In this document: piece by piece, positions 1 to 64,000 of the stretch
Position numbering within the stretch: position 1 is the stretch's first letter
How the letters are laid out: every line of letters begins with the position of its first letter
DNA from: Bacteroidota bacterium
GTDB taxonomy: Bacteria; Bacteroidota; Bacteroidia; Chitinophagales; Saprospiraceae
Reading direction: 5' to 3'
Assembly (NCBI GenBank): GCA_024642665.1
Contig: JAHEAR010000015.1
Location: 18,842-82,841 of the forward strand
Length of the DNA stretch: 64,000 nucleotides
Translations under genes and position numbers: made by a program
The notes under the pieces: model-generated
Seen by the model: the letters and a program-made list of their open reading frames with translations, nothing else
Databases searched by the model: none
What the model was told of the DNA's origin: nothing

Positions 1-56
1 CTGACCACTCACTACTGACCACTCACTACTGACCACTCACTACTGACCACTCACTA
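1..56 (-). repeat. 14-bp (2x7) tandem array next to a stop codon
   Basis: Four perfect copies of CTGACCACTCACTA, itself two related heptamers, run from the window edge and may extend beyond it. They end 7 bp from the stop codon of the minus-strand oxidoreductase gene. Read in that gene's sense direction the units are GTGAGTG-like (TAGTGAG, TGGTCAG), the same class as the arrays after hmgA, hpd and the prohibitin gene. Function unknown. Confidence 0.9.
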
Positions 57-63
57 CTCAACC

Positions 64-1089
64 CTAAAATTCGTCCCATACAACAACATTTTTTCCTATG
101 GATTTTCTGTCCTGCATAAAAGCATGAGCATCTCCTAAATTGTTTTGTGAGAATACCTTACCGATATAAGGCTTAAGTATGCCCTGGCTATATAAATTCA
201 TTACGCCTTCAAAAGAAGCCTCCAGCAGATCCGGTCGATTATCTCCGAGAGCCAACATATTGATACCAATCAGACTTTGCGATTTTCTCAAAAAAGAAAT
301 AGGGGAAAACAACCCAAAGCCAATAACAAGTTTTAGCAGGGGATAAATTCCTTTTTTGCCATTCAGCCCAGCTGCACCAAGACTAATAATACGCCCACCG
401 ACAGCGAGGATAGATTTTGCTTTTTTAAAGGAAGAACCTCCTATATTGTCAAAGACGACATCGACCTGGCCATTAAAATGTTCTTTTACATAATCGAGAT
501 AGGAAGTCTCCTGATGATTGATGACATGGGTAACCCCCATTTGTTTCAAATAATCTGCTTTGTCTTTTCCGCCTGCTACACCAATAACAATACATCTTTT
601 CCATTGAGCAATTTGAATGAGTGCCGTGCCGAGTCCACCCGCCGCTGCATGTATCAATACTTTTTCTCCGGGCACTAGCTGCTGAACGACCATCGCAGAA
701 TAATAGCCGGTTACATTTTGAGTAGCTAACGCGCAACCAGTTCCTACTTCCGTGCCTTCAGGTAAAAAACCTATCGCTCCAGCGTTGGCAACGGCATACT
801 GTGCATACCCTCCGAATCTGGTTAACCCAAATACCCTATCCCCTAATTTAAACTTATCCACATCAGGGGCTAAGGCATCGATGATTCCTTCTACGTCGTA
901 ACCAATGATGCAGGGTAAGGGTGGGCATTCGCGGTACAACCCCTGTCTGGCCATTAAGTCGGCATGGTTTAGACCAAATGCCTTGACTTTAATGCGCACT
1001 TCTCCTGCCATTAGCTCGGGTACAGCCACTTCCTTTAACTCAAAGGAGTGATTGGGTGTGTCGTTTCTGACTAATACATGGGCTAGCAT
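64..1089 (-). CDS. Zinc-free MDR oxidoreductase, VAT-1/quinone oxidoreductase-like
   Basis: A 341-aa medium-chain dehydrogenase/reductase. It has the N-terminal GroES-like fold (about residues 1-120) and a Rossmann domain with the nucleotide-binding motif HAAAGGLGTALIQIA at residues 147-161. The zinc-binding cysteines of alcohol dehydrogenases are absent, and the overall pattern (NHADLMARQGLY, GYDVEGII) fits the NADPH:quinone oxidoreductase / VAT-1 branch, which reduces quinones or enones in the cytoplasm. The substrate cannot be read from the sequence. ATG start. It is divergent from the haloperoxidase-like lipoprotein gene with about 300 bp between them, so it is probably monocistronic. The stop codon is followed within 7 bp by a heptamer repeat array. 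Confidence 0.93.
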   Translation of the reverse strand: MLAHVLVRNDTPNHSFELKEVAVPELMAGEVRIKVKAFGLNHADLMARQGLYRECPPLPCIIGYDVEGIIDALAPDVDKFKLGDRVFGLTRFGGYAQYAVANAGAIGFLPEGTEVGTGCALATQNVTGYYSAMVVQQLVPGEKVLIHAAAGGLGTALIQIAQWKRCIVIGVAGGKDKADYLKQMGVTHVINHQETSYLDYVKEHFNGQVDVVFDNIGGSSFKKAKSILAVGGRIISLGAAGLNGKKGIYPLLKLVIGFGLFSPISFLRKSQSLIGINMLALGDNRPDLLEASFEGVMNLYSQGILKPYIGKVFSQNNLGDAHAFMQDRKSIGKNVVVWDEF

Positions 1090-1356
1090 TGCTGAAAATT
1101 TAGGTCTTGATTTTATATTTCAACGTGATGAAGCGCGCTTACATTGGGCTTTATGCTGTATTTAGTGATGCATACCCTTGTGCGTAAAATTTAATATTAT
1201 GAATATTTGTAATGCGTATTTTATTATTTACCTGATACATGGAAGTATATTGCGGACGAAAAACCGGACAATACATATTATCCAAAGCCCGTTGATAAAA
1301 ATTTCAACAAATTAAACTCAGTCTCTGATAAATAAGATAAAAACCTCTCATTTTAA

Positions 1357-1364
1357 TACCTTTG
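1357..1364 (+). promoter_or_regulatory. Bacteroidota -7 element (TACCTTTG)
   Basis: TACCTTTG matches the TAnnTTTG -7 consensus of Bacteroidota sigma factors. Transcription starting about 7 nt downstream would give a short leader to the ATG at 1387 and would exclude the in-frame ATG at 1366. No convincing -33 TTTG is seen at the usual distance. The other part of the 1090-1386 gap holds nothing I recognise. Confidence 0.45.
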
Positions 1365-1386
1365 CATGATACAAACTTTACATATA

Positions 1387-2715
1387 ATGAAAAAGGCATT
1401 CCTCCTCTCGATTGTCGTGCTTTTCATCAGCACACAATCCTGCAACAATAAGCATTATGACCCTTCCATTGCAGCTAATCCTGAATTGATCCGCAAAGCT
1501 GTCGACAAAACCACAGAAATTATAGTTCTTGATATCTTCTCACCGGTAGTTGCCGGTCGAATTTATGCCTATTCAAATATTGCCTTTTATGAAACAGTCA
1601 GACAAGGCCATCCGGAATATCGTTCTTTTGCAGGCCAGTTAACCGATCTGACCGAAGTACCGGCTGCCCCAACCGATGGATCAGTAGACATCAATCTGGC
1701 CGGACTCCATGCGTATTCATTGGTATCAAAAGCCATGATTTTTTCTGAATTTGAAATGGATGAATTTATAACAGAAATGTATGCGGAATTAAAAGAAAAA
1801 GGCATTCCTGATGATATTTTTGATGCTTCTATTGCCTATGGTCAATCTGTAGCGAATCATATCCTGGCCTGGTCCAAAAAAGATATGTACGCAGAGACCA
1901 GAAGCTATCCAAAATACACCATCAATGATGATCTCGCCAGATGGCAACCGACTCCACCTGCTTTTATTGAAGCCGTAGAGCCACACTGGAATGATATCCG
2001 ACCGATGGTCATGGACAGTGCCAGTCAGTTTTCACCGACCACCAATACTGAATTCAGCACCGATAAAACATCTCGCTTCTATAAGGAAGCAGTAGATGTT
2101 TATACTTCTATTGATACCGATAGAGTCGAACGTTTGGATATAGCCAATTTCTGGGATTGCAATCCCTACATCATGCATCAGCAGGGACATCTGATGGTGG
2201 CTTCAAAGAAGATTACGCCCGGTGGACACTGGATGGGGATTGTTGGTTTAGTGACTCGAAAATCCAACCTGGATGTTGTCGCCACAGCAGAAGCATATGC
2301 CTTAACTTCGATTGGTTTATTTGATGGCTTTATTAGCTGCTGGGATGAAAAATACAGATCTAATCTTGTTCGTCCTGAGACCTATATCAATCGCTTTGTT
2401 GATCCCGATTGGGAACCTGCACTTCAGACACCTCCGTTTCCTGAACATACCAGCGGCCATAGCGTCATTTCTACAGCTTCTGCGGTTATATTGACGCATT
2501 TATTTGGTGATAATTATGCTTTCTCCGATAGTACTGAAGTTCCTTATGACCTGCCCGTGCGAAGTTTCAATTCATTCTATGAAGCTGCATCGGAAGCATG
2601 TATTAGTCGATTCTATGGTGGGATACATTATATGCCATCCATTAATTACGGAATCGTTCAAGGGAAAAATGTTGGAGAAAATATCCTGGCAAAAGTAAAT
2701 ACACGGACAAAATAA
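1387..2715 (+). CDS. Vanadium haloperoxidase/PAP2-type lipoprotein
   Basis: A 442-aa exported protein with a lipobox cysteine at residue 19 (ISTQSC), so probably a lipoprotein. The C-terminal half carries the vanadium haloperoxidase / acid phosphatase (PAP2) signature in order: KX6RP (K322, R329-P330), the TSGH form of PSGH (H358), and SRX5H (R408, H414). The Asp usually found four residues after the last His is Ser here. Family members oxidise halides with peroxide or hydrolyse phosphates; which applies cannot be told. An upstream in-frame ATG at 1366 is rejected because the -7 element lies just before it and because the signal peptide (MKKAFLLS) begins at 1387. Alone between a divergent gene and fumC. 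Confidence 0.88.
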   Translation: MKKAFLLSIVVLFISTQSCNNKHYDPSIAANPELIRKAVDKTTEIIVLDIFSPVVAGRIYAYSNIAFYETVRQGHPEYRSFAGQLTDLTEVPAAPTDGSVDINLAGLHAYSLVSKAMIFSEFEMDEFITEMYAELKEKGIPDDIFDASIAYGQSVANHILAWSKKDMYAETRSYPKYTINDDLARWQPTPPAFIEAVEPHWNDIRPMVMDSASQFSPTTNTEFSTDKTSRFYKEAVDVYTSIDTDRVERLDIANFWDCNPYIMHQQGHLMVASKKITPGGHWMGIVGLVTRKSNLDVVATAEAYALTSIGLFDGFISCWDEKYRSNLVRPETYINRFVDPDWEPALQTPPFPEHTSGHSVISTASAVILTHLFGDNYAFSDSTEVPYDLPVRSFNSFYEAASEACISRFYGGIHYMPSINYGIVQGKNVGENILAKVNTRTK

Positions 2716-2800
2716 ATTCAACACGGTTCTGTAAGTTTCCGTTGGTCCAACTTTTCTAATAATTCATTCCTTTTTGTAATGACAACCATGCCTTCATGGT

Positions 2801-2808
2801 TATCTTTG
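2801..2808 (+). promoter_or_regulatory. Bacteroidota -7 element (TATCTTTG) before fumC
   Basis: TATCTTTG fits TAnnTTTG. A TTTG 24 bp upstream (ending at 2776) could be a slightly distant -33 element. The implied start of transcription, about 2815, supports the ATG at 2827 as fumC start and excludes the in-frame ATG at 2779. Confidence 0.5.
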
Positions 2809-2826
2809 TCATTCAATACAAAAGTT

Positions 2827-4209
2827 ATGAAATACAGAATTGAAAAGGATAGCCTTGGACCGGTCAAAGTGCCGGCGGATGTATACTGGGGTGCTCAAAC
2901 GCAAAGGAGCAAGGATAATTTTAAAATAGGTGGCCAGCGTATGCCGCTTGAAATCATCCGAGCTTTCGCAACGCTCAAAAAGGCCGCTGCGTTGACCAAT
3001 GCAGATCTTGGTGTATTACCAAAAACTAAAGCAAATCTAATCGGCAAAGTTTGTGATGAAATCCAGAGCGGACTTTTAGATGACCAATTCCCACTGGTCG
3101 TTTGGCAAACCGGCTCCGGCACACAATCCAATATGAACCTCAATGAGGTCATTGCGAACAGAGGCCATGTACTTAAGGGAGGAAAGCTCTCTGATGGAAA
3201 AAAGTATCTGCATCCCAATGATGATGTTAATAAATCACAGTCATCCAATGACACCTTTCCAACAGCGATGAGCATTTCTGCTTATAGCTATCTGATTGAA
3301 CACACATTGCCGGCTTTAGCGTTGCTGCAAAATGCACTTTCCGAAAAGGCAAACGATTTTATGGCTGTTGTTAAAATCGGTCGCACGCATTTGATGGATG
3401 CTACTCCCCTGACATTGGGTCAGGAATTCAGCGGCTATGCATCCCAATTGGAACATGGTATTAAATCAGTTCGCAACTCGCTGGCACATCTGAAAGAACT
3501 AGCTTTAGGAGGAACTGCTGTGGGAACCGGATTAAATGCACCAAAAAACTATGATAAAAAAGTTGCAAAAAAAATTGCTGCATTAACAGGACATCCGTTT
3601 ATCACCGCAAAGAATAAATTTGAATCATTAGCTGCACATGATGCTATTGTAGAGGCACATGGCGCACTAAAAACAGTAGCTGTTTCGCTTAATAAAATAG
3701 CGAATGACATCAGGCTGCTTGCCTCAGGTCCCAGAAGCGGAATAGGTGAAATAAACATTCCTTCCAACGAACCAGGTTCATCGATCATGCCCGGCAAAGT
3801 AAATCCAACCCAATCAGAAGCGATGACGATGGCTATGGCCCAAGTCATTGGAAATGATGTAGCGATTAATGTCGGTGGTATGCAGGGACATTTTGAGCTG
3901 AATGTTTTTAAACCGGTTATGATCTACAATTTTCTTACCTCCGCGCGATTGATTGCCGATTCATGCCGAAGCTTTGTTGAACACTGCGTTGTGGGAATCG
4001 AACCAAATCTGTCGCGCATAAAAATGCATCTGGACAATTCATTGATGCTGGTGACCGCGCTCAACACCCATATTGGGTATGACAAGGCTGCTGAAATTGC
4101 CAAGAAAGCGCATAAGGAAGGAACTACTTTAAAAGAATCAGCCATCGCATTGGGCTACCTGACCAGCGAACAGTTTGATCAGTGGGTGCGTGCAGAAGAC
4201 ATGGTATAA
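2827..4209 (+). CDS. fumC: Fumarate hydratase class II
   Basis: A 460-aa class II (iron-free) fumarase, normal length for the family; it interconverts fumarate and L-malate in the TCA cycle as a cytoplasmic homotetramer. Visible motifs are [10 protein letters not shown] (residues 95-104), [10 protein letters not shown] (185-194) and the superfamily signature [16 protein letters not shown] (317-332). The start at [11 protein letters not shown] is chosen over an ATG 48 nt upstream because a -7 element lies between them. The gene stands alone, convergent with the next minus-strand unit. It could take up fumarate made by the tyrosine pathway encoded 8 kb further on, but no operon links them. Confidence 0.97.
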
Positions 4210-4271
4210 AAAGTAATCTGTCAGCTACCGATAGAATACAACATCTACTGTATTTGATATCTATTCCGGAA

Positions 4272-4655
4272 TCAAAACTTTATGACTGCCCAGATGCTCC
4301 CGATAAAGAGCACTACAAAGGCAAGGATCATGCCCATAATATAGGCAGTGCCTACCCCCGGACCTTGCTCTGAATGGGCTTTTAAAGCTTGGTCGAGCAG
4401 CAGATGACTACCAATAATGCAGGAAATTATAATCCTTGGGAGTAGCCATGGTCTGATCGCTCCCGGTACATAGTAAAATCCAAAACTCATTGGAATGAGT
4501 AATAATGGAACAATATAAGCCAACGATAGCCAGACCGAATCCATAGACTTTATCGGCGCACCAGTTGATTTGATACACACTAAAATAATAAAGTACAATA
4601 TCACCCAAAATAGTTCAGGACCTAAAAACAATTGGAATACATGGTTCATCTTCAT
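4272..4655 (-). CDS. Small four-helix membrane protein, unknown function
   Basis: A 127-aa protein with four hydrophobic segments (about residues 14-28, 44-62, 72-90 and 104-125). No family recognised. It is the last gene of a compact minus-strand unit with the coiled-coil protein (15 bp upstream) and another small membrane protein, so the three probably act together. ATG start, with a second ATG two codons in. Confidence 0.75.
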   Translation of the reverse strand: MKMNHVFQLFLGPELFWVILYFIILVCIKSTGAPIKSMDSVWLSLAYIVPLLLIPMSFGFYYVPGAIRPWLLPRIIISCIIGSHLLLDQALKAHSEQGPGVGTAYIMGMILAFVVLFIGSIWAVIKF

Positions 4656-4670
4656 AAGTTTGCGAATGGA

Positions 4671-5318
4671 CTAACGTTTTATTTCAATTCGATTTGGGTA
4701 GATCATAAATTGTCCATCGGGTGCCTGGTCCTTCACCATCCGATTGGCAATAAATTCAAGCGTCACCTGGCGATCAGCATTCGCTAAACCCGTAGCTGTC
4801 TCCCAAGCCTCTTCAGATGGAATATCCACGACTGCTACGATATTATCCTGCCCCAATTCATATGGGAACCTCACCATACAATCATTTCGGTAAAAAATAA
4901 CCTCTCCTGCTTTATTGGTGCCTGAATACGCTACATGCCCCACATGCAAGTCATCTAATATTTCAAAATTCAAATAATGCCAAACCTTCGCTAATGCTTC
5001 CGGTGAAAGATCAAGACAAATTTTTAGTTGATTGGAAGGAATACCGGCAAGAATTAATTTTCTCAACACTTCCTGCAATACTTCATTTCGCACCTGCTCC
5101 AGATAAACCTTCCTGTTTTCCTCAATAAAATCTCTCGAAATTCTATCAGCGTCATGTTCAATCCGCTTTAACTCCTCTTTCGCTGCGATCTCTTGATCAA
5201 TTGCTTTTTTTTGTTGTGCAATCAGGGTATCTTTCAATAGATCAAGATGCCGTAACGCTTCCTCCATGGATTTTCGAAAGGGATCACCGGAATATACAGG
5301 ATCTGCAGATTCAGCCAT
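4671..5318 (-). CDS. Coiled-coil protein of unknown function
   Basis: About 215 aa (229 aa if the TTG at 5360 is used). The N-terminal third is highly charged and helical (roughly residues 10-85, rich in Lys, Glu and Gln) and looks like a coiled coil; the rest is a mixed alpha/beta domain ending in a basic tail. No signal peptide and no family recognised. The TTG at 5360 directly follows the TAA of the upstream gene, which would suit translational coupling; the ATG at 5318 is the conservative choice. It lies between two small membrane protein genes in one likely operon. Confidence 0.78.
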   Translation of the reverse strand: MAESADPVYSGDPFRKSMEEALRHLDLLKDTLIAQQKKAIDQEIAAKEELKRIEHDADRISRDFIEENRKVYLEQVRNEVLQEVLRKLILAGIPSNQLKICLDLSPEALAKVWHYLNFEILDDLHVGHVAYSGTNKAGEVIFYRNDCMVRFPYELGQDNIVAVVDIPSEEAWETATGLANADRQVTLEFIANRMVKDQAPDGQFMIYPNRIEIKR

Positions 5319-5360
5319 AGGAGTCAATGCTTCAGAAACACGTATTGCGGGAAAATCCAA

Positions 5361-5645
5361 TTAATTCCATCGTTCCTTACTCAGCAGAACAGTAAGGAAA
5401 AATATTATGGCAATGACTGAAGGAATAGTGGCGATGCCAAGAATTACTTTGGCTGCTGTCAGATGGTCAGATTCTTTAAGCCAGTAAGACCCTCCCAGAA
5501 TGGCAGCAATGACCAACATAATGATGAGCCACATGCCCATATTATCATTATTGATCGATCCATCGCCCAGACCAACGATAAAAAAATAAAGCGGGACCAA
5601 TGACATCACCGCATTAAAAATCCAAAGAATCCAAAATGCATTCAT
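5361..5645 (-). CDS. Small three-helix membrane protein, unknown function
   Basis: A 94-aa protein with three hydrophobic segments (about residues 4-26, 36-54 and 66-88). No family recognised. First gene of the three-gene minus-strand unit; its stop codon touches the possible TTG start of the coiled-coil gene. ATG start. It is separated from lnt upstream by about 130 bp in which I see no terminator. Confidence 0.75.
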   Translation of the reverse strand: MNAFWILWIFNAVMSLVPLYFFIVGLGDGSINNDNMGMWLIIMLVIAAILGGSYWLKESDHLTAAKVILGIATIPSVIAIIFFLTVLLSKERWN

Positions 5646-5775
5646 TTCATCCGGTTAAACAATGTAAAGAGTAATGTTCTAATCTGTCAATTCTGATTAT
5701 CGCAACTAAAAGTAATCATTAATCTGTCAGCGTACACCTCTCGAAATAATATTTATACGGACATTCTGAGTGATT

Positions 5776-7566
5776 TTAAGCGCCTCGCAGCATAAAACGC
5801 TTAGCATGACTGAATATGAATACCAATATGAAAATGGCTGCCAAAAAAACTGAGCACTTTGCAATCAAATCTCCCCATCGCGTATACAAGGTAATCCTCG
5901 TCTCCGGAATGAGCTGCCCTTTAATGGCCGTGGTCTCACCATACGCTGTTGGCTGGAGAATCTTCCCTTTAATATCTATGAAGCACGATATACCTGTATT
6001 GGCACTTCGGGCGATTGGTCTGCGATGTTCAATAGCTCTTAAGGTGCCTAATTTAAGGTGTTGAATATGACCTGGCGTATCATCCCACCATCCATCATTC
6101 GTAACAATAAACAAAGCAGTTGCTCCATTGCGAACGTAGCCACCGGTATAAGCGCCATATATAGATTCATAGCAAATCACGGGAGCCACCTTGAGTGCAC
6201 CTCCCGAAAAGACATCTCGTGTTTTCTGTTTTGTATGTCCTTCCAGCGTCCCACCCAATTTATCTACAAGTGGTGCAAGAAAAAACAAAAGATGCCTGAA
6301 CGGAAACATCTCCGGCCCCGGTACCAGTTTGGATTTGAAATAAATAGCATAGTCACTTTCTCCGGACGTGAGCTGCATCGCTGCATTCTGAATATCCCAG
6401 TAGGTAGAATCCCCCTGATCATTCACATAGACTCTGTAACTGGCACCTTCCAAGGCATCCTTTGTTAATGTCCTATAAGAAGCAATGCCAGAAATCAATC
6501 GAAGATTGGAAAATGAATCTACCAGACTCTGGCACAAATTAATGGCCGGATTCTGTCTGAACGTATTGAGACGAATTCCATCAAAGGTTGTTTCAGGAAA
6601 AACTAAATATTCCGTATTGCTATCCACATGGGCAAAAGTTAATGCAGCAATCCGCTTAGCCTGTTGGGATTCCGGAACCGTAAATTTTTCATAGTGCGGT
6701 TCATAGTTAGGTTGCACAATCGTGATACCAACCGGCTTTTGATTACTTTCAAATGTGTGGCTTCCTATCCACCATGAAGTCAACAATGGCAGAATAATAA
6801 CAGCGGCCAATTGCGCTATATGGATAACGGATATTTTCTTGCGATGCACATACAGTGTATAGCTTGCTACATTGACCAGGATCACCCAAAGCGAACCTCC
6901 GAATGCACCGGTATACTCATACCATTGAATGGCCCAGGGATATTCACTCAATGCATTCCCGTGGGTCAGCCAAGGCCACGAGATGTCCCAAAAATGATGC
7001 ACGTATTCAAATGATATCCAAATCGAAATAAAAACTAAACCTGAAAACTTAAGATTCAATCGACGTTTTACCACATGGATGAGTACCATCACTCCGCCCA
7101 TGATGGCCGCATTAAAAAAATTGGCCACGATACCGGCAAAAAAGGCTGTATTCATCACCCAAAAAGTAGCAATGACATTCCATAATACAAAAGCATGGAA
7201 GGAGAATAAGAAAACCTCTCCACGCTTAATCTTCTTATATCGTTGAAATATTCCTTCTTCCATTAACCACAAGGGAATCCAAGCAAAAAATACCAGCCAG
7301 GTCAGGCCAGAAGGCGGAAATCCTAAACCAAGCATCACGCCCGACAAGGATGATAAGCCGAGCCATTTTATTTTTTGTTGATCCCTGGGAAAAAAGAAGA
7401 GTACTCCGGCTATCCAAAAAGAAAGAATCAAAACCAATGGCCACCAACTCCATAAGGGTGTTGTATACATTTGCCATCCAGCTATACTACCTGATACCAC
7501 AAGCAGCATACCGATGAGTCGACGAAATGCTTTTGAGAAAATGAAGACAGATGTGGCTTCGACCAT
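5776..7566 (-). CDS. lnt: Apolipoprotein N-acyltransferase
   Basis: A 596-aa inner-membrane enzyme that adds the third acyl chain to the N-terminal cysteine of lipoproteins. The N-terminal half has about seven hydrophobic segments; the periplasmic nitrilase-like domain (residues about 280-560) carries the expected Glu-Lys-Cys triad: E325 (VFPETTF), K413 (KSKLVPGPEMFP) and C465 (VICYESIYG). A final membrane segment (about 570-588) precedes a basic tail. ATG start. The 93-bp gap after metG and the same strand make cotranscription with metG possible. The haloperoxidase-like and phosphatase-like lipoproteins in this window would be substrates. Confidence 0.96.
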   Translation of the reverse strand: MVEATSVFIFSKAFRRLIGMLLVVSGSIAGWQMYTTPLWSWWPLVLILSFWIAGVLFFFPRDQQKIKWLGLSSLSGVMLGLGFPPSGLTWLVFFAWIPLWLMEEGIFQRYKKIKRGEVFLFSFHAFVLWNVIATFWVMNTAFFAGIVANFFNAAIMGGVMVLIHVVKRRLNLKFSGLVFISIWISFEYVHHFWDISWPWLTHGNALSEYPWAIQWYEYTGAFGGSLWVILVNVASYTLYVHRKKISVIHIAQLAAVIILPLLTSWWIGSHTFESNQKPVGITIVQPNYEPHYEKFTVPESQQAKRIAALTFAHVDSNTEYLVFPETTFDGIRLNTFRQNPAINLCQSLVDSFSNLRLISGIASYRTLTKDALEGASYRVYVNDQGDSTYWDIQNAAMQLTSGESDYAIYFKSKLVPGPEMFPFRHLLFFLAPLVDKLGGTLEGHTKQKTRDVFSGGALKVAPVICYESIYGAYTGGYVRNGATALFIVTNDGWWDDTPGHIQHLKLGTLRAIEHRRPIARSANTGISCFIDIKGKILQPTAYGETTAIKGQLIPETRITLYTRWGDLIAKCSVFLAAIFILVFIFSHAKRFMLRGA

Positions 7567-7659
7567 GAATACTTTATATGGCGTAAATGTATATAACAGA
7601 GCGATAACTACACGCTATCATTCTGCCAACAAGATACAAAGCCATTTCAAAGAGAGCGT

Positions 7660-9810
7660 CTACCCTATCGACATACCACTGTCATCATTAGCCGCTTGTA
7701 CAAAATGAAGTTTACCATCACCTGACTCAGCCATTAAGATCATCCCTTCAGATTGTACTCCCCTGATCTTGCGGGGCTCGAGATTTGCCAGAATAATTAC
7801 ATTTTTTCCCGGTAATTCTTCAGGCGTATAATGTTCAGCAATACCACTCACGACGGTTCGGGAAGCACCATTTACTTCAAGTGTTAGTTTGAGCAGTTTA
7901 TCAGCTTTAGGCACCTTCTCTGCTTCTACAATTCTGGCGGTGCGTATATCCAGTTTGGCAAAGTCATCATATGAGATAGCCGGCTTAACAGGTGCTTCAG
8001 ATTTGACGGAAACCGATGTAGCGGTTGATTCTTCCTTAGACATATCATGTAATTTCCTGATCTGAGCATTCACCCATTCATCTTCAATTCTGGCAAACAA
8101 ATGTTCTGCCTCATGAAGTTGATGTTCATCAGTGAGTAATAGTTCACCATTGGCCAGGGCATCCATGGTTTCAACCCATGCGCCTTGCTCCGTAAGAGGT
8201 TCCAGTGCCAGAAGGGTTCTTAGCCGAGCGGACGCTGCCGGCATAAATGGGTGCATCGCTACACTCAACGCTGCAACATATTGATTACACAAGTTAATGA
8301 CTACAGCAACTGCTTCCGGCTCTTCCTTTATTGCTTTCCACGGTTCATTAAACTGCAATATCTGGTTTCCGGCGGAAGCAATATCCAGCACTGCTTTTAA
8401 TCCGTTTCTGAATTCATATTTACAAATGGCATCCTGTACGGTCCACATGCGATCGAACAAATCCATCATTTCGACTTCATGCCAGGAAGCTTCATCATTT
8501 CCTCTGGCGCCTACGATCGGTTCATCTTCATCAAAGACAGGCACCTGGCCATCATAATATTTATGGGTAAGCACCATCACTCTTTGCACGAAATTAGCCA
8601 GATTACCCACCAGGTCTGAATTCACATCGGATTGATAACCTTTCCAGGTAAACTCTGCATCCTTTTGCTCCGGCATATTCTTGGTGAGTACATACCGAAG
8701 CGCATCTGTCTGGTCGGGATTATCTGTTAAAAACTCATCCACCCATATCGCCCAATTTCGGGAGGTTGATATTTTCTTTTCTTCGAGATTGAGAAACTGA
8801 TTAGCGGGCACATTTACTGGGAGGTTGTAATCTCCATGTGCTTTCAAAATGGAAGGAAAGATCAGGCAATGAAAAACGATATTATCCTTACCAATAAAAT
8901 GTACCAGCTGCGAATCTTCACTTTGCCAGTAATCTTTCCAGTTTTTTCCTTGATCCGAAGCCCATTGTTTCGTGGCAGAAATATATCCTATCGGGGCATC
9001 CATCCAAACATATAACTTCTTTCCTGCAGCGCCCGGAATCTCCTGCGGCACGTCCACCCCCCACTCCAGATCACGCGTCATCGCGCGAGGTTGCAGGCCT
9101 CCATCCAACCATGATTTGCACTGGCCGATGACATGCGTCTTCCAGTCTGATGGGTCGTGTTGTTCAGCACCATCCACGGTTCCACCTTCTATCCATTCGC
9201 GCAGCCAGGTCTCATATTTATTGAGGGGCAGGTACCAGTGCTTTGTCTTTCTCAACTCTGGCTTTGTCCCCGTGATTGTGGAGACCGGGTTGATTAGTTC
9301 CAGTGGACTCAATGATGATCCGCATCGCTCACACTGGTCACCATAGGCATCAGGATTGCTGCATTTGGGGCAGGTCCCTTTGATATATCTGTCTGCGAGA
9401 AACTTACCCGCATCTTTATCAAAATATTGCAAAGACTCTTCTTCAAGAAACTCCTCTTTTTGATATAGTGTCCTGAAAAACTCCTGGGCTGTTTCATGAT
9501 GGAGCGCTGATGAGGTCCGATGATATATATCAAAGGATATTCCTGCTTTCCGAAATGTACTTTCAAAGAGGGTATGATACTTGTCAATAATGGCCTGAGG
9601 CGTTGAATTTTCCTTTAAGGCTCTGATCGTTATGGCTGCCCCATGTTCGTCGGAACCGCAGATAAAAGCAACATCATTATCCAGCATGCGGAGCATACGA
9701 ACGTAGATGTCTGCAGACAAATATGCACCGGTGAGATGTCCTATATGGAGTGGTCCATTGGCATACGGCAATGCCGATGTCACGATATATCGCTGGGGGG
9801 GATGGATCAT
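7660..9810 (-). CDS. metG: Methionyl-tRNA synthetase
   Basis: A 716-aa class I synthetase that charges tRNA-Met. The HIGH motif is at residues 22-25; the KMSKS loop is KISTS at 346-350, a variant I regard as usual for this phylum. A zinc knuckle has cysteines 147, 150, 160 and 163. The anticodon-binding helical domain follows, and from about residue 611 there is a C-terminal tRNA-binding (EMAP/Trbp111-like) dimerisation domain (FAKLDIRTARIVEAEKVPKAD). Length fits the long, dimeric form. ATG start, preceded by a -7 element (TAACTTTG on the minus strand). Confidence 0.97.
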   Translation of the reverse strand: MIHPPQRYIVTSALPYANGPLHIGHLTGAYLSADIYVRMLRMLDNDVAFICGSDEHGAAITIRALKENSTPQAIIDKYHTLFESTFRKAGISFDIYHRTSSALHHETAQEFFRTLYQKEEFLEEESLQYFDKDAGKFLADRYIKGTCPKCSNPDAYGDQCERCGSSLSPLELINPVSTITGTKPELRKTKHWYLPLNKYETWLREWIEGGTVDGAEQHDPSDWKTHVIGQCKSWLDGGLQPRAMTRDLEWGVDVPQEIPGAAGKKLYVWMDAPIGYISATKQWASDQGKNWKDYWQSEDSQLVHFIGKDNIVFHCLIFPSILKAHGDYNLPVNVPANQFLNLEEKKISTSRNWAIWVDEFLTDNPDQTDALRYVLTKNMPEQKDAEFTWKGYQSDVNSDLVGNLANFVQRVMVLTHKYYDGQVPVFDEDEPIVGARGNDEASWHEVEMMDLFDRMWTVQDAICKYEFRNGLKAVLDIASAGNQILQFNEPWKAIKEEPEAVAVVINLCNQYVAALSVAMHPFMPAASARLRTLLALEPLTEQGAWVETMDALANGELLLTDEHQLHEAEHLFARIEDEWVNAQIRKLHDMSKEESTATSVSVKSEAPVKPAISYDDFAKLDIRTARIVEAEKVPKADKLLKLTLEVNGASRTVVSGIAEHYTPEELPGKNVIILANLEPRKIRGVQSEGMILMAESGDGKLHFVQAANDDSGMSIG

Positions 9811-9829
9811 AACTTGTGTAATCGAACCG

Positions 9830-9837
9830 CAAAGTTA
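9830..9837 (-). promoter_or_regulatory. Bacteroidota -7 element (TAACTTTG) before metG
   Basis: On the minus strand TAACTTTG matches TAnnTTTG exactly and lies 19 nt before the metG ATG, giving a leader of about a dozen nucleotides. A -33 TTTG is not obvious. Confidence 0.45.
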
Positions 9838-10004
9838 AAAATATTTATAATTGAAGGCTATCTTTTCAAAAGTTGGATATTGGGCTGGAAGGCAGAAGGG
9901 CAGAAAAAAGAAAGAGACGGAAAAGGCAGAAAAAGTATTTAATCTTTCAACTACTGTAATTCTGCTAACCAGAAAATGACTCTTCATTTTTCATTTTTCA
10001 CTTT

Positions 10005-10580
10005 TCACTTGACTTGTCGGTGTCGGAAGCAAGAAACCAGATGATCATTATACATCCCTACTGCCTGCATAAAAGCATACACAATCGTTGATCCGACGAA
10101 GCTGAAGCCTCGATTTTTTAAATCTTTGCTCAGGGCATCACTAATCGCGGAAGTAGCCTGAAAATCCTCAGGAGACTTCAACTTGTTATTAATGGGCTTG
10201 CCATCGACAAAAGACCACAGATGCTGACTGAAATCAATTCCCTGCTCCTGCATATCCAGATATGCTATGGCATTTTTTCTGACTGAATAAACTTTAAGTC
10301 GATTGCGAATAATTCGGGGATCTGTCAGAATTTTTTCCAGTCGTTTATCTGTATAACGTGCATTCTTGTCAGGATCGAGTCCATCAAAAACACTGAAATA
10401 GCCTTCCTGCCGCTTCAGAATGGTGATCCAGCTCAGACCGGCCTGAGCACCATCAAGAATTAACTTGGCATATAATGCTTTGCTATCATGCTCAGGGACA
10501 CCCCAAACCTTATCATGGTAATTGACATAGATTGGATCCGTGCCACACCAATGACAGCGGGTGAGTTGTTGTTTTTTCAT
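10005..10580 (-). CDS. tag: DNA-3-methyladenine glycosylase I
   Basis: A 191-aa base-excision repair enzyme that removes 3-methyladenine from alkylated DNA. The zinc site is complete and has the E. coli spacing: C9 and H22 near the start, H180 and C184 near the end. The substrate-pocket segment reads LDGAQAGLSW (residues 42-51); its acidic residue is Asp43 where E. coli Tag has Glu38, a conservative change. ATG start. Alone on the minus strand, with short-repeat-rich gaps on both sides. Confidence 0.95.
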   Translation of the reverse strand: MKKQQLTRCHWCGTDPIYVNYHDKVWGVPEHDSKALYAKLILDGAQAGLSWITILKRQEGYFSVFDGLDPDKNARYTDKRLEKILTDPRIIRNRLKVYSVRKNAIAYLDMQEQGIDFSQHLWSFVDGKPINNKLKSPEDFQATSAISDALSKDLKNRGFSFVGSTIVYAFMQAVGMYNDHLVSCFRHRQVK

Positions 10581-10760
10581 TTAGGAGGTTATAGACTACT
10601 ACGGGTTAAAGGTAAACGGCTAACGGTGAACGGAAATAAATATTGGTATTAGGGTTAGGAGGTTATATGTTTATGCGCTTATTTGTTTAAATTTTTATGC
10701 GGTTAATAAATTAAGAAAAGTCAAATCGAGTATCGCGCGTCGCATTTCGTCAACCTCAGC

Positions 10761-10915
10761 GTCTAAGGTCTAAGGTCTAAAAATCTCAGGTCTCTACTTG
10801 AAAGGGGCAGAAAAGCCCGATTTAGTATCAGGTCTCAATTCATTATTTGCTAATCGTAATGCACAGATTCGTAATTGGCAATTTAGTATCAGGTCTCAAA
10901 ATCCAAGGTCCTAAT
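10761..10915. repeat. AGGTCTA-class short repeats
   Basis: The 343-bp gap between tag and the next gene is mostly short repeats. AGGTCTA occurs in tandem at 10761-10795. TTTAGTATCAGGTCTCAA occurs twice, identical, at 10821-10838 and 10882-10899, and a further AGGTCC follows. The same TCAGGTCTAA theme appears at 16384-16446 and, inverted, at 60111-60174. At 10611-10632 there is a separate AACGG-rich repeat. No gene is seen here. Confidence 0.75.
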
Positions 10916-10923
10916 AAAAATAA

Positions 10924-12225
10924 TTATTCCAGAATACTCAGTATCCCTCCATTTCTACAATCTAATTCTCCCCGGTTAGACACACTATTTTCCAAACCTC
11001 CTAAAACTGTAAGGTTACCCTCAATGATAATCGTTCCATCATTTGAAAAAGGACCATTGATCGTAAGCGTTGCTCCGGCTGGAATAGTCATTATGGCTCC
11101 TGCTGCTATAGATAGTCCGGAGAGCGATATGCTTTCAGTTGGCAAGACCACACAATTAGCTTCAGGACAAGAACAAGTATTGATATTCACTGTATCTGAC
11201 ATGTCAGGAAGATCACCAGAGAGCCAATTGTCAGCATCATTCCAGTCCTGATTATTCCTACCCAACCAGATCATCTCAGAAGGAGGATTAGGAATGGGTA
11301 TCGTGTCTCCAAACAAAGCCAGAATCTCCGCATCACTCACATCACTCTCATTCAAAAGGTTCAAGCCATCCCACTCGCTTGGAAAAGATGCATTCAGCAG
11401 CTCCATAAAATCATACGAGGTAATGATATTGGGACTAAAAGGCATCCCGGGATTCGAACTGGGATCAGGATTCAGGTTTTCGTTTAGCACATGACTGTTA
11501 TGGAAAGCCGGCTCATAGGTGAATACTTTATCCCAATCTGTATACGTCACCATGCCAACCTGAACTGTATCCATCAGATCTCCTCTTTGATATCTGTGAT
11601 GCACCTCCCAGGCCTGTCCGGGAAATCGATAGAGGACAAGCACATAAGGACTCAAACGGAGCATCCGAATATCCACGACATTGGTATCAATGGAGGAAAT
11701 GATAAGCGCAGAATTACTATTGATAGTAGATTTTACTTCAAAATGTGGTGCCGGACATCCGGGACACGATGGATGATTGTTTGCCGCTCGTCCTAAAGAC
11801 AGGAAAACATAGTCTTCTTCTCCGGGCACCCAGTCCTCTGATCCATTGGTCATCGTTTTTGGATTTCTGACCATGATCCCTCCAAGACTATAGGCTGATC
11901 CGGGGATATCATCTTCAGCACGGTTGGTCACTGTAATATGCGTTGTTAACACAAAGTCTCCGTAAGCCATCTTATACAATAACGGTCCTCTCCAATTGGC
12001 ATACCAACTCACGGTGTAGGGCATCAACATGAAGCGACCCGGATAAGTCTGGCTGATATCGTGATTTTCAAGGGATTGAATATTCCATCCCTCTGATTCC
12101 TGAAGATCAATCCATTCACTCGGGCCACATATATCATTAAAGTGATCTACCCATTGGGCATACAATTCGGCCGAAAACAGGCTGATACACAGCCAAAAAA
12201 CGAAAAGATAGCGTGGTGCGCTCAC
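10924..12225 (-). CDS. Secreted lectin-like protein with NW-motif surface domain
   Basis: A 433-aa protein with a signal peptide (about residues 1-24, ending AELYAQ). Residues about 25-240 resemble a concanavalin A-like/DUF1349-type beta sandwich (WNIQSLENHD, GGIMVRNP). After a linker, residues about 315-433 contain WLGRNNQDWNDADNW and a beta-helical stretch (TISIP-like turns such as ATLTINGPFSNDGTIIIEGNL) typical of Bacteroidota cell-surface proteins. There is no recognisable T9SS sorting domain at the end. Start codon is GTG. Substrate unknown; carbohydrate binding is inference. Its 3' side borders the AGGTCTA repeats. Confidence 0.8.
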   Translation of the reverse strand: MSAPRYLFVFWLCISLFSAELYAQWVDHFNDICGPSEWIDLQESEGWNIQSLENHDISQTYPGRFMLMPYTVSWYANWRGPLLYKMAYGDFVLTTHITVTNRAEDDIPGSAYSLGGIMVRNPKTMTNGSEDWVPGEEDYVFLSLGRAANNHPSCPGCPAPHFEVKSTINSNSALIISSIDTNVVDIRMLRLSPYVLVLYRFPGQAWEVHHRYQRGDLMDTVQVGMVTYTDWDKVFTYEPAFHNSHVLNENLNPDPSSNPGMPFSPNIITSYDFMELLNASFPSEWDGLNLLNESDVSDAEILALFGDTIPIPNPPSEMIWLGRNNQDWNDADNWLSGDLPDMSDTVNINTCSCPEANCVVLPTESISLSGLSIAAGAIMTIPAGATLTINGPFSNDGTIIIEGNLTVLGGLENSVSNRGELDCRNGGILSILE

Positions 12226-12351
12226 TCAATAAAATTAAGACTTATAAACGATCCCATCAAGTCAAGACGCAAAAGATTGAAATCAGCAGTAGTGCCAACC
12301 AAAATCACCCTCAAAAACCGCAAATCACCCCTTTCTCTGCGCTCAAAATCG

Positions 12352-12359
12352 TACTTTTG
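12352..12359 (+). promoter_or_regulatory. Bacteroidota -7 element (TACTTTTG) before hmgA
   Basis: TACTTTTG matches TAnnTTTG and ends 14 nt before the hmgA ATG, so the leader would be only a few nucleotides. No clear -33 partner. Confidence 0.45.
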
Positions 12360-12372
12360 AAGAAAAAATAAC

Positions 12373-13539
12373 ATGCCTATCTATCATACATTGGGGAAGA
12401 TCCCCCCAAAACGCCACACAATATTTGAAAAACCCGGTGGAGGTATCCATTATGAGCAACTTTTTGGCACCATTGGGTTTGATGGGATGTCTTCTTTACT
12501 CTATGAATTGCACAGACCTACGCAAGTTCGCAGAATAGCCGACCCTATCAACGTAAAGCCCAAAATCGCCGTAGAGCATAATATGAAAGCGATGCTTCTT
12601 CAGGGATTTGAAATACCCAAAGCAGCTGATTGGCTGGATTCTAGAAAGACCCTTTTGGCAAATAAGGATGTGCATATCGGTCTTGCCGCTCCCACTAAAT
12701 CTTTGAGGGATTATTTTTATAAAAATGCTGATGCTGATGAGATGATTTTCGTTCATCGAGGCACCGGGACACTTCGTACTTTTCTGGGTAATATTCCTTT
12801 TGAATATGGTGACTATCTGATCATTCCAAGAGGTATGATCTATCAGATCGATTTTGATACAGAAGATAATCGCCTGCTCTTTGCAGAATCATTTCATCCC
12901 ATCTACACCCCAAAGCGATATCGAAATTGGTTTGGACAAATGCTGGAACATTCTCCATTTTGTGAAAGAGATTATAAACTCCCTGCCGAACTCGAGACCC
13001 ATGACGAAAAAGGGGATTTTATCATTAAGGTAAAGAAACAAGGTTACCTGCATGAATTAGTTTATGCTACACATCCATTTGATGTAGTTGGGTGGGACGG
13101 GTATAATTTTCCTTATGGATTTTCTATTCACAATTTTGAACCGATTACAGGTCGAGTACATCAGCCACCCCCGGTTCATCAGACATTTGAAACAAGTGCT
13201 TTTGTGATATGTTCATTCTGTCCCCGGCTTTATGATTATCATCCAAAGTCAATTCCGGCACCATACAATCACAGCAACATAGATTCAGATGAGATGCTCT
13301 ATTATGTTGATGGTGATTTTATGAGTAGAAATAATATTAAGCCGGGACATATCACCCTGCATCCTGCCGGTATACCACACGGTCCTGCGCCCGGTGCTTA
13401 TGAACGCAGTATCGGTCAGACGGAAACAGAAGAACTTGCCGTGATGATTGATACGTTCGCTCCGCTGATGGTGACGGAACAAGCACTGGCTATTGATGAT
13501 GGGCAGTATTATAAGTCATGGGTGGAGCCGGGTGAGTGA
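12373..13539 (+). CDS. hmgA: Homogentisate 1,2-dioxygenase
   Basis: A 388-aa cupin-fold, Fe(II)-dependent dioxygenase that opens the ring of homogentisate to maleylacetoacetate in tyrosine and phenylalanine breakdown. Candidate metal ligands are H300 (PYNHSNIDSDE), D306 or E307, and H336 in HPAGIPHGP; the segment GWDGYNFPYGFSIHNFEP is also characteristic. It is shorter than the roughly 430-445 aa of proteobacterial and human enzymes. First gene of hmgA-fahA-hpd, all plus strand. Its last two residues (Gly-Glu) and stop codon are written by a heptamer repeat array that continues for 63 bp, so the C-terminus was probably altered by that array. Confidence 0.95.
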   Translation: MPIYHTLGKIPPKRHTIFEKPGGGIHYEQLFGTIGFDGMSSLLYELHRPTQVRRIADPINVKPKIAVEHNMKAMLLQGFEIPKAADWLDSRKTLLANKDVHIGLAAPTKSLRDYFYKNADADEMIFVHRGTGTLRTFLGNIPFEYGDYLIIPRGMIYQIDFDTEDNRLLFAESFHPIYTPKRYRNWFGQMLEHSPFCERDYKLPAELETHDEKGDFIIKVKKQGYLHELVYATHPFDVVGWDGYNFPYGFSIHNFEPITGRVHQPPPVHQTFETSAFVICSFCPRLYDYHPKSIPAPYNHSNIDSDEMLYYVDGDFMSRNNIKPGHITLHPAGIPHGPAPGAYERSIGQTETEELAVMIDTFAPLMVTEQALAIDDGQYYKSWVEPGE

Positions 13540-13602
13540 GGAGTGAGGAGTGAGGAGTGAGGAGTGGTGAGTGGTGAGTGAGGAGTGGTGAGTGGTGAGT
13601 GA
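13531..13602 (+). repeat. GTGAGGA/GTGAGTG heptamer array overlapping hmgA 3' end
   Basis: About ten heptamers (GTGAGTGAGGA, GTGAGGA, GTGGTGA types) start inside the last codons of hmgA and run past the stop. They contain TGA in all three forward frames. A polypyrimidine/AAC-rich stretch (TTTTAAC-like repeats, 13655-13705) fills the space up to fahA. Confidence 0.9.
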
Positions 13603-13723
13603 AACTTTCCTAAAAATTAAACCTTACGCACTAAACATTACACCTATTCACCTATTTCCCTTTTAAACTTTTAACCTTTTAACCCTTAACTTTTCAACCT
13701 TCTACTTTCAACAAAAACAAAAT

Positions 13724-14965
13724 ATGAATTCCTGGATAGACATTCCTGAACAATCAGATTTTTCAATATATAATATTCCCTTTGGTATTGGCTCTACAGA
13801 TGGTTCGCCATTTGTATGCACACGTATTGGTGATCAGGTGTTAAACCTGAATAGGCTGGCCGCGACGAATTTCTTTAGTGATCTTGTGGATGACCTGACG
13901 GTATTTCAGCAATCCACACTCAATGCTTTCATTGCCCTGGGCAAGCCAATAACGAATGCCATCAGAATAAAAATCCAACATGCTTTATCTGACAATCATT
14001 CAACACTAAAAAATAACACCGATCTCTTCACTCCATTTCAAAAGGTGCAGATGCACCTTCCGGTAGCCATTGGTGACTACACTGATTTTTATTCAAGCAT
14101 CGAACATGCAACAAATGTTGGGAAGATGTTTCGCGACCCGGAGAATGCTTTACTCCCTAACTGGCGACACTTACCGGTCGGATATCATGGAAGGGCCTCT
14201 TCGATTGTGATCAGTGGCACATCTATTCTTCGGCCTAATGGCCAGACAAAACCTGCGGATTCAGACCAGCCGGTTTTTGGTCCATCAAAACGACTTGACT
14301 TCGAATTGGAAATGGGTTTTATCATCGGCAAAAAGACAAATGTTGGTGAAACTATTTCCACAAGCAATGCCGAAGATCACATTTTTGGAATGGTCTTGTT
14401 TAACGATTGGTCAGCGCGAGATATTCAAACATGGGAGTATGTTCCACTAGGCCCATTCCTTTCCAAAAATTTTGCATCAGGCATGTCACCATGGGTCGTG
14501 GTACTGGAAGCACTCGATCCATTTCGAGTCGAAGGACCAAAACAAGAACCTGCAGTTCTGCCCTACCTGCAATATGAAGGAAGAAGAAATTATGATATTG
14601 TACTTGAAGTGGTGATTACCCCTGAAAATGGATCCGAAAATGTGATCTCCAAATCAAATTTCAAATTTATGTATTGGAATATATGTCAACAGTTGGCGCA
14701 CCATACCTGCAACGGATGTAATGTAAATATTGGAGACCTGATGGCTTCAGGAACGATTAGTGGTCCTGACAGGGACTCACTCGGCTCGATGCTGGAAATC
14801 ACTACTGCAGGCAAAAACCCGATTACACTACATAATGGAGAAATGCGATCCTTCATTAATGATGGTGATACGGTGACGCTGCGTGGGCGAGCCGAAAATG
14901 GAAAAAACCGTGTAGGATTTGGTGAGGTAGCTAATAAAATACTTCCGGCCAGCGTTCAAAAATGA
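13724..14965 (+). CDS. fahA: Fumarylacetoacetase
   Basis: A 413-aa hydrolase that splits fumarylacetoacetate into fumarate and acetoacetate, the last step of the homogentisate pathway. It has the small N-terminal SH3-like domain and the FAH catalytic domain. By comparison with the mammalian enzyme the metal ligands are D121 (YTDFYSS), E194 and E196 (DFELEMG) and D228 (NDWSARD); H128 (IEHATNVG) is the general base and K248 (LSKNF) completes the site. ATG start. Second gene of the tyrosine unit, 184 bp after hmgA and 47 bp before hpd. No maleylacetoacetate isomerase gene is in the window. Confidence 0.96.
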   Translation: MNSWIDIPEQSDFSIYNIPFGIGSTDGSPFVCTRIGDQVLNLNRLAATNFFSDLVDDLTVFQQSTLNAFIALGKPITNAIRIKIQHALSDNHSTLKNNTDLFTPFQKVQMHLPVAIGDYTDFYSSIEHATNVGKMFRDPENALLPNWRHLPVGYHGRASSIVISGTSILRPNGQTKPADSDQPVFGPSKRLDFELEMGFIIGKKTNVGETISTSNAEDHIFGMVLFNDWSARDIQTWEYVPLGPFLSKNFASGMSPWVVVLEALDPFRVEGPKQEPAVLPYLQYEGRRNYDIVLEVVITPENGSENVISKSNFKFMYWNICQQLAHHTCNGCNVNIGDLMASGTISGPDRDSLGSMLEITTAGKNPITLHNGEMRSFINDGDTVTLRGRAENGKNRVGFGEVANKILPASVQK

Positions 14966-14982
14966 TAAATTGTATTCATCTG

Positions 14983-14990
14983 TATATTTG
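14983..14990 (+). promoter_or_regulatory. Possible -7 element (TATATTTG) between fahA and hpd
   Basis: TATATTTG fits TAnnTTTG and lies 22 nt before the hpd ATG. It could give hpd its own transcript in addition to read-through from hmgA-fahA. The region is AT-rich, so chance is possible. Confidence 0.35.
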
Positions 14991-15012
14991 TATAAATAAA
15001 AGTTTATAAATC

Positions 15013-16143
15013 ATGTCAGTATCAACACAAAATGAAATAAATCCGGTTGCTGTAGAAGATTTTTTACCGCTCAACGGTACGGATTATGTAGAATTATATG
15101 TGAGCAACTCTAAACAAGCTGCCCATTACTATAAAACAGCTTTTGGTTTTCAGGACTATGCATACCGAGGCCTTGAAACCGGAGAAAAGGATACCGAATC
15201 CTATGTGTTAGCACAAGATAAAATCAGGATAGTCCTTAGCTCGCCGCTTCACAGTGGCACAGCCATAGGAAAGCATATTGACAAACATGGCGATGGAGTC
15301 AAAGTAGTGGCCCTTTGGGTAGATGATGCAACCGATGCATGGAAGCAAACGACATCAAGAGGGGCTAAGTCGTATATGGAACCAACGGTCGAAGAAGATG
15401 ATCATGGTCGCGTAGTTCGATCCGGCATCCATTGCTATGGAGAAGTCGTCCACATTTTTGTCGAACGCAAGGATTATACAGGTGCATTCTTACCGGGGTT
15501 TGCACCGATGAAAACAGACTACAATCCACCTACCGTTGGTCTGAAATATGTAGATCATATGGTAGGAAATGTTGCGCTCGGTCGAATGAACTATTGGGTA
15601 AAATTCTATGAGGACGTCATGGGATTTGATAATATTCTGACTTTTGATGACAAAGATATCTCCACTGAATACACAGCGCTGATGAGCAAAGTAATGAGTA
15701 GCGGAAACGGTTATGTCAAGTTTCCGATCAATGAACCTGCGGCCGGTAAAAAGAAATCACAGGTAGAAGAGTATCTTGATTTTTATGAAGATGAAGGTGT
15801 ACAACATATAGCCGTAGCAACTGATAACATTATTGATACGGTTCAGAAGCTAAAATCACGCGGTGTAGAATTTTTAAGAGTACCTTCTACCTATTATGAT
15901 ACTGTACTTGATCGTGTCGGTCAAATTGATGAAGACCTGAAACCATTAAGTGATCTTGGCATTCTCATTGACCGAGATAATGAAGGTTATCTGCTTCAGT
16001 TATTTACTAAGCCGGTACAATCCAGACCAACCATGTTTTTTGAGATTATCCAACGCAAGGGCGCCAAATCTTTTGGAAAAGGAAACTTTAAAGCTTTGTT
16101 TGAAGCGATCGAAAGAGAGCAGGAGCTGAGAGGAACCTTGTAA
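15013..16143 (+). CDS. hpd: 4-hydroxyphenylpyruvate dioxygenase
   Basis: A 376-aa Fe(II) enzyme that converts 4-hydroxyphenylpyruvate to homogentisate, the substrate of hmgA. Two glyoxalase/VOC-type domains are visible; the C-terminal one carries the iron ligands H182 (VDHMVGN), H265 (VQHIAVAT) and E344 (MFFEIIQR). The C-terminal helix (GKGNFKALFEAIEREQ) that gates the site is intact. Length is normal. ATG start. Third gene of the tyrosine unit; the stop codon is immediately followed by a heptamer array. Confidence 0.97.
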   Translation: MSVSTQNEINPVAVEDFLPLNGTDYVELYVSNSKQAAHYYKTAFGFQDYAYRGLETGEKDTESYVLAQDKIRIVLSSPLHSGTAIGKHIDKHGDGVKVVALWVDDATDAWKQTTSRGAKSYMEPTVEEDDHGRVVRSGIHCYGEVVHIFVERKDYTGAFLPGFAPMKTDYNPPTVGLKYVDHMVGNVALGRMNYWVKFYEDVMGFDNILTFDDKDISTEYTALMSKVMSSGNGYVKFPINEPAAGKKKSQVEEYLDFYEDEGVQHIAVATDNIIDTVQKLKSRGVEFLRVPSTYYDTVLDRVGQIDEDLKPLSDLGILIDRDNEGYLLQLFTKPVQSRPTMFFEIIQRKGAKSFGKGNFKALFEAIEREQELRGTL

Positions 16144-16217
16144 GAGGTGAGAGGTGAGAGGTGAGAGGTGAGAGGTGAGTGGTGAGTGGTGAGTGGTGAG
16201 GAGTGAGGAGTGAGTGT
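16144..16217 (+). repeat. AGAGGTG/AGTGGTG heptamer array after hpd
   Basis: The array begins at the first base after the hpd TAA: five AGAGGTG-type heptamers, then AGTGGTG types, then GTGAGGA types. A more degenerate second block with period 7 (TTAGTGG, TGAGAGG, TCAGTAG, TGAATAG, TGAGTGG, TGAGTAG) is at 16276-16322. The remainder of the 311-bp gap holds the AGGTCTA class. Confidence 0.9.
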
Positions 16218-16383
16218 CCAAGCGCAGCATAAACCCTTTACGCCGACGTAGGAGGTAGTATAGGGCTCAGTGCAAAGTGGTTAGTGGTGAGAGGTCAGTA
16301 GTGAATAGTGAGTGGTGAGTAGCCATACAGTAATTCTTCTTGTGAATATCAATTTTTGCTTCCAGCATGTCGCGCGTCGAACA

Positions 16384-16446
16384 ATCTCAAGTCTAATCAT
16401 CCGAGGTCTCAGGTCTAATCATCTCAGGTCTAAAAATCCGAGGTCT
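16384..16446 (+). repeat. AGGTCTAA-class repeats upstream of the peptidase gene
   Basis: About four degenerate units of roughly 15 bp (TCTCAGGTCTAATCA, TCCGAGGTCT and similar) end 8 bp before the ATG of the following gene. Same class as at 10761-10915 and 60111-60174. Any promoter for the next gene would have to lie in or before this array. Confidence 0.75.
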
Positions 16447-16454
16447 ATAAAAAC

Positions 16455-17183
16455 ATGAAATACAAGAAACGCTGGCTCATTCCTGCCGTTCTCATCATAG
16501 GTCTTGGGTTATTGTCTGTTCCTGAACTGACACATAAAAATGCCGGTGTCAGCGAGTCAGTCGGCAGTGTCAGAAACGGGAAACTCAGCAATGGCTGGCT
16601 CCTTCCTTTCAAAGGCAAAAACTTTGAATATTTCAGTCACTTCAGTTACTACATCCTCAACTGCGGGTATGTCAATGATAAAATCTATCATACCATTATG
16701 GATGCGTACAAGGCATGCGAATCAACGTGTGCTGAGCAAAAATTTCGACTGATGGAATGCACACGTAAGCACGGGGGCAAGATGGTATTTCACTGGACAC
16801 ATCAAAATGGAACGAGTGTAGATTTTATGGTGCCTACAAAACGCGGTAGGAAGATCGATGTACTTTCGGATCATTTTGGGCTAGCCCATTATCTACTCCA
16901 GTTTAATGAGGGTGGTCAGCTCAAATTCAGCCGTAAGACAGAAATTGATTTTGAAACGATGGCAAAGCATATCATTGCCCTTGATGATGCTTGTAGAAAA
17001 AATGGTGTTCGCATTCGTAAATTGTTATTCAATACAGCGCTCATTGACGAGTTGTTAAATACTTCTGCCGGAAGTATGATCCGGAACAGAGACATTTTTA
17101 TTCCCCGCAGGGTAAGTGATCTGATCAACAATCTGCACGATGATCATTATCACGTGGATTTTGAAATTATTGATATTGATTAG
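16455..17183 (+). CDS. LAS-family (M74/M15-like) murein metallopeptidase
   Basis: A 242-aa protein with one N-terminal membrane segment (about residues 7-23), so membrane-anchored or exported. The zinc-site pattern of LAS peptidases is present: H116 and D123 (HX6D in HQNGTSVDF) and H231-Y-H233 (HXH in DDHYHVDF). This resembles penicillin-insensitive murein endopeptidase (MepA, M74) and D-Ala-D-Ala carboxypeptidases, which cut peptidoglycan cross-links or stem peptides in the periplasm. Exact bond unknown. A central insertion rich in Cys (residues 70-102) is of unknown role. ATG start; alone between hpd and a convergent MFS gene. Confidence 0.82.
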   Translation: MKYKKRWLIPAVLIIGLGLLSVPELTHKNAGVSESVGSVRNGKLSNGWLLPFKGKNFEYFSHFSYYILNCGYVNDKIYHTIMDAYKACESTCAEQKFRLMECTRKHGGKMVFHWTHQNGTSVDFMVPTKRGRKIDVLSDHFGLAHYLLQFNEGGQLKFSRKTEIDFETMAKHIIALDDACRKNGVRIRKLLFNTALIDELLNTSAGSMIRNRDIFIPRRVSDLINNLHDDHYHVDFEIIDID

Positions 17184-17343
17184 GCGATAAGAAAAAAGGC
17201 GGAAAGGCGGAATGGTAAATAAATATTTAGAACATTCAGAAATATAGATTTTAAAAATTCTTTGCGGGTAAATAAGCAATCAAGTGCCATTGTTTCTTTT
17301 GACCTTTCTACCTTTCCGCCCAAATAGATTAAATCCAAATCCT

Positions 17344-18594
17344 CTAATTTACTTCCACATAATCCAGATCCTCTGAAAAGGTCTCTTTCAGTTTCCATAG
17401 CGAAGCGAGGGCAATTATGGCCAGTATACTTGCCACCACCATGGACGCATTCAGGATATTTCCATCAAACGTTTTGTCTCTGAAAAACTGATACATAATA
17501 ATGATGAGCGGCAAGGAACCCCGCACAAAATTAGGTACCGTCGTCGTCACCGTTGACCTTATATTCGTGCCAAACTGTTCTGCAGCAATCGTTACAAAGA
17601 TCACCCAGTAGCCCACCGAAAATCCCAGCACCATACACAGAAAATAAAACATATCCTTTGTAATTCCGAAAGCATTCAAATACACAAAAACAACCAGTAG
17701 ATTGAATACAAGAAAGATAAACATCACCTTCTTTCTGCTCTTGAGAAATTGACTTAGCAGGCCGGTAAAAATATCACCTATGACAAGACCTCCATAAGAC
17801 CATGCAATTGCTTGTCCTGCTGTAATATCTTCCGCCCCAATCACCCCAAGAGCTTTGGCAAACTCAGGCGAAAAAGTAATCAACACCCCTACAAGAAACC
17901 AAAGCGGAATACCGATGAGAATACATCGCATGTATCTGACAAATCTTTCTTTGTTCGTAAACAACGAAAAGAAATCACCTCTGTTTGAAGTACCTTTCTC
18001 TACCTCTTGATACATCATAGATTCCCGCACACTCATTCTGAGAAAAAGTAAGAGCAACCCAAGTACACCGCCTGCATAATAACATAATCGCCAATCACCA
18101 AAAACCTGGTATACCAGATTAGCCACGATGGCTCCAGTCAGCCCAACAGAGGCTACGATCAAGGTGCCATAACCTCGCTTGTGTTTTGGCATAGACTCTG
18201 CCACCAATGTAATACCTGCTCCCAGTTCGCCGGCCAGCCCTACCCCGGCAAGAAATCGAAATAATGCATATGCGTTGATAGAATCCACCATGCCATTGGC
18301 AATATTCGCAATCGAATACAAAAAAATAGATCCAAACAAAACGGAAAGCCTTCCCCTTTTATCTCCCAGAATTCCCCAAAGGATACCTCCCAGCAACATA
18401 CCATACATCTGCATACTAATCAGAAATTCACCTGCATTTCGATTAGCCTCACCGGTTACCCCCAGATCAACCAGACTGGCCGTTCTGACAATTCCAAAAA
18501 GTAAAATATCATAAATGTCAACGAAATAACCAAGAGCCGCCACAATGATTATAGGCGTAATGATCCTGGTAGAAGCAGACTTAAGTGTACTCAT
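17344..18594 (-). CDS. MFS transporter (sugar/metabolite:H+ symporter type)
   Basis: A 416-aa major facilitator with 12 expected membrane segments. The loop 2-3 motif is GILGDKRGRLSVL (about residues 73-85) and the central loop is charged (residues about 200-215). The FVDIYDILLFG start and AGVGLAGELGAG segment resemble the metabolite:H+ symporter branch. Substrate cannot be read. ATG start. Its start is separated from the upstream pnuC by a strong terminator, so it is probably transcribed on its own. The 160-bp gap downstream contains the two arms GGCGGAAAGG / CCTTTCCGCC. Confidence 0.9.
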   Translation of the reverse strand: MSTLKSASTRIITPIIIVAALGYFVDIYDILLFGIVRTASLVDLGVTGEANRNAGEFLISMQMYGMLLGGILWGILGDKRGRLSVLFGSIFLYSIANIANGMVDSINAYALFRFLAGVGLAGELGAGITLVAESMPKHKRGYGTLIVASVGLTGAIVANLVYQVFGDWRLCYYAGGVLGLLLLFLRMSVRESMMYQEVEKGTSNRGDFFSLFTNKERFVRYMRCILIGIPLWFLVGVLITFSPEFAKALGVIGAEDITAGQAIAWSYGGLVIGDIFTGLLSQFLKSRKKVMFIFLVFNLLVVFVYLNAFGITKDMFYFLCMVLGFSVGYWVIFVTIAAEQFGTNIRSTVTTTVPNFVRGSLPLIIIMYQFFRDKTFDGNILNASMVVASILAIIALASLWKLKETFSEDLDYVEVN

Positions 18595-18625
18595 ATTTTT
18601 ACATCATCATAGTATAAAAAAAACA

Positions 18626-18656
18626 TCCCGGATAAACTCATCGGACACATCCGGGA
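18626..18656 (-). terminator. Rho-independent terminator of pnuC
   Basis: Perfect 8-bp stem TCCCGGAT/ATCCGGGA with a 15-nt loop. On the minus strand it is followed by TGTTTTTTTTATA, as expected for a terminator 30-60 nt after the pnuC stop. Confidence 0.85.
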
Positions 18657-18684
18657 CACTTTTTCTAAATAAAATTTATCCCTG

Positions 18685-19305
18685 TTAATCAATATTACGA
18701 ATATATTCCTGTCGATCCATTGAAATTTTCCATCGCTGAAAACCATATATCGAAATCAGGGCATAGATCAAAAACAGCAATGCAAAAAGATATCCATCCG
18801 TTTTCCAATAGAGTACCAGGTACAAGGCATCTATCCATATCCAATACACCCAGTTGTGGAGATCTTTACGAATAAGGAGGAAAGTAGCCCATACCGACAA
18901 GCACGTGAGAAGCGTATCAACGTATCCATACCGGGCATCTGCGTAGTGAATAAGGATCCAGGATAGTGGCCAGCTCAAAATCATACAACCAAAAATCACC
19001 ACAAGATGCCTCCTCCATGGCGAGGTGACAATCGGCTTTTTATCGTTCGATGCTGAACCATGATACCATTGCAGAAGGCCATACATACCGATGCTCATAT
19101 AAAACAACTGCAATACAACATCCGCCATCAAATGATAATCGGTAAAACTCTTCCAGGCAATACATGCCGAACTGAGAATACCAAATAACCAACAGGACGG
19201 CTTCTCATAGGTTGCCAAAACAACGTACAAAACGCCTGTCACCAGCCCGATCCATTCCATCGCATCCTGCTGAGCGATCTGTTCAGCGAGTTGCGAAAGG
19301 TTCAA
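18685..19305 (-). CDS. pnuC: Nicotinamide mononucleotide/riboside-type transporter PnuC
   Basis: A 206-aa inner-membrane protein with about seven membrane segments and the family motif NWVYWIWID near residue 150. PnuC proteins carry nicotinamide riboside (or thiamine or riboflavin in relatives) by facilitated diffusion. The only start that keeps the family N-terminus (LSQLAEQIAQQDAMEWIG) is TTG at 19305; an in-frame stop lies two codons upstream. ATG at 19260 is the alternative. I looked for a riboswitch in the 484-bp gap upstream and recognised none. A structured repeat element occupies that gap. Confidence 0.9.
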   Translation of the reverse strand: MNLSQLAEQIAQQDAMEWIGLVTGVLYVVLATYEKPSCWLFGILSSACIAWKSFTDYHLMADVVLQLFYMSIGMYGLLQWYHGSASNDKKPIVTSPWRRHLVVIFGCMILSWPLSWILIHYADARYGYVDTLLTCLSVWATFLLIRKDLHNWVYWIWIDALYLVLYWKTDGYLFALLFLIYALISIYGFQRWKISMDRQEYIRNID

Positions 19306-19470
19306 AGTTTAATCATTTTATGGATGTTATTTGGGGTATCTGGAATATTTAAACCTTGAATATTTAGCTATAAAGGATTAAATTAACTAAAGTTTATTTA
19401 ATTCTATCATTGATTAATTGAACTTAATTTAGAATATTCATTCTATCAGGTGATCTAATAAAGCATTTCG

Positions 19471-19685
19471 AATTAGGCAGAATCATGTCGCCATAAACTG
19501 TTCGACAGCTCCAATGCTCTCCTTTTCGTGTCCGCAAGAAGGAAAAGGAGAAAAAGCAAAGAACAGATCGGCCATTGGCAAACCGAATATAAAATAAATG
19601 CTCCGATCCCAAATGGAGTTTTTAGGGCGACGAGGTTTTTGGATACTTTTTTCCGGAAAAAAAGTATCAAATCATCCATTAAAAG
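19471..19685 (+). repeat. Structured intergenic element, copy A
   Basis: About 215 bp sharing blocks with copy B at 62492-62714: GTCGC then AAACTGTTCGA, a hairpin, GCAAAGAA, GAGTTTTTAGGRCGAC, a second hairpin, then CATCCA. Hairpin 1 stem is TCTCCTTTTC/GAAAAGGAGA (19518-19527 with 19542-19551); hairpin 2 stem is GATACTTTTTT/AAAAAAGTATC (19642-19652 with 19658-19668). It sits between the end of the ompA-like gene and the start of pnuC, both minus strand. Short open frames crossing it are not credible genes. Confidence 0.75.
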
Positions 19686-19758
19686 GAAAATCTTAGAAAA
19701 AAAATGAAATTGGCCAATTCTATTGTTCCTTGTATTTGTAGTATATGGACTGAAAAAT

Positions 19759-19788
19759 AAAAGGGGCAAAAAAATTAAGCCCCTTTTT
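19759..19788 (-). terminator. Rho-independent terminator of the porP-ompA unit
   Basis: Stem AAAAGGGGC / GCCCCTTTT with an 11-nt A-rich loop, directly beyond the stop of the OmpA-like gene and partly touching it. The run of T on the minus strand (TTTTATTTTTC) fits termination of that transcript. Confidence 0.85.
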
Positions 19789-19789
19789 A

Positions 19790-22201
19790 TTATTTCGTCA
19801 ATATGAAAGAATACTGAACGGTGTATATAATCGGATGATTTGTTTTGGGATCCGTCTGCTTAAGAATAACCTCTATATCGGTGGTCTCCCCTATCTCTTT
19901 TTCACTACTGTCGAAGACGGCTTTGATCTCACCTTTTTCTCCCGGCTTAAAGACTTTAAACTGCGGCCAGTCAAGTGTGGTACACTCACAGGACGAAACA
20001 AGCTCAATCTCAATTGGAACGTTTCCTACATTAGTAAATGTGTAACTCATAGACCGCTTATCTCCCTTGCGCACATTTCCTAACTCGACCATTTTTTTGT
20101 CAAAAAAGAGGGACACTTTAGGATCTGTAACCGGAACGGTTCCTTTGGATGGATCTAATGCACTAGGGGTTATTCCCTTTTTTTTTTGATCTCCCAAATC
20201 CGATTTTCTGATCTCAATAGTCGTTGGTCCAGCTAAAATCTTAAACTCTGTTCGTCGATTGACTCTGTGTTCGTCATCGGTACATGGGATGCCATTGATG
20301 CAATCATTCAGAATATTCTTTTCGCCATACCCTACCGCTTCAATTCTGCTTTCCTTAATTCCTCTTGCCACCAGCCAGTTCTTTGCAGATTGTGCTCTGC
20401 GCTGAGAAAGTCTTTCGTTATAATCATCATTTCCCTGTGCATCCGTATGGGAGGAAAGCTCAATCACCATGTCCGGATACTTCTTCATCAAATCCAACAG
20501 AAAGTCAAGATCTTTTTCAGCATCCGGAAGGATCTTGTCATCATCAAAATCGTAGTAAATATTGTTTAGACGAATAGGCTCATTGATAGTCACTGTTTCC
20601 ATAGTGGAATCATCAACTTTACGAGCCATCTTCACCGATCTTCGAATCGTCTGATTATCGATCATTCCGATGGTGTTAATTTCGAATTCGGCAGGCATGT
20701 ACCCATCCTTTTCCATCAACACTTTGTACGTCTTATCCTGATCAAGCGCAAACTGAAAATCATTGATGTCATTCTCCGTTTTCTGCTGTGACTTTCCTGT
20801 TTTGCCACGATCCACTTCATACACTGTAACTTTTGCTCCTTTAAGTGGATTGGTCCCATCGTATGCAGATGCAATCAGATCTATCACAATATCTCTGATG
20901 TGGAACTGATAGATATCATCACAACATGTTTTAGACTTCATGGATCTGGAGCCTTCTGCCGGTCTGTTCGACACAAGGAAACCTAATTTTCCTTCCTCAT
21001 TGACTGAGAAATAAATATCATCATAAGAGGAGTTATACCCTGCACCAAGATTCGCAGGTTTGCCCCAATCTTTTCCATCCCATTGGGAACGGAAGATATC
21101 GAAACCCCCTAACCCGGGATGTCCGGTAGAAGAGAAATAAAGACTTCCATCTAAATAAAAAGGCGTCTCTTCATCTCCTTCGGAATTGACGATGTTTCCA
21201 AGATTAACAGGAATATCATAGGTTTCATCATCCATACGACTCGAATAATAGATATCGAATCCACCAAACCCACCGGCCATGTCGGATGAGAAAAACAAAA
21301 CTTCTTTTCCGAATAAATAACCCGGTACTGCCTGCTTAGCGATATAGTTGCCATTAATACCGGTCAGTTCAACCGGTGCTCCCCAATTTTGCCCATTGGC
21401 GATGCTGACAAATATCTTACTGGTGGCCAGGTCATTTCCTTCTAACTCTGATCGCGTAAAAAACATACGGCTGCCATCTGCTGAAATACTTGGATTGCCG
21501 GTATGGTAGCCTTCTCGATTAATTTTGGAATTCATCTCTTTCGCCTTTTCCCACTCGCCATCCTTATCCGCTTCAGAGGTATATAGCTTTAAATAATAAT
21601 CACCTTCCTTTCCGTTCAGCGTAATCAGTTCGCGTGTGCGCATGGATGAAAAATACAAGCTGCCATCCGGTCCTAACCATGGTGAGGCATCAGTATAGGA
21701 ATAGTTTACATTTTTCCCAACGTTATCCACGACCAGATCAATAGGTGGTTTTGATTTAACCGCCAATTGAATTCCGGCTACTTCATTATCGGCCAGTGTA
21801 AGCAAACTATCAGCGACATTCAGTCCGGCGAAAAAATTAAACGCATCAATAGACTCCTGATATTTGCCGTTGATCTTAAGCACCTGGGCATATTCAAAAA
21901 CGGAAAGGGGATATTTTTCCCCTTGATCTTTTTCTACAATTTTTGTCAACCATCTTTCTGCACGGGAAAAATCTCTCAGCTTTATCTGAAGACTGGCGAT
22001 CTTCACGGCAATGTCCGGATCCCGCGTTTCGGTATAGACATTTTCATACCATTCCAGTGCAGTATAATAATCCGGAATCTCAAGACTGGCTTCTGCTGTT
22101 TCAATCATCATCGAAATCGGCACTTCATCCAGCGGCTGTGCTGAAATCCATGATCCTGCCATAACCAGCAGCAGTGTATAAATAGAACGATTCATTTTCA
22201 T
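19790..22201 (-). CDS. PorE-like OmpA protein with PD40 propeller and C-terminal DUF1573
   Basis: An 803-aa exported protein (signal peptide ending WISAQ). In order: a TPR-like helical region (about residues 30-135), PD40/WD40-like beta-propeller repeats (about 165-430; SADGSRMFFTRS, DGSLYFSS), a carboxypeptidase-regulatory-like domain (about 435-530), an OmpA peptidoglycan-binding domain (about 550-660; YYDFDDDKILPDA, LSQRRAQSAKNWL) and a C-terminal DUF1573-type Ig-like domain (about 700-800). The first four match PorE, which links the T9SS to peptidoglycan; the DUF1573 tail is extra. ATG at 22201 is preferred over TTG at 22219 because it leaves 2 bp to the porP stop. Confidence 0.92.
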   Translation of the reverse strand: MKMNRSIYTLLLVMAGSWISAQPLDEVPISMMIETAEASLEIPDYYTALEWYENVYTETRDPDIAVKIASLQIKLRDFSRAERWLTKIVEKDQGEKYPLSVFEYAQVLKINGKYQESIDAFNFFAGLNVADSLLTLADNEVAGIQLAVKSKPPIDLVVDNVGKNVNYSYTDASPWLGPDGSLYFSSMRTRELITLNGKEGDYYLKLYTSEADKDGEWEKAKEMNSKINREGYHTGNPSISADGSRMFFTRSELEGNDLATSKIFVSIANGQNWGAPVELTGINGNYIAKQAVPGYLFGKEVLFFSSDMAGGFGGFDIYYSSRMDDETYDIPVNLGNIVNSEGDEETPFYLDGSLYFSSTGHPGLGGFDIFRSQWDGKDWGKPANLGAGYNSSYDDIYFSVNEEGKLGFLVSNRPAEGSRSMKSKTCCDDIYQFHIRDIVIDLIASAYDGTNPLKGAKVTVYEVDRGKTGKSQQKTENDINDFQFALDQDKTYKVLMEKDGYMPAEFEINTIGMIDNQTIRRSVKMARKVDDSTMETVTINEPIRLNNIYYDFDDDKILPDAEKDLDFLLDLMKKYPDMVIELSSHTDAQGNDDYNERLSQRRAQSAKNWLVARGIKESRIEAVGYGEKNILNDCINGIPCTDDEHRVNRRTEFKILAGPTTIEIRKSDLGDQKKKGITPSALDPSKGTVPVTDPKVSLFFDKKMVELGNVRKGDKRSMSYTFTNVGNVPIEIELVSSCECTTLDWPQFKVFKPGEKGEIKAVFDSSEKEIGETTDIEVILKQTDPKTNHPIIYTVQYSFILTK

Positions 22202-22203
22202 GT

Positions 22204-23262
22204 TTAAAATCTTGGGCAAAAGATAACTGGATCTGGATTTGGGCGCTTATAAATCTTCCCTATGTATTGGGCAGCAAGTTCAACAGCACCGAAAGTGCCA
22301 CTGGCAGAAGTAAGTGATGAGATATTGACATCGTATCCAAGCATGACGCGAATGTCTTTTATATCTGCTCCCAGCATAATCTGGATAGCATCACCAATAT
22401 TGGCTCCACTGCGATAACCAAGTCCGCCTCGTAAGACGATTTCTTTTTCAGGGTCATAATTTAAATCCAACATGCCTTGAATGACTAACGAACTGGCGGG
22501 ATTACCCATTATTTTCTGATACGTAATATTTGGGGAAAACTTAACCTTTTTAGAGAGTAAGGTGGTCATGCCGATCTCCGCATAGGCTCTTGGATCAACT
22601 CGATATTGTCCTCCTTTTGTCAGTAACGACCAATCCGGCTTCCCAAATTTCGCGGCAGAAATACCGATATAGAATTCGTCCGTCTTATTATACTTCGAAG
22701 TAAATTTCAAACCACCTACATGATCTAAAAAGCCTTTTTTATCCATATCAAGCTGCTCCAATGTTTCATTCATCGAAGGGTCACCACCTTGCAAAATCTG
22801 GTCTTCAAAGAGTAATTTAGTAGGATCTGTAATTTCTCTTTGGACTGAACCTGTTTGATAGCCAATAGCCAATGTGCTCGTGCCTTTTTTGTTCAAAGCC
22901 AAATGGTATGCAGCCGAAACTTTAAAGGCGGATTGTTTCAAACCTCCTGTTCCTGATTTGTCAGAATAGAAAAACATCCCTACCCCGACCCAGTCAGTTT
23001 TTTTAAATCCTCTGATCACCGGAACGTCAATTGAAAATGTGGGTGTTTTGAAACCCCCATTGCCGGCTACGCTGCGATACTGATCTCTGTAAAGTGCAGA
23101 AATACGGTATGAACCATAGAATCCTCCGGTGGTGGCGGGATTAAAGGCCAAAGGGGTCATTCTATGCAGTGTAAAATGAATATCCTGAGCCTGAGAATGG
23201 CCAAAACCAAGGACCAAAATCAAGCCTGTCAAAGCACATAAGGGGAGTCGTAGTATCTTCAT
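22204..23262 (-). CDS. PorP/SprF-family outer-membrane protein
   Basis: A 352-aa protein with a signal peptide (ending GHSQAQ) and a beta-barrel-like pattern of alternating segments; the opening DIHFTLHRMTPLAFNPATTGGFYGSYRISALYRDQYRSV is typical of the PorP/SprF family. Such proteins anchor or help secrete T9SS cargo, and are often paired with OmpA/PorE proteins or with a type B-sorted adhesin. It is first in a two-gene unit with the OmpA-like gene, 2 bp apart. Many genomes hold several paralogs; this one is not necessarily the core PorP. Confidence 0.92.
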   Translation of the reverse strand: MKILRLPLCALTGLILVLGFGHSQAQDIHFTLHRMTPLAFNPATTGGFYGSYRISALYRDQYRSVAGNGGFKTPTFSIDVPVIRGFKKTDWVGVGMFFYSDKSGTGGLKQSAFKVSAAYHLALNKKGTSTLAIGYQTGSVQREITDPTKLLFEDQILQGGDPSMNETLEQLDMDKKGFLDHVGGLKFTSKYNKTDEFYIGISAAKFGKPDWSLLTKGGQYRVDPRAYAEIGMTTLLSKKVKFSPNITYQKIMGNPASSLVIQGMLDLNYDPEKEIVLRGGLGYRSGANIGDAIQIMLGADIKDIRVMLGYDVNISSLTSASGTFGAVELAAQYIGKIYKRPNPDPVIFCPRF

Positions 23263-23343
23263 ATGTTTCTTTAAGCGTTTTACAATCGCTTTTATAATCT
23301 AAATAGCCTGCAAAATATCAAATATTACTGTTTTTCTTAACGG

Positions 23344-24360
23344 ATGTTGCCTAAACCCATAATAATGTCTACAAATGTCTGGTGTAAGCCGTCATTTATC
23401 CTGTTTTTGACTCTTCTGTGGGTGGCTTTAGCCTCCGCTCAAAAAGATACCACCGGTTTTTGGGAGGCACCGGATTCCTTCCATAAAGGCCGATTCTGGA
23501 CAGCTGCCGGTACAGGCATGGTCGTTTATACCGGTGCGGTGCTGAGCTTAAATCACCTTTGGTATACTGATTACCCTAGAACATCCTTTCATAGCTTTAA
23601 TGACTGGGAAGAATGGCAGCAAATGGATAAGGCCGGCCATATGTTTACTGCTTATTTTGAGTCGGACTGGGCCTATCACGTAGCCCGTTGGACAGGCATG
23701 AAAAAGAAATCTTCTATATGGACAGGAGCACTCGTTGCTATAGGTCTACAGGCCACGATAGAAATACTGGATGGGTTTTCTTCGGAATGGGGGTTTTCAC
23801 CCTATGATATGGCTTTTAATGTGGCAGGGGCAGGATTTTGGGCAGGTCAGCAGGCCGTTTGGAATGAGCAACGAATTCGAATGAAAGTCTCAACAACATA
23901 TCGCAAGTATCCCGATGAAAGGATTATGGGAATACCTGGAGGTGAAACCACCATTCGTGAACGCACAGATGATCTGTATGGCTCCACCTTTCTCGAAACG
24001 TTTTTAAAAGATTACAATGCCCAGACCATCTGGTTGTCTGTCAACATCCATTCATTCATGAAAACAGAAAGTAAATTTCCAAAGTGGTTAAATATTGCTG
24101 CAGGGTATGGTGCAGAAAATATGTTTGGTGGTTTTGAAAATAAATGGGAAATGGATGGAAATACGTTTGCTACGAATAACGAGAAGTACCCGAGGTATCG
24201 CCAGTTTGTATTGTCACCGGATATTGATTTGAGCAAACTTAACATTAAGAGCAAACCATTAAAAACTATTGTCTATATCCTCAATATCTTTAAGATACCT
24301 GCTCCGGCAATTGTGCTTAATGGAAAAGGAGGTGTTGAATGGGATTGGTTGTATTACTAG
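23344..24360 (+). CDS. DUF2279 family exported protein
   Basis: A 338-aa protein with a signal peptide or signal anchor (ending ALASAQ). The conserved core (about residues 60-170) reads WYTDYPRTSFHSFNDWEEWQQMDKAGHMFTAY and matches DUF2279 (YfiM-like) proteins of Bacteroidota, presumed membrane- or envelope-associated; function unknown. ATG at 23344; ATG at 23365 is an equally plausible start. Divergent from porP with about 80 bp between them. Confidence 0.85.
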   Translation: MLPKPIIMSTNVWCKPSFILFLTLLWVALASAQKDTTGFWEAPDSFHKGRFWTAAGTGMVVYTGAVLSLNHLWYTDYPRTSFHSFNDWEEWQQMDKAGHMFTAYFESDWAYHVARWTGMKKKSSIWTGALVAIGLQATIEILDGFSSEWGFSPYDMAFNVAGAGFWAGQQAVWNEQRIRMKVSTTYRKYPDERIMGIPGGETTIRERTDDLYGSTFLETFLKDYNAQTIWLSVNIHSFMKTESKFPKWLNIAAGYGAENMFGGFENKWEMDGNTFATNNEKYPRYRQFVLSPDIDLSKLNIKSKPLKTIVYILNIFKIPAPAIVLNGKGGVEWDWLYY

Positions 24361-24675
24361 AAAAAAAATCACAAGAGATAAACATCGCCGCCGGGCACTC
24401 ACTCACACTCTTCCAGGGATGTAACGCTTGTCAGATAAGGAGGGTTAAAGATGAACGGTCATCGGTGAACGGTTTTTTTAGATGTTAAGTTGGAACATGT
24501 GTTGAGTCAAGAAACCTTTCGGTTTCTTTAGTTGAGCACGCTGCGCCTGATGCGCTTGTTGTTTAGGGGTTTAGTTTTTTAATGGGCAGGTATGACAGGT
24601 CTCTCGATCAGAGTCGGATTGAGTTAGCGTCATCGATTTGGATAAGCTTTGAGGGTTTAGAGACAGAAAATATCT

Positions 24676-24776
24676 CCCGCAGATCGCGCAGATTTACTCA
24701 CATAGGTATTTCAGGTACTCCATCTTGTTTACATGCATGTTTAACTTTTCTGCGGATATCTGCGACATCTGCGGCA
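24676..24776. repeat. TCTGCGG inverted-repeat element
   Basis: CCCGCAGATCGCGCAGATTT at 24676-24695 faces TTCTGCGGATATCTGCGACATCTGCGG at 24748-24774: imperfect inverted repeats built from GCAGAT/ATCTGC steps. CGCAGAGTCGCAGGG follows at about 24790. The 574-bp gap (24361-24934) also has an AACGGT-rich repeat (24450-24475) and TCACCC-type octamers (24830-24865). It looks like a decayed MITE-like or palindromic repeat; I see no gene in it. Confidence 0.65.
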
Positions 24777-24934
24777 AACCTTTTTTCGAACGCAGAGTCG
24801 CAGGGGCGCGGTTTTTAATTTCCTCACGCATCACCATATCACCCAATCACCCGATCACTCCAAAAAATTGTGAAGGATGACTATCAACCTATTTCAGGAT
24901 AAGACACTTTGCCCTTGGTGCTTTGCTCTTTGCC

Positions 24935-26572
24935 CTATGCCTTCACTCCTTTAATGGCATCGATATAACGCTTCATTTCCTGCCTGACTTTAGGGAATAA
25001 GAACAAAAGTCCAATCATATTTGGAAATACCATCGCAAGAATCATTGCATCGGAAAATCGGATAACAGCATCAAGGGTTGCTGAAGCACCAATCACTACA
25101 AATACAAGAAACAAAATCTTATAGGCCATGTCGGCTGTCTTTCCACGACCGAATAGATATTTCCATGACTGAAGCCCATAGTACGACCAGGAAATCATGG
25201 TGGATATCGCAAACAAGACAATCGCAATCGTCAGCACATATGAAAAGTGCGGAATGACACTATCAAAAGCAAGTGTCGTCAGGTCTACCCCACCTACATT
25301 TCCTCCGGTGGCATTCATAACTACATTACCGGCACCATCACCACCATACATAAAGGCGCCATCGCGGTTAAACATAATGATCACGAGTGCAGTCATCGTG
25401 CAGATCACAACCGTATCAATGAATGGTTCGAGAAGTGCTACTAATCCTTCAGAAGCGGGATATCTGGTCTTCACTGCAGAGTGTGCGATAGAAGCTGATC
25501 CGGCACCTGCTTCATTGGAGAACGCCGCTCTGCGAAAACCAACTATCAGGACACCAACCAATCCACCCAATCCTGCTCTTGGTACAAATGCCTCACTAAA
25601 AATCATACCTACCGCATCATCGATAAAATCATAATTGTAAAAGATGATCACCAATGAAGCCAAAATATAAATCAATGCCATGGCAGGCACTAGTTTTTCA
25701 GTAACGGTGGCGATACGTTTGATACCCCCTATAATGACAACACCTACCACAATGGCTAATATGATCCCAACAATAAAACCTGATGCACCACTTGTCATCC
25801 CAAGCATCCCTACGACCTGAGCTGCTGCCTGATTGGATTGAAAGGCATTGCCACCACCAAAAGAAGCACCGACGCAAAGAATCGCAAAAAGAACAGCCAG
25901 AACTTTTCCAAACGTACCGGCATTGATTTCAGCAAAACCTCTTTTGAGGTAATACATAGGACCTCCGTAAACGGTTCCATTGATATCAATATCTCTATAC
26001 TTAACCCCAAGGGTACACTCTACAAATTTTGTAGACATACCAAGCAATCCACAGATGATCATCCAAAAAGTAGCCCCCGGACCGCCGATGGCAATCGCTA
26101 CAGCTACACCAGCAATATTTCCTAACCCAACAGTACCGGAAACCGCCGCAGTCAATGCCTGAAAGTGATTGACCTCCCCTGTTTGAGACTCATCTTTGAT
26201 GGTCCCTTTTACGTCCCCTTCAAAAACGATCGCACTCTCTTGTGCTGAGTGATGATCAAGGTGATCAAATTTTCCCCGTACCACCTGGATAGCCAAAGGA
26301 AATCTCCGGATATTAACAAAAGAAAAATAAAGCGTAAAAAAAGCTGCACCACCAACAAGCAATAGCACTACAATTGGGATACTTAGTCCATCTCCTATGG
26401 AAATTGAATAAAACACTAATCCTTCCCACCAATCTGCAATCGGTAAAAACCAATCATTGATTCTTTCATCCAGTCCTTTCGTTGCCTGCGCAGTCTCTTG
26501 CGCAAATAGTAAAAAAGGGAGTATCGAAAATGCGGCAGCTAACAGGCCTTTCAAAGGGGATTTAGTCATCAT
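24935..26572 (-). CDS. Alanine/glycine:Na+ symporter (AGCS family)
   Basis: A 545-aa inner-membrane symporter with about 11 membrane segments after an N-terminal signal-like hydrophobic stretch. Family-typical segments include GTVGLGNIAGVAVAIAIGGPGATFWM (residues about 145-170, part of the transport core), KYRDIDINGTVYGGPMYYL, and SNEAGAGSASIAHSAV. Family members import alanine or glycine with sodium. ATG start (MMTKS). Monocistronic on the minus strand, with a hairpin in its upstream gap. Confidence 0.94.
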   Translation of the reverse strand: MMTKSPLKGLLAAAFSILPFLLFAQETAQATKGLDERINDWFLPIADWWEGLVFYSISIGDGLSIPIVVLLLVGGAAFFTLYFSFVNIRRFPLAIQVVRGKFDHLDHHSAQESAIVFEGDVKGTIKDESQTGEVNHFQALTAAVSGTVGLGNIAGVAVAIAIGGPGATFWMIICGLLGMSTKFVECTLGVKYRDIDINGTVYGGPMYYLKRGFAEINAGTFGKVLAVLFAILCVGASFGGGNAFQSNQAAAQVVGMLGMTSGASGFIVGIILAIVVGVVIIGGIKRIATVTEKLVPAMALIYILASLVIIFYNYDFIDDAVGMIFSEAFVPRAGLGGLVGVLIVGFRRAAFSNEAGAGSASIAHSAVKTRYPASEGLVALLEPFIDTVVICTMTALVIIMFNRDGAFMYGGDGAGNVVMNATGGNVGGVDLTTLAFDSVIPHFSYVLTIAIVLFAISTMISWSYYGLQSWKYLFGRGKTADMAYKILFLVFVVIGASATLDAVIRFSDAMILAMVFPNMIGLLFLFPKVRQEMKRYIDAIKGVKA

Positions 26573-26640
26573 ACTGGATTGATTTGCTTTTGAATGCTTA
26601 GATAAAAGTGATGCTTAGGGCCTCGGATTCCTATTCCTGA

Positions 26641-26661
26641 AAACGAACTTCATGTTCGTTT
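26641..26661. other. 8-bp hairpin upstream of the symporter gene
   Basis: AAACGAAC, loop TTCAT, GTTCGTTT, followed by a smaller GTTTTT/AAAAAC hairpin at about 26672-26685. It lies in the 336-bp gap between metF and the symporter, about 70 nt before the symporter start, in what would be its 5' leader. I could not match it to a known riboswitch. Nothing else is recognised in this gap. Confidence 0.5.
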
Positions 26662-26908
26662 CGCTGACCCCGTTTTTGTAAAAACAGCTGTCAAAATAGA
26701 GATTATGCACTGTACATCGAAGTTTAATCCAAAAAAAATGAATATTTCTTTGAAAAAGCTATGATTCTTAAGCTTAAACCACCTGTTGATACGCCCGATT
26801 ATAATCCTGTTTAGATACGAGAAACTTGCTGATTAAAGTTTTAATTGCATTTGAAAAGAAAGCTACTTGCAATACGATATAAAGCTGGCACTACATTTCA
26901 AAAAAAAA

Positions 26909-27865
26909 TTATTGTATTGCTTTTAGAATTCTGGTGATCGTATGGACATCCCCCATCGTATAGAAATGTATACAGGGTACGCCTTCCTTGATCAATTCTT
27001 TGCATTGTGCAACAGACCACTCAATACCGATTTCCAACATCGCTTCATCCGTTTGCGACTTGTTTACTTCCTTGACAAGATCATCCGGCATATTGACAAA
27101 AAACTTTCGAGGGATAGAGGCTAACTGGTATCGTCTGGTCAAAGGCTTAATCCCCGGCACAATCGGCGCTTTGATCCCAAGCCCCCGACAGGAAGCAACA
27201 TAATCGAAATACTTTTTATTGTCAAAATACATTTGGGTGACGATGTAGGCTGCGCCGGCTTTGATTTTCTCTTCTGTATAATGAAGATCAAAGTCCATAT
27301 TAGGCGCCTCAAAATGTTTTTCCGGATAGCCCGCAATCCCAATACAAAAGTCTGTCTTATTGCCATTCTCGATATTCGGATCGAGATATTTTCCGGCATT
27401 CATTTCCGCCATATGCCGCACCAGTTCCAAGGCATATTTATGCCCGCCGGGGGTTGGAGTGAATTTCTCTTCAAACGTCATCGCATCCCCACGGAGAGCA
27501 AGGACATTTTTAATGCCCAGGAAATCCAGATCAATTAATGCATTTTCTGTATCCTCTCGCGTAAATCCGCCGCATATGAGGTGAGGCACCGCTTCCACCC
27601 CATACTTATTCATGATCGCCGCACAGATCCCTACCGTCCCGGGACGCTTCCGAATAGCCGTTTTTTCATAATAGCCACTCTGATGTTTGTTATAGACAAA
27701 TTCCTCCCGATGATAGGTGACATCAATAAACGGAGGTTTGAACTCCATCAGGGGATCCAGAAGGTTGAATATGTCCTTGATACTCCCCCCTTTGAGGGGT
27801 GGAAGTATCTCAAAGGAGATCAGGGTCTTGCCCTTAGAAGCGCTGAAATAGTCTGTTACTTTCAT
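26909..27865 (-). CDS. metF: 5,10-methylenetetrahydrofolate reductase
   Basis: A 318-aa TIM-barrel flavoenzyme that reduces methylene-THF to methyl-THF for methionine synthesis. The N-terminal SFEILPP carries the catalytic Glu (E19). FCIGIAGYPEKHFEAPN and the AAYIVTQMYFDN segment are family-typical. Length is normal. ATG start; a TACCTTTA (one mismatch to TAnnTTTG) lies about 15 nt upstream of it. No methionine synthase gene is in the window. Confidence 0.95.
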   Translation of the reverse strand: MKVTDYFSASKGKTLISFEILPPLKGGSIKDIFNLLDPLMEFKPPFIDVTYHREEFVYNKHQSGYYEKTAIRKRPGTVGICAAIMNKYGVEAVPHLICGGFTREDTENALIDLDFLGIKNVLALRGDAMTFEEKFTPTPGGHKYALELVRHMAEMNAGKYLDPNIENGNKTDFCIGIAGYPEKHFEAPNMDFDLHYTEEKIKAGAAYIVTQMYFDNKKYFDYVASCRGLGIKAPIVPGIKPLTRRYQLASIPRKFFVNMPDDLVKEVNKSQTDEAMLEIGIEWSVAQCKELIKEGVPCIHFYTMGDVHTITRILKAIQ

Positions 27866-27904
27866 AGGATGACCGGTAAAGGTATATCACCTGCCTAAAA
27901 CGAC

Positions 27905-27931
27905 AAAACCCCGGACCATTGTCCGGGGTGT
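27905..27931 (-). terminator. Terminator of the giant HYR-repeat gene
   Basis: Perfect 8-bp GC-rich stem CCCCGGAC/GTCCGGGG with loop CATT. On the minus strand it is followed by TTTTG, and it lies about 20 nt beyond the giant gene's stop codon, between it and metF. Confidence 0.85.
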
Positions 27932-27950
27932 TTATCAACATTGATTCGCA

Positions 27951-30900
27951 TCAATGTTTATTCAGGATCAACATTGTTTTTGTAAGTTGGGTATCTCCAA
28001 ATCGGATCGTATAGTAATACAATCCCTGAGGCCAACTATTATTTTTTATCTCAAACTGCTGCTTTCCGGCAGCAAATTCTTGCGTGATCGTAGTCATCTC
28101 AACACCCAGTGCATTGGTAATATTCAGACTGACTATGCCTGACTCTCCAATCTCAAACGGAATCACCGTTTCATTATCCCATGGATTAGGCGTGTTTTGA
28201 TGTAACTGAACCTGATCCACACCAATTTCTTCCTCAAGCGCTCTCCATTCCAGAGACAACGTATACGGTTCTTTGTGTGTATCATAAATTTCGGAATGCA
28301 TAAAATCATGACTGATATCCATCAGCTCACTGATCATCCCTGATTTTTTTGCAAGTAATTTCAGGCGAACAATTTTATCCGTCTTGACAGCTTCTTTCGG
28401 CGTCCAGGCAAATCGAATACTGGAATGATCAACAAACCACATATCACTGACCAGGTCTGTAGCAAGGCCTTCCACACTGATCAATTCTGCATCCTTTAAA
28501 GCAATCTCCCATTGACCACCTAATAGACCTTCTTCGAAATCTGACAACGCAATATCTGTCACAAATTCTTCTCCCTCATTGACATGTCTGTTGACCGCAT
28601 AGAACGCTGCTGTCGATTCACTTCGAGGTTGCAATCCATCAATATTGGCTTTAGCCGTAGCATTCAGGTCACCTATCTTAACTCCCATAAAGTTTTCAAT
28701 GGTTTGCGTGTTCACCATGAAGGTGGCTTCCTGCTCGAATGGCCATGGATGATATGGATCCGGGAAGACATAACTTGAAGGAATAAATACCCATGAAGTG
28801 ACATTCGGAAAAGCAGCATATTGCCCTATGATCAATTTCCTGATTTCAATTAAGTCAAGCGCAGAGACACTCATACTATTATTAGCATCGGCAGCAATCA
28901 ATAAATACGGATCATTTAAGGCTGACTTTCCGAGCAAGTGTTCCTGCAATCTGATCAGGTCTAATGTGCTGACACCGTTTTTGTGGTTGTCATTTCGCTC
29001 CGCTTTCAACGTATACATCTGACCTGCCGGCACCACTGGGAAATTAAAGGTTCCTGTCTCGGTGGTTGTCCATGAACCAAATACATTACCCGAATACATA
29101 AGTGAAATACTAACATTTTTCACAGGATCACCCTGAAGATTTGGCGTATGCACTTCTCCGGTAATTCCTGTAGAAGGCAACCCACAAACACCGGTTGGAT
29201 CAGTGAAGACAATTGTAGTAGCACAATAATCATTGTTACCCCAATTATCCCATACATAGATATCTAACGGTATCTGCACCCCTGAAGCTAATATGTCATC
29301 ACATGTAAAAACCATGCTGGGCTGATAAGATGTACCGGAGAAAGAATATCGAAGTTGATTCTTCATGGTACAGTTATCATAACTGCTCGCATTGAAGTCT
29401 TTTGCCCATATCGTTACCGAGCCACTGGATGGCATTGGAACCGTACTGAGTCCATTGATGCAAACAGGTGTTGGTTTCTTACAATCTTCCAGTCGAATAC
29501 GGTCTTCACATGTTGTCAATCCACCACAACCATCCTGGACAGACCAGAGTACTTTATAATGGGCATTTGGATCAAATCGATCGCTATATTCCAGGCCATA
29601 ATTCCTGAGCGTGAGATCAGGACTTAAAGCGGTATTCATCACTAAGTCAAACGTACCATCCGGATTCATCGCCACAAACGTATTGCCAACTGCAATGATT
29701 GGTTGGGTACTATTCGGAGGATAGATTTTTACATCATATTTGATGGTCTCTGAACAGATATCTTCAATATGTTTCTTGATATTCAGATGTACAAAACAAG
29801 TAGTTTCAAACGCCGGATCTATGACTTCTGTTACTTCGTCATCCAGCGTACAGTAAGTCTGTATATCATTATTACACTCCGTAAATAATGCACCGGCAGA
29901 ATCTGTCACTTTGACGATCTGCGTATGCCTCCAGATGCCTGCCCCTGTCTCTGCATTGTACTGACACCAGTCAAGTATTGTCCAGTCACGTAAGATTTTT
30001 ACGCAAGCCCCATCAATATGGTTAAATACTCTTTCCTTCAGATTAACACCAATCTGAGCACATCCATCATTAAGGATAATTGGTGGAATCGTATCCGGTA
30101 TACCACAATGATTCACTTCTATATCGGCAGGCCAGATGATATCATCATTCGGGTCATTCGGATTGTCATTATTGATATAAAAAGGATCAAAATTGACGAC
30201 CCATATATTCTGGGTACAAGTTCCAACACGACCGGCAGGATCCGTAGCAATAAATCTTCTTTGCACTAATTTCACTGCTCCAGGTGGTGGATTGCCCGGT
30301 AAATCATCTCCACTGCAATCGTCATAAACGCGAACCTGAACATCCAGATCCAGATTACAGTTGTCTGTTACATATCCATCAATCCCCCAGTTATGTGGTT
30401 GGGAGAAATTTGGATTGCTCGGATCATTGATGATGATTGGCTGACGTTCACTTTGATCAAACATAAATCCATCGACCACCGTTCCAAATAATCGGTTGCT
30501 CAGATCCTCCAGCAGATATGGATCAAACCAGAAGTCACAACTTACCTGAACATCGGGAGGGCAGGTTACTTTTGGTGCTACTTTATCCTGCACTTCCACT
30601 TCCACCATGCAGTAGTTTACATTCCCCTGCAAGTCCATTACTTCGAGTTCAACAAAAATATAATCCTCCCCTGCATCACAGCAGGATACAGGAACATATT
30701 CCCGGAAGACAAGACCCTGGTCATAGGTATTGATCAGACCATCAGGTTCATGATTAATGCCATCCGTCGTCCAGTCAAAATTAATACAGCTGGTGAGTCG
30801 TCTTGCACGGAAGGTCACCGGACCGCAATTATCAAAACTACCATCATCAAGTGTGGTGGCCGGTAGCAATGCTACCCCCATCGGATCCTGATTGTTGATG

Positions 30901-33900
30901 GCAATTGTAGTATGCGCATCACAGTAAGCTGTTGGTGGTGTACTGTCGTATAAGTTTATAGTGGTATTGCACGTCGCAAGATTTCCACAATCATCTCTCA
31001 CTTCCCATGTGATTGCATATTGTCCAATCCCCAGTGCCGGTAGTGAATATTCTCCATTGACCGGATGGATGACCTGGCCATTTAACTTCAACGTATAGAT
31101 CAAAGGCTCTGATCCACATGCATCATAGGCAGGTGGTGGCGTCAATTTAACTTCAGCGCCACAATCGCCAAAGTCGGATGGCGCATCGATGACCGCCTGG
31201 CAGTCAATCACCGGCGGTACATTATCCTCAATATTGATGATTTGCACATGTTGAATGATATTGGCTGAATTACACCAGTCCACAAGACTCCATTCTCGTT
31301 TCACACTATAGGATCCGCCACAATATGGAATCACTTTATCAATATATCCTTTGAAGAATGTTCCGCAGAATGGACCCTCAATGCCTCCGATACAATTCGG
31401 ATCAGGTGTTCCATCCGGACGTATACAAGCATTGCCACAATAGATCGTAGTATCTCCCGGCAAAACATATTGATCGATAGTTTCCCGCACCAGGTAAAGT
31501 TTTTCCTGACAATTCGCCGTACGACCACTTGGATCTAATGCAGACCAGTATCTGGTTATGATGTTTGAATAGACCCCATCACACATATGGACGTCCTCGA
31601 CATCACTGTATCGGATAGTTGTTGGTCCACAATTATCAATACCCGTTACCAAATATTTATTATTACCAATCGGCGTAACAATAGAAGCATCCGCTACCGG
31701 AAAATGATCTATAGATTCAGGTCGTGTATCCACTGAACATTCCAGTGTAATATCTGAACAGAATAATTCCGGTGGTAATTTATCTTCAATCAATAATTGT
31801 GAACAACAGAAGTTTCCGGATTCAGGATCTGTAATACAAGCTTCAAGATATTTTCCAATATGCGGATAAGCAAATAAAATTCCATTTTGATACTGCACCG
31901 CAGGATCACTAAATTCAATCACATAGTGATCATAACATCCGTAATTACTACCTTCCAATAACATATCCGCTGTAATCAATGCTTCACATTGTAATGCTAC
32001 GGAAACATGTAATGTATCCTGGCAGGCTACTTCGGTCGTTCCCGGATATTCCACAACTTCTACAGTAAATGAACATTCTTCTGAATACCCTAATTGGTCG
32101 GACACCATAAAGACTAATTCAGTCACACCCACCGGGAAGAAAGCACCATCTACTAAACCTGTTCCATCCAGCTGACTGATGATTGGCTCCTGTCCGCACA
32201 GGCCTTGTGGACTCATGGTATAGTTTACCTGCGCACCACACTCACCCGGACCAACATAGGTAATGATATCATCCGGGCAATCCATGATAAATAAACCCCC
32301 GACCAACGTAACAATGATTTGTTCAACAGTCACATTACCCTGATCATCTGTTGCTGTGATTTCAATCAGCACTTCGTTATTACTCATGAAGTCTTCACAC
32401 GTCAGCTCCACCTGACTTAAGGCGATACTTACATCCTGATCACAATTATCTTCAACTTCCACGATGACCATATCAGGTGTAATGTTGATCACCTCGCCAT
32501 TCGCAAAAGACACATCTATATCCTGCACTTTCAGTGTAGGCTTCACACTATCGATCAGATAAATCATTTGGACGTGTTCTTCCACATGACCGCAATAATC
32601 AATACAAACCCATTTTCTGCCAAACTGATATGGCAGTATTTCGCCTAACTCTTCGGCATACATTGTATCCATCAGATAAGAACAAGCATTTTCGGGAACA
32701 ATTACGGAACCCGTCAAACTTAAATCCATCATATCTGCATCGCAAGGGATATACGCATCCGCCGGAAACTGTACCTGGCTCATACTGTAATTCATCACCT
32801 TAATATGCTGTACGGAAGAAGTTGAATTTCCACAAGGATCCGTCAATGTCCAAATCCTTTGAATGATTGGATCGTCATCACAATTCTGAGTGGCTGCCAT
32901 ATCATCATGAAAGGAAATAATCACATTACTTTCCGGAGCGCAATTATCTGTATATACCTCTACAAATCCTGTCAATTCAAAATCAAGCGGATTGTCGTCA
33001 CATTGAATTTGAAGATCAAGCGGCGTGTAGAAAATAGGTCCCAGCGTATCGATAAACCGGATGTATTGTGTCGCCGTGGACTTATTCCCGCAAAGGTCAG
33101 TAGCTTCCCAGATACGCGCCCGCTGTCCGGTATTATTGCATAAGGACAGACCGGTGTCATCATCTTTGTAATTGATTACAATAGCATTTACCGGTGTGCA
33201 GGCATCTACTGCCGTTGCTACGCCCAGCTGACCCATATCATCCGAATATTCACAACTGATCGTCAGATTGGCAGGGAGTGTAATCACAGGCGCTATTTGA
33301 TCCACTACATTAATGGTTTGCAAACAACTATTCGAATTACCACAATCATCATACACCACCCATGTTCTGAATAATGTGCCTGTTCCATTGCATCCGTTTA
33401 ATCCGGCTGTATTGTCAAAATGAAGCAAATCCATGTCCGGTACCGCCGTACAATTATCGCTGATTTCCGGAATGCCCAGATCGGATGGATCAACTGATTC
33501 TCCACAATTAACTGTCAATGAACTGCCACAAACAATGGTAGGTTTGGTGGCATCAATAATTTGTATGGTCTGGGTCGCTTTTTTAGAGTTGCCACATAAG
33601 TCTGTGACTATCCAGGTACGAATTAAGGTCCCTGTATGATTGCAACCAACAACTCCTGCTTCATCATTTAAAATCTGGATATCCAAACTTGAAAAAGGGG
33701 TGCAGTTATCTGTCGCATTAATTTGGCCCGTCACTGAAACGTCCAGAGAGGATTCACAGGATACGGTGATCGCCGGTGGAGGGATTACTACAGGTGCTTT
33801 TGTATCTGTAATGGTGATGGTTTGCACACAACTTGATGTATTACCACATGCATCTTTCGCAGTCCATGTACGCACCAGATTGCCGGTTCCATTACATCCG

Positions 33901-36416
33901 GTCAGATTAGAAATATCGTCATCATAGGTAATGGAAATCATTCCGGCCGGGGTGCAGTTGTCAGTCGCCAAAGCCCAACCCTGGGTATCCGGTGAGCGAT
34001 CCACTTCACATGAAATCGCATAGGAGGACGGACACTGAATGACCGGTGCTTCATCATCCACGATTTGAATGACCTGCGTACACACAGCAATATTGCCACA
34101 TTGATCTTCTGCAGACCAATTTCTATAAATAAATCCTGATCCATTACAATTGCCTGTTTGAGAAAGATCATCGACATAAGTGATCTTAATTAAAAGGCTT
34201 GCGGTACAGTAATCTGTAGCGGTCGCTTTGCCATGATATTGAGGTGTCGTTGGATCCTGGCATCCGATCACCACATTTGGTGGGCAAACGATGACCGGTG
34301 CTGTCGTATCTGCTACGGTAATCGTTTGAACACAACTTCCAATGTTGCCGCAAGCATCTGTCATCGTCCATGTCCTTAGGATGACCCCTGTATTTGTGCA
34401 ACCTGTAAGACCACTTAGATTATCACTAAATCCAAGAACTAATTCATCTGATGGTGTGCAATTATCTGTGCCTGTCGGGTATCCTAAAGCATCCGGATTG
34501 TTATAGAATCCACAATCGATAATTGTATCACGCGGACAAACCAATACGGGTGCCGTATGATCTACTATGGTAATTAATTGTGTGCATGTTTTCACGTTGC
34601 CACAGGCATCACTGGCAGACCAGACCCGAAGGATCAAGCCTGTTTGATTGCAATCATTTAATTGTGCGTGATCGATATATGAAATATCCACTACGGCAGT
34701 GCAATTATCAGTGGCTGTAGCATAACCTGTCGCGGATGGATCGATAGAATCAGAACAGCTGATCTCGACATTCGCAGGACAAGTAATCACCGGATCTGTG
34801 TCGTCTACAATCCAGATTTGCTGGAGGCAGGTAGATACATTTCCGCAAAGGTCCGTAGCGGACCAGGTTCTTTTAAGAATACCGGTACCATTGCATCCAA
34901 ACAGCAATGAGACATCATCGCTATAAGCAATGATGATGTCTTGCTGAGAAGTACAATTATCTGATGCTGTGGCTTCACCCGTTACATCGGGTAAAACAGA
35001 AGATTCACAACTAATCGTTGCAGGCGGTGGACAGGTTAAAGTTGGTTTTAGCAAATCCGTAATATGAATCAACTGTGAACAGCTTGCGCTGTTGCCACAA
35101 GCATCAGACACTATAAAGGTTCTCTCTAGTGTTCCTGTATTATTACATCCCAATGGGACGATTTCAATATCTGAATAAGTTACGATGAGTGCCTGTATGG
35201 AAGTACAGTTGTCACTCACTACCGGTACACCGGTCACCGCAGTACCAATTCCTGCTGCGCAATCCACGGTTATTTCAACCGGACAAGAGATGACCGGCAA
35301 TGTTTGGTCTATGATTGTGATCGATTGGATACATCCGGAGATATTACCGCATCCGTCAATGGCATTCCAATGTCGCTCAATTAATCCTGTACCGTTGCAA
35401 ACCTGCTGAATGATTTGATCCGTATAGCCTGTAAACACACTTCCACAAAGATCTGTAGCTGTAAATGTTCCGGTGACTGCCGGTAAGATGGAGGACTCAC
35501 ATGATATGGTGATGTTGGCCGGACATGTGTACGCCGGAGGTGTAGTATCTTCCAGTGTTATAAATTGCGTGCCGGTGGAGATATTATTACAGGCATCTTT
35601 TGCAGACCATGTTCTTACTATCGTTCCTGTACCACTGCAACCTGTCAATCCAAAAACATTATCTGAAAAAGTGATAATAACTTGATCTACAGATGTACAA
35701 TTATCAATCGCTGTGGCCATTCCTGTATTCTCTACGGAAGGAGTTTCTTCACAGGATAAGGTAACGGAGGCAGGTACCTGAAGGACAGGTGCTTCATTGT
35801 CGATGATCACAATGGTCTGAATACAGGCAGCAACATTGCCGCACATATCTTCTGCCTGCCAATGTCTGGTAAAGGATCCGGTACCATTACATTGCGTTAA
35901 ATTATGGGTGTCATCTGTATATGAATATTCAATCAGGTTATCAGGTGTACAATCATCTGTCGCGACGGCAAACCCTAAGGTAGCGGGCGTGGTATCAGAT
36001 TGACATGATATAATCATGAAGGGAGGACAGGAGAGCGTTGGTGAGGTATTGTCTTCCACAATAATGTTTTGCATACATGTTGCAGACATACCGCAGGCAT
36101 CTGTCGCGGTCCATGTTCTTCTGATTGTTCCTGTGCCCATGCAACCATTCATTTGTCCCATATTATCCGCGTAGGACAAGGTCACTACGGAAGAGGTGGC
36201 ACAATTTGTTGTGGCTGTCGCTGAACCGGTATTCGCTGGTATCGGCGGCATACTACAAGAAATGGTGAGGGTTGGGGGGCAGGTGATGGAGACTTGGCCC
36301 TGCATAAACGCTAGGGGGGCAATGCTCACCAAAACTGCTAAAGCCCACCTCATGACATTTTCCCTGAAGGGGTAGCCATGGGGGCTTGAACCTGGGTCAT
36401 TAATACGATTCTTCAT
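27951..36416 (-). CDS. Giant HYR-repeat surface protein with dockerin/cohesin-like modules and T9SS type A sorting domain
   Basis: About 2,821 aa (2,841 from the ATG at 36476). After a signal sequence (MRWALAVLVSIAPLAFMQGQ, with a long N-terminal extension) come about 15 tandem units of roughly 83 aa with the pattern CPxxxTISC ... ATATDNCT ... GCNGTGxxxRTW ... DxCGN, i.e. HYR-like Ig folds with regular cysteines (to about 32.6 kb). More divergent cysteine-rich modules follow to about 29.2 kb. Then a carboxypeptidase-regulatory-like domain, a dockerin-type repeat pair (28830-28985: NGVSTLDLIRLQEHLLG and NSMSVSALDLIEIRKLIIG), a cohesin-like domain (about 28220-28640) and a type A T9SS sorting domain (QNTPNPWDNETVIPFEI to the end). 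A probable secreted adhesin. Single-gene unit. Confidence 0.93.
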   Translation of the reverse strand: MKNRINDPGSSPHGYPFRENVMRWALAVLVSIAPLAFMQGQVSITCPPTLTISCSMPPIPANTGSATATTNCATSSVVTLSYADNMGQMNGCMGTGTIRRTWTATDACGMSATCMQNIIVEDNTSPTLSCPPFMIISCQSDTTPATLGFAVATDDCTPDNLIEYSYTDDTHNLTQCNGTGSFTRHWQAEDMCGNVAACIQTIVIIDNEAPVLQVPASVTLSCEETPSVENTGMATAIDNCTSVDQVIITFSDNVFGLTGCSGTGTIVRTWSAKDACNNISTGTQFITLEDTTPPAYTCPANITISCESSILPAVTGTFTATDLCGSVFTGYTDQIIQQVCNGTGLIERHWNAIDGCGNISGCIQSITIIDQTLPVISCPVEITVDCAAGIGTAVTGVPVVSDNCTSIQALIVTYSDIEIVPLGCNNTGTLERTFIVSDACGNSASCSQLIHITDLLKPTLTCPPPATISCESSVLPDVTGEATASDNCTSQQDIIIAYSDDVSLLFGCNGTGILKRTWSATDLCGNVSTCLQQIWIVDDTDPVITCPANVEISCSDSIDPSATGYATATDNCTAVVDISYIDHAQLNDCNQTGLILRVWSASDACGNVKTCTQLITIVDHTAPVLVCPRDTIIDCGFYNNPDALGYPTGTDNCTPSDELVLGFSDNLSGLTGCTNTGVILRTWTMTDACGNIGSCVQTITVADTTAPVIVCPPNVVIGCQDPTTPQYHGKATATDYCTASLLIKITYVDDLSQTGNCNGSGFIYRNWSAEDQCGNIAVCTQVIQIVDDEAPVIQCPSSYAISCEVDRSPDTQGWALATDNCTPAGMISITYDDDISNLTGCNGTGNLVRTWTAKDACGNTSSCVQTITITDTKAPVVIPPPAITVSCESSLDVSVTGQINATDNCTPFSSLDIQILNDEAGVVGCNHTGTLIRTWIVTDLCGNSKKATQTIQIIDATKPTIVCGSSLTVNCGESVDPSDLGIPEISDNCTAVPDMDLLHFDNTAGLNGCNGTGTLFRTWVVYDDCGNSNSCLQTINVVDQIAPVITLPANLTISCEYSDDMGQLGVATAVDACTPVNAIVINYKDDDTGLSLCNNTGQRARIWEATDLCGNKSTATQYIRFIDTLGPIFYTPLDLQIQCDDNPLDFELTGFVEVYTDNCAPESNVIISFHDDMAATQNCDDDPIIQRIWTLTDPCGNSTSSVQHIKVMNYSMSQVQFPADAYIPCDADMMDLSLTGSVIVPENACSYLMDTMYAEELGEILPYQFGRKWVCIDYCGHVEEHVQMIYLIDSVKPTLKVQDIDVSFANGEVINITPDMVIVEVEDNCDQDVSIALSQVELTCEDFMSNNEVLIEITATDDQGNVTVEQIIVTLVGGLFIMDCPDDIITYVGPGECGAQVNYTMSPQGLCGQEPIISQLDGTGLVDGAFFPVGVTELVFMVSDQLGYSEECSFTVEVVEYPGTTEVACQDTLHVSVALQCEALITADMLLEGSNYGCYDHYVIEFSDPAVQYQNGILFAYPHIGKYLEACITDPESGNFCCSQLLIEDKLPPELFCSDITLECSVDTRPESIDHFPVADASIVTPIGNNKYLVTGIDNCGPTTIRYSDVEDVHMCDGVYSNIITRYWSALDPSGRTANCQEKLYLVRETIDQYVLPGDTTIYCGNACIRPDGTPDPNCIGGIEGPFCGTFFKGYIDKVIPYCGGSYSVKREWSLVDWCNSANIIQHVQIINIEDNVPPVIDCQAVIDAPSDFGDCGAEVKLTPPPAYDACGSEPLIYTLKLNGQVIHPVNGEYSLPALGIGQYAITWEVRDDCGNLATCNTTINLYDSTPPTAYCDAHTTIAINNQDPMGVALLPATTLDDGSFDNCGPVTFRARRLTSCINFDWTTDGINHEPDGLINTYDQGLVFREYVPVSCCDAGEDYIFVELEVMDLQGNVNYCMVEVEVQDKVAPKVTCPPDVQVSCDFWFDPYLLEDLSNRLFGTVVDGFMFDQSERQPIIINDPSNPNFSQPHNWGIDGYVTDNCNLDLDVQVRVYDDCSGDDLPGNPPPGAVKLVQRRFIATDPAGRVGTCTQNIWVVNFDPFYINNDNPNDPNDDIIWPADIEVNHCGIPDTIPPIILNDGCAQIGVNLKERVFNHIDGACVKILRDWTILDWCQYNAETGAGIWRHTQIVKVTDSAGALFTECNNDIQTYCTLDDEVTEVIDPAFETTCFVHLNIKKHIEDICSETIKYDVKIYPPNSTQPIIAVGNTFVAMNPDGTFDLVMNTALSPDLTLRNYGLEYSDRFDPNAHYKVLWSVQDGCGGLTTCEDRIRLEDCKKPTPVCINGLSTVPMPSSGSVTIWAKDFNASSYDNCTMKNQLRYSFSGTSYQPSMVFTCDDILASGVQIPLDIYVWDNWGNNDYCATTIVFTDPTGVCGLPSTGITGEVHTPNLQGDPVKNVSISLMYSGNVFGSWTTTETGTFNFPVVPAGQMYTLKAERNDNHKNGVSTLDLIRLQEHLLGKSALNDPYLLIAADANNSMSVSALDLIEIRKLIIGQYAAFPNVTSWVFIPSSYVFPDPYHPWPFEQEATFMVNTQTIENFMGVKIGDLNATAKANIDGLQPRSESTAAFYAVNRHVNEGEEFVTDIALSDFEEGLLGGQWEIALKDAELISVEGLATDLVSDMWFVDHSSIRFAWTPKEAVKTDKIVRLKLLAKKSGMISELMDISHDFMHSEIYDTHKEPYTLSLEWRALEEEIGVDQVQLHQNTPNPWDNETVIPFEIGESGIVSLNITNALGVEMTTITQEFAAGKQQFEIKNNSWPQGLYYYTIRFGDTQLTKTMLILNKH

Positions 36417-36500
36417 GTTCGATCCTGTTGTCACATGACGGTTTATTGTCATGTATAAATTCCTGATAGCAAACATTGAGCAAAACGTATGCCAGTTTTT

Positions 36501-36562
36501 TGTAATATGTAATACAAAAAGATCCGAAACTCACATATTATACTGAATTGTAATATGTTACA
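36501..36562. promoter_or_regulatory. Two operator-like palindromes upstream of the giant gene
   Basis: TTTTTGTA/TACAAAAA arms around TGTAATATGTAATACA (36497-36519) and TGTAATATGTTACA (36549-36562) share TGTAATATGT and are 48 bp apart. They resemble dimeric-regulator sites, but the area is AT-rich and no regulator is nearby. The remainder of the 36477-36874 gap shows nothing I recognise. Confidence 0.4.
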
Positions 36563-36874
36563 TATATTATACGCTTACTTTGATGGGAATGAGAAAGTGC
36601 TGAGAAACTCCCTTTTACAGGATAATCCGGGCAAAATCACTAAAAAATGATTCAAAAAGACAATCCCAAACCACTCACCTTCCAGCGTCAGCCTCATCTT
36701 CCTTTCGATTTTTCCTATTCTGGTAGTAGATCAGATGTATCTATATACCCACCCCCGAATACAATCGAATCACAACTACCTGTATATCTGATACTTATTC
36801 AATTTCATGATTGCGAATAGTGGATTTCATCGCTTGTATCTATCTTAGGTAGGTCAATCAACACAATCATCCAC

Positions 36875-37228
36875 ATGGCATTCAGTGAATATTTAGCAGA
36901 TCGGGTAAGACAACGACTTAGTGGCGCAGGTCACATAGAAGAAAAGAAAATGATGGGAGGCCTGATTTTTATGGTGAATGAAAAAATGTGCCTAGGCATA
37001 GACACGGATCGTAAAACCGGAGCTGACAGAATCATGGTCAGAGTTGGCAAAGAAGCCCATGAAGATTTACTCGAACGCAAAGGTTGTCGCGATATGGACT
37101 TCACCGGCAAAGCAATGAAAGGATTTCTATTTGTTTATCCGGAGGGAATAGACGATGATGAAGATCTGGACTTTTGGGTGCGAAAAGCGATTTGGTTTAA
37201 TCAGTTTGCTAAAAAAAGTAAAAAGTAA
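36875..37228 (+). CDS. TfoX N-terminal domain protein
   Basis: A 117-aa protein that is a single TfoX/Sxy N-terminal domain (EKKMMGGLIFMVNEKMCLGI, DRIMVRVG). In Gammaproteobacteria the full-length protein promotes competence; stand-alone N-domain proteins of this kind are common in Bacteroidota and their role is unknown. ATG start. It is 6 bp before the DUF2461 gene, so the two are cotranscribed. Confidence 0.88.
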   Translation: MAFSEYLADRVRQRLSGAGHIEEKKMMGGLIFMVNEKMCLGIDTDRKTGADRIMVRVGKEAHEDLLERKGCRDMDFTGKAMKGFLFVYPEGIDDDEDLDFWVRKAIWFNQFAKKSKK

Positions 37229-37234
37229 CAGCGT

Positions 37235-37897
37235 ATGATCTCAAAAAATACTTTTGCATTTCTCAAAGATTTAAAAGCAAATAACAACAGAGATTGGTTT
37301 ACGGATAACAAGCCCCGCTATGAAGCGGCGAAGGAGGAGTTTGAAGAATTCATTACAAGCCTCTATGGCGAAATCAGGAAATTTGATGCATCCATTGGCC
37401 TCATTGAACCTAAGAAAACTATTTTCAGAATTTACCGCGATGTACGCTTCTCAAAAAACAAAGAGCCCTACAAAGTTAATTTTGGCGCACACATTCATCC
37501 CGGAGAAAAGCAGGCCGTGCATGCTGTCGCAGGATATTATCTCCATATTGAGCCAGGTGGTCAAAGTATGTTGGCCGGTGGCGCCTATCTTCCACAAGGC
37601 CCATGGTTGAAGGCTATCCGTCAGGAAATTGATTTTAATGGAAAAGAATTTAAGAAAATCATTAATGCCAAATCCTTCAAAACCTACTTCGCACTGGAAG
37701 GAGAAAAATTAATACGTCCTCCACAGGGGTATGATGAATCCCACCCTGACATTGAAATCCTTAAACATAAAAGTTTTATTGCTGTACACCATCCAACAGA
37801 CAAAATGGTTCTATCAAAAGAATTTTTAGGCTATTGCCAAAAAGCATTTAAAGCCCTCTACCCTTTTGATCAGTTTTTAAATACAGCGCTTGATTAA
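37235..37897 (+). CDS. DUF2461 family protein
   Basis: A 220-aa soluble protein matching DUF2461 (TIGR02453): FLKDLKANNNRDWFTDNKPRY at the N-terminus, PKKTIFRIYRDVRFSKNKEPYK (residues about 59-80) and GGAYLPQGPWLKAIRQEI. Function unknown across the family. ATG start. Second gene of the unit with the TfoX-N protein. Confidence 0.92.
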   Translation: MISKNTFAFLKDLKANNNRDWFTDNKPRYEAAKEEFEEFITSLYGEIRKFDASIGLIEPKKTIFRIYRDVRFSKNKEPYKVNFGAHIHPGEKQAVHAVAGYYLHIEPGGQSMLAGGAYLPQGPWLKAIRQEIDFNGKEFKKIINAKSFKTYFALEGEKLIRPPQGYDESHPDIEILKHKSFIAVHHPTDKMVLSKEFLGYCQKAFKALYPFDQFLNTALD

Positions 37898-38006
37898 ATT
37901 GACATACGCCTTCACAACCAAGGATTCTGTTCCTCTGTTTTATTGCATATTTACATCCGTGGCTGATATATGATTTTAAAGCCATCATTTACAAAAAACC
38001 AATCAA

Positions 38007-38624
38007 ATGAAAAAATACGCTGCTCCGGTTCTGCTTCTAGGTTTGATCTGCTGTACGAGTCTTCTGTTGTCCTGTAGCAAAGAACCTGATGTCATCATCG
38101 AAAAAGAAATTATTACCGTAACCGATACCATTATCATTGTTGATACAGTCACCGTCATCGAAACTATCCTGCAGACCATCCCGGATACTGCTACGACTTA
38201 CATACTTGTTCGACATGCCGAAACGTCAGGAGGCGGCAGCAATCCAAGTCTGGCAATCGGCGGACAAGAGCGAGCAATGGAATTAAGCCGTATTCTCGAA
38301 CAGGTGCCTTTAGATGCAGTCCTGTCAACTAATTTCAATCGAACGATGCAAACCGCAGAGCCTACTGCCTCAGCGAAAGGATTAAGTATTCAAACGTATG
38401 ATCCATTTGCTCCCGAGGCTGTTATTGAAAGCACATTGAATGCGTATCACAATGGATTTGTATTGATTGTCGGGCATTCCAATACCACACCTGATTTATT
38501 AAATACGATGGTGGGTGAAAACACCTATTCAACACTTCCTGAATCGGAATACAATAACTTGTTCATCGTCTCCCTTTTTGAAAAAGGAAGGGCAAAAGTA
38601 GTGCATTTAAAATATGGTAACTAA
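38007..38624 (+). CDS. Histidine-phosphatase-superfamily lipoprotein
   Basis: A 205-aa lipoprotein (lipobox LLSC, cysteine about residue 23). A Thr/Ile/Val/Asp-rich spacer (residues about 30-65, repeats such as TDTIIIVDTVTV) leads to a phosphoglycerate-mutase-like domain with LVRHAET (the RHG-type motif) and a second histidine in IVGHSNTTP. Members remove phosphate from varied substrates; an outer- or inner-membrane tethered phosphatase is the likely role. ATG start. The stop is 2 bp from the stop of the convergent giant gene. Confidence 0.88.
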   Translation: MKKYAAPVLLLGLICCTSLLLSCSKEPDVIIEKEIITVTDTIIIVDTVTVIETILQTIPDTATTYILVRHAETSGGGSNPSLAIGGQERAMELSRILEQVPLDAVLSTNFNRTMQTAEPTASAKGLSIQTYDPFAPEAVIESTLNAYHNGFVLIVGHSNTTPDLLNTMVGENTYSTLPESEYNNLFIVSLFEKGRAKVVHLKYGN

Positions 38625-38626
38625 GA

Positions 38627-41600
38627 TCACTTAAGGACCGTCACATCGCCAGTATACACCTCTTCAATGCCATCAAAAAATTCTATTTCGGCAACATATA
38701 CGTAGACGCCGGGATTAATCTCTGCATCCTTAAAGCGACCATTCCATCCGGCACTGATATCGTTCGGCTGAATGCCTGATATCTCATACACCACTTCTCC
38801 CCAGCGACTAAAAATTGTAAATTTCTTAATGTTGGCAATCTGATTTTCCTTGGCAGAGATATAAAAGACATCATTGACACCATCACTATTCGGTGAAATC
38901 GCATTCGGAATATAAATCTTACGGCTTTTATCCACCAACACCTGCAACTGGTCTGACGTCTCACATCCATTTTCATCATACAACGTGGCCGTTAATGTTA
39001 CGGTGTTGTATGCATGAATAATTCCATCCAGGCAATCCGGGTCCAAACACTCTACCAGATTTTGTGGTGACCATATAATCGTATCGATGACCAAAGATGC
39101 CGGATTAATGGTCACATGAAAATATCCTTCATCGCCAAGATCCAACGCGATATCAGGTCCTAAATCAATACTAATTTCTGACGGCGTTCCAAGTTCAATG
39201 AGTGTATCCAGGCGACATCCGTTGGCATCTTCAATCGTCACCATATATTCTCCCGGTGGTAAATCGCTGTAAAAATTATTGGAGTTTAAGGCACCTCCAT
39301 TGATGCTGTAAATAAATGGGGGAGTTCCTCCTGATACTGATTCAATACTGATGATACCATTCTGATCACCAAAGCATGAGGGATCCTGGTACATCATGGC
39401 AACTTCGGTGGGTCTGTCTGTATTCGCTACCACCACAACCGTAGTGGAATCTTTGCATCCGTTTACGGAATTCAAAATGAGTAACTGATACGTTCCGGGT
39501 TTATCAATCGTAGGCGTTAAGGAATTTTCATTGCCATCCATAACGATCCCCGGACCGGTCCAATAATTAATCATATTTGGTCCTGTAGTAGAAAAAATAC
39601 TGGCATCCAAAGATTGAATCGCATGACTACAATCAAATTCAATCGGATTTTCTATCATTACTTCCGGTGAAGGATTCAAGACCACGGAAACTTCTGTTGC
39701 ATCTTCCGGACAGGCCCCATTGGCAGGTAGCAAATATTCAAACGTATAATTGCCCGCAAACTGGTTGACCATTGCAAAAGTAGCTGCTCCGGCATTAAAG
39801 GCTGACCCTTGAGAAGCAGGTACCGAAGTTTCGGTCCACGTACCATTGGGATCCGCACCCAACAATAAACTTGTCAGATCCACCAGTTCATTTTCATTTT
39901 CGCAAAATACAGGAGGTGCAGAGGCAAGACCCGCTGAAAACTGCTGGTCTACCTCGATGGAAATTGAAAAATTAAGTGGGCATCCGGGTGGTGGTTGATT
40001 GATCAAATCAAATTGAAGATCATACAGTCCCGGATCACCTGAATTCGGATCAAATACTGACCCGTTTAACGTAGCAGGATTCGATCCTGCGGGCACTGAA
40101 ATCACTGACCACACACCTGGTTCAGTAGTATTTTCTAAACTGGCTAAATCCAGTATTTGTCCCGCATTGCATAATGGATCTGCCATAAAGAAAAACACAT
40201 CAGGACATGCGCAGTCGATGACTGTAATGGTGACATCGTACTGCTCTTCCGGACATGGTGGCATGGCTGAGTTGGTGGAATATATAAAGTGATAATCTCC
40301 TGCAACAATACCATTGAAATTCAGATTTGTAAACTGACCACTGGCACCTGAATTGTTAACATCCATCCAGGATCCATTCATATCACCGGCAGTCACAAGA
40401 TCAAACAAATTAATCACGGATCCACCGGCTATTGTATTACATAGTGAGGCTGAAGTCTGCACGGTGGCCGAAGGTGGAAGTACTTCCGTCACGGAAACAC
40501 TTGAACTTCCTGAACAACCCTGATTGTCAGAAACAGTTACCGTATAGATGCCAGCTACATCTACAAAAAGATTCTGAACAATTGCTCCATTGGACCAGAT
40601 GTAAGAACCAAATCCGGCGCCTGCATTTAAGGTAACATTTCCATTCTCGCAAAAAGCATTTCCACCGGTTATCACCGGACTGAGTGAGGTGCTCTCAGAA
40701 ACGGTAACATCCCCACTACCCATACAACCATTTACATCTACAACAGAAACCGTATACGTGCCGGGCATATCAACAGTAATTTCTTGAGTCGTGGAATCAT
40801 TACTCCATACATAATCCGTATACCCTGATCCGGCATCCAGAATCGTATACCCTCCAATACAGTAGGTAGTCGATCCGCCAATCGACACAACCGGATTTGG
40901 ATTAATGGTCGTATTGATACTAGTCGCTCCGGTACATCCATCCGAATCTGTAACCGTCAGGAAAAAAGTCTGAGCCGTATTGACATTTATCGTCTGCGTG
41001 ACTTCGGCTGTTGACCAGATATAACTAACATACCCTGCTCCACCATCCAGCATAGTGCTGCCACCCGCACAAAAACCGAGTGTACCCGTAATCTGAGGTG
41101 TAAGCGAAGCAAGTTCTGTAACTTGAATAGAATCATTGCCGATGCAACCATTGATATCCGTTACCGTCACATAATGCCATCCGGAAGAAAAGACTTCAAG
41201 TGTTTGATTCATGCTTGAGTTATCCCACAGGTAATTACTATAGCCACTTCCGGCATCGATCATGGCAGAAAAACCAGTACAGAACGTATCCTGTCCTGTG
41301 ATCATCGGTTGGGGCAATGTATTGACTTGCACTGCAGTCAATGCGGTATCAGAATCACATCCATCGATATTGATGATAAGCTTATATTGTCCTGCTTCCG
41401 AAGCATCCAAAGGATTTTGAATGCCGGATTGATATCCATTGGGTCCTGTCCATGTATATGTTGTTTGGGAACCTGAAGAAGTAGTTGATCCTAATAATGC
41501 AATATTATCTCCTGCACAATAAGGTCCCGTATTGAGTGCCTGCGCATCCGGTGGCGCACTAAAAATCACTTCTGTCATCGCTGCAGATGAAGGACAACCG

Positions 41601-43567
41601 TCAACTAATATGACCAACGTATAGATACCGGCTTCTGTAGCATCTGTTGGGTTCTGGGCGGTAGATGAATATCCATTAGGTCCGGTCCAGTTATACACGG
41701 TGGTAATACCTGTTGTATTAGTGGAACCGAGTAACTGGATCGGTTGTCCATTACAATATGGTCCATCATTCATGGCTACTGCATCCGGTGTATTTCCTAA
41801 AATGACATCCGTAAGGGCTATATCAGAAGAACATCCATCAATCACTACTTCGAGGTAATAGGCGCCTCCTTCAGTGGCATCAGTAGGATTTTGAAGATTG
41901 GAACTATACCCGTTAGGACCGGTCCACAAATAAGAAATATTTGTCCCTGTACTATCCGTTCCACCGACGAGCAATAATGTCTCCCCTGCGCACAAAGGAC
42001 CATTATTACTTGCTGTTGCATTTGGGATACCAACTATTTCAATTTCAATCATATCCATCCCCGGACAGTTGTTCGCATCCTCGTACTCATACCATACAGA
42101 ATATGTTCCGGGTGCATTCATGCTTGGACTTATATCCCCTCCGGGTCCGATGATGGTACCGGAAAAAATGCCTCCGTTAGGATTTGCTGTGAGTGTAAAA
42201 AAATCCTGGTTGGCACAAAGCGGACCGGGATCATTAATCTGAACATCCGGATTTGCATAACTGGTAACAGTGGTTACTGCAGTATTGGTACAGCCGTTCA
42301 TGTCCGTAACGGTCACTGTATACTGGCCGGACAAACCGGCTTCAAATGTATTATCAGTCCCCATACCTGATGGTGTATTCCACACATAGGTATAGTCAGG
42401 AGCTCCATTGCTTGCCGAAGCAGTCAGTAATACAAAATCTTCACTATCACAAAAACTTGCAGGATCAGGGTCGATGGCCGGTTCAGGACTTTCATTGACG
42501 AGGATATCCATGTAGGCAGTGGCTGTACAATTATCCGAACTGGTATACGTGTAGGATACCGTATGTATACCCGGTCCATAAGGTACCGGATTAAACGAAT
42601 TACCGGTTGCGTCACCGCCCCAGATTCCTCCGGTTGGTGTTCCTGTTAACGTTTGAGGTGCTCCATTCTCACACAACGGGGCTACAGGATTTATGGAAAC
42701 GATTGGCAATGGGTTAACAGTTACTTCCATTTCGTCCTGACCCATACAATCACCTTCCGTAACTACTAATGTATAGGTAATTGTACCTGTAAAACCGGGT
42801 GGTAATGTAATGGTGGGATCTTCCACATTAGGATCATTCAGATATGAACTCCCATTGTCACTACCGGACCACATATAGATTTCAGATCCCTGACCTCCAT
42901 AATTACCACCATCTATAATCACATTAATATCTTCCTCGCACACATCTAAATCCGGACCGGCTAATGCCTCGAGTGCACATGGTGGTTCTGCATCACAATT
43001 CAGATATTGTGCGGCACTTCCTGTCCAATGCATCATAAATCCATCATCCGTGCCCAGCCAGTTATCAATCATTAAATAGAATCCCTGCCCGGGTTGTACG
43101 ATTAATGTCATCACAAAACCATCTCCGGTGCCCGGCCCTTCCGAAACATCCATAGCATTCATACCCATGCCTGTCTCAGGACAGAAACCACACATTGCAC
43201 TGGATGATGAGCATCGAATGGGAGATCCAAGATCACCGCAATCAACGTTTGGACCGAACAAAGCCCAATCATAATCTTCACCAAAGCCACCATTTGGTGA
43301 TATGGTAAAGCCTAATTCCTGATTAGGAGGAGCCAGCGGATCAATTTCAAAATAAAACCATGCTGAATTTTGCTCCAGAGCAGTAATACAACCTTCATTA
43401 TTGTCGGGATCGGCAAAATCGTCAAAACCGGGGCCAATCGGATTAAATTCAAGGTCAGCATCACTACATACAACGATGGCAAACGCGCAATCGTTGGTCT
43501 GTCCCACGGATATCAATGGGATGCAGAAAAACAAGGCAAAAATGAGCGGAAAAGGAAAAGATTTCAT
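38627..43567 (-). CDS. Giant secreted protein with Ig/PKD-like repeats and T9SS type B (CHU_C) sorting domain
   Basis: A 1,646-aa protein with a signal peptide (ending ISVGQ). After an N-terminal module with several Cys (about 25-200) come Ig/PKD-like repeats, including three tandem copies of a roughly 79-aa unit (NGPYCNGQPIQLLGST ... WTGPNGYSS ... PTDATEAGIY) and four copies of a roughly 70-aa unit (GGNAFCENGNVTLNAGAGF ... YIWSNG ... GIYTVTVSD). A SprB-like repeat (DPSCFGDQNGIISIESVSGGTPPF) lies near residue 1400. The C-terminus (about 1550-1646; IYIPNAISPNSDGVNDVF, FSRWGEVVYE, GVYVYVAEIEFFDG) is the gliding-motility-associated type B sorting domain. A probable surface adhesin. Type B cargo often needs a PorP/SprF partner; one is encoded 15 kb away. 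Confidence 0.93.
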   Translation of the reverse strand: MKSFPFPLIFALFFCIPLISVGQTNDCAFAIVVCSDADLEFNPIGPGFDDFADPDNNEGCITALEQNSAWFYFEIDPLAPPNQELGFTISPNGGFGEDYDWALFGPNVDCGDLGSPIRCSSSSAMCGFCPETGMGMNAMDVSEGPGTGDGFVMTLIVQPGQGFYLMIDNWLGTDDGFMMHWTGSAAQYLNCDAEPPCALEALAGPDLDVCEEDINVIIDGGNYGGQGSEIYMWSGSDNGSSYLNDPNVEDPTITLPPGFTGTITYTLVVTEGDCMGQDEMEVTVNPLPIVSINPVAPLCENGAPQTLTGTPTGGIWGGDATGNSFNPVPYGPGIHTVSYTYTSSDNCTATAYMDILVNESPEPAIDPDPASFCDSEDFVLLTASASNGAPDYTYVWNTPSGMGTDNTFEAGLSGQYTVTVTDMNGCTNTAVTTVTSYANPDVQINDPGPLCANQDFFTLTANPNGGIFSGTIIGPGGDISPSMNAPGTYSVWYEYEDANNCPGMDMIEIEIVGIPNATASNNGPLCAGETLLLVGGTDSTGTNISYLWTGPNGYSSNLQNPTDATEGGAYYLEVVIDGCSSDIALTDVILGNTPDAVAMNDGPYCNGQPIQLLGSTNTTGITTVYNWTGPNGYSSTAQNPTDATEAGIYTLVILVDGCPSSAAMTEVIFSAPPDAQALNTGPYCAGDNIALLGSTTSSGSQTTYTWTGPNGYQSGIQNPLDASEAGQYKLIINIDGCDSDTALTAVQVNTLPQPMITGQDTFCTGFSAMIDAGSGYSNYLWDNSSMNQTLEVFSSGWHYVTVTDINGCIGNDSIQVTELASLTPQITGTLGFCAGGSTMLDGGAGYVSYIWSTAEVTQTINVNTAQTFFLTVTDSDGCTGATSINTTINPNPVVSIGGSTTYCIGGYTILDAGSGYTDYVWSNDSTTQEITVDMPGTYTVSVVDVNGCMGSGDVTVSESTSLSPVITGGNAFCENGNVTLNAGAGFGSYIWSNGAIVQNLFVDVAGIYTVTVSDNQGCSGSSSVSVTEVLPPSATVQTSASLCNTIAGGSVINLFDLVTAGDMNGSWMDVNNSGASGQFTNLNFNGIVAGDYHFIYSTNSAMPPCPEEQYDVTITVIDCACPDVFFFMADPLCNAGQILDLASLENTTEPGVWSVISVPAGSNPATLNGSVFDPNSGDPGLYDLQFDLINQPPPGCPLNFSISIEVDQQFSAGLASAPPVFCENENELVDLTSLLLGADPNGTWTETSVPASQGSAFNAGAATFAMVNQFAGNYTFEYLLPANGACPEDATEVSVVLNPSPEVMIENPIEFDCSHAIQSLDASIFSTTGPNMINYWTGPGIVMDGNENSLTPTIDKPGTYQLLILNSVNGCKDSTTVVVVANTDRPTEVAMMYQDPSCFGDQNGIISIESVSGGTPPFIYSINGGALNSNNFYSDLPPGEYMVTIEDANGCRLDTLIELGTPSEISIDLGPDIALDLGDEGYFHVTINPASLVIDTIIWSPQNLVECLDPDCLDGIIHAYNTVTLTATLYDENGCETSDQLQVLVDKSRKIYIPNAISPNSDGVNDVFYISAKENQIANIKKFTIFSRWGEVVYEISGIQPNDISAGWNGRFKDAEINPGVYVYVAEIEFFDGIEEVYTGDVTVLK

Positions 43568-43851
43568 TATTCTGGCAGGTATTAGATCAAAAAGACCCTT
43601 CGTTAGTCGTGCTGTTTCGATTTGGTTGAATCAATAAAAATAGGCAAAATATGCCAATAGGTGTTCAATGAAATGAAGCGGATTCTCTATTTCATCAAGT
43701 AATCATACGTAGGATACAGCACAAACCGTATCCGCTGCCCAAAATCCATGACGGATAATAGGAAATGTTAATGTATTTTAGGCTATTGAAAAACCATAAA
43801 ACCAGCAGAATGAAAAATGCCTGCCTTTAGAACCTTATAAATTGAAAAGTC

Positions 43852-44208
43852 ATGGATCATATCAATATTAAAGATTCGACGATTACCATCAATGTAGCCA
43901 ATTTAAATGCGTCTATCGAATTTTACAAGTCTATTGGTTTAAAACTACTTCAGCGATGGAATGATCACTACGCTGAGATGTCTGCCTCGGGAATCAAGAT
44001 TGGGCTTCACCCTAAGACAGAGAATAGTGAACGTAACGGATCCGGCAATACATCCATTGGATTTACCTGTGATGATTTCGAAAAAACAAAAAAAACACTT
44101 ATGGATCAATCGATTCCGTTGAAAGAGCGAAATGAGGAGGGAGGAAAATTTATTCATTTTAATGATCCTGATGGAACAGCCCTCTATTTTATTGCACCGA
44201 AATGGTAA
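43852..44208 (+). CDS. VOC/glyoxalase-fold protein
   Basis: A 118-aa single-domain glyoxalase/bleomycin-resistance/dioxygenase-fold protein (ITINVANLNASIEFYKSIGLKLLQRW at the start, FIHFNDPDGTALYFI at the end). The substrate is not evident and the metal ligands are not complete. ATG start. Upstream 43568-43851 contains nothing I recognise. Same strand as the chitinase gene 56 bp downstream. Confidence 0.85.
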   Translation: MDHINIKDSTITINVANLNASIEFYKSIGLKLLQRWNDHYAEMSASGIKIGLHPKTENSERNGSGNTSIGFTCDDFEKTKKTLMDQSIPLKERNEEGGKFIHFNDPDGTALYFIAPKW

Positions 44209-44264
44209 GGACATTTTTTTTCGCTTAGCAAAAGAAATCAACGTCAAATGCCATATCTTATTAA

Positions 44265-45407
44265 ATGAACCCTACACGCCTTTTCCTCTGGCATGAACAA
44301 ATTATAATTCTCTTGAACGCTACAATCCATTTGCGCCTATTTTATGTTCTGATCGGGCTCTGTCTGGCAATCAATATCAGTGCACAGCCCTCCTCATATT
44401 TTCGGGTTATTGGATATTTTGCCGGACCAACCAACCTTGTAGATAGTTTCGAAACTGATAAGCTCACGCACATCATATTTTGCTTTGGTCATTTAAAAGG
44501 CAATCGCCTCCATATTGGAAGTGCTCAGGATAGTGCTACGATTAAAAAGATGGTATTAAGAAAGGAGACCAATCCAAAGTTAAAAGTTCTATTGTCTTTG
44601 GGTGGCTGGAGTGGATGTAAGACCTGCTCTGATGTATTTAATTCATCATCCGGACGAAAGGAATTTGCACAATCGGTAAAAGAACTAACTACGTATTTCA
44701 AATCAGATGGAATTGATCTGGACTGGGAATATCCGGGGATCAAAGGCTTCCCGGGGCATACCTTTCGGGAGGAAGATCGTACAAATTTTACTGCCCTTGT
44801 AAAAGAACTTCGAAAGGTCAATGGAAATGAATTTGAAATAAGTTTTGCCGCAGGAGGTTTTACAGATTACATTGAAAAATCAATTGCCTGGAAAGAAGTA
44901 ACAAAATATGTTGACTTCATTAATGTGATGACCTATGATCTGGTCCATGGCTATAGTGTCACCAGCGGTCATCACACGCCCCTCTACTCTACTGATCAGC
45001 AAACTGAATCAACAGATCATGCTGTTCATTTGTTACTAGCTGCAGGGGTGCCTGCTGAACAAATTGTGATTGGTGCCGCCATCTATGGTCGGTTCTTCAA
45101 AATTGAAGAGGGCTCTCCTGTTGATCTGTACAAGCCTTGCAAATTCTCTCATGGGTTTTCCTATAAGCATGCAACAGACTCTCTTTCGACCGCCAATGGC
45201 TTTGTGCAATATTGGGACGAAAAGGCCGAAGCACCCTATGCCATCAATAAGGAAAGACGATTGCTCGCCAGTTATGACAATAAGCAATCCATCGCCCTCA
45301 AAACAAAATATGCCATTGACTATAACCTTGGAGGTATTATGTTCTGGCAACTCATTGATGACAAATTTCGAAACGGATTGTTGGAGACAATTATTGATAA
45401 CAAGTAG
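44265..45407 (+). CDS. Glycoside hydrolase family 18 (chitinase-like)
   Basis: A 380-aa secreted TIM-barrel enzyme. The catalytic DXXDXDXE motif is intact in DGIDLDWE (D148, D151, D153, E155), and VLLSLGGWSG (residues about 108-117) is the other conserved strand. A signal peptide ends near ISAQP (about residue 41); the N-terminus before it is unusually long, with no internal ATG. It should cleave beta-1,4-GlcNAc links in chitin or related polymers. No chitin-binding domain and no T9SS sorting domain, so it may remain periplasmic or leave by another route. Confidence 0.93.
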   Translation: MNPTRLFLWHEQIIILLNATIHLRLFYVLIGLCLAINISAQPSSYFRVIGYFAGPTNLVDSFETDKLTHIIFCFGHLKGNRLHIGSAQDSATIKKMVLRKETNPKLKVLLSLGGWSGCKTCSDVFNSSSGRKEFAQSVKELTTYFKSDGIDLDWEYPGIKGFPGHTFREEDRTNFTALVKELRKVNGNEFEISFAAGGFTDYIEKSIAWKEVTKYVDFINVMTYDLVHGYSVTSGHHTPLYSTDQQTESTDHAVHLLLAAGVPAEQIVIGAAIYGRFFKIEEGSPVDLYKPCKFSHGFSYKHATDSLSTANGFVQYWDEKAEAPYAINKERRLLASYDNKQSIALKTKYAIDYNLGGIMFWQLIDDKFRNGLLETIIDNK

Positions 45408-45422
45408 CTAGTGGTTTTAAAA

Positions 45423-45779
45423 TCAGATACCTCCGATTGCATATGCCCAAACATCAAATCGAAATTGATCTTTGTATTTAATATACTTTTCTAACTGATC
45501 GATGTAAATATGCCGGATCTCGTCCTTGTCAAGGAATGAACTTTCATGCATTGCCACCGCATCTTTTAATATCGGGTCGATGCTGATTAATTCGTAAGCA
45601 ATCTTTTCATTAACCTCTACCGCCAGTTTATGGGTACGCTCAGGACTAAGGTCTCTGAAATTCAGCTCGTGCAGTGCTTCCATTCTTTGAGAAGTATCCA
45701 TATACTTAGGGTGATCAATGATCTCTATAAGTTCGAAATCCGTATAGCCTTGTTCGCCGGAGTGCATAATAAAAGTCAT
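45423..45779 (-). CDS. Hypothetical protein, 118 aa
   Basis: A soluble, acidic protein, mostly helical, without signal peptide or recognisable domain (ELIEIIDHPKYMDTSQRMEALHELNFRDLS, with a C-terminal IYIDQLEKYIKYKDQFRFDVWAYAIGGI). ATG start. Convergent with the chitinase gene (15 bp apart) and 210 bp downstream of the S8 protease gene on the same strand. Coding is likely from its length, ATG start and lack of overlap, but function is unknown. Confidence 0.65.
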   Translation of the reverse strand: MTFIMHSGEQGYTDFELIEIIDHPKYMDTSQRMEALHELNFRDLSPERTHKLAVEVNEKIAYELISIDPILKDAVAMHESSFLDKDEIRHIYIDQLEKYIKYKDQFRFDVWAYAIGGI

Positions 45780-45989
45780 TTTTTATGAGCGTTATACCAT
45801 TTGCTTCGAATTATGAAAACTCCCCACCGGGAAATGAACAGATTGAAAACGACGTGCAATTTGAGATTGCCCTATTCGTATTCTGATTAGTGCCCTGTAG
45901 GTGCGTCAAATACAATCAGGCGCATGGGCAATCCATTCTAAAAAAAACAATCATTACATCATACATAAATAGTTGCTAACCCAGATTTA

Positions 45990-48122
45990 TTACCGATCTA
46001 CCACGACCTGGTAAATTTCTGCACCCCTGCTATCTTGAATTTTAAGCAAGTACCATCCTGCCGGTGTATCCCCGACATACACAGACCCATTAAAATCTCC
46101 TGAAGCCATCAGTTTCCCTTCCGAATTTATCAATTGGTAGGATTCAGTTCCGTTAAGTTCCAGGGAAATAAAGACGCGATCACTAGCCGGATTAGGGAAA
46201 GCATATCCTTTTGCTCCCCCAACTTCAGTTGTAGCCGTTGTCGTTATGTTCTGAATGGCAGTATACACATCAAGTTTTCCATGCCCCCATCGTATGTCTC
46301 CTTCCGGAGGAATATCTCCTGTCAAACCATCTTCCCGGGCAGCCGTCACCAATACGTCTTTTACCTGAGCAGGTGTCAACGTTGGATCCGCTTCCAAAAC
46401 AAGTGCCGCTGCACCCGTGACCATCGGTGCACTCATGCTGGTCCCACTCAAGCGAACAAATTCATATTCCTTACCATTAAAATTCGTGGTGGCTGCAATT
46501 AAAAAATTGGATGCTGAAAAAGAATTAAAAGAAGAAATAATATCCTGACCGGGTGCTGAAATATCCGGTTTCATGTAATCATCCATGCGCGGACCACTAC
46601 TTGAAAAACTGGTTAGATGAAAGTTCGTTTGATGCGCCGCACAAGTAATAGCACTTTCGGTCACGCCCGGATGACCTACCCCATATAATTTATCTCCATT
46701 CACATATCCAGCGGTAGGGGCTGTAAAGCCATATCCCCAATTTCCAATGCCATACGTTGTCAATCGCGTATTCCAAAAATGCACTTTACCGGATGGTGCT
46801 TCAGCATATACTATTTTCCGCAAATTGCTATTCCGACTTTGGATATCCAGTGTCATCTGTGGTCGACCATTCAAGGGATGTGCAGCATCTGTAGTGACAT
46901 GATAAAACACCGTATCATTTCCAATGATCATCATTGTGTCCACATAAGCATCCGCCGTACCGGTATTGAACAATTCACTTTGTGCGATGAGTTCATTTGA
47001 GGAATTGAGAATTCTTAACTGAACAGCGAATGGATGTCCGGGTTCGCCCCACATACTAATGGCCTGCCCCCATAGATCCGAATCTGTATTATAATTAAAG
47101 CCTTGGATCCAGGTGCGGACGGAATCATTATCAAATTCCTTTTTAAGATGAAAATTGATATTACCATTATTACCTCCACTAAAAACAATTACAGTTCCCT
47201 GCTGTGAAAAAGCATCTATGGCCTGTGACATTAGGGAGGTACCATCTAATGGAAACAATCTGTAATTACCCCAACTGTTATTGATCACTAATCGCTTTCC
47301 GGCATCGGCGGCCATATTCGTCATCCACTGAAAGGCATCAATTGAGCTGCTGACATCATTTCGCATTTGGCTAAAAAGTAAATCACTTTCAAAACCTGTT
47401 CCGCGATAAATGGTTCCTCCGCCACTCCCACCGGCAATCCCTGCAACATGTGTTCCATGATAATCTGTCAATGGCGATAATGTATCATGTTGCGCTACAG
47501 CTAACTCTTCAGCGCCAATATGCACCGCACCATGCATAAATCCATCCGGTGGTGTACCAATGATTTTTACCTGATCCCAGGCCGCTGCAATTCTTGTATG
47601 ATCAAGCGTTGTATCGAAAAACATGGGATGGGTATAATCAAAGCCCCAGTCAACGATGCCAATCATCACCCCTTTTCCCGTAAAGGCTTGTGGTAAATTG
47701 AATCCTTGATGCACCAGATCTGCCCGGGTATCTTTTAATGCCTCATAGAGTTCAGGGCCAACTTTTTGGGCAACTTCAAGATACTCTATTCCAGGATACG
47801 CGAAATCCTTTCTGAACCTAAACAGTGGTATGCGCATCGTTGCTACTGACCCAATAATGGTTCCAACCTCCAATCCGTCCCGAATAGCATCTGATCTATT
47901 GAAGGTGTTATTCACCTTGCACAACACCGCGATGTACTGTACGCCGTTCAAACTATAAATTGGATAAAAATTTACTGTCTTTTGTGAAAGGGTATTTCGA
48001 TTATTCTTTAGTTCCTTTTGGATTACTTCTATTGCTGCATGTGTATGGGCGGGCATGACCATTACCTGCCCTGATACGAGCGATATAAAAAGCCCAAACA
48101 ATATGGAAAGGAAGGTTTTCAT
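45990..48122 (-). CDS. Secreted subtilisin-like (S8) protease with T9SS type A sorting domain
   Basis: A 710-aa exported serine protease. After a signal peptide (ending LVSGQ) and a propeptide (to about 140), the S8 triad is visible: D158 (IGIVDWGFDYTHP), H222 (DYHGTHVAGIAGG) and S562 (SGTSMSAPMVTGA). A long insert (about 320-480) lies between the oxyanion and Ser regions. The C-terminal about 75 residues (FPNPASDRVFISLE ... GWYLLKIQDSRGAEIYQVVVDR) are a type A T9SS sorting domain, so the enzyme is exported to the surface or medium and the tail removed. ATG start; single-gene unit. Confidence 0.94.
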   Translation of the reverse strand: MKTFLSILFGLFISLVSGQVMVMPAHTHAAIEVIQKELKNNRNTLSQKTVNFYPIYSLNGVQYIAVLCKVNNTFNRSDAIRDGLEVGTIIGSVATMRIPLFRFRKDFAYPGIEYLEVAQKVGPELYEALKDTRADLVHQGFNLPQAFTGKGVMIGIVDWGFDYTHPMFFDTTLDHTRIAAAWDQVKIIGTPPDGFMHGAVHIGAEELAVAQHDTLSPLTDYHGTHVAGIAGGSGGGTIYRGTGFESDLLFSQMRNDVSSSIDAFQWMTNMAADAGKRLVINNSWGNYRLFPLDGTSLMSQAIDAFSQQGTVIVFSGGNNGNINFHLKKEFDNDSVRTWIQGFNYNTDSDLWGQAISMWGEPGHPFAVQLRILNSSNELIAQSELFNTGTADAYVDTMMIIGNDTVFYHVTTDAAHPLNGRPQMTLDIQSRNSNLRKIVYAEAPSGKVHFWNTRLTTYGIGNWGYGFTAPTAGYVNGDKLYGVGHPGVTESAITCAAHQTNFHLTSFSSSGPRMDDYMKPDISAPGQDIISSFNSFSASNFLIAATTNFNGKEYEFVRLSGTSMSAPMVTGAAALVLEADPTLTPAQVKDVLVTAAREDGLTGDIPPEGDIRWGHGKLDVYTAIQNITTTATTEVGGAKGYAFPNPASDRVFISLELNGTESYQLINSEGKLMASGDFNGSVYVGDTPAGWYLLKIQDSRGAEIYQVVVDR

Positions 48123-48265
48123 GTGCCAGTTTAATTAATTATACAAGGTATAAAATTTAGCATAAAGTAATTCTGAATAATTGGTTAATCTCCCTAAAAT
48201 GCGTATTCTTGAAGGTGTATATATTGAATCACAATCTACTGCATCACCATCCATTAATATATACT

Positions 48266-48658
48266 ATGAAGACTAAACTTTTAAATCTTGGGTTGTTAGT
48301 AAGCTCACTTATTGGTTATCATGAATGGGGATCAGATCAAGGGGGATTTATCTTTCAAATCGAATGGGAAGTTATTTCCAAGATGACGCATGATTTTTCA
48401 TCAGGCCTTCACCCTTTAGTTTTACTTCCCATAGCAGGTCAATTACTATTGCTATTTACACTCTTCCAAAAAAAACCGGGAAAAATTATCACTTTTCTTG
48501 GCATTGGTTTTCTGGCGCTCCTTCTCCTTTTCATATTTCTGATAGGCCTATTAAATCTGAACTATAAAACCATTGCTTCATTCTTCCCATTCATCTTTCT
48601 TTTAGTGATCACTGTAAAACATTATTTGCACTCAAGGACACATCCGTCTATCCAATAA
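48266..48658 (+). CDS. Small membrane protein, unknown function
   Basis: About 130 aa with four hydrophobic segments (roughly residues 6-20, 48-66, 74-96 and 100-122). No family recognised. ATG at 48266 (MKTKLLNLGLLV) is preferred because the segment before it, from ATG 48209, is His/Leu-rich and does not look like part of a membrane protein. Its stop is about 50 bp before the terminator of the convergent M36 gene. Confidence 0.7.
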   Translation: MKTKLLNLGLLVSSLIGYHEWGSDQGGFIFQIEWEVISKMTHDFSSGLHPLVLLPIAGQLLLLFTLFQKKPGKIITFLGIGFLALLLLFIFLIGLLNLNYKTIASFFPFIFLLVITVKHYLHSRTHPSIQ

Positions 48659-48700
48659 TTCTCACATATTTTTTTTACAAGCTGTTTTTTTCTTAGTGGG

Positions 48701-48736
48701 AAAAAAAAGAGCCATCTCTTAACCCAGAGATGGCTC
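48701..48736 (-). terminator. Terminator of the M36 metalloprotease gene
   Basis: Perfect 11-bp stem GAGCCATCTCT/AGAGATGGCTC with a TAACCC loop (48709-48736). On the minus strand it is followed by eight T (48701-48708). It lies 26 nt past the stop of the M36 gene. Confidence 0.93.
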
Positions 48737-48761
48737 CAATTATTTTTTGAAAACGTCCTGC

Positions 48762-51700
48762 TTATCGAACGATCGATACTCTTCTCACTGTTAGCCCTTC
48801 TTCACCGGCGACTTGAAACTGATACGTACCGGCCGGCAACGCTGAAGTATTCACTGAAAACTTCTTTGTTCCTGACAGAATAGACTGCGTATTTACAAGA
48901 CTGCCGGCTGCATTACTGATACGCAATTTCATTGGACCGGCAAACGACTCCATAAATTCAACCGTCACTTCATCCGAAGCCGGATTTGGATAGATGCGAA
49001 GTCCAGGTAATTGATTCAACTCAATAGAACCTGTCATAGCCCCTACCTCAATCATTTGCTGATATGTGCTATAGCAAATGCCATTGGATACCGTTAGCAC
49101 CACTTCATAGACACCTTCTTCGCTGAATACATGATTTGGGTTTTGTTCTGTACTGACAGGAGATCCATCCCCAAAATCCCATGACCATTCAGTCGCCATC
49201 CCGGAAGATATGTCTGTAAAATCTACAGACAAGTTTACGATATCAGCCAGATAACCGGCTAATGGACCAGGTTGCACATCAACCAATACTTCTGTAGTAT
49301 CGCTCACACAACTTATCTCCTGCACCTTCCAGTCATAGAAGTAGTAATAGTAAGCCAATGCATCAGAAGTCGCATTAGAACTATATATGGACACCAGTCC
49401 ATCAATAGCATACGGATAATTTGCACCCGTATCATTTCGGTATAAATTCTGACTAGTATTGGCTAAGGAATATTTTCCAGGTATCGGAATTTCGAAATCG
49501 AGTGTGACCCGATTATTTCCATTATCCAGCATAACATTCAACTCCTCGACAAGCATTCCACTTTCATCATACAACCTGATCGTACGCTCACCATCGCCTT
49601 GCGCATACATCAGGACTGAAATGAGTCGCAGGGGCGCCTGTGTTTCAAAAAGCAACCTTCCCTCAAAACCGGAGCTATGTATCCCACCACCGGCAAATGA
49701 ATTATCTGCGGGACCAACACTGCGTATGGATACATCCTGACCTTGTCGTAAAGAATACATCACCCCTTCATCCAGCACCGGCGTCTCAAACGGAGTTCCG
49801 ACAAATACAACGGAATCACCGATGCTCCATATGGCTGAACTACCGTCTACAATATCTGCATATAAAATGGTCTGGCTACCCTCGCATACGGCGAGGTTAC
49901 CACTGACACCCGGTTTAGGCAAATCTTCATAGAATACATCCATTGAAAAAGTGTCCGCCCCAATATTATTAGTAACAATTAATTGTACCGTATAATTTCC
50001 TTTTACTTCATACGCATGATATGGGTTTTCTTCTAAACTGGTCTGTCCATCCCCGAAATCCCAAAAATAATATTGAGGTATATCTGTAGACATATCAATA
50101 AAAGTAAATTTGCCAAAACAGTTTGTCGTGGCGTCCACTGCAAATAAAGCTGTAGGAGGCATAGTAGCGACTAAACAAGTGTTGGGTATTGAAAAATCTT
50201 CGACCTCATCACCCACCTGATCCGGGCTTCCCTGTTCAGCATATTTTCCCATCCCCCGACCGGCAAATGCTTCCCAAATCAAACACCGGTAAGTCGTATC
50301 AAAAAGAATTTCATCGGCAGCGAGAATCGCATCACGAGCGTCAAGATACCCTGGCCTGCAACCCTGAAGTTTCATTCCCTCCAGCACTAAACGCATGGCA
50401 ATCTGATTTCCTCCATTTCCTTCGTACCAGTTAGGGTCAAAACCTTCCAGATCAATTAACTTCCAGGTCATATCCCAAAGTGTTGAACACCATATCTCTC
50501 CAATCGGATGCACATTTGGATTCCCCCTTAGATCGCCATACGTCTGTGAATTGATGGTGAAATCTGTAGAATACGGATAGCGGCGTATACCTTCTCCTAT
50601 TTCATCGGCGGTGGCGTAGGTGCCAATAGGACGTGCATCCGTACCGGTATCTCCTGGTGCAATGGTCAGCATAAGCCCCAACCAATCGCTCCATCCTTCC
50701 CCTCCCTGTTCACGGTTAGACAGACAACCGGTATTGCTTGGTCCGCCGGTTAAACGATTGGAAACCCCATGCCCAAATTCATGAAGAATAATTCCGTTGT
50801 CAAGTGATGCATCACGATCCTGTCCGGCATCAAGAAGACCAACCGCCAACGTAACTTCCACTTCCTCTCCCGCTTGTAGTGATGCTTTTAACAACTCTCC
50901 ATCGGCCTGATAGATCATGACTGCCGGGATACCTGATGTACCCAGACCACTCATCACAATTGGAGGTGTAGCAACATTATTGACAATAATGACTCCTATG
51001 GCTCCGGCAGCTTCGGCATAATTTACTTTCTTTATATAAGAACATCCTGGCCGATCGATGACAGCAATCTTTCCGGCAATTTCACTCGCATTTACAATCG
51101 ATTCACATCCATTTGTGATAGGGTCGACCCCATCATCAATTAAGGCTACTAATCCAGTAAGAGGAACTTGAAGATCTGGTCCAAACGCTGCAGATTCTGC
51201 TAAGTAAATACCAGCTATACCTGCCGGCGTATGTACCTCCATAGTGGTTTTTAGATCAATATCATTGACCCACAAAAACATTTGCATTCGACCATTTTTA
51301 CCATCTTCAGGCGTGGCAAAGTTTGCGTTATTAATATCAGCTGCATCCTGGCCTTCTGCCAGAACATAATCGTCACCGATTCCCTGACCTGAATAATTGG
51401 TCGCCTGAAAATTACCTGAGGCCTCATCAAAACCGTAGATAGCCAATATGTCATGAACGACGTTATTGGTATAAAACAAATTCGTCAATATCGGATCCAG
51501 ATTTTCAACAGGTGGCAGATTTAAGTTGATCGGAAAATCAAAATTCAATTCCGTACCACCATCAGGAGAATAGCCGGGTTGATTAGAAGCTGCGATATCT
51601 TCATACGTGAAAACATTATTTCCGCGGGTGATGGTATACTCAGGTCCTTCCACACCATCCGTGTCATGCCATCCAAAAGGGGAAGAAGCTTCCCAGTGAG

Positions 51701-52505
51701 GACTTTTAACCACTTCGCGATTTCCAAAACTGGGTGCTTCCAGCGGCAACGGATATACATTATATATTCCGGTATCTACTCCCACCGGCAACAGATTAGT
51801 CTGAAGCAACTTACTGTCACCAGACTTTAATGTGGCATGACAATTCTCATGTCCCGGATGTCCAAAACTACAATAGGTCGTCCAATTATTTTTTTCAATA
51901 AACTGACCATTCTCCGCATCAATCCTTATGTTCCACCAGTCAGTGCTCCCAACCGGAGCCATGTTCACATTCCAGGCCAGATGTAATTCATCGTTCACCG
52001 GGACGAAAACAAGTTCAGCTGTAATTTCTTCCTGGGATAATCCGGCGCGTGTATATGTATATCGTTTACGATTTATGTCTTCCCCAATAAGTCGAGGTGT
52101 TTCTCGCATCGTCAGATCTAAATAGGAAGCGACATTTTGTATTGCTTCATCGGCGCTCAATCGGGGAGTGATGTTATTGGTTTTGCGAAAAGCATCAGGA
52201 TAAAACTTATTGGCAAAGTGTAATACGTTACCATCGCGAATAACGATTGTACTAACCGCATTAAATATGCGAATACCATTGACTTGCTGATTTATATACG
52301 TGTAGGTTAGCGCTGCTTTTGTATTGTCATATTGATCAGAAATCACCCAATCTTCAATATCAGCATCCGTGAGTTGCAGTTTGGATTTTTCTTTTAGCAA
52401 AAATGAAGAAATAGTGGATTGATAACGTTGTGCGGTCATTGAGAAACTCAAGCCTGTCAATACAAACAACATCATCAGGCGAAATAAATAATTGGGTCTA
52501 ATCAT
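48762..52505 (-). CDS. Secreted fungalysin-like (M36) metalloprotease with PA, PKD and T9SS type A domains
   Basis: A 1,247-aa exported zinc protease. Signal peptide and FTP-type propeptide (to about residue 200); a PA domain inserted at about 440-540 (GKIAVIDRPGCSYIKKVNYAEAAGAIGVIIVNN); zinc site H575-E-F-G-H579 with third ligand E603 (GGEGWSD). Two PKD domains (near 790-850, YFWDFGDGQTS; and near 1110-1165, WSWDFGDGSPVS) flank a CUB/P-like beta region. The end (IYPNPASDEVTVEF ... VRRVSIVR) is a type A T9SS sorting domain. It would degrade extracellular proteins. ATG start; single-gene unit ended by a strong terminator. A TAATTTTG -7-like element lies about 55 nt upstream of the start. Confidence 0.95.
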   Translation of the reverse strand: MIRPNYLFRLMMLFVLTGLSFSMTAQRYQSTISSFLLKEKSKLQLTDADIEDWVISDQYDNTKAALTYTYINQQVNGIRIFNAVSTIVIRDGNVLHFANKFYPDAFRKTNNITPRLSADEAIQNVASYLDLTMRETPRLIGEDINRKRYTYTRAGLSQEEITAELVFVPVNDELHLAWNVNMAPVGSTDWWNIRIDAENGQFIEKNNWTTYCSFGHPGHENCHATLKSGDSKLLQTNLLPVGVDTGIYNVYPLPLEAPSFGNREVVKSPHWEASSPFGWHDTDGVEGPEYTITRGNNVFTYEDIAASNQPGYSPDGGTELNFDFPINLNLPPVENLDPILTNLFYTNNVVHDILAIYGFDEASGNFQATNYSGQGIGDDYVLAEGQDAADINNANFATPEDGKNGRMQMFLWVNDIDLKTTMEVHTPAGIAGIYLAESAAFGPDLQVPLTGLVALIDDGVDPITNGCESIVNASEIAGKIAVIDRPGCSYIKKVNYAEAAGAIGVIIVNNVATPPIVMSGLGTSGIPAVMIYQADGELLKASLQAGEEVEVTLAVGLLDAGQDRDASLDNGIILHEFGHGVSNRLTGGPSNTGCLSNREQGGEGWSDWLGLMLTIAPGDTGTDARPIGTYATADEIGEGIRRYPYSTDFTINSQTYGDLRGNPNVHPIGEIWCSTLWDMTWKLIDLEGFDPNWYEGNGGNQIAMRLVLEGMKLQGCRPGYLDARDAILAADEILFDTTYRCLIWEAFAGRGMGKYAEQGSPDQVGDEVEDFSIPNTCLVATMPPTALFAVDATTNCFGKFTFIDMSTDIPQYYFWDFGDGQTSLEENPYHAYEVKGNYTVQLIVTNNIGADTFSMDVFYEDLPKPGVSGNLAVCEGSQTILYADIVDGSSAIWSIGDSVVFVGTPFETPVLDEGVMYSLRQGQDVSIRSVGPADNSFAGGGIHSSGFEGRLLFETQAPLRLISVLMYAQGDGERTIRLYDESGMLVEELNVMLDNGNNRVTLDFEIPIPGKYSLANTSQNLYRNDTGANYPYAIDGLVSIYSSNATSDALAYYYYFYDWKVQEISCVSDTTEVLVDVQPGPLAGYLADIVNLSVDFTDISSGMATEWSWDFGDGSPVSTEQNPNHVFSEEGVYEVVLTVSNGICYSTYQQMIEVGAMTGSIELNQLPGLRIYPNPASDEVTVEFMESFAGPMKLRISNAAGSLVNTQSILSGTKKFSVNTSALPAGTYQFQVAGEEGLTVRRVSIVR

Positions 52506-52559
52506 AGTAAATCTTGGTCAAGTATTGAAAATCAAGGAAATATTGCATGGATTTGGCGG

Positions 52560-52567
52560 CAAAATTA
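52560..52567 (-). promoter_or_regulatory. Possible -7 element (TAATTTTG) before the M36 gene
   Basis: On the minus strand TAATTTTG fits TAnnTTTG, about 55 nt before the ATG. No -33 partner at proper spacing. The rest of the 511-bp gap 52506-53016 holds no gene; it contains a 10-bp inverted repeat (AAACGGATTA at 52814-52823, TAATCCGTTT at 52909-52918). Confidence 0.3.
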
Positions 52568-53016
52568 CTTTCTTTTTTCAAATAACATCTTATCTCAAGG
52601 TGGCATTTAAGGCTAGTGTCCGCAGACCGACCATCCCGCTCAAAATCCTGTTTATATTTTGCTAAACATATCACCCTTTGAAACTGTTGATTTAAACTGA
52701 TGAAAGGCTGTCAGAGGTTAAGGCCAAAGCATTGGGAAAAGCCAGGTCAAGTATCTGAAAATCTGCACTTTCGGTCAATGTATTCAAAACAAAATCAAAT
52801 CAAAATCAGCTTTAAACGGATTAGTCTTATCTTCGAGAACAGAACCCGGATATTCATCCAGATCGAGCGAATTCCAATGACATACTACATAGATGCCTTT
52901 TAACGTGTTAATCCGTTTTAGCCCAACGCATCTAAAAACAGTCAGGAAACTTACCTCATCATTTAATGTGCAGAGAAAGAAATCATTTATTCAAATAAAC
53001 TCAAACAAAATATATT

Positions 53017-53868
53017 ATGGACGTTCATGACATCAATGAAGCTGAAGAATCATTTAAGAGAGCCATTAAAAAAGGGCCGGGCAAAAATCTGCTGATCATA
53101 GGAATCTCACTTTTACTCTTGATCATGTTCAGACCATGGGTACAAATCGGGGCCGGAGAAAGAGGTATTGTGCTCAACTTTGGGGCGGTGCAGGAACATG
53201 TACTAGGGGAAGGTATGCATTTCAGAATACCTATCATGCAGGAAGTTAAGATCATGGATGTTAAAGTGCAAAAAGTTCAAACAGATGCCTCTTCAGCTTC
53301 CTCTGACTTACAGGATGTAACCCTTTCCGTAGCGCTCAACTATCATATCATTCCAGATAAAGCCAATCACGTGTATCAGAACATTGGTGTTCATTTCAAA
53401 GAACGGATCATCGATCCTGCGATTCATGAGGTGACGAAAGCTGTCTCTGCGGAATATACTGCAGAGGAACTCATTACCAAACGCCCCCAAGTCAGTGAAC
53501 AAATGAAGGAGGCGCTCAGCGAAAAACTTTTAGCCTCAAACATTTTCGTGGATGCTGTATCCATTGTCACCTTCAGTTTTTCTGAAGTTTTTATGGATGC
53601 GATTGAAGCCAAACAAACTGCCGAACAGCACGCTTTGAAAGCTAAACGAGATTTGGACAGAATTCGAATTGAAGCGGAACAAACCATTGCTGCTGCCACG
53701 GCGGAGGCGGAGGCTTTGCGATTACAAAAAATGAATATCTCACCTGATTTGATTGAGCTCAGAAAGATTGAGGCAAATTTGAAAGCTATTGAAAAGTGGA
53801 ACGGTATTTTACCGAATGTCACCGGTTCCGGAGCCATTCCATTTATTGGGGTGGATCAGAAAAAGTAG
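53017..53868 (+). CDS. Prohibitin/HflC-like SPFH protein
   Basis: A 283-aa membrane-anchored protein: one N-terminal membrane segment (about residues 24-42), an SPFH/band 7 domain (GERGIVLNFGAVQEHVLGEGMHFRIP, then ALNYHIIPDKANHVYQNIG) and a long C-terminal helical stretch rich in Ala, Glu and Lys (about 190-255) that mediates oligomer rings. Relatives scaffold membrane domains and modulate FtsH-type proteases. ATG start. Its TAG stop is immediately followed by twenty consecutive heptamer repeats. Confidence 0.93.
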   Translation: MDVHDINEAEESFKRAIKKGPGKNLLIIGISLLLLIMFRPWVQIGAGERGIVLNFGAVQEHVLGEGMHFRIPIMQEVKIMDVKVQKVQTDASSASSDLQDVTLSVALNYHIIPDKANHVYQNIGVHFKERIIDPAIHEVTKAVSAEYTAEELITKRPQVSEQMKEALSEKLLASNIFVDAVSIVTFSFSEVFMDAIEAKQTAEQHALKAKRDLDRIRIEAEQTIAAATAEAEALRLQKMNISPDLIELRKIEANLKAIEKWNGILPNVTGSGAIPFIGVDQKK

Positions 53869-53931
53869 TGAGGATTGAGTGGGCAGTGGTGAGTGGTGAG
53901 TGGTGAGTGGGCAGTGGTGAGTGGTGAGTAG
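53869..53931 (+). repeat. Nine GTGAGTG-type heptamers directly after the prohibitin stop
   Basis: Exactly nine 7-bp units (TGAGGAT, TGAGTGG, GCAGTGG, TGAGTGG three times, GCAGTGG, TGAGTGG, TGAGTAG) start at the first base after the stop codon and run into the TTTAGCG array without a break in the 7-bp register. Confidence 0.95.
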
Positions 53932-54008
53932 TTTAGCGTTTAGCGTTTAGCGTTTAGCGTTTAGCGTTTAGCGTTTAGCGTTTAGCGTTTAGCGTTTAGC
54001 GTTTAGCG
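53932..54008 (+). repeat. (TTTAGCG)11 perfect heptamer array
   Basis: Eleven identical TTTAGCG units, 77 bp, in phase with the nine preceding heptamers. Each unit has TAG; with period 7 the stop falls in all three frames. AATTACG-type repeats follow (about 54018-54045). The remaining part of the gap to the channel gene shows nothing I recognise. Confidence 0.97.
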
Positions 54009-54184
54009 AAAAATAAAAAATTACGAATTACGAATATGTGAATTACAATAAAAGACGTTATACAAATACAAAGTTCGAAGAGCAGCGTGTAAACTTTTTT
54101 CGTAACCTCTTAAGCCCTGAAACGCCATCACCTTACCACAAATATATCCATCACAAAATGAATCATTACCAATAATCCAATGTC

Positions 54185-54847
54185 ATGCAGGACAAACTTG
54201 CCCTTCTCAGAAACCCGCTTTTTGACTATACACTGACCGGGTTGTTGCTCATCCGATTATTTCTTGTCCCTTTCTTTCCCAACGATTTACACAGTTTATT
54301 ATACAATATCGTAGGCACTTTAATCTATATCAACCTGGTATTGGTTGTTAAAAAATACAGAGATCAGGTGACCGTCATTGTTTTTGTCCTATTCATTTTT
54401 GGGTGGGTTTTATTTTTCACAGGGCATGAAGTACTGAGTACCATTTCTTCGATTCTAAACATGTTGCTCTTTCTTAGCATTGTGACTGTCTTTATTCTGA
54501 GCCTGGCTAGAACGGATCAGGTCGATATCAAAACCATTCTCCATGCTATAAATGGCTATTTATTACTGGGGGTCATAGCAGGCATTGGGATTGAAATAAT
54601 CATGATGGTAGACAGCAGTGCCATTTATTTTCCTGTGCAGAGTGAAAGTGTTGCGAATGGTGCACATCGACTTGGCGAATACCAATACTTTGGCTTATGT
54701 ACACTCACGACCTTAGGATACGGAGAAATCGTTCCCATTTCTGCCATTGCCCGATCCTTTGCTACTTTTCTAACGATGGCAGGACAGCTGTATCTGGCTA
54801 TAATTATTGCTATGCTTGTCGGAAAATATTCCAGTCGCAAAAATTAA
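54185..54847 (+). CDS. Potassium channel family protein
   Basis: A 220-aa membrane protein with about six hydrophobic segments; the last two flank a pore loop with the K+ selectivity filter TLGYG (residues about 175-179, in LCTLTTLGYGEIVP). It therefore looks like a small 6TM K+ channel without a cytoplasmic regulatory (RCK) domain and without an obvious charged voltage-sensor helix. ATG start. Convergent with the SulP gene. Confidence 0.88.
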   Translation: MQDKLALLRNPLFDYTLTGLLLIRLFLVPFFPNDLHSLLYNIVGTLIYINLVLVVKKYRDQVTVIVFVLFIFGWVLFFTGHEVLSTISSILNMLLFLSIVTVFILSLARTDQVDIKTILHAINGYLLLGVIAGIGIEIIMMVDSSAIYFPVQSESVANGAHRLGEYQYFGLCTLTTLGYGEIVPISAIARSFATFLTMAGQLYLAIIIAMLVGKYSSRKN

Positions 54848-54889
54848 TATTGACCGGCATCCACAAATTGCCTATCGCATCATAGACGA

Positions 54890-56422
54890 CTACCTGATCA
54901 GATCAGTAGCAACCTTATAGGTAGGATCCTGGATGACATTCACATCAATAATACTGTCTGCATTTTTCAACAACTGCTTACAATCTGCACTTAAATGTTG
55001 CAGGTGAATTATTTTCCCGGCTTTTTGATACCGCTCCGTAATTTTGTTCAATGCTTCAATGGCTGACATGTCCACTACCCTGCTTTCGGCAAAATCAATA
55101 ATGATTTCTTCCGGATCATTTTCGATATCAAATTTTTCATTAAAAGCGGTCACAGAGCCAAAAAATAACGGGCCATATATTTCATAATGTTTGACACCGT
55201 TTTCATCCATTCGCTTTCGGGCGCGAATACGTTTTGCATTGTCCCAGGCAAAAACTAAAGCGGCAATAATTACTCCGACGATGACCGCCAGTGCCAGATT
55301 ATGAAGCACAACGGTCACCAACGTTACCATGACCATCACAAATACATCCGATTTGGGCATCCGATTAAATGTTTTCAAACTGGCCCATTCAAAAGTACCA
55401 ATTGCCACCATGATCATCAAGCCGGTTAAGGCCGCCATCGGCACTTTTTCAATCAGGGATGAACCAAACATAACGAAGATGAGCAACATGACAGCAGCAA
55501 CAATTCCTGATAACCTTGCTCTTGCCCCATTGGATACATTAATCAGACTTTGACCGATCATGGCACATCCCCCCATTCCTGAAAACAAACCTGACAACAT
55601 ATTCGCTGCACCCTGGGCAACAGCCTCTTTATTTCCCCGACCCCTTGTACCTGTTATTTCATCCACGATATTGAGGGTAAGTAAACTTTCAATCAACCCG
55701 ACTCCGGCAACAATGGCGGCATACGGAAAGATTATGACCAGCGTGTCAAAGGTCCACGGTATAGATGGAATGTGGAATGGTGGAAATCCTCCTTCAATAG
55801 ATGCAAGATCTCCCACCGTTTTAGTATCCATGCTAAATATGGTTACGATACCGAATATGATCAGAATAGCTGTCAGAGAAGCAGGTACTGCTTTTGTCAA
55901 CTTGGGCATACCCCATATCACCAGCATCGTAAGTAAGACTAATCCAAGAAACATCAACATCGGCATCCCCGTAAGCCATGCCCCTGATGCATCTTTAAAC
56001 TGTGTCAGCTGAGACATAAAAATAATGATCGCCAGTCCATTGACAAATCCAAAAATGACCGGGTGAGGCACCAGTCGAATGAGTTTACCCAATCTTAAAA
56101 ATCCTGCTGTCACCTGAATCATTCCGGCCAGTATCACGGTGGCAAAAATATATTCCACTCCATGAGACTTTGCCAACACTACAATGACTACCGCCACTGC
56201 ACCGGTTGCACCAGAAATCATCCCGGGTCGTCCACCAAGCACAGCAGTCACGAGTCCCATCACAAATGCAGCATATAATCCAGTCAATGGCGACAAACCA
56301 GCGATCAAAGCAAATGCAACCGCTTCAGGAACGAGTGCCAGCGCAACAGTAAGTCCTGATAAAACTTCTGTCTTATAATCCACTTTTTGATTAATGTCAA
56401 AAAGGTTTAAATACTTTTTCAT
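54890..56422 (-). CDS. SulP family anion transporter with STAS domain
   Basis: A 510-aa inner-membrane transporter: 12-14 hydrophobic segments (residues about 15-390) with family signatures EAVAFALIAGLSPLTGLYAAF and GGMGCAMIGQSLINVSNGARARLSGI, then a C-terminal cytoplasmic STAS domain (about 405-510; IIIDFAESRVVDMSAIEALNKI). SulP proteins carry sulfate, bicarbonate or other anions, often with sodium or protons. Substrate not readable; no carbonic anhydrase or sulfate-assimilation gene is adjacent. ATG start. The 269-bp gap upstream has a CTACTTTT/AAAAGTAG inverted repeat (56546-56577). Confidence 0.94.
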   Translation of the reverse strand: MKKYLNLFDINQKVDYKTEVLSGLTVALALVPEAVAFALIAGLSPLTGLYAAFVMGLVTAVLGGRPGMISGATGAVAVVIVVLAKSHGVEYIFATVILAGMIQVTAGFLRLGKLIRLVPHPVIFGFVNGLAIIIFMSQLTQFKDASGAWLTGMPMLMFLGLVLLTMLVIWGMPKLTKAVPASLTAILIIFGIVTIFSMDTKTVGDLASIEGGFPPFHIPSIPWTFDTLVIIFPYAAIVAGVGLIESLLTLNIVDEITGTRGRGNKEAVAQGAANMLSGLFSGMGGCAMIGQSLINVSNGARARLSGIVAAVMLLIFVMFGSSLIEKVPMAALTGLMIMVAIGTFEWASLKTFNRMPKSDVFVMVMVTLVTVVLHNLALAVIVGVIIAALVFAWDNAKRIRARKRMDENGVKHYEIYGPLFFGSVTAFNEKFDIENDPEEIIIDFAESRVVDMSAIEALNKITERYQKAGKIIHLQHLSADCKQLLKNADSIIDVNVIQDPTYKVATDLIR

Positions 56423-56691
56423 CGTACGTTGTCTATACTATTAATCCTTTCGCACAATTGCATACGGACGCCATTCCGGCGAAACTTACATTTGAATATG
56501 CTTAAAGGAAGAGAACATGTTCCACCAAAAATGGCTTAGTGTTGGCTACTTTTTTTTAATAAAGAGCGCAAAAGTAGGCATTTAAAAAGACTAAATACCA
56601 TTGCACGGTATTATGGTGAATTGTATAGGAATGATCGGCATTAGGAAATGGCAGCCTTTGATTCAAATTTATAATAAACAGATGCAAAAAT

Positions 56692-57372
56692 CTACTTATC
56701 CTTCTTTTTGAAATCACCTCGTTTCCAGGCTTGAATAAATTCTTTCCAGGCAAAGGCATTAAAAATATTCTGCGGTCTGATTTGTCCTTCGTAGTAATAA
56801 CTTTGGGATTGCTGCTTCAGGTATAAGGACGTATGTTCAACGCCATCTGAAGGAAGATATTCTCTTAGCGCAGCCATACTTTTTTCAGACAAATTTTCTC
56901 GCGCCAGATCTTCCAGATCATCATGCACATCCATGGCTAAAAATTCCTGTGTAAAAAAAGTGGGATCAGGCCAGGGGTATATCACCGCCTCAGGAAGAAG
57001 GAACGTATCTTTTGACATCACCTGAAAGATGGTGTATCGATCCTGGTCCAAGGTAGTCGGCACGGTATAAAAAGCATCTTTATATCCGAGTACAGAAAAT
57101 ACCAACGTTTCATTTGGTCGAACGACAATAGAAAAGAAACCTGAAAAATCAGTGTATGATCCTCGGTTGGTCCCCTTGACAGCCACCACAGCATAGGGCA
57201 AAAACATAATTTTACCGTTATCCTCCGTGACTACCTTCCCTGATATCTGGATCACCCGGTCATTCTCATTTTTTTTAGCCTGCCCATATAATAGACCCGT
57301 GCAGTGAAACAAAACAATTCCTAACAACAGAAATTGTCTTACACTGCGAAACTGAGGTTGTATGTGCTCCAT
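56692..57372 (-). CDS. Carboxypeptidase-regulatory-like domain protein
   Basis: A 226-aa exported protein (signal peptide ending LLYGQ). Residues about 40-115 form a carboxypeptidase D regulatory-like / TonB-plug-associated beta sandwich (ISGKVVTEDNGKIMFLPYAVVAVKGTNRGSYTDFSGFFSIVV) of the kind found at the N-terminus of SusC-like receptors, but here no barrel follows. The C-terminal half is charged and helical. Function unknown; seen widely as a stand-alone protein in Bacteroidota. ATG start. Confidence 0.85.
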   Translation of the reverse strand: MEHIQPQFRSVRQFLLLGIVLFHCTGLLYGQAKKNENDRVIQISGKVVTEDNGKIMFLPYAVVAVKGTNRGSYTDFSGFFSIVVRPNETLVFSVLGYKDAFYTVPTTLDQDRYTIFQVMSKDTFLLPEAVIYPWPDPTFFTQEFLAMDVHDDLEDLARENLSEKSMAALREYLPSDGVEHTSLYLKQQSQSYYYEGQIRPQNIFNAFAWKEFIQAWKRGDFKKKDK

Positions 57373-57467
57373 TTGGTAAAGGTAGGGATTGATTCGGTTT
57401 TTAACGATTCAACAAGTTGTCTGGTACATCGACATTTTTAATTTAACATGTTTTTAACCTCTATTCG

Positions 57468-59882
57468 TTAAAATGACCAGATACCCAATGCCTGCTGAAG
57501 TACTTCTTCCATTTTATCAACAAACATAAATTCTACCCCTTTGAGGTACTCCGGTTTGATCTGATCCACATGTCGCTTATTCGCTTTGGATAAAATAATC
57601 TGTGTAATACCGGCCCTTTTGGCTGCTAATACTTTCTCCTTTATACCTCCGACCGGCAAGACTTTACCGCGCAGCGTAATCTCTCCACTCATAGCCAGAT
57701 GGGCTTTGACCGGCTTATGATTGAAAGCAGAAGCTATGGAAGTCAACATCGTCACCCCTGCAGATGGTCCATCCTTTGGGATAGCGCCTTCCGGTACGTG
57801 AATGTGAATATCTGTAGACTCAAAAGTAGCTGCATCAATACCCAGTGACTCCGCATGTGCTTTAATAAAACTCAAGGCCGTTGTAGCAGATTCCTTCATG
57901 ACATCGCCAAGATTTCCGGTCAGCGTCAATTTACCTTTACCGGGACTCAAACTGGACTCAATAAAAAGAATATCACCTCCGACTCGCGTCCAGGCCAAAC
58001 CAACTGCTACACCACTTGTATGCTGCTCTGTATATAATGTCTGATCGTGTCTCTCGGGACCAAGAATATCAGGAAGTTGTGATTTCAAAATCGTCTTTGC
58101 ATACTTTTCTTCCATGGCGACGCTTTTGGCAACAGACCTCATCACGGAGGCTATTCTACGCTCTAAACTTCTTACACCTGATTCTCTGGTATAACTTTCA
58201 GCCATCTCGCGCAGCACATCATCCTTAAGCTTAACATCCGTTGGTTTCAAACCATGTTCCTTGCGCTGGCGAGGTACCAGATGTTTTTTGGCAATTTCAA
58301 TTTTTTCCTCTGTAGAGTATCCACTGATATTGATAATTTCCATTCGATCCAAAAGCGCCGGCTGAATGGTATTTAATGAATTAGCTGTAGCAATAAACAT
58401 GACCTTTGAAAGGTCATATTCAAGCTCAAGGTAATTATCATAAAAAGTGGAATTTTGCTCAGGATCCAGTACTTCCAACAATGCAGAAGAGGGATCACCT
58501 CTAAAATCCTTACCCACTTTATCAATTTCATCCAGAATAAAAACCGGATTCGAAGCACCTGCCTTTTTTACAGACTGAATGATTCGTCCGGGCATAGCCC
58601 CAATATATGTTTTTCGATGCCCTCTTATCTCTGATTCATCATGCAAGCCACCAAGGGACATTCTGATAAACTTGCGTTTTAATGCGCGTGCAATCGACTT
58701 ACCTAAGGACGTCTTACCAACTCCCGGAGGGCCTACCAGACATATGATAGGTGCCTTCATATCGCCTTTCAATTTCAAAACAGCTAGATGTTCCAGAATT
58801 CGCTCCTTTACTTCCTCCAACCCATGATGATCTTCATCCAGAACTTTCTGGACATTTTTCAAATCAAAATTATCCTTTGTATAATGTTCCCAGGGAAGAT
58901 CGAGCATCAACTCAAGATAATTTAATTGAAGGCTGTATTCAGAAACCTGTGGATTAATTCTTCTGACTTTTGTGATCTCGCGATCAAAAGCATCCTGCAC
59001 AGTTTTACTCCATTTCTTTTTCTTACCACGCTCAACGAGATTTCTGATATCCGACTCCTGAGGATTCTGACCGAGCTCTTCCTGGATTGTTTTTAACTGC
59101 TGGCTTAAAAAATAATCTCGTTGTTGCTTTTCGATATCCACACGTACTTTCGAATCAATCTGGTTTTTAAGTTCCAGCATTTGCATCTCATTGTGCATTA
59201 GCTTGAATACTTCATGTGCCAGCGATTCTAAATCTTCGATCTCTAACAATTCCTGTTTTCTAACGATGTCAATATTCAGATTGGAGGAGATAAAACCGAG
59301 CAGATGAATATCGCTTTTGATATTGCGAATCATAACCACTGCCTCTGAAGGGATATTCGGAGACAGCTTGATAATCTTCTCTGATAAATCACGAATCGAT
59401 GCAAGGATCGCATCAAATTCGAGTTTGCCTTTTGGCTGGATATAATTTCTTGGCTCGACTCTGGCCACCATGTGTGGTTCTACAGAATCCATGGCCAGCA
59501 TATTAAATCTTGATCTACCTTGCAGGATGGCGGTGATCGATCCGTCCGGCATTTTAAGCACCTTTAAAATTCTCGCCAGCGTACCCACCGTGTATAAATC
59601 TTCTACTTCAGGGTCTTCCGTCTCGACATCCTTCTGGGCCAGCACAGCGATCTGCTTATTGGTATCATGGGCCTTGCGAACGGCCTTCATAGACTTCTCT
59701 CTTCCTACCGTAATCGGAATGACGATACCTGGGTATAAAACTGTATTCTTAAGCGCCAGAACAGGTATGAGTTCCGGCATATCTTCTCCACCATGCGGCT
59801 CATCATCCTCATCTACCGAAATAATCGGCATAAACTCAGTTTCCTCCACCGCACTACTATCCATTATAAGATCTTCAAACAT
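57468..59882 (-). CDS. lon: ATP-dependent protease Lon
   Basis: An 804-aa LonA protease, normal length. N-terminal substrate-binding LAN domain (about residues 35-240), AAA+ module with Walker A GPPGVGKTS (about 382-390) and Walker B PVFILDEIDKV, then the C-terminal protease domain with catalytic Ser707 (PKDGPSAGVTM) and Lys750 (GGIKEK). It degrades misfolded and regulatory proteins in the cytoplasm. Starts possible at GTG 59900, ATG 59882 and ATG 59864; 59882 chosen. The acidic N-terminal tail (VDEDDEPHGGED) precedes the conserved core. Single-gene unit. Confidence 0.97.
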   Translation of the reverse strand: MFEDLIMDSSAVEETEFMPIISVDEDDEPHGGEDMPELIPVLALKNTVLYPGIVIPITVGREKSMKAVRKAHDTNKQIAVLAQKDVETEDPEVEDLYTVGTLARILKVLKMPDGSITAILQGRSRFNMLAMDSVEPHMVARVEPRNYIQPKGKLEFDAILASIRDLSEKIIKLSPNIPSEAVVMIRNIKSDIHLLGFISSNLNIDIVRKQELLEIEDLESLAHEVFKLMHNEMQMLELKNQIDSKVRVDIEKQQRDYFLSQQLKTIQEELGQNPQESDIRNLVERGKKKKWSKTVQDAFDREITKVRRINPQVSEYSLQLNYLELMLDLPWEHYTKDNFDLKNVQKVLDEDHHGLEEVKERILEHLAVLKLKGDMKAPIICLVGPPGVGKTSLGKSIARALKRKFIRMSLGGLHDESEIRGHRKTYIGAMPGRIIQSVKKAGASNPVFILDEIDKVGKDFRGDPSSALLEVLDPEQNSTFYDNYLELEYDLSKVMFIATANSLNTIQPALLDRMEIINISGYSTEEKIEIAKKHLVPRQRKEHGLKPTDVKLKDDVLREMAESYTRESGVRSLERRIASVMRSVAKSVAMEEKYAKTILKSQLPDILGPERHDQTLYTEQHTSGVAVGLAWTRVGGDILFIESSLSPGKGKLTLTGNLGDVMKESATTALSFIKAHAESLGIDAATFESTDIHIHVPEGAIPKDGPSAGVTMLTSIASAFNHKPVKAHLAMSGEITLRGKVLPVGGIKEKVLAAKRAGITQIILSKANKRHVDQIKPEYLKGVEFMFVDKMEEVLQQALGIWSF

Positions 59883-60020
59883 AAAATTCAATAAGTTCAC
59901 AAAAATGTAGCTTTTCTAACGATTTGAGAGGGTCAATTACCATTCCACAGCCGGAATTCTGCCAATAGAGCTAAAAACGGACAATTTTGTATGACATTTC
60001 GGCAGGATATGAGCGATGGG

Positions 60021-60174
60021 GTGAGGAGTGAGGAGTGATTTAAAGAAAATAGTCTTTTGTAAAACGAAACTCTTCAAATACCTAAATAACCATGAAAACT
60101 TTTAACCAAAAGACCTGAGAGTTTAAAACCTGGGGGTTTAAGACTTGAGATATTTAGACCTGGGACCTGAGAGG
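60021..60174. repeat. Mixed short repeats between lon and the topoisomerase gene
   Basis: The 445-bp gap contains a short GTGAGGA array (60021-60038) and inverted copies of the AGGTCTA class (AGACCTGAGA, GACCTGGGACCTGAGAG; 60111-60174). At 60200-60235 there is a TTAAC-rich stretch. No gene is recognised. Confidence 0.65.
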
Positions 60175-60345
60175 CTAAGCGCGACCTGACTTCTCTCAGT
60201 TAATAAGCTATTAACCAATTTAACTATCAACCCCCTAAACTCTCCATGGCTCGAGGAAACCCATTCGAATGAGAATCTAAACAACAAGTGCCCCCGGCGC
60301 GCACTGCTCCACTTTCTCAACTCATGCATCATGCACAATCATACA

Positions 60346-62235
60346 CTAAACCGTCTCTTCCAACTTCTCATCGATGACTGCCGGGGCTCCATCGCTTTCA
60401 TCGAGATCATAGCGAAGGTTTTCGATGATAAACTCCTGTCGGCTGGGTGTATTTTTTCCCATATAGTATTCAAGGATATCATCGATGCTGGTATTGTCCT
60501 GAATGAGGACCGGTTCGAGGTGGATATTCTCGCCGATAAAAGCACCAAACTCATCCGGAGAAATTTCTCCTAATCCTTTAAAGCGAGTGATTTCCGGTTT
60601 GCCTCGCAGCTTCTTAATGGCCGCTTGTTTTTCCTGTTCGTTGTAACAATAATGAGTAGCTTGTTTGTCGCGAACTCGGAACAAGGGAGTTTCTAAAATA
60701 AAGAGGTGTCCCTCTCTCACCAGATCAGGAAAAAACTGAAGAAAGAAGGTCAGTAATAACAAACGAATATGCATGCCATCAACATCCGCGTCAGTTGAAA
60801 TCACTACACGGTTATAGCGCAAGTCATCGAGTCCGTCTTCAATATTTAAAGCATGTTGCAGGAGGTTAAATTCTTCATTCTGATATACTACCTTTTTTGT
60901 CATACTATAACAATTCAAGGGTTTACCGCGCAAAGAAAATACCGCTTGTGTTTGCACGTCGCGTGCTTTCGTCAGGGACCCGGACGCTGAATCTCCTTCC
61001 GTAATAAAAATAGTGGTGTTATTTTTTATCTCCTCCTCTACGCGATTGCTGTCATTATAGTGCACGCGACAATCACGCAGTTTTTTATTGTGGAGATTGG
61101 CAGATTTCGCGCGTTGGTTGGCCAATTTTTTTATCCCTGCAATATCCTTACGCTCGCGCTCAGACTGCTGAATGCGTTTAAGCATTTCTTTAGCGACATC
61201 TGGATTTTTATGGAGAAAATTATCCAGTTGATTAGTGACAAAGTCATTAATAAATGAACGTACTGTCGGGCCATCCGGTGCTATATTATTGGATCCAAGT
61301 TTCGTCTTGGTTTGCGATTCAAAAACAGGCTCTTCGATGCGAATACTGATAGCGCCAATGATGGATCCCCGCACATCTTTTGGATCAAAATTTTTCCCAA
61401 AATGATCGCGCACTGTTTTCACAATTGCTTCTTTAAAGGCATTCAAATGTGTACCGCCCTGGGTAGTATGCTGACCGTTGACGAAAGAGTAATACTGTTC
61501 GCCATAATGCTGCCCATGGGTCAGGGCCATTTCAATATCCTCTCCTTTTAAATGAATGATGGGATAGCGGACAGCTTCATTACCCGTCTTTCTGTTGAGC
61601 AGGTCTAGTAATCCATCTTTGGACAAAAAGGTCTTGCCGTTAAATTTTATTTTCAGGCCTGCATTCAACCAGGCATAATTCCATAATTGTTGTTCGACAA
61701 ACTCATCCCGATAAGTATAATCTTTGAAAACCGATTCGTCGGGCGTGAAGGTAAAAAGTGTGCCGTGCTCTTCCGTGGACTTGACAATCTTTGATTCGGA
61801 AGCTATTGTACCCTGCTGAAAAGTGGCTTCTTTGGATTTGCCATCCCGAATGGCTTTCACTAAAAAATATTCCGACAGTGCATTGACGGCTTTGGTTCCT
61901 ACCCCATTCAGTCCCACAGATTTTTTGAAAGCTTTAGAATCGTATTTTCCACCGGTATTAATTTTGGAAACACACTCCACAACTTTTCCGAGTGGAATAC
62001 CTCGTCCATAATCCCGGACGGTCACCGTTTTGTCTTTTATCTCAACTTCTATTTGTCTGCCAAAGCCCATGACATACTCATCAATAGAATTGTCAATGAC
62101 TTCCTTCAGGAGGACATAGATTCCATCATCCGGAGAAGAGCCATCGCCAAGCTTTCCAATGTACATTCCCGGACGCATCCGGATATGTTCCTTCCAATCC
62201 AGGGTTAGAATATTCGCTTCGGTATATTGCGTCAT
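60346..62235 (-). CDS. parE: DNA topoisomerase IV subunit B / type IIA topoisomerase ATPase subunit
   Basis: A 629-aa type IIA topoisomerase B subunit that supplies ATPase and TOPRIM functions for decatenation or supercoiling. GHKL ATPase motifs: [19 protein letters not shown] and [20 protein letters not shown] motifs [14 protein letters not shown] and [10 protein letters not shown]. The lack of a large insert and the [16 protein letters not shown] start favour ParE-type over GyrB, though the assignment between them is inference. The partner A subunit is not in the window. The in-frame TTG at 62256 overlaps a TATCTTTG -7 element, so ATG 62235 is used. Confidence 0.93.
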
Positions 62236-62253
62236 GTGTCCTTTTCTTGTGGA

Positions 62254-62261
62254 CAAAGATA
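62254..62261 (-). promoter_or_regulatory. Bacteroidota -7 element (TATCTTTG) before parE
   Basis: On the minus strand TATCTTTG matches TAnnTTTG and lies 19 nt before the ATG at 62235. It overlaps the alternative TTG start, which argues against that start. A -33 TTTG is not clear. Confidence 0.5.
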
Positions 62262-62491
62262 TGAGAGAAAAATTAAATGTGAACCGTAGATGAATTTTAG
62301 GTTAAATCCATGAAAAAAATAAAGCAATAACTAGGCCTTTGCTCATCATCAATTCTCAGATTTATCTAATCTGACAATCAAGGGATTAGGCAAATAATTT
62401 ACGACTCATCAAATTGACAACGAAGTAGATCGCGTATAAGTATAAGACTGAATTTCAACTAATGAAATATCCTGCTAGAAGTAATCTGTTG

Positions 62492-62714
62492 AATCAAGGA
62501 GATTCTGTCGCACAAAACTGTTCGAACAAACCGATCGTCTTGTATTTCCGTTCGAAAGCGGAAATGCAAGGAAGTGTGAAAAACTAACGCAAAGAAAGCT
62601 AGAAAGCTAAGAGCAAGATTAAATATGAAAGTGAGTTTTTAGGACGACCGTCCGCCTCAGGCGGATTGGTTACTTTTTTGGCGATGAAAAAAGTAACAAG
62701 TCATCCAATTAAAG
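62492..62714 (+). repeat. Structured intergenic element, copy B
   Basis: About 223 bp homologous in layout to copy A at 19471-19685. Hairpin 1 stem CTTGTATTTCCG/CGGAAATGCAAG (62539-62550 with 62559-62570; one G-U pair); hairpin 2 stem GTTACTTTTTT/AAAAAAGTAAC (62669-62679 with 62687-62697). An extra palindrome TCCGCC-TCA-GGCGGA (62651-62665) is inserted between the shared GGACGAC block and hairpin 2. It lies between the end of a minus-strand gene and the start of parE (minus), in the same orientation as copy A has to its neighbours. Confidence 0.75.
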
Positions 62715-62742
62715 ATAATTTAACGAGAACAAAAAATCATTC

Positions 62743-63237
62743 TTAGTTCCCTTTGGCTGTTACCGGGGAGGTTCTATGGAAGAACGTTGGAAAGGAAGCA
62801 CTGGCACTATGTTGAAAGCCTTTTTCAGACATTTCAGGATACTGATAATGCTTCACAAAACTCTTAAAAAAAGCAACTAAATGATCTGCTTCGATATTAC
62901 GGCTGTTCGGCTTGGGATAAAAAGCCAGGTTTGAAATTGAGCCATCCGCATTGAAGTATACATTCAACCAAATCTTAGCGCCTTTAATATCAAATGATAT
63001 ATCAGAGGCATAATCTTCGATATCCATTAAAAACTCACTCCACCCTTTATAGGCCTTTTCAATATTGTCATTATATACGGACAATAAGGCTTCAGGATGT
63101 TGCTGCGAAAGTTGCGCGTAGGAATCTTCATATTGCCCAATAAGGAATACCTCAGGAATACCTGTGGGTTGACCGGCCGTTTGGGCTTGAGCGCGATCAA
63201 CAAAAAGGATGAGTGTTATTAGTATTAGATACTTCAA
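62743..63237 (-). CDS. Secreted TonB-C-like small protein
   Basis: A 164-aa exported protein (signal peptide ending DRAQAQ). The C-terminal half (GAKIWLNVYFNADGSISNLAFYPKPNSRNIEADHLVAFFKSF) resembles the TonB C-terminal-like fold found in many small Bacteroidota envelope proteins; this assignment is tentative. The only start that includes the signal peptide is TTG at 63237. Function unknown. Its stop is about 30 bp from the structured element, on the minus strand. Confidence 0.7.
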   Translation of the reverse strand: MKYLILITLILFVDRAQAQTAGQPTGIPEVFLIGQYEDSYAQLSQQHPEALLSVYNDNIEKAYKGWSEFLMDIEDYASDISFDIKGAKIWLNVYFNADGSISNLAFYPKPNSRNIEADHLVAFFKSFVKHYQYPEMSEKGFQHSASASFPTFFHRTSPVTAKGN

Positions 63238-63417
63238 GGTTTGCGTCTCTTAAACCTAATGATCTTGTTATGCACTACAATATAGAAAAGAAATCCTGAT
63301 TATAGAAAGATAAAGGGATTCTCTCACTACTTTTATCCATTCTTGAAACGGTTTCCTTCCCCGGAATGTTTTGAGTGCGGAAGGGGTTTTGGCATATCCA
63401 TTTACATATTATAAAAA

Positions 63418-63939
63418 ATGATAATAGATATATTCTTAGTTTTCTTTATCATAACCGGTTTCTGGCTTGGCTTTACGAAAGGTGCCGCGGGTACACTTCT
63501 TCAGGTAACCACCTATTTAATTGCCTTGGTTTTAACATTAATTATTTCGCCCTGGCTGGCTAAATTCATCTCCCAAACGCTGCCAATTGGCAAGTTGTTT
63601 GCCCTCATTTTTGGAACGATTGGTGTCTTCATCCTGCTAAGCTTCATTCTATATTCCCTGACGAAGCGATTGGATAACCGCTTCCAAAAAAACAACCGGA
63701 CTACACCGGGAAGAATTCTTGGAGGCATCGTCATGTTGCTTTTTTGTATCCTGCTTTTCGGTCTTTTACTTGGTGTAATCAACCAATTTAATGCGATCAA
63801 AACAGAAACAAAAGAATCTAGTTATACTTACGTTTATCTTCAACCAATACCAGCACATGCAAAAACTTTTGTGGAAACATTCAAACCGGTGTTCCGAAAC
63901 TATTGGGAAATGATGGAAGAAACTATAGAGGAGAAGTGA
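63418..63939 (+). CDS. cvpA: CvpA family membrane protein
   Basis: A 173-aa inner-membrane protein with four hydrophobic segments (about residues 1-18, 26-46, 58-82 and 101-122) in the CvpA pattern (IIDIFLVFFIITGFWLGFTKGAAGTLLQ). CvpA relatives affect biofilm formation and envelope stress in Proteobacteria; the role here is unknown. ATG start. After the TGA stop comes a short GTGAGGA-like stretch and then AATTGCGAATTAC and GGCGGAAAGG (63983-63992) repeats to the window end. Confidence 0.88.
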   Translation: MIIDIFLVFFIITGFWLGFTKGAAGTLLQVTTYLIALVLTLIISPWLAKFISQTLPIGKLFALIFGTIGVFILLSFILYSLTKRLDNRFQKNNRTTPGRILGGIVMLLFCILLFGLLLGVINQFNAIKTETKESSYTYVYLQPIPAHAKTFVETFKPVFRNYWEMMEETIEEK

Positions 63940-64000
63940 AGAGTGAGGAATTGAAAATTGCGAATTACAAATGTATGAAATAGGCGGAAAGGCTAACCAA

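Follow-up and report, generated by a model that had tools for sequence, protein, structure and literature searches.

Tandem arrays of 7-bp units often begin at the stop codons of genes in this Bacteroidota genome (GCA_024642665.1; 3.71 Mb, 72 contigs), and every strand-skewed array found there, in this genome and in a sister species, carries its G-rich strand in the sense direction. From this, the end of translation seems to influence where heptamer repeats are written or kept.

The arrays of the window, that is, the whole 64-kb stretch of DNA analysed, are collected in Table 1. The five arrays that a preliminary description had placed at gene stops are all present, and at their claimed places apart from small offsets. 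The overlap with the hmgA stop and the start at the base following the prohibitin gene are as described; the hpd array overlaps its stop instead of starting at the next base, and the array beside the oxidoreductase stop lies at 3-5 bp and not at 7 bp. At the cvpA stop, only two weak units surround the stop codon (lag-7 score 7). The arrays at the methyladenine glycosylase gene (score 18.5) and at the Na/Ala symporter gene (24935-26572, minus strand, PF01235; score 6.5) are new relative to that description. The array upstream of lon had been named as a misfit, and instead obeys the outward rule set out below. Pfam backs the identification of homogentisate dioxygenase (hmgA, with an HgmA_N domain, PF20510), of the Band_7/prohibitin-like protein, of the ADH-type, zinc-dependent oxidoreductase and of CvpA (PF02674), and places a fumarylacetoacetase gene between hmgA and hpd. 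For the hpd product it gives glyoxalase/dioxygenase domains only, the specific name being that of the preliminary description. An Rfam scan of the window returned no family at the gathering score. Among the matches listed for HmgA, the closest are from Bacteroidota, including Agaribacillus, an uncultured Lewinella and Saprospiraceae.

Table 1. Repeat arrays of the window and the gene ends beside them.
Array	Coordinates	Strand	Relation to gene
Heptamer array, GGTGAGTGAGGAGTG...	13531-13602	+	Overlaps TGA stop (13537-13539) of hmgA (12373-13539); G-rich strand sense
AGAGGTG/GTGAGTG array	16140-16214	+	Overlaps stop of hpd (15013-16143) by 4 bases
Second G-rich heptamer array	16276-16320	+	132 bp beyond hpd stop; orientation as the first
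TGAGTGG-type array, TGAGGATTGAGTGGG...	53869-53929	+	Begins at next base after TAG of Band_7/prohibitin gene (53017-53868)
GTTTAGC x11	53931-54008	+	Serial with the TGAGTGG-type array beyond Band_7/prohibitin stop
AATTACG array	54019-54035	+	Last of the series 53931-54035 beyond Band_7/prohibitin gene
Short array GAAGTGA-AGAGTGA-GG	63933-63948	+	Includes TGA stop (63937-63939) of cvpA (63418-63939)
TAGTGAGTGGTCAG (2 x 7) array	1-60 (or 1-58)	-	3-5 bp beyond stop of oxidoreductase gene (64-1089, minus strand); G-rich strand sense
AAGTGAAAAGTGAAAA... array	9983-10010	-	Overlaps stop of methyladenine glycosylase gene (10005-10580, minus strand); purine-rich strand sense
Decayed array GGCAAAG-AGCAAAG-CACCAAG-GGCAAAG	24907-24934	-	Flush with TAG of Na/Ala symporter gene
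GTGAGGA array	60021-60038	+	120 bp upstream of lon (57468-59900, minus strand); G-rich strand antisense to lon, outward
C/T-rich (sense) 7-8 bp repeats	13641-13701	-	Upstream of fahA start (13724); G/A-rich strand antisense, outward from fahA

To the window were added 60 stretches of the same genome, giving a sample of 999,599 bp (1.0 Mb) with 729 genes. These were called by our own script from open reading frames and codon usage, which misses some short genes and places starts roughly; stop positions are exact wherever the called frame is correct. Arrays were detected as identity runs at a fixed lag with a single threshold. By majority overlap, 55 lag-7 arrays are intergenic and 2 are coding, compared to 17 and 1 at lag 8 and 3 and 4 at lag 9; lags 4-6 and 10-12 yield at most 5 arrays in total each at this threshold. 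Excluding the 6 of 57 lag-7 arrays with |G-C| below 4 as unskewed leaves 51 classified arrays. Most of the stretches begin at contig starts, which inflates the density of arrays and should leave their polarity unaffected. Since 7 of the 57 arrays lie less than 500 bp from a contig start (in six stretches), it is likely that arrays interrupt short-read assemblies and that their number is underestimated.

Placement and orientation were compared with a null model of random intergenic placement and random orientation (300 simulations). Within 10 bp of a stop lie 21 of the 51 skewed arrays (null mean 3.9), and in every one of these the sense strand is the G-rich one (null mean 1.9), counts that no simulation reached. 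The anchoring at stops and the strand bias proposed from the window alone thus hold against random placement over 1.0 Mb. Leaving out the window, the polarity is found at 16/16 stop arrays of this genome and at 40/40 in both species, hit-picked stretches included. Genes bearing stop arrays are ordinary-looking; 16 of the 21 in this genome were scanned with Pfam, and 2 were without a family.

The sister species is the only other genome returned by a genus search and is treated as such here (HmgA 91% identical; 68-76% DNA identity over the syntenic stretch). It was sampled in 39 stretches (636 kb), 19 of them chosen by motif or synteny hits. Pooling the two species gives 48 array-stop pairs at offsets of -40 to +12, of which 45 have |G-C| of at least 4 and are all G-rich in the sense direction (45/45); the G-C difference of the remaining 3 is near zero. 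The offsets of the 45 skewed arrays peak between -10 and +10 (39/45). Between -20 and +10, there are 43 G-rich sense arrays and no C-rich one, and between +10 and +20 the counts are 4 and 1. The period is also visible in the bulk of the sequence, the period-7 autocorrelation in the first 50 nt past stops being 0.312 against 0.269 and 0.275 at the neighbouring lags. It is still faintly raised (0.290) when strong arrays are excluded, and no rise is seen in the 50 nt before starts. The unit types at stops are TGAGTGG, GCATGGR, ACGGTTA and AGTGAAA, with GAGACCT also common, whose stop arrays have no G skew. A fixed outward order of these families was considered and rejected, the pairwise counts being small or mixed except for GAGACCT before GCATGGR (8/9).

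Several features of the anchored arrays bear on a passive filter, under which new arrays would take either orientation by chance and persist where harmless, that is, in the stop-containing orientation after stops and, before starts, where the strand is neither Shine-Dalgarno-like nor rich in start codons. Coding DNA nearly free of arrays (2/57) fits such a filter, as does the TGAGTGG unit, which has stops in every frame while its complement is open. The stop codons at arrays themselves are biased: TAA is used at 11/48 arrays against 598/1155 genes and TAG at 19/48 against 292/1155, so that TAG and TGA together account for 37/48 against 557/1155. However, arrays starting 0-12 bp past a stop are G-rich sense in 17/17 cases, although either orientation would spare the protein there. 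Units that are free of stop codons on both strands also follow the rule (8/8 arrays at stops). Finally, filtered arrays should be scattered along the entire spacer, yet they are concentrated in a spike at the stop. The simple form of the filter is already contradicted, and we consider a passive filter quite improbable as the cause. The same stop-free units dispose of a backup-stop role, which the preliminary description had offered together with the filtering of random insertions: neither such a role nor a filter that supplies stops can explain a rule that units without stops obey, and filtering of random insertions proves insufficient where both orientations are harmless.

Two general sources of strand asymmetry were tried and rejected. 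With arrays masked, the 60 bp that follow stops have a sense GC skew of only +0.01 to +0.03, so base composition does not account for the polarity at stops. Replication-strand bias does not account for it either, as 7 of the 27 stretches with skewed arrays hold both polarities and, in convergent regions, where an array could lie at either of two stops, 24/26 arrays are closer to the stop they point away from.

Beyond the stops, the prevailing 5'-to-3' direction of the G-rich strand is away from the nearest gene end. Overall, 43 of the 51 arrays of the genome sample point outward in this sense (null 25.7), and the 8 inward ones lie away from stops. With the two species pooled, the outward arrays in tandem regions are 32/43 of those nearest a stop and 11/13 of those nearest a start, and in divergent regions 10/13 arrays are closer to the start they point away from. 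Where a start is the nearest end, the G-rich strand is antisense in 14/16 arrays of this genome, mostly tens of bases off; a start within 10 bp is the nearest gene end for only 1/51 arrays, against 4.8 expected. Octamer arrays (of the GGTGATGG, GGCAGAAG and GGTTAAAA types) lie preferentially upstream of starts, with 16/17 of those nearest a start outward and 6/11 of those nearest a stop inward. The DNA before starts is itself C-rich in the sense direction when arrays are masked (skew -0.15 near the start and about -0.05 to -0.1 further out), so general composition may account for part of the upstream polarity. Of the arrays up to 150 bp from a start, 32 are C-rich sense and 10 more are G-rich sense; TAnnTTTG, which we take to be the Bacteroidetes -7 promoter element, lies between array and start in 5 of the 32. 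Arrays occur within 60 nt of 2/18 tRNA genes, both outward and neither flush, which implies that translation is not needed for the polarity, and perhaps only for the tight anchor.

The anchoring and orientation extend to other genomes. In the sister species, 11 of 65 arrays were excluded and 54 classified, 44 outward and 10 inward; within 10 bp of stops, 23/23 are G-rich sense, 20 of them in hit-chosen stretches and 3 in others. In a genome from another family of the same order (400 kb sampled), 32 lag-7 arrays are intergenic and 1 is coding, with 13/13 G-rich sense at stops and, overall, 22 of the 30 classified arrays outward and 8 inward. At the level of the phylum, loci were taken from the 18 of 395 genomes holding GTRAGTS x3, the genome of the window being one of the 18. 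In this sequence-deduplicated set, selected by a single motif and with genes called from ORF length only, outward arrays make up 30/40 of the total and 14/15 of those no further than 12 bp from a stop, where one of the 10 inward arrays lies. The hmgA neighbourhoods of 80 other Bacteroidota (957 kb, one record titled Calditrichia) hold only 7 lag-7 arrays; 5 of them are both intergenic and skewed, and 4 of the 5 point outward. Outside our sample of the first genome, 8 loci gave 9 arrays (one locus having none over the threshold), 2 of them inward, including one 16 bp from a stop. In five genomes of one family, belonging to two genera, CTGAGTG/CTGAATG tandem heptamers give 37 to 114 matches per genome.

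Comparison of the two species points to rapid turnover. The preliminary description had proposed to compare the same genes with and without arrays in related strains, and such pairs exist in both forms: among 80 reciprocal best ortholog pairs between the two samples (median identity 82%), both species have a stop array in 2 and only one species in 8. The window follows this pattern, the arrays at the stops of hmgA, the oxidoreductase gene and the methyladenine glycosylase gene being missing in the sister species and the place of the hpd array being kept with altered units. Elsewhere too, some orthologous stops bear differing units when inspected by eye. In 9/10 array-bearing pairs, the C-termini of the two proteins differ in position by no more than 3 residues, the tenth pair having unaligned tails of 19 and 1; as a rule, then, the array did not create the stop, and array-made stops were rejected as the usual case. 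Arrays are thus acquired, lost and overwritten at a fast pace, and the stops that bear them usually predate them. In one pair of orthologous stretches, neighbouring genes carry stop repeats whose units, by eye, often differ between the species; this region is possibly a regional hot spot for stop repeats.

Insertion aimed at stop codons is a further reading of these comparisons, with heptamer blocks copied there from other loci by a mobile element, a reverse transcriptase or a REP-type transposase. Unit families recur across the genus and the commonest motif, GTGAGTGGTGAGTG, is rare elsewhere in the family, being found in 3/61 family genomes, two of them in this genus, so units do spread within the lineage; the spacer after hmgA, which measures 184 bp here and 110 bp in the sister species, where the array is missing, is likewise consistent with added DNA. 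Against this, inspection of the 48 arrays by eye revealed neither terminal structures nor shared flanks, many unit types have the anchor in common, and the genome has one Y1_Tnp match over the cut-off, at most a candidate for a REP-type transposase. Targeted insertion is therefore very improbable in our judgement.

Arrays might alternatively act in the transcript. REP/BIME elements are short palindromes past stop codons that can pair in inverted orientation. The present arrays resemble them in their position past stops and in forming inverted pairs where two face each other; unlike REP palindromes, their units are direct heptamers. A selected element of the 3' untranslated region would, as REP elements do, block exonucleases or end transcripts by means of G-rich RNA past the stop, folded as a two-layer quadruplex or as a long hairpin with a facing array. 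Inverted repeats are found at 9/25 array-bearing convergent stops compared to 59/264 without arrays; N runs were checked for among the 9 only, and one of them is such a run. Passages of Rehm et al. (PMC4692102) also state that G4-type repeats contain transcript starts or ends more frequently than control repeats do. Yet the AGTGAAA and GAGACCT units have no GG runs, the arrays are poorly conserved between the sister species, and such an element is silent on the antisense-G arrays found before starts. Terminator-like hairpins occur at similar rates with (12/46) and without (45/149) arrays, which also led us to reject arrays as a replacement for terminators. On balance we regard the 3' element as improbable. 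As a separate observation, facing heptamer arrays at both ends of a spacer form large imperfect inverted repeats in five of the stretches, and some of these show, by eye, several mirrored layers of differing units.

A selected insulator would have the advantage of covering the polarity at both gene ends with a single rule. Read inward, the arrays are C-rich and G-poor with pyrimidine-C dimers, resembling Rho-utilisation sites, and could keep antisense or read-through transcription out of the gene from both sides. The genome of the window, that of the sister species and the one from another family all encode a Rho RNA-binding domain, and rut sites are described as C>G stretches with YC dimers in the part of PMC9160355 that treats them. 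Array-bearing stops are somewhat more often convergent than other stops (19/44 against 198/699, Fisher p 0.04, with only the second set restricted to spacers of at least 60 bp). On the other hand, the YC spacing scored in that part of PMC9160355 is 9-13 bases and not 7, an insulator has no need for a flush start at the stop codon, and arrays at only 48 of 1155 stops (hit-picked stretches of both species included), differing between sister species, are unlike a needed terminator. We accordingly hold the insulator to be unlikely.

The rule is strict at stops in the two species and in the other family and does not depend on the unit, so its cause must sense gene ends and strand, be largely indifferent to the unit and have a sharp edge at the stop. 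This directs attention to transcription and to where translation ends, and away from motif-binding proteins and stop-codon filters. Translation ends at the stop while transcription continues, which favours slippage linked to transcription. As our best, though tentative, explanation we propose a transcription-linked expansion of repeats in the DNA that immediately follows the last codon to be translated, coding DNA being purged of them; the mechanism that we infer runs as follows. Ribosomes shield nascent RNA. Replication slippage would give rise to arrays and lengthen them in DNA that is transcribed and untranslated. Up to the stop codon, the nascent RNA would be covered by ribosomes; beyond it, naked purine-rich RNA could re-anneal with the template, so that the G-rich non-template strand would stay unpaired and would readily fold and slip by 7-8 bp. 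The sense-G orientation would then be favoured and arrays would grow from the stop onward, the sequence of the unit being of little weight. Arrays in coding DNA would be removed by selection, and elsewhere they would be near-neutral with fast turnover.

The outward G-rich arrays upstream of starts could reflect the same slippage, with untranslated RNA running the opposite way from bidirectional promoters. Such promoters are reported to be numerous in bacteria in passages of PMC10268837 and PMC12825309, so the slippage model could extend to upstream arrays; general background on collisions and R-loops is given in part of PMC13296718. These arrays lie tens of bases from starts, and for them the model needs the extra assumption of divergent transcription. 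Regularity along arrays is much the same in successive thirds from the stop (0.846, 0.828 and 0.842), although simple directional growth might leave a gradient. The mechanism extending 3' ends that the preliminary description had listed may survive in this DNA-level form. A broader reading, which we hold as possible and rather doubtful, is a general directional repeat-writing process present in several phyla, starting from the end of translation or the outward flank of a promoter and producing purine-rich arrays whose 7-8 bp units may have nearly any sequence and whose G-rich strand leads outward. What began as a descriptive oddity becomes a testable question of how transcription-translation coupling shapes mutation, for which the stop arrays are a natural set of loci.

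Several known repeat systems resemble these arrays. STRR sequences are degenerate tandem heptamers of filamentous cyanobacteria, and we know of no stop-codon anchor for them. By this definition, they have in common with the present arrays degenerate tandem heptamers in intergenic DNA, and differ from them in unit and in phylum, the best matches listed for HmgA being Bacteroidota. The preliminary description knew of no precedent for anchoring at stops; it had already been published for Xanthomonas and Nostoc. There, in passages of Rehm et al. 2015 (PMC4692102), G-rich heptamers (GGGAATC and GGGGA(C/T)T) are preferentially sense within 50 bp of a stop and antisense upstream of ORFs, and its Discussion states that no function could be assigned to them. 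As far as those passages go, the two systems have in common a 7-bp unit, a dispersed and mostly intergenic distribution, both orientations relative to gene ends, host genes of no functional class, and variable length and sequence between the same genes of relatives. They differ in that the Xanthomonas and Nostoc units are GGG-rich and quadruplex-capable, whereas here the units are diverse and many have no GGG runs. A preference within 50 bp is replaced here by a flush anchor and a polarity at stops of 45/45, and octamers join near starts in a Bacteroidota host. The polarity itself is thus already published, and what is added is Bacteroidota as a third phylum, diverse units, octamers, flush anchoring and a near-absolute polarity at stops.

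TAACTGA direct repeats are described in Beggiatoaceae, Cyanobacteria and some Bacteroidetes in passages of MacGregor 2015 (PMC4679880). According to these, they likewise have a stop codon inside a heptamer unit, are mostly intergenic with some overlapping ORF ends, and occur in Bacteroidetes next to other heptamers. In the main species, however, a single fixed unit lies forward and just upstream of starts, for which translational regulation was suggested; the units here differ, and an immediately adjacent start is rare. In a literature search for stop-anchored heptamers, with thin coverage of subscription literature, these two papers were the only relevant ones as far as the retrieved parts of the sources go, and a term search of PMC7015867 gave no matches on the heptamer question.

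Two other repeats of the window were noted. A dispersed repeat occupies positions 19469-19679, where at least 23 of the 68 matches listed between the window and the sister species fall, and its core (19616-19679) contains the near-perfect palindrome GATACTTTTTTCCGGAAAAAAAGTATC. At 16385-16451 and 60113-60150, repeats of 15-22 bp are built on AGGTCT / AGACCTGAG; they are akin to the GAGACCT heptamer family, which elsewhere begins at stops.
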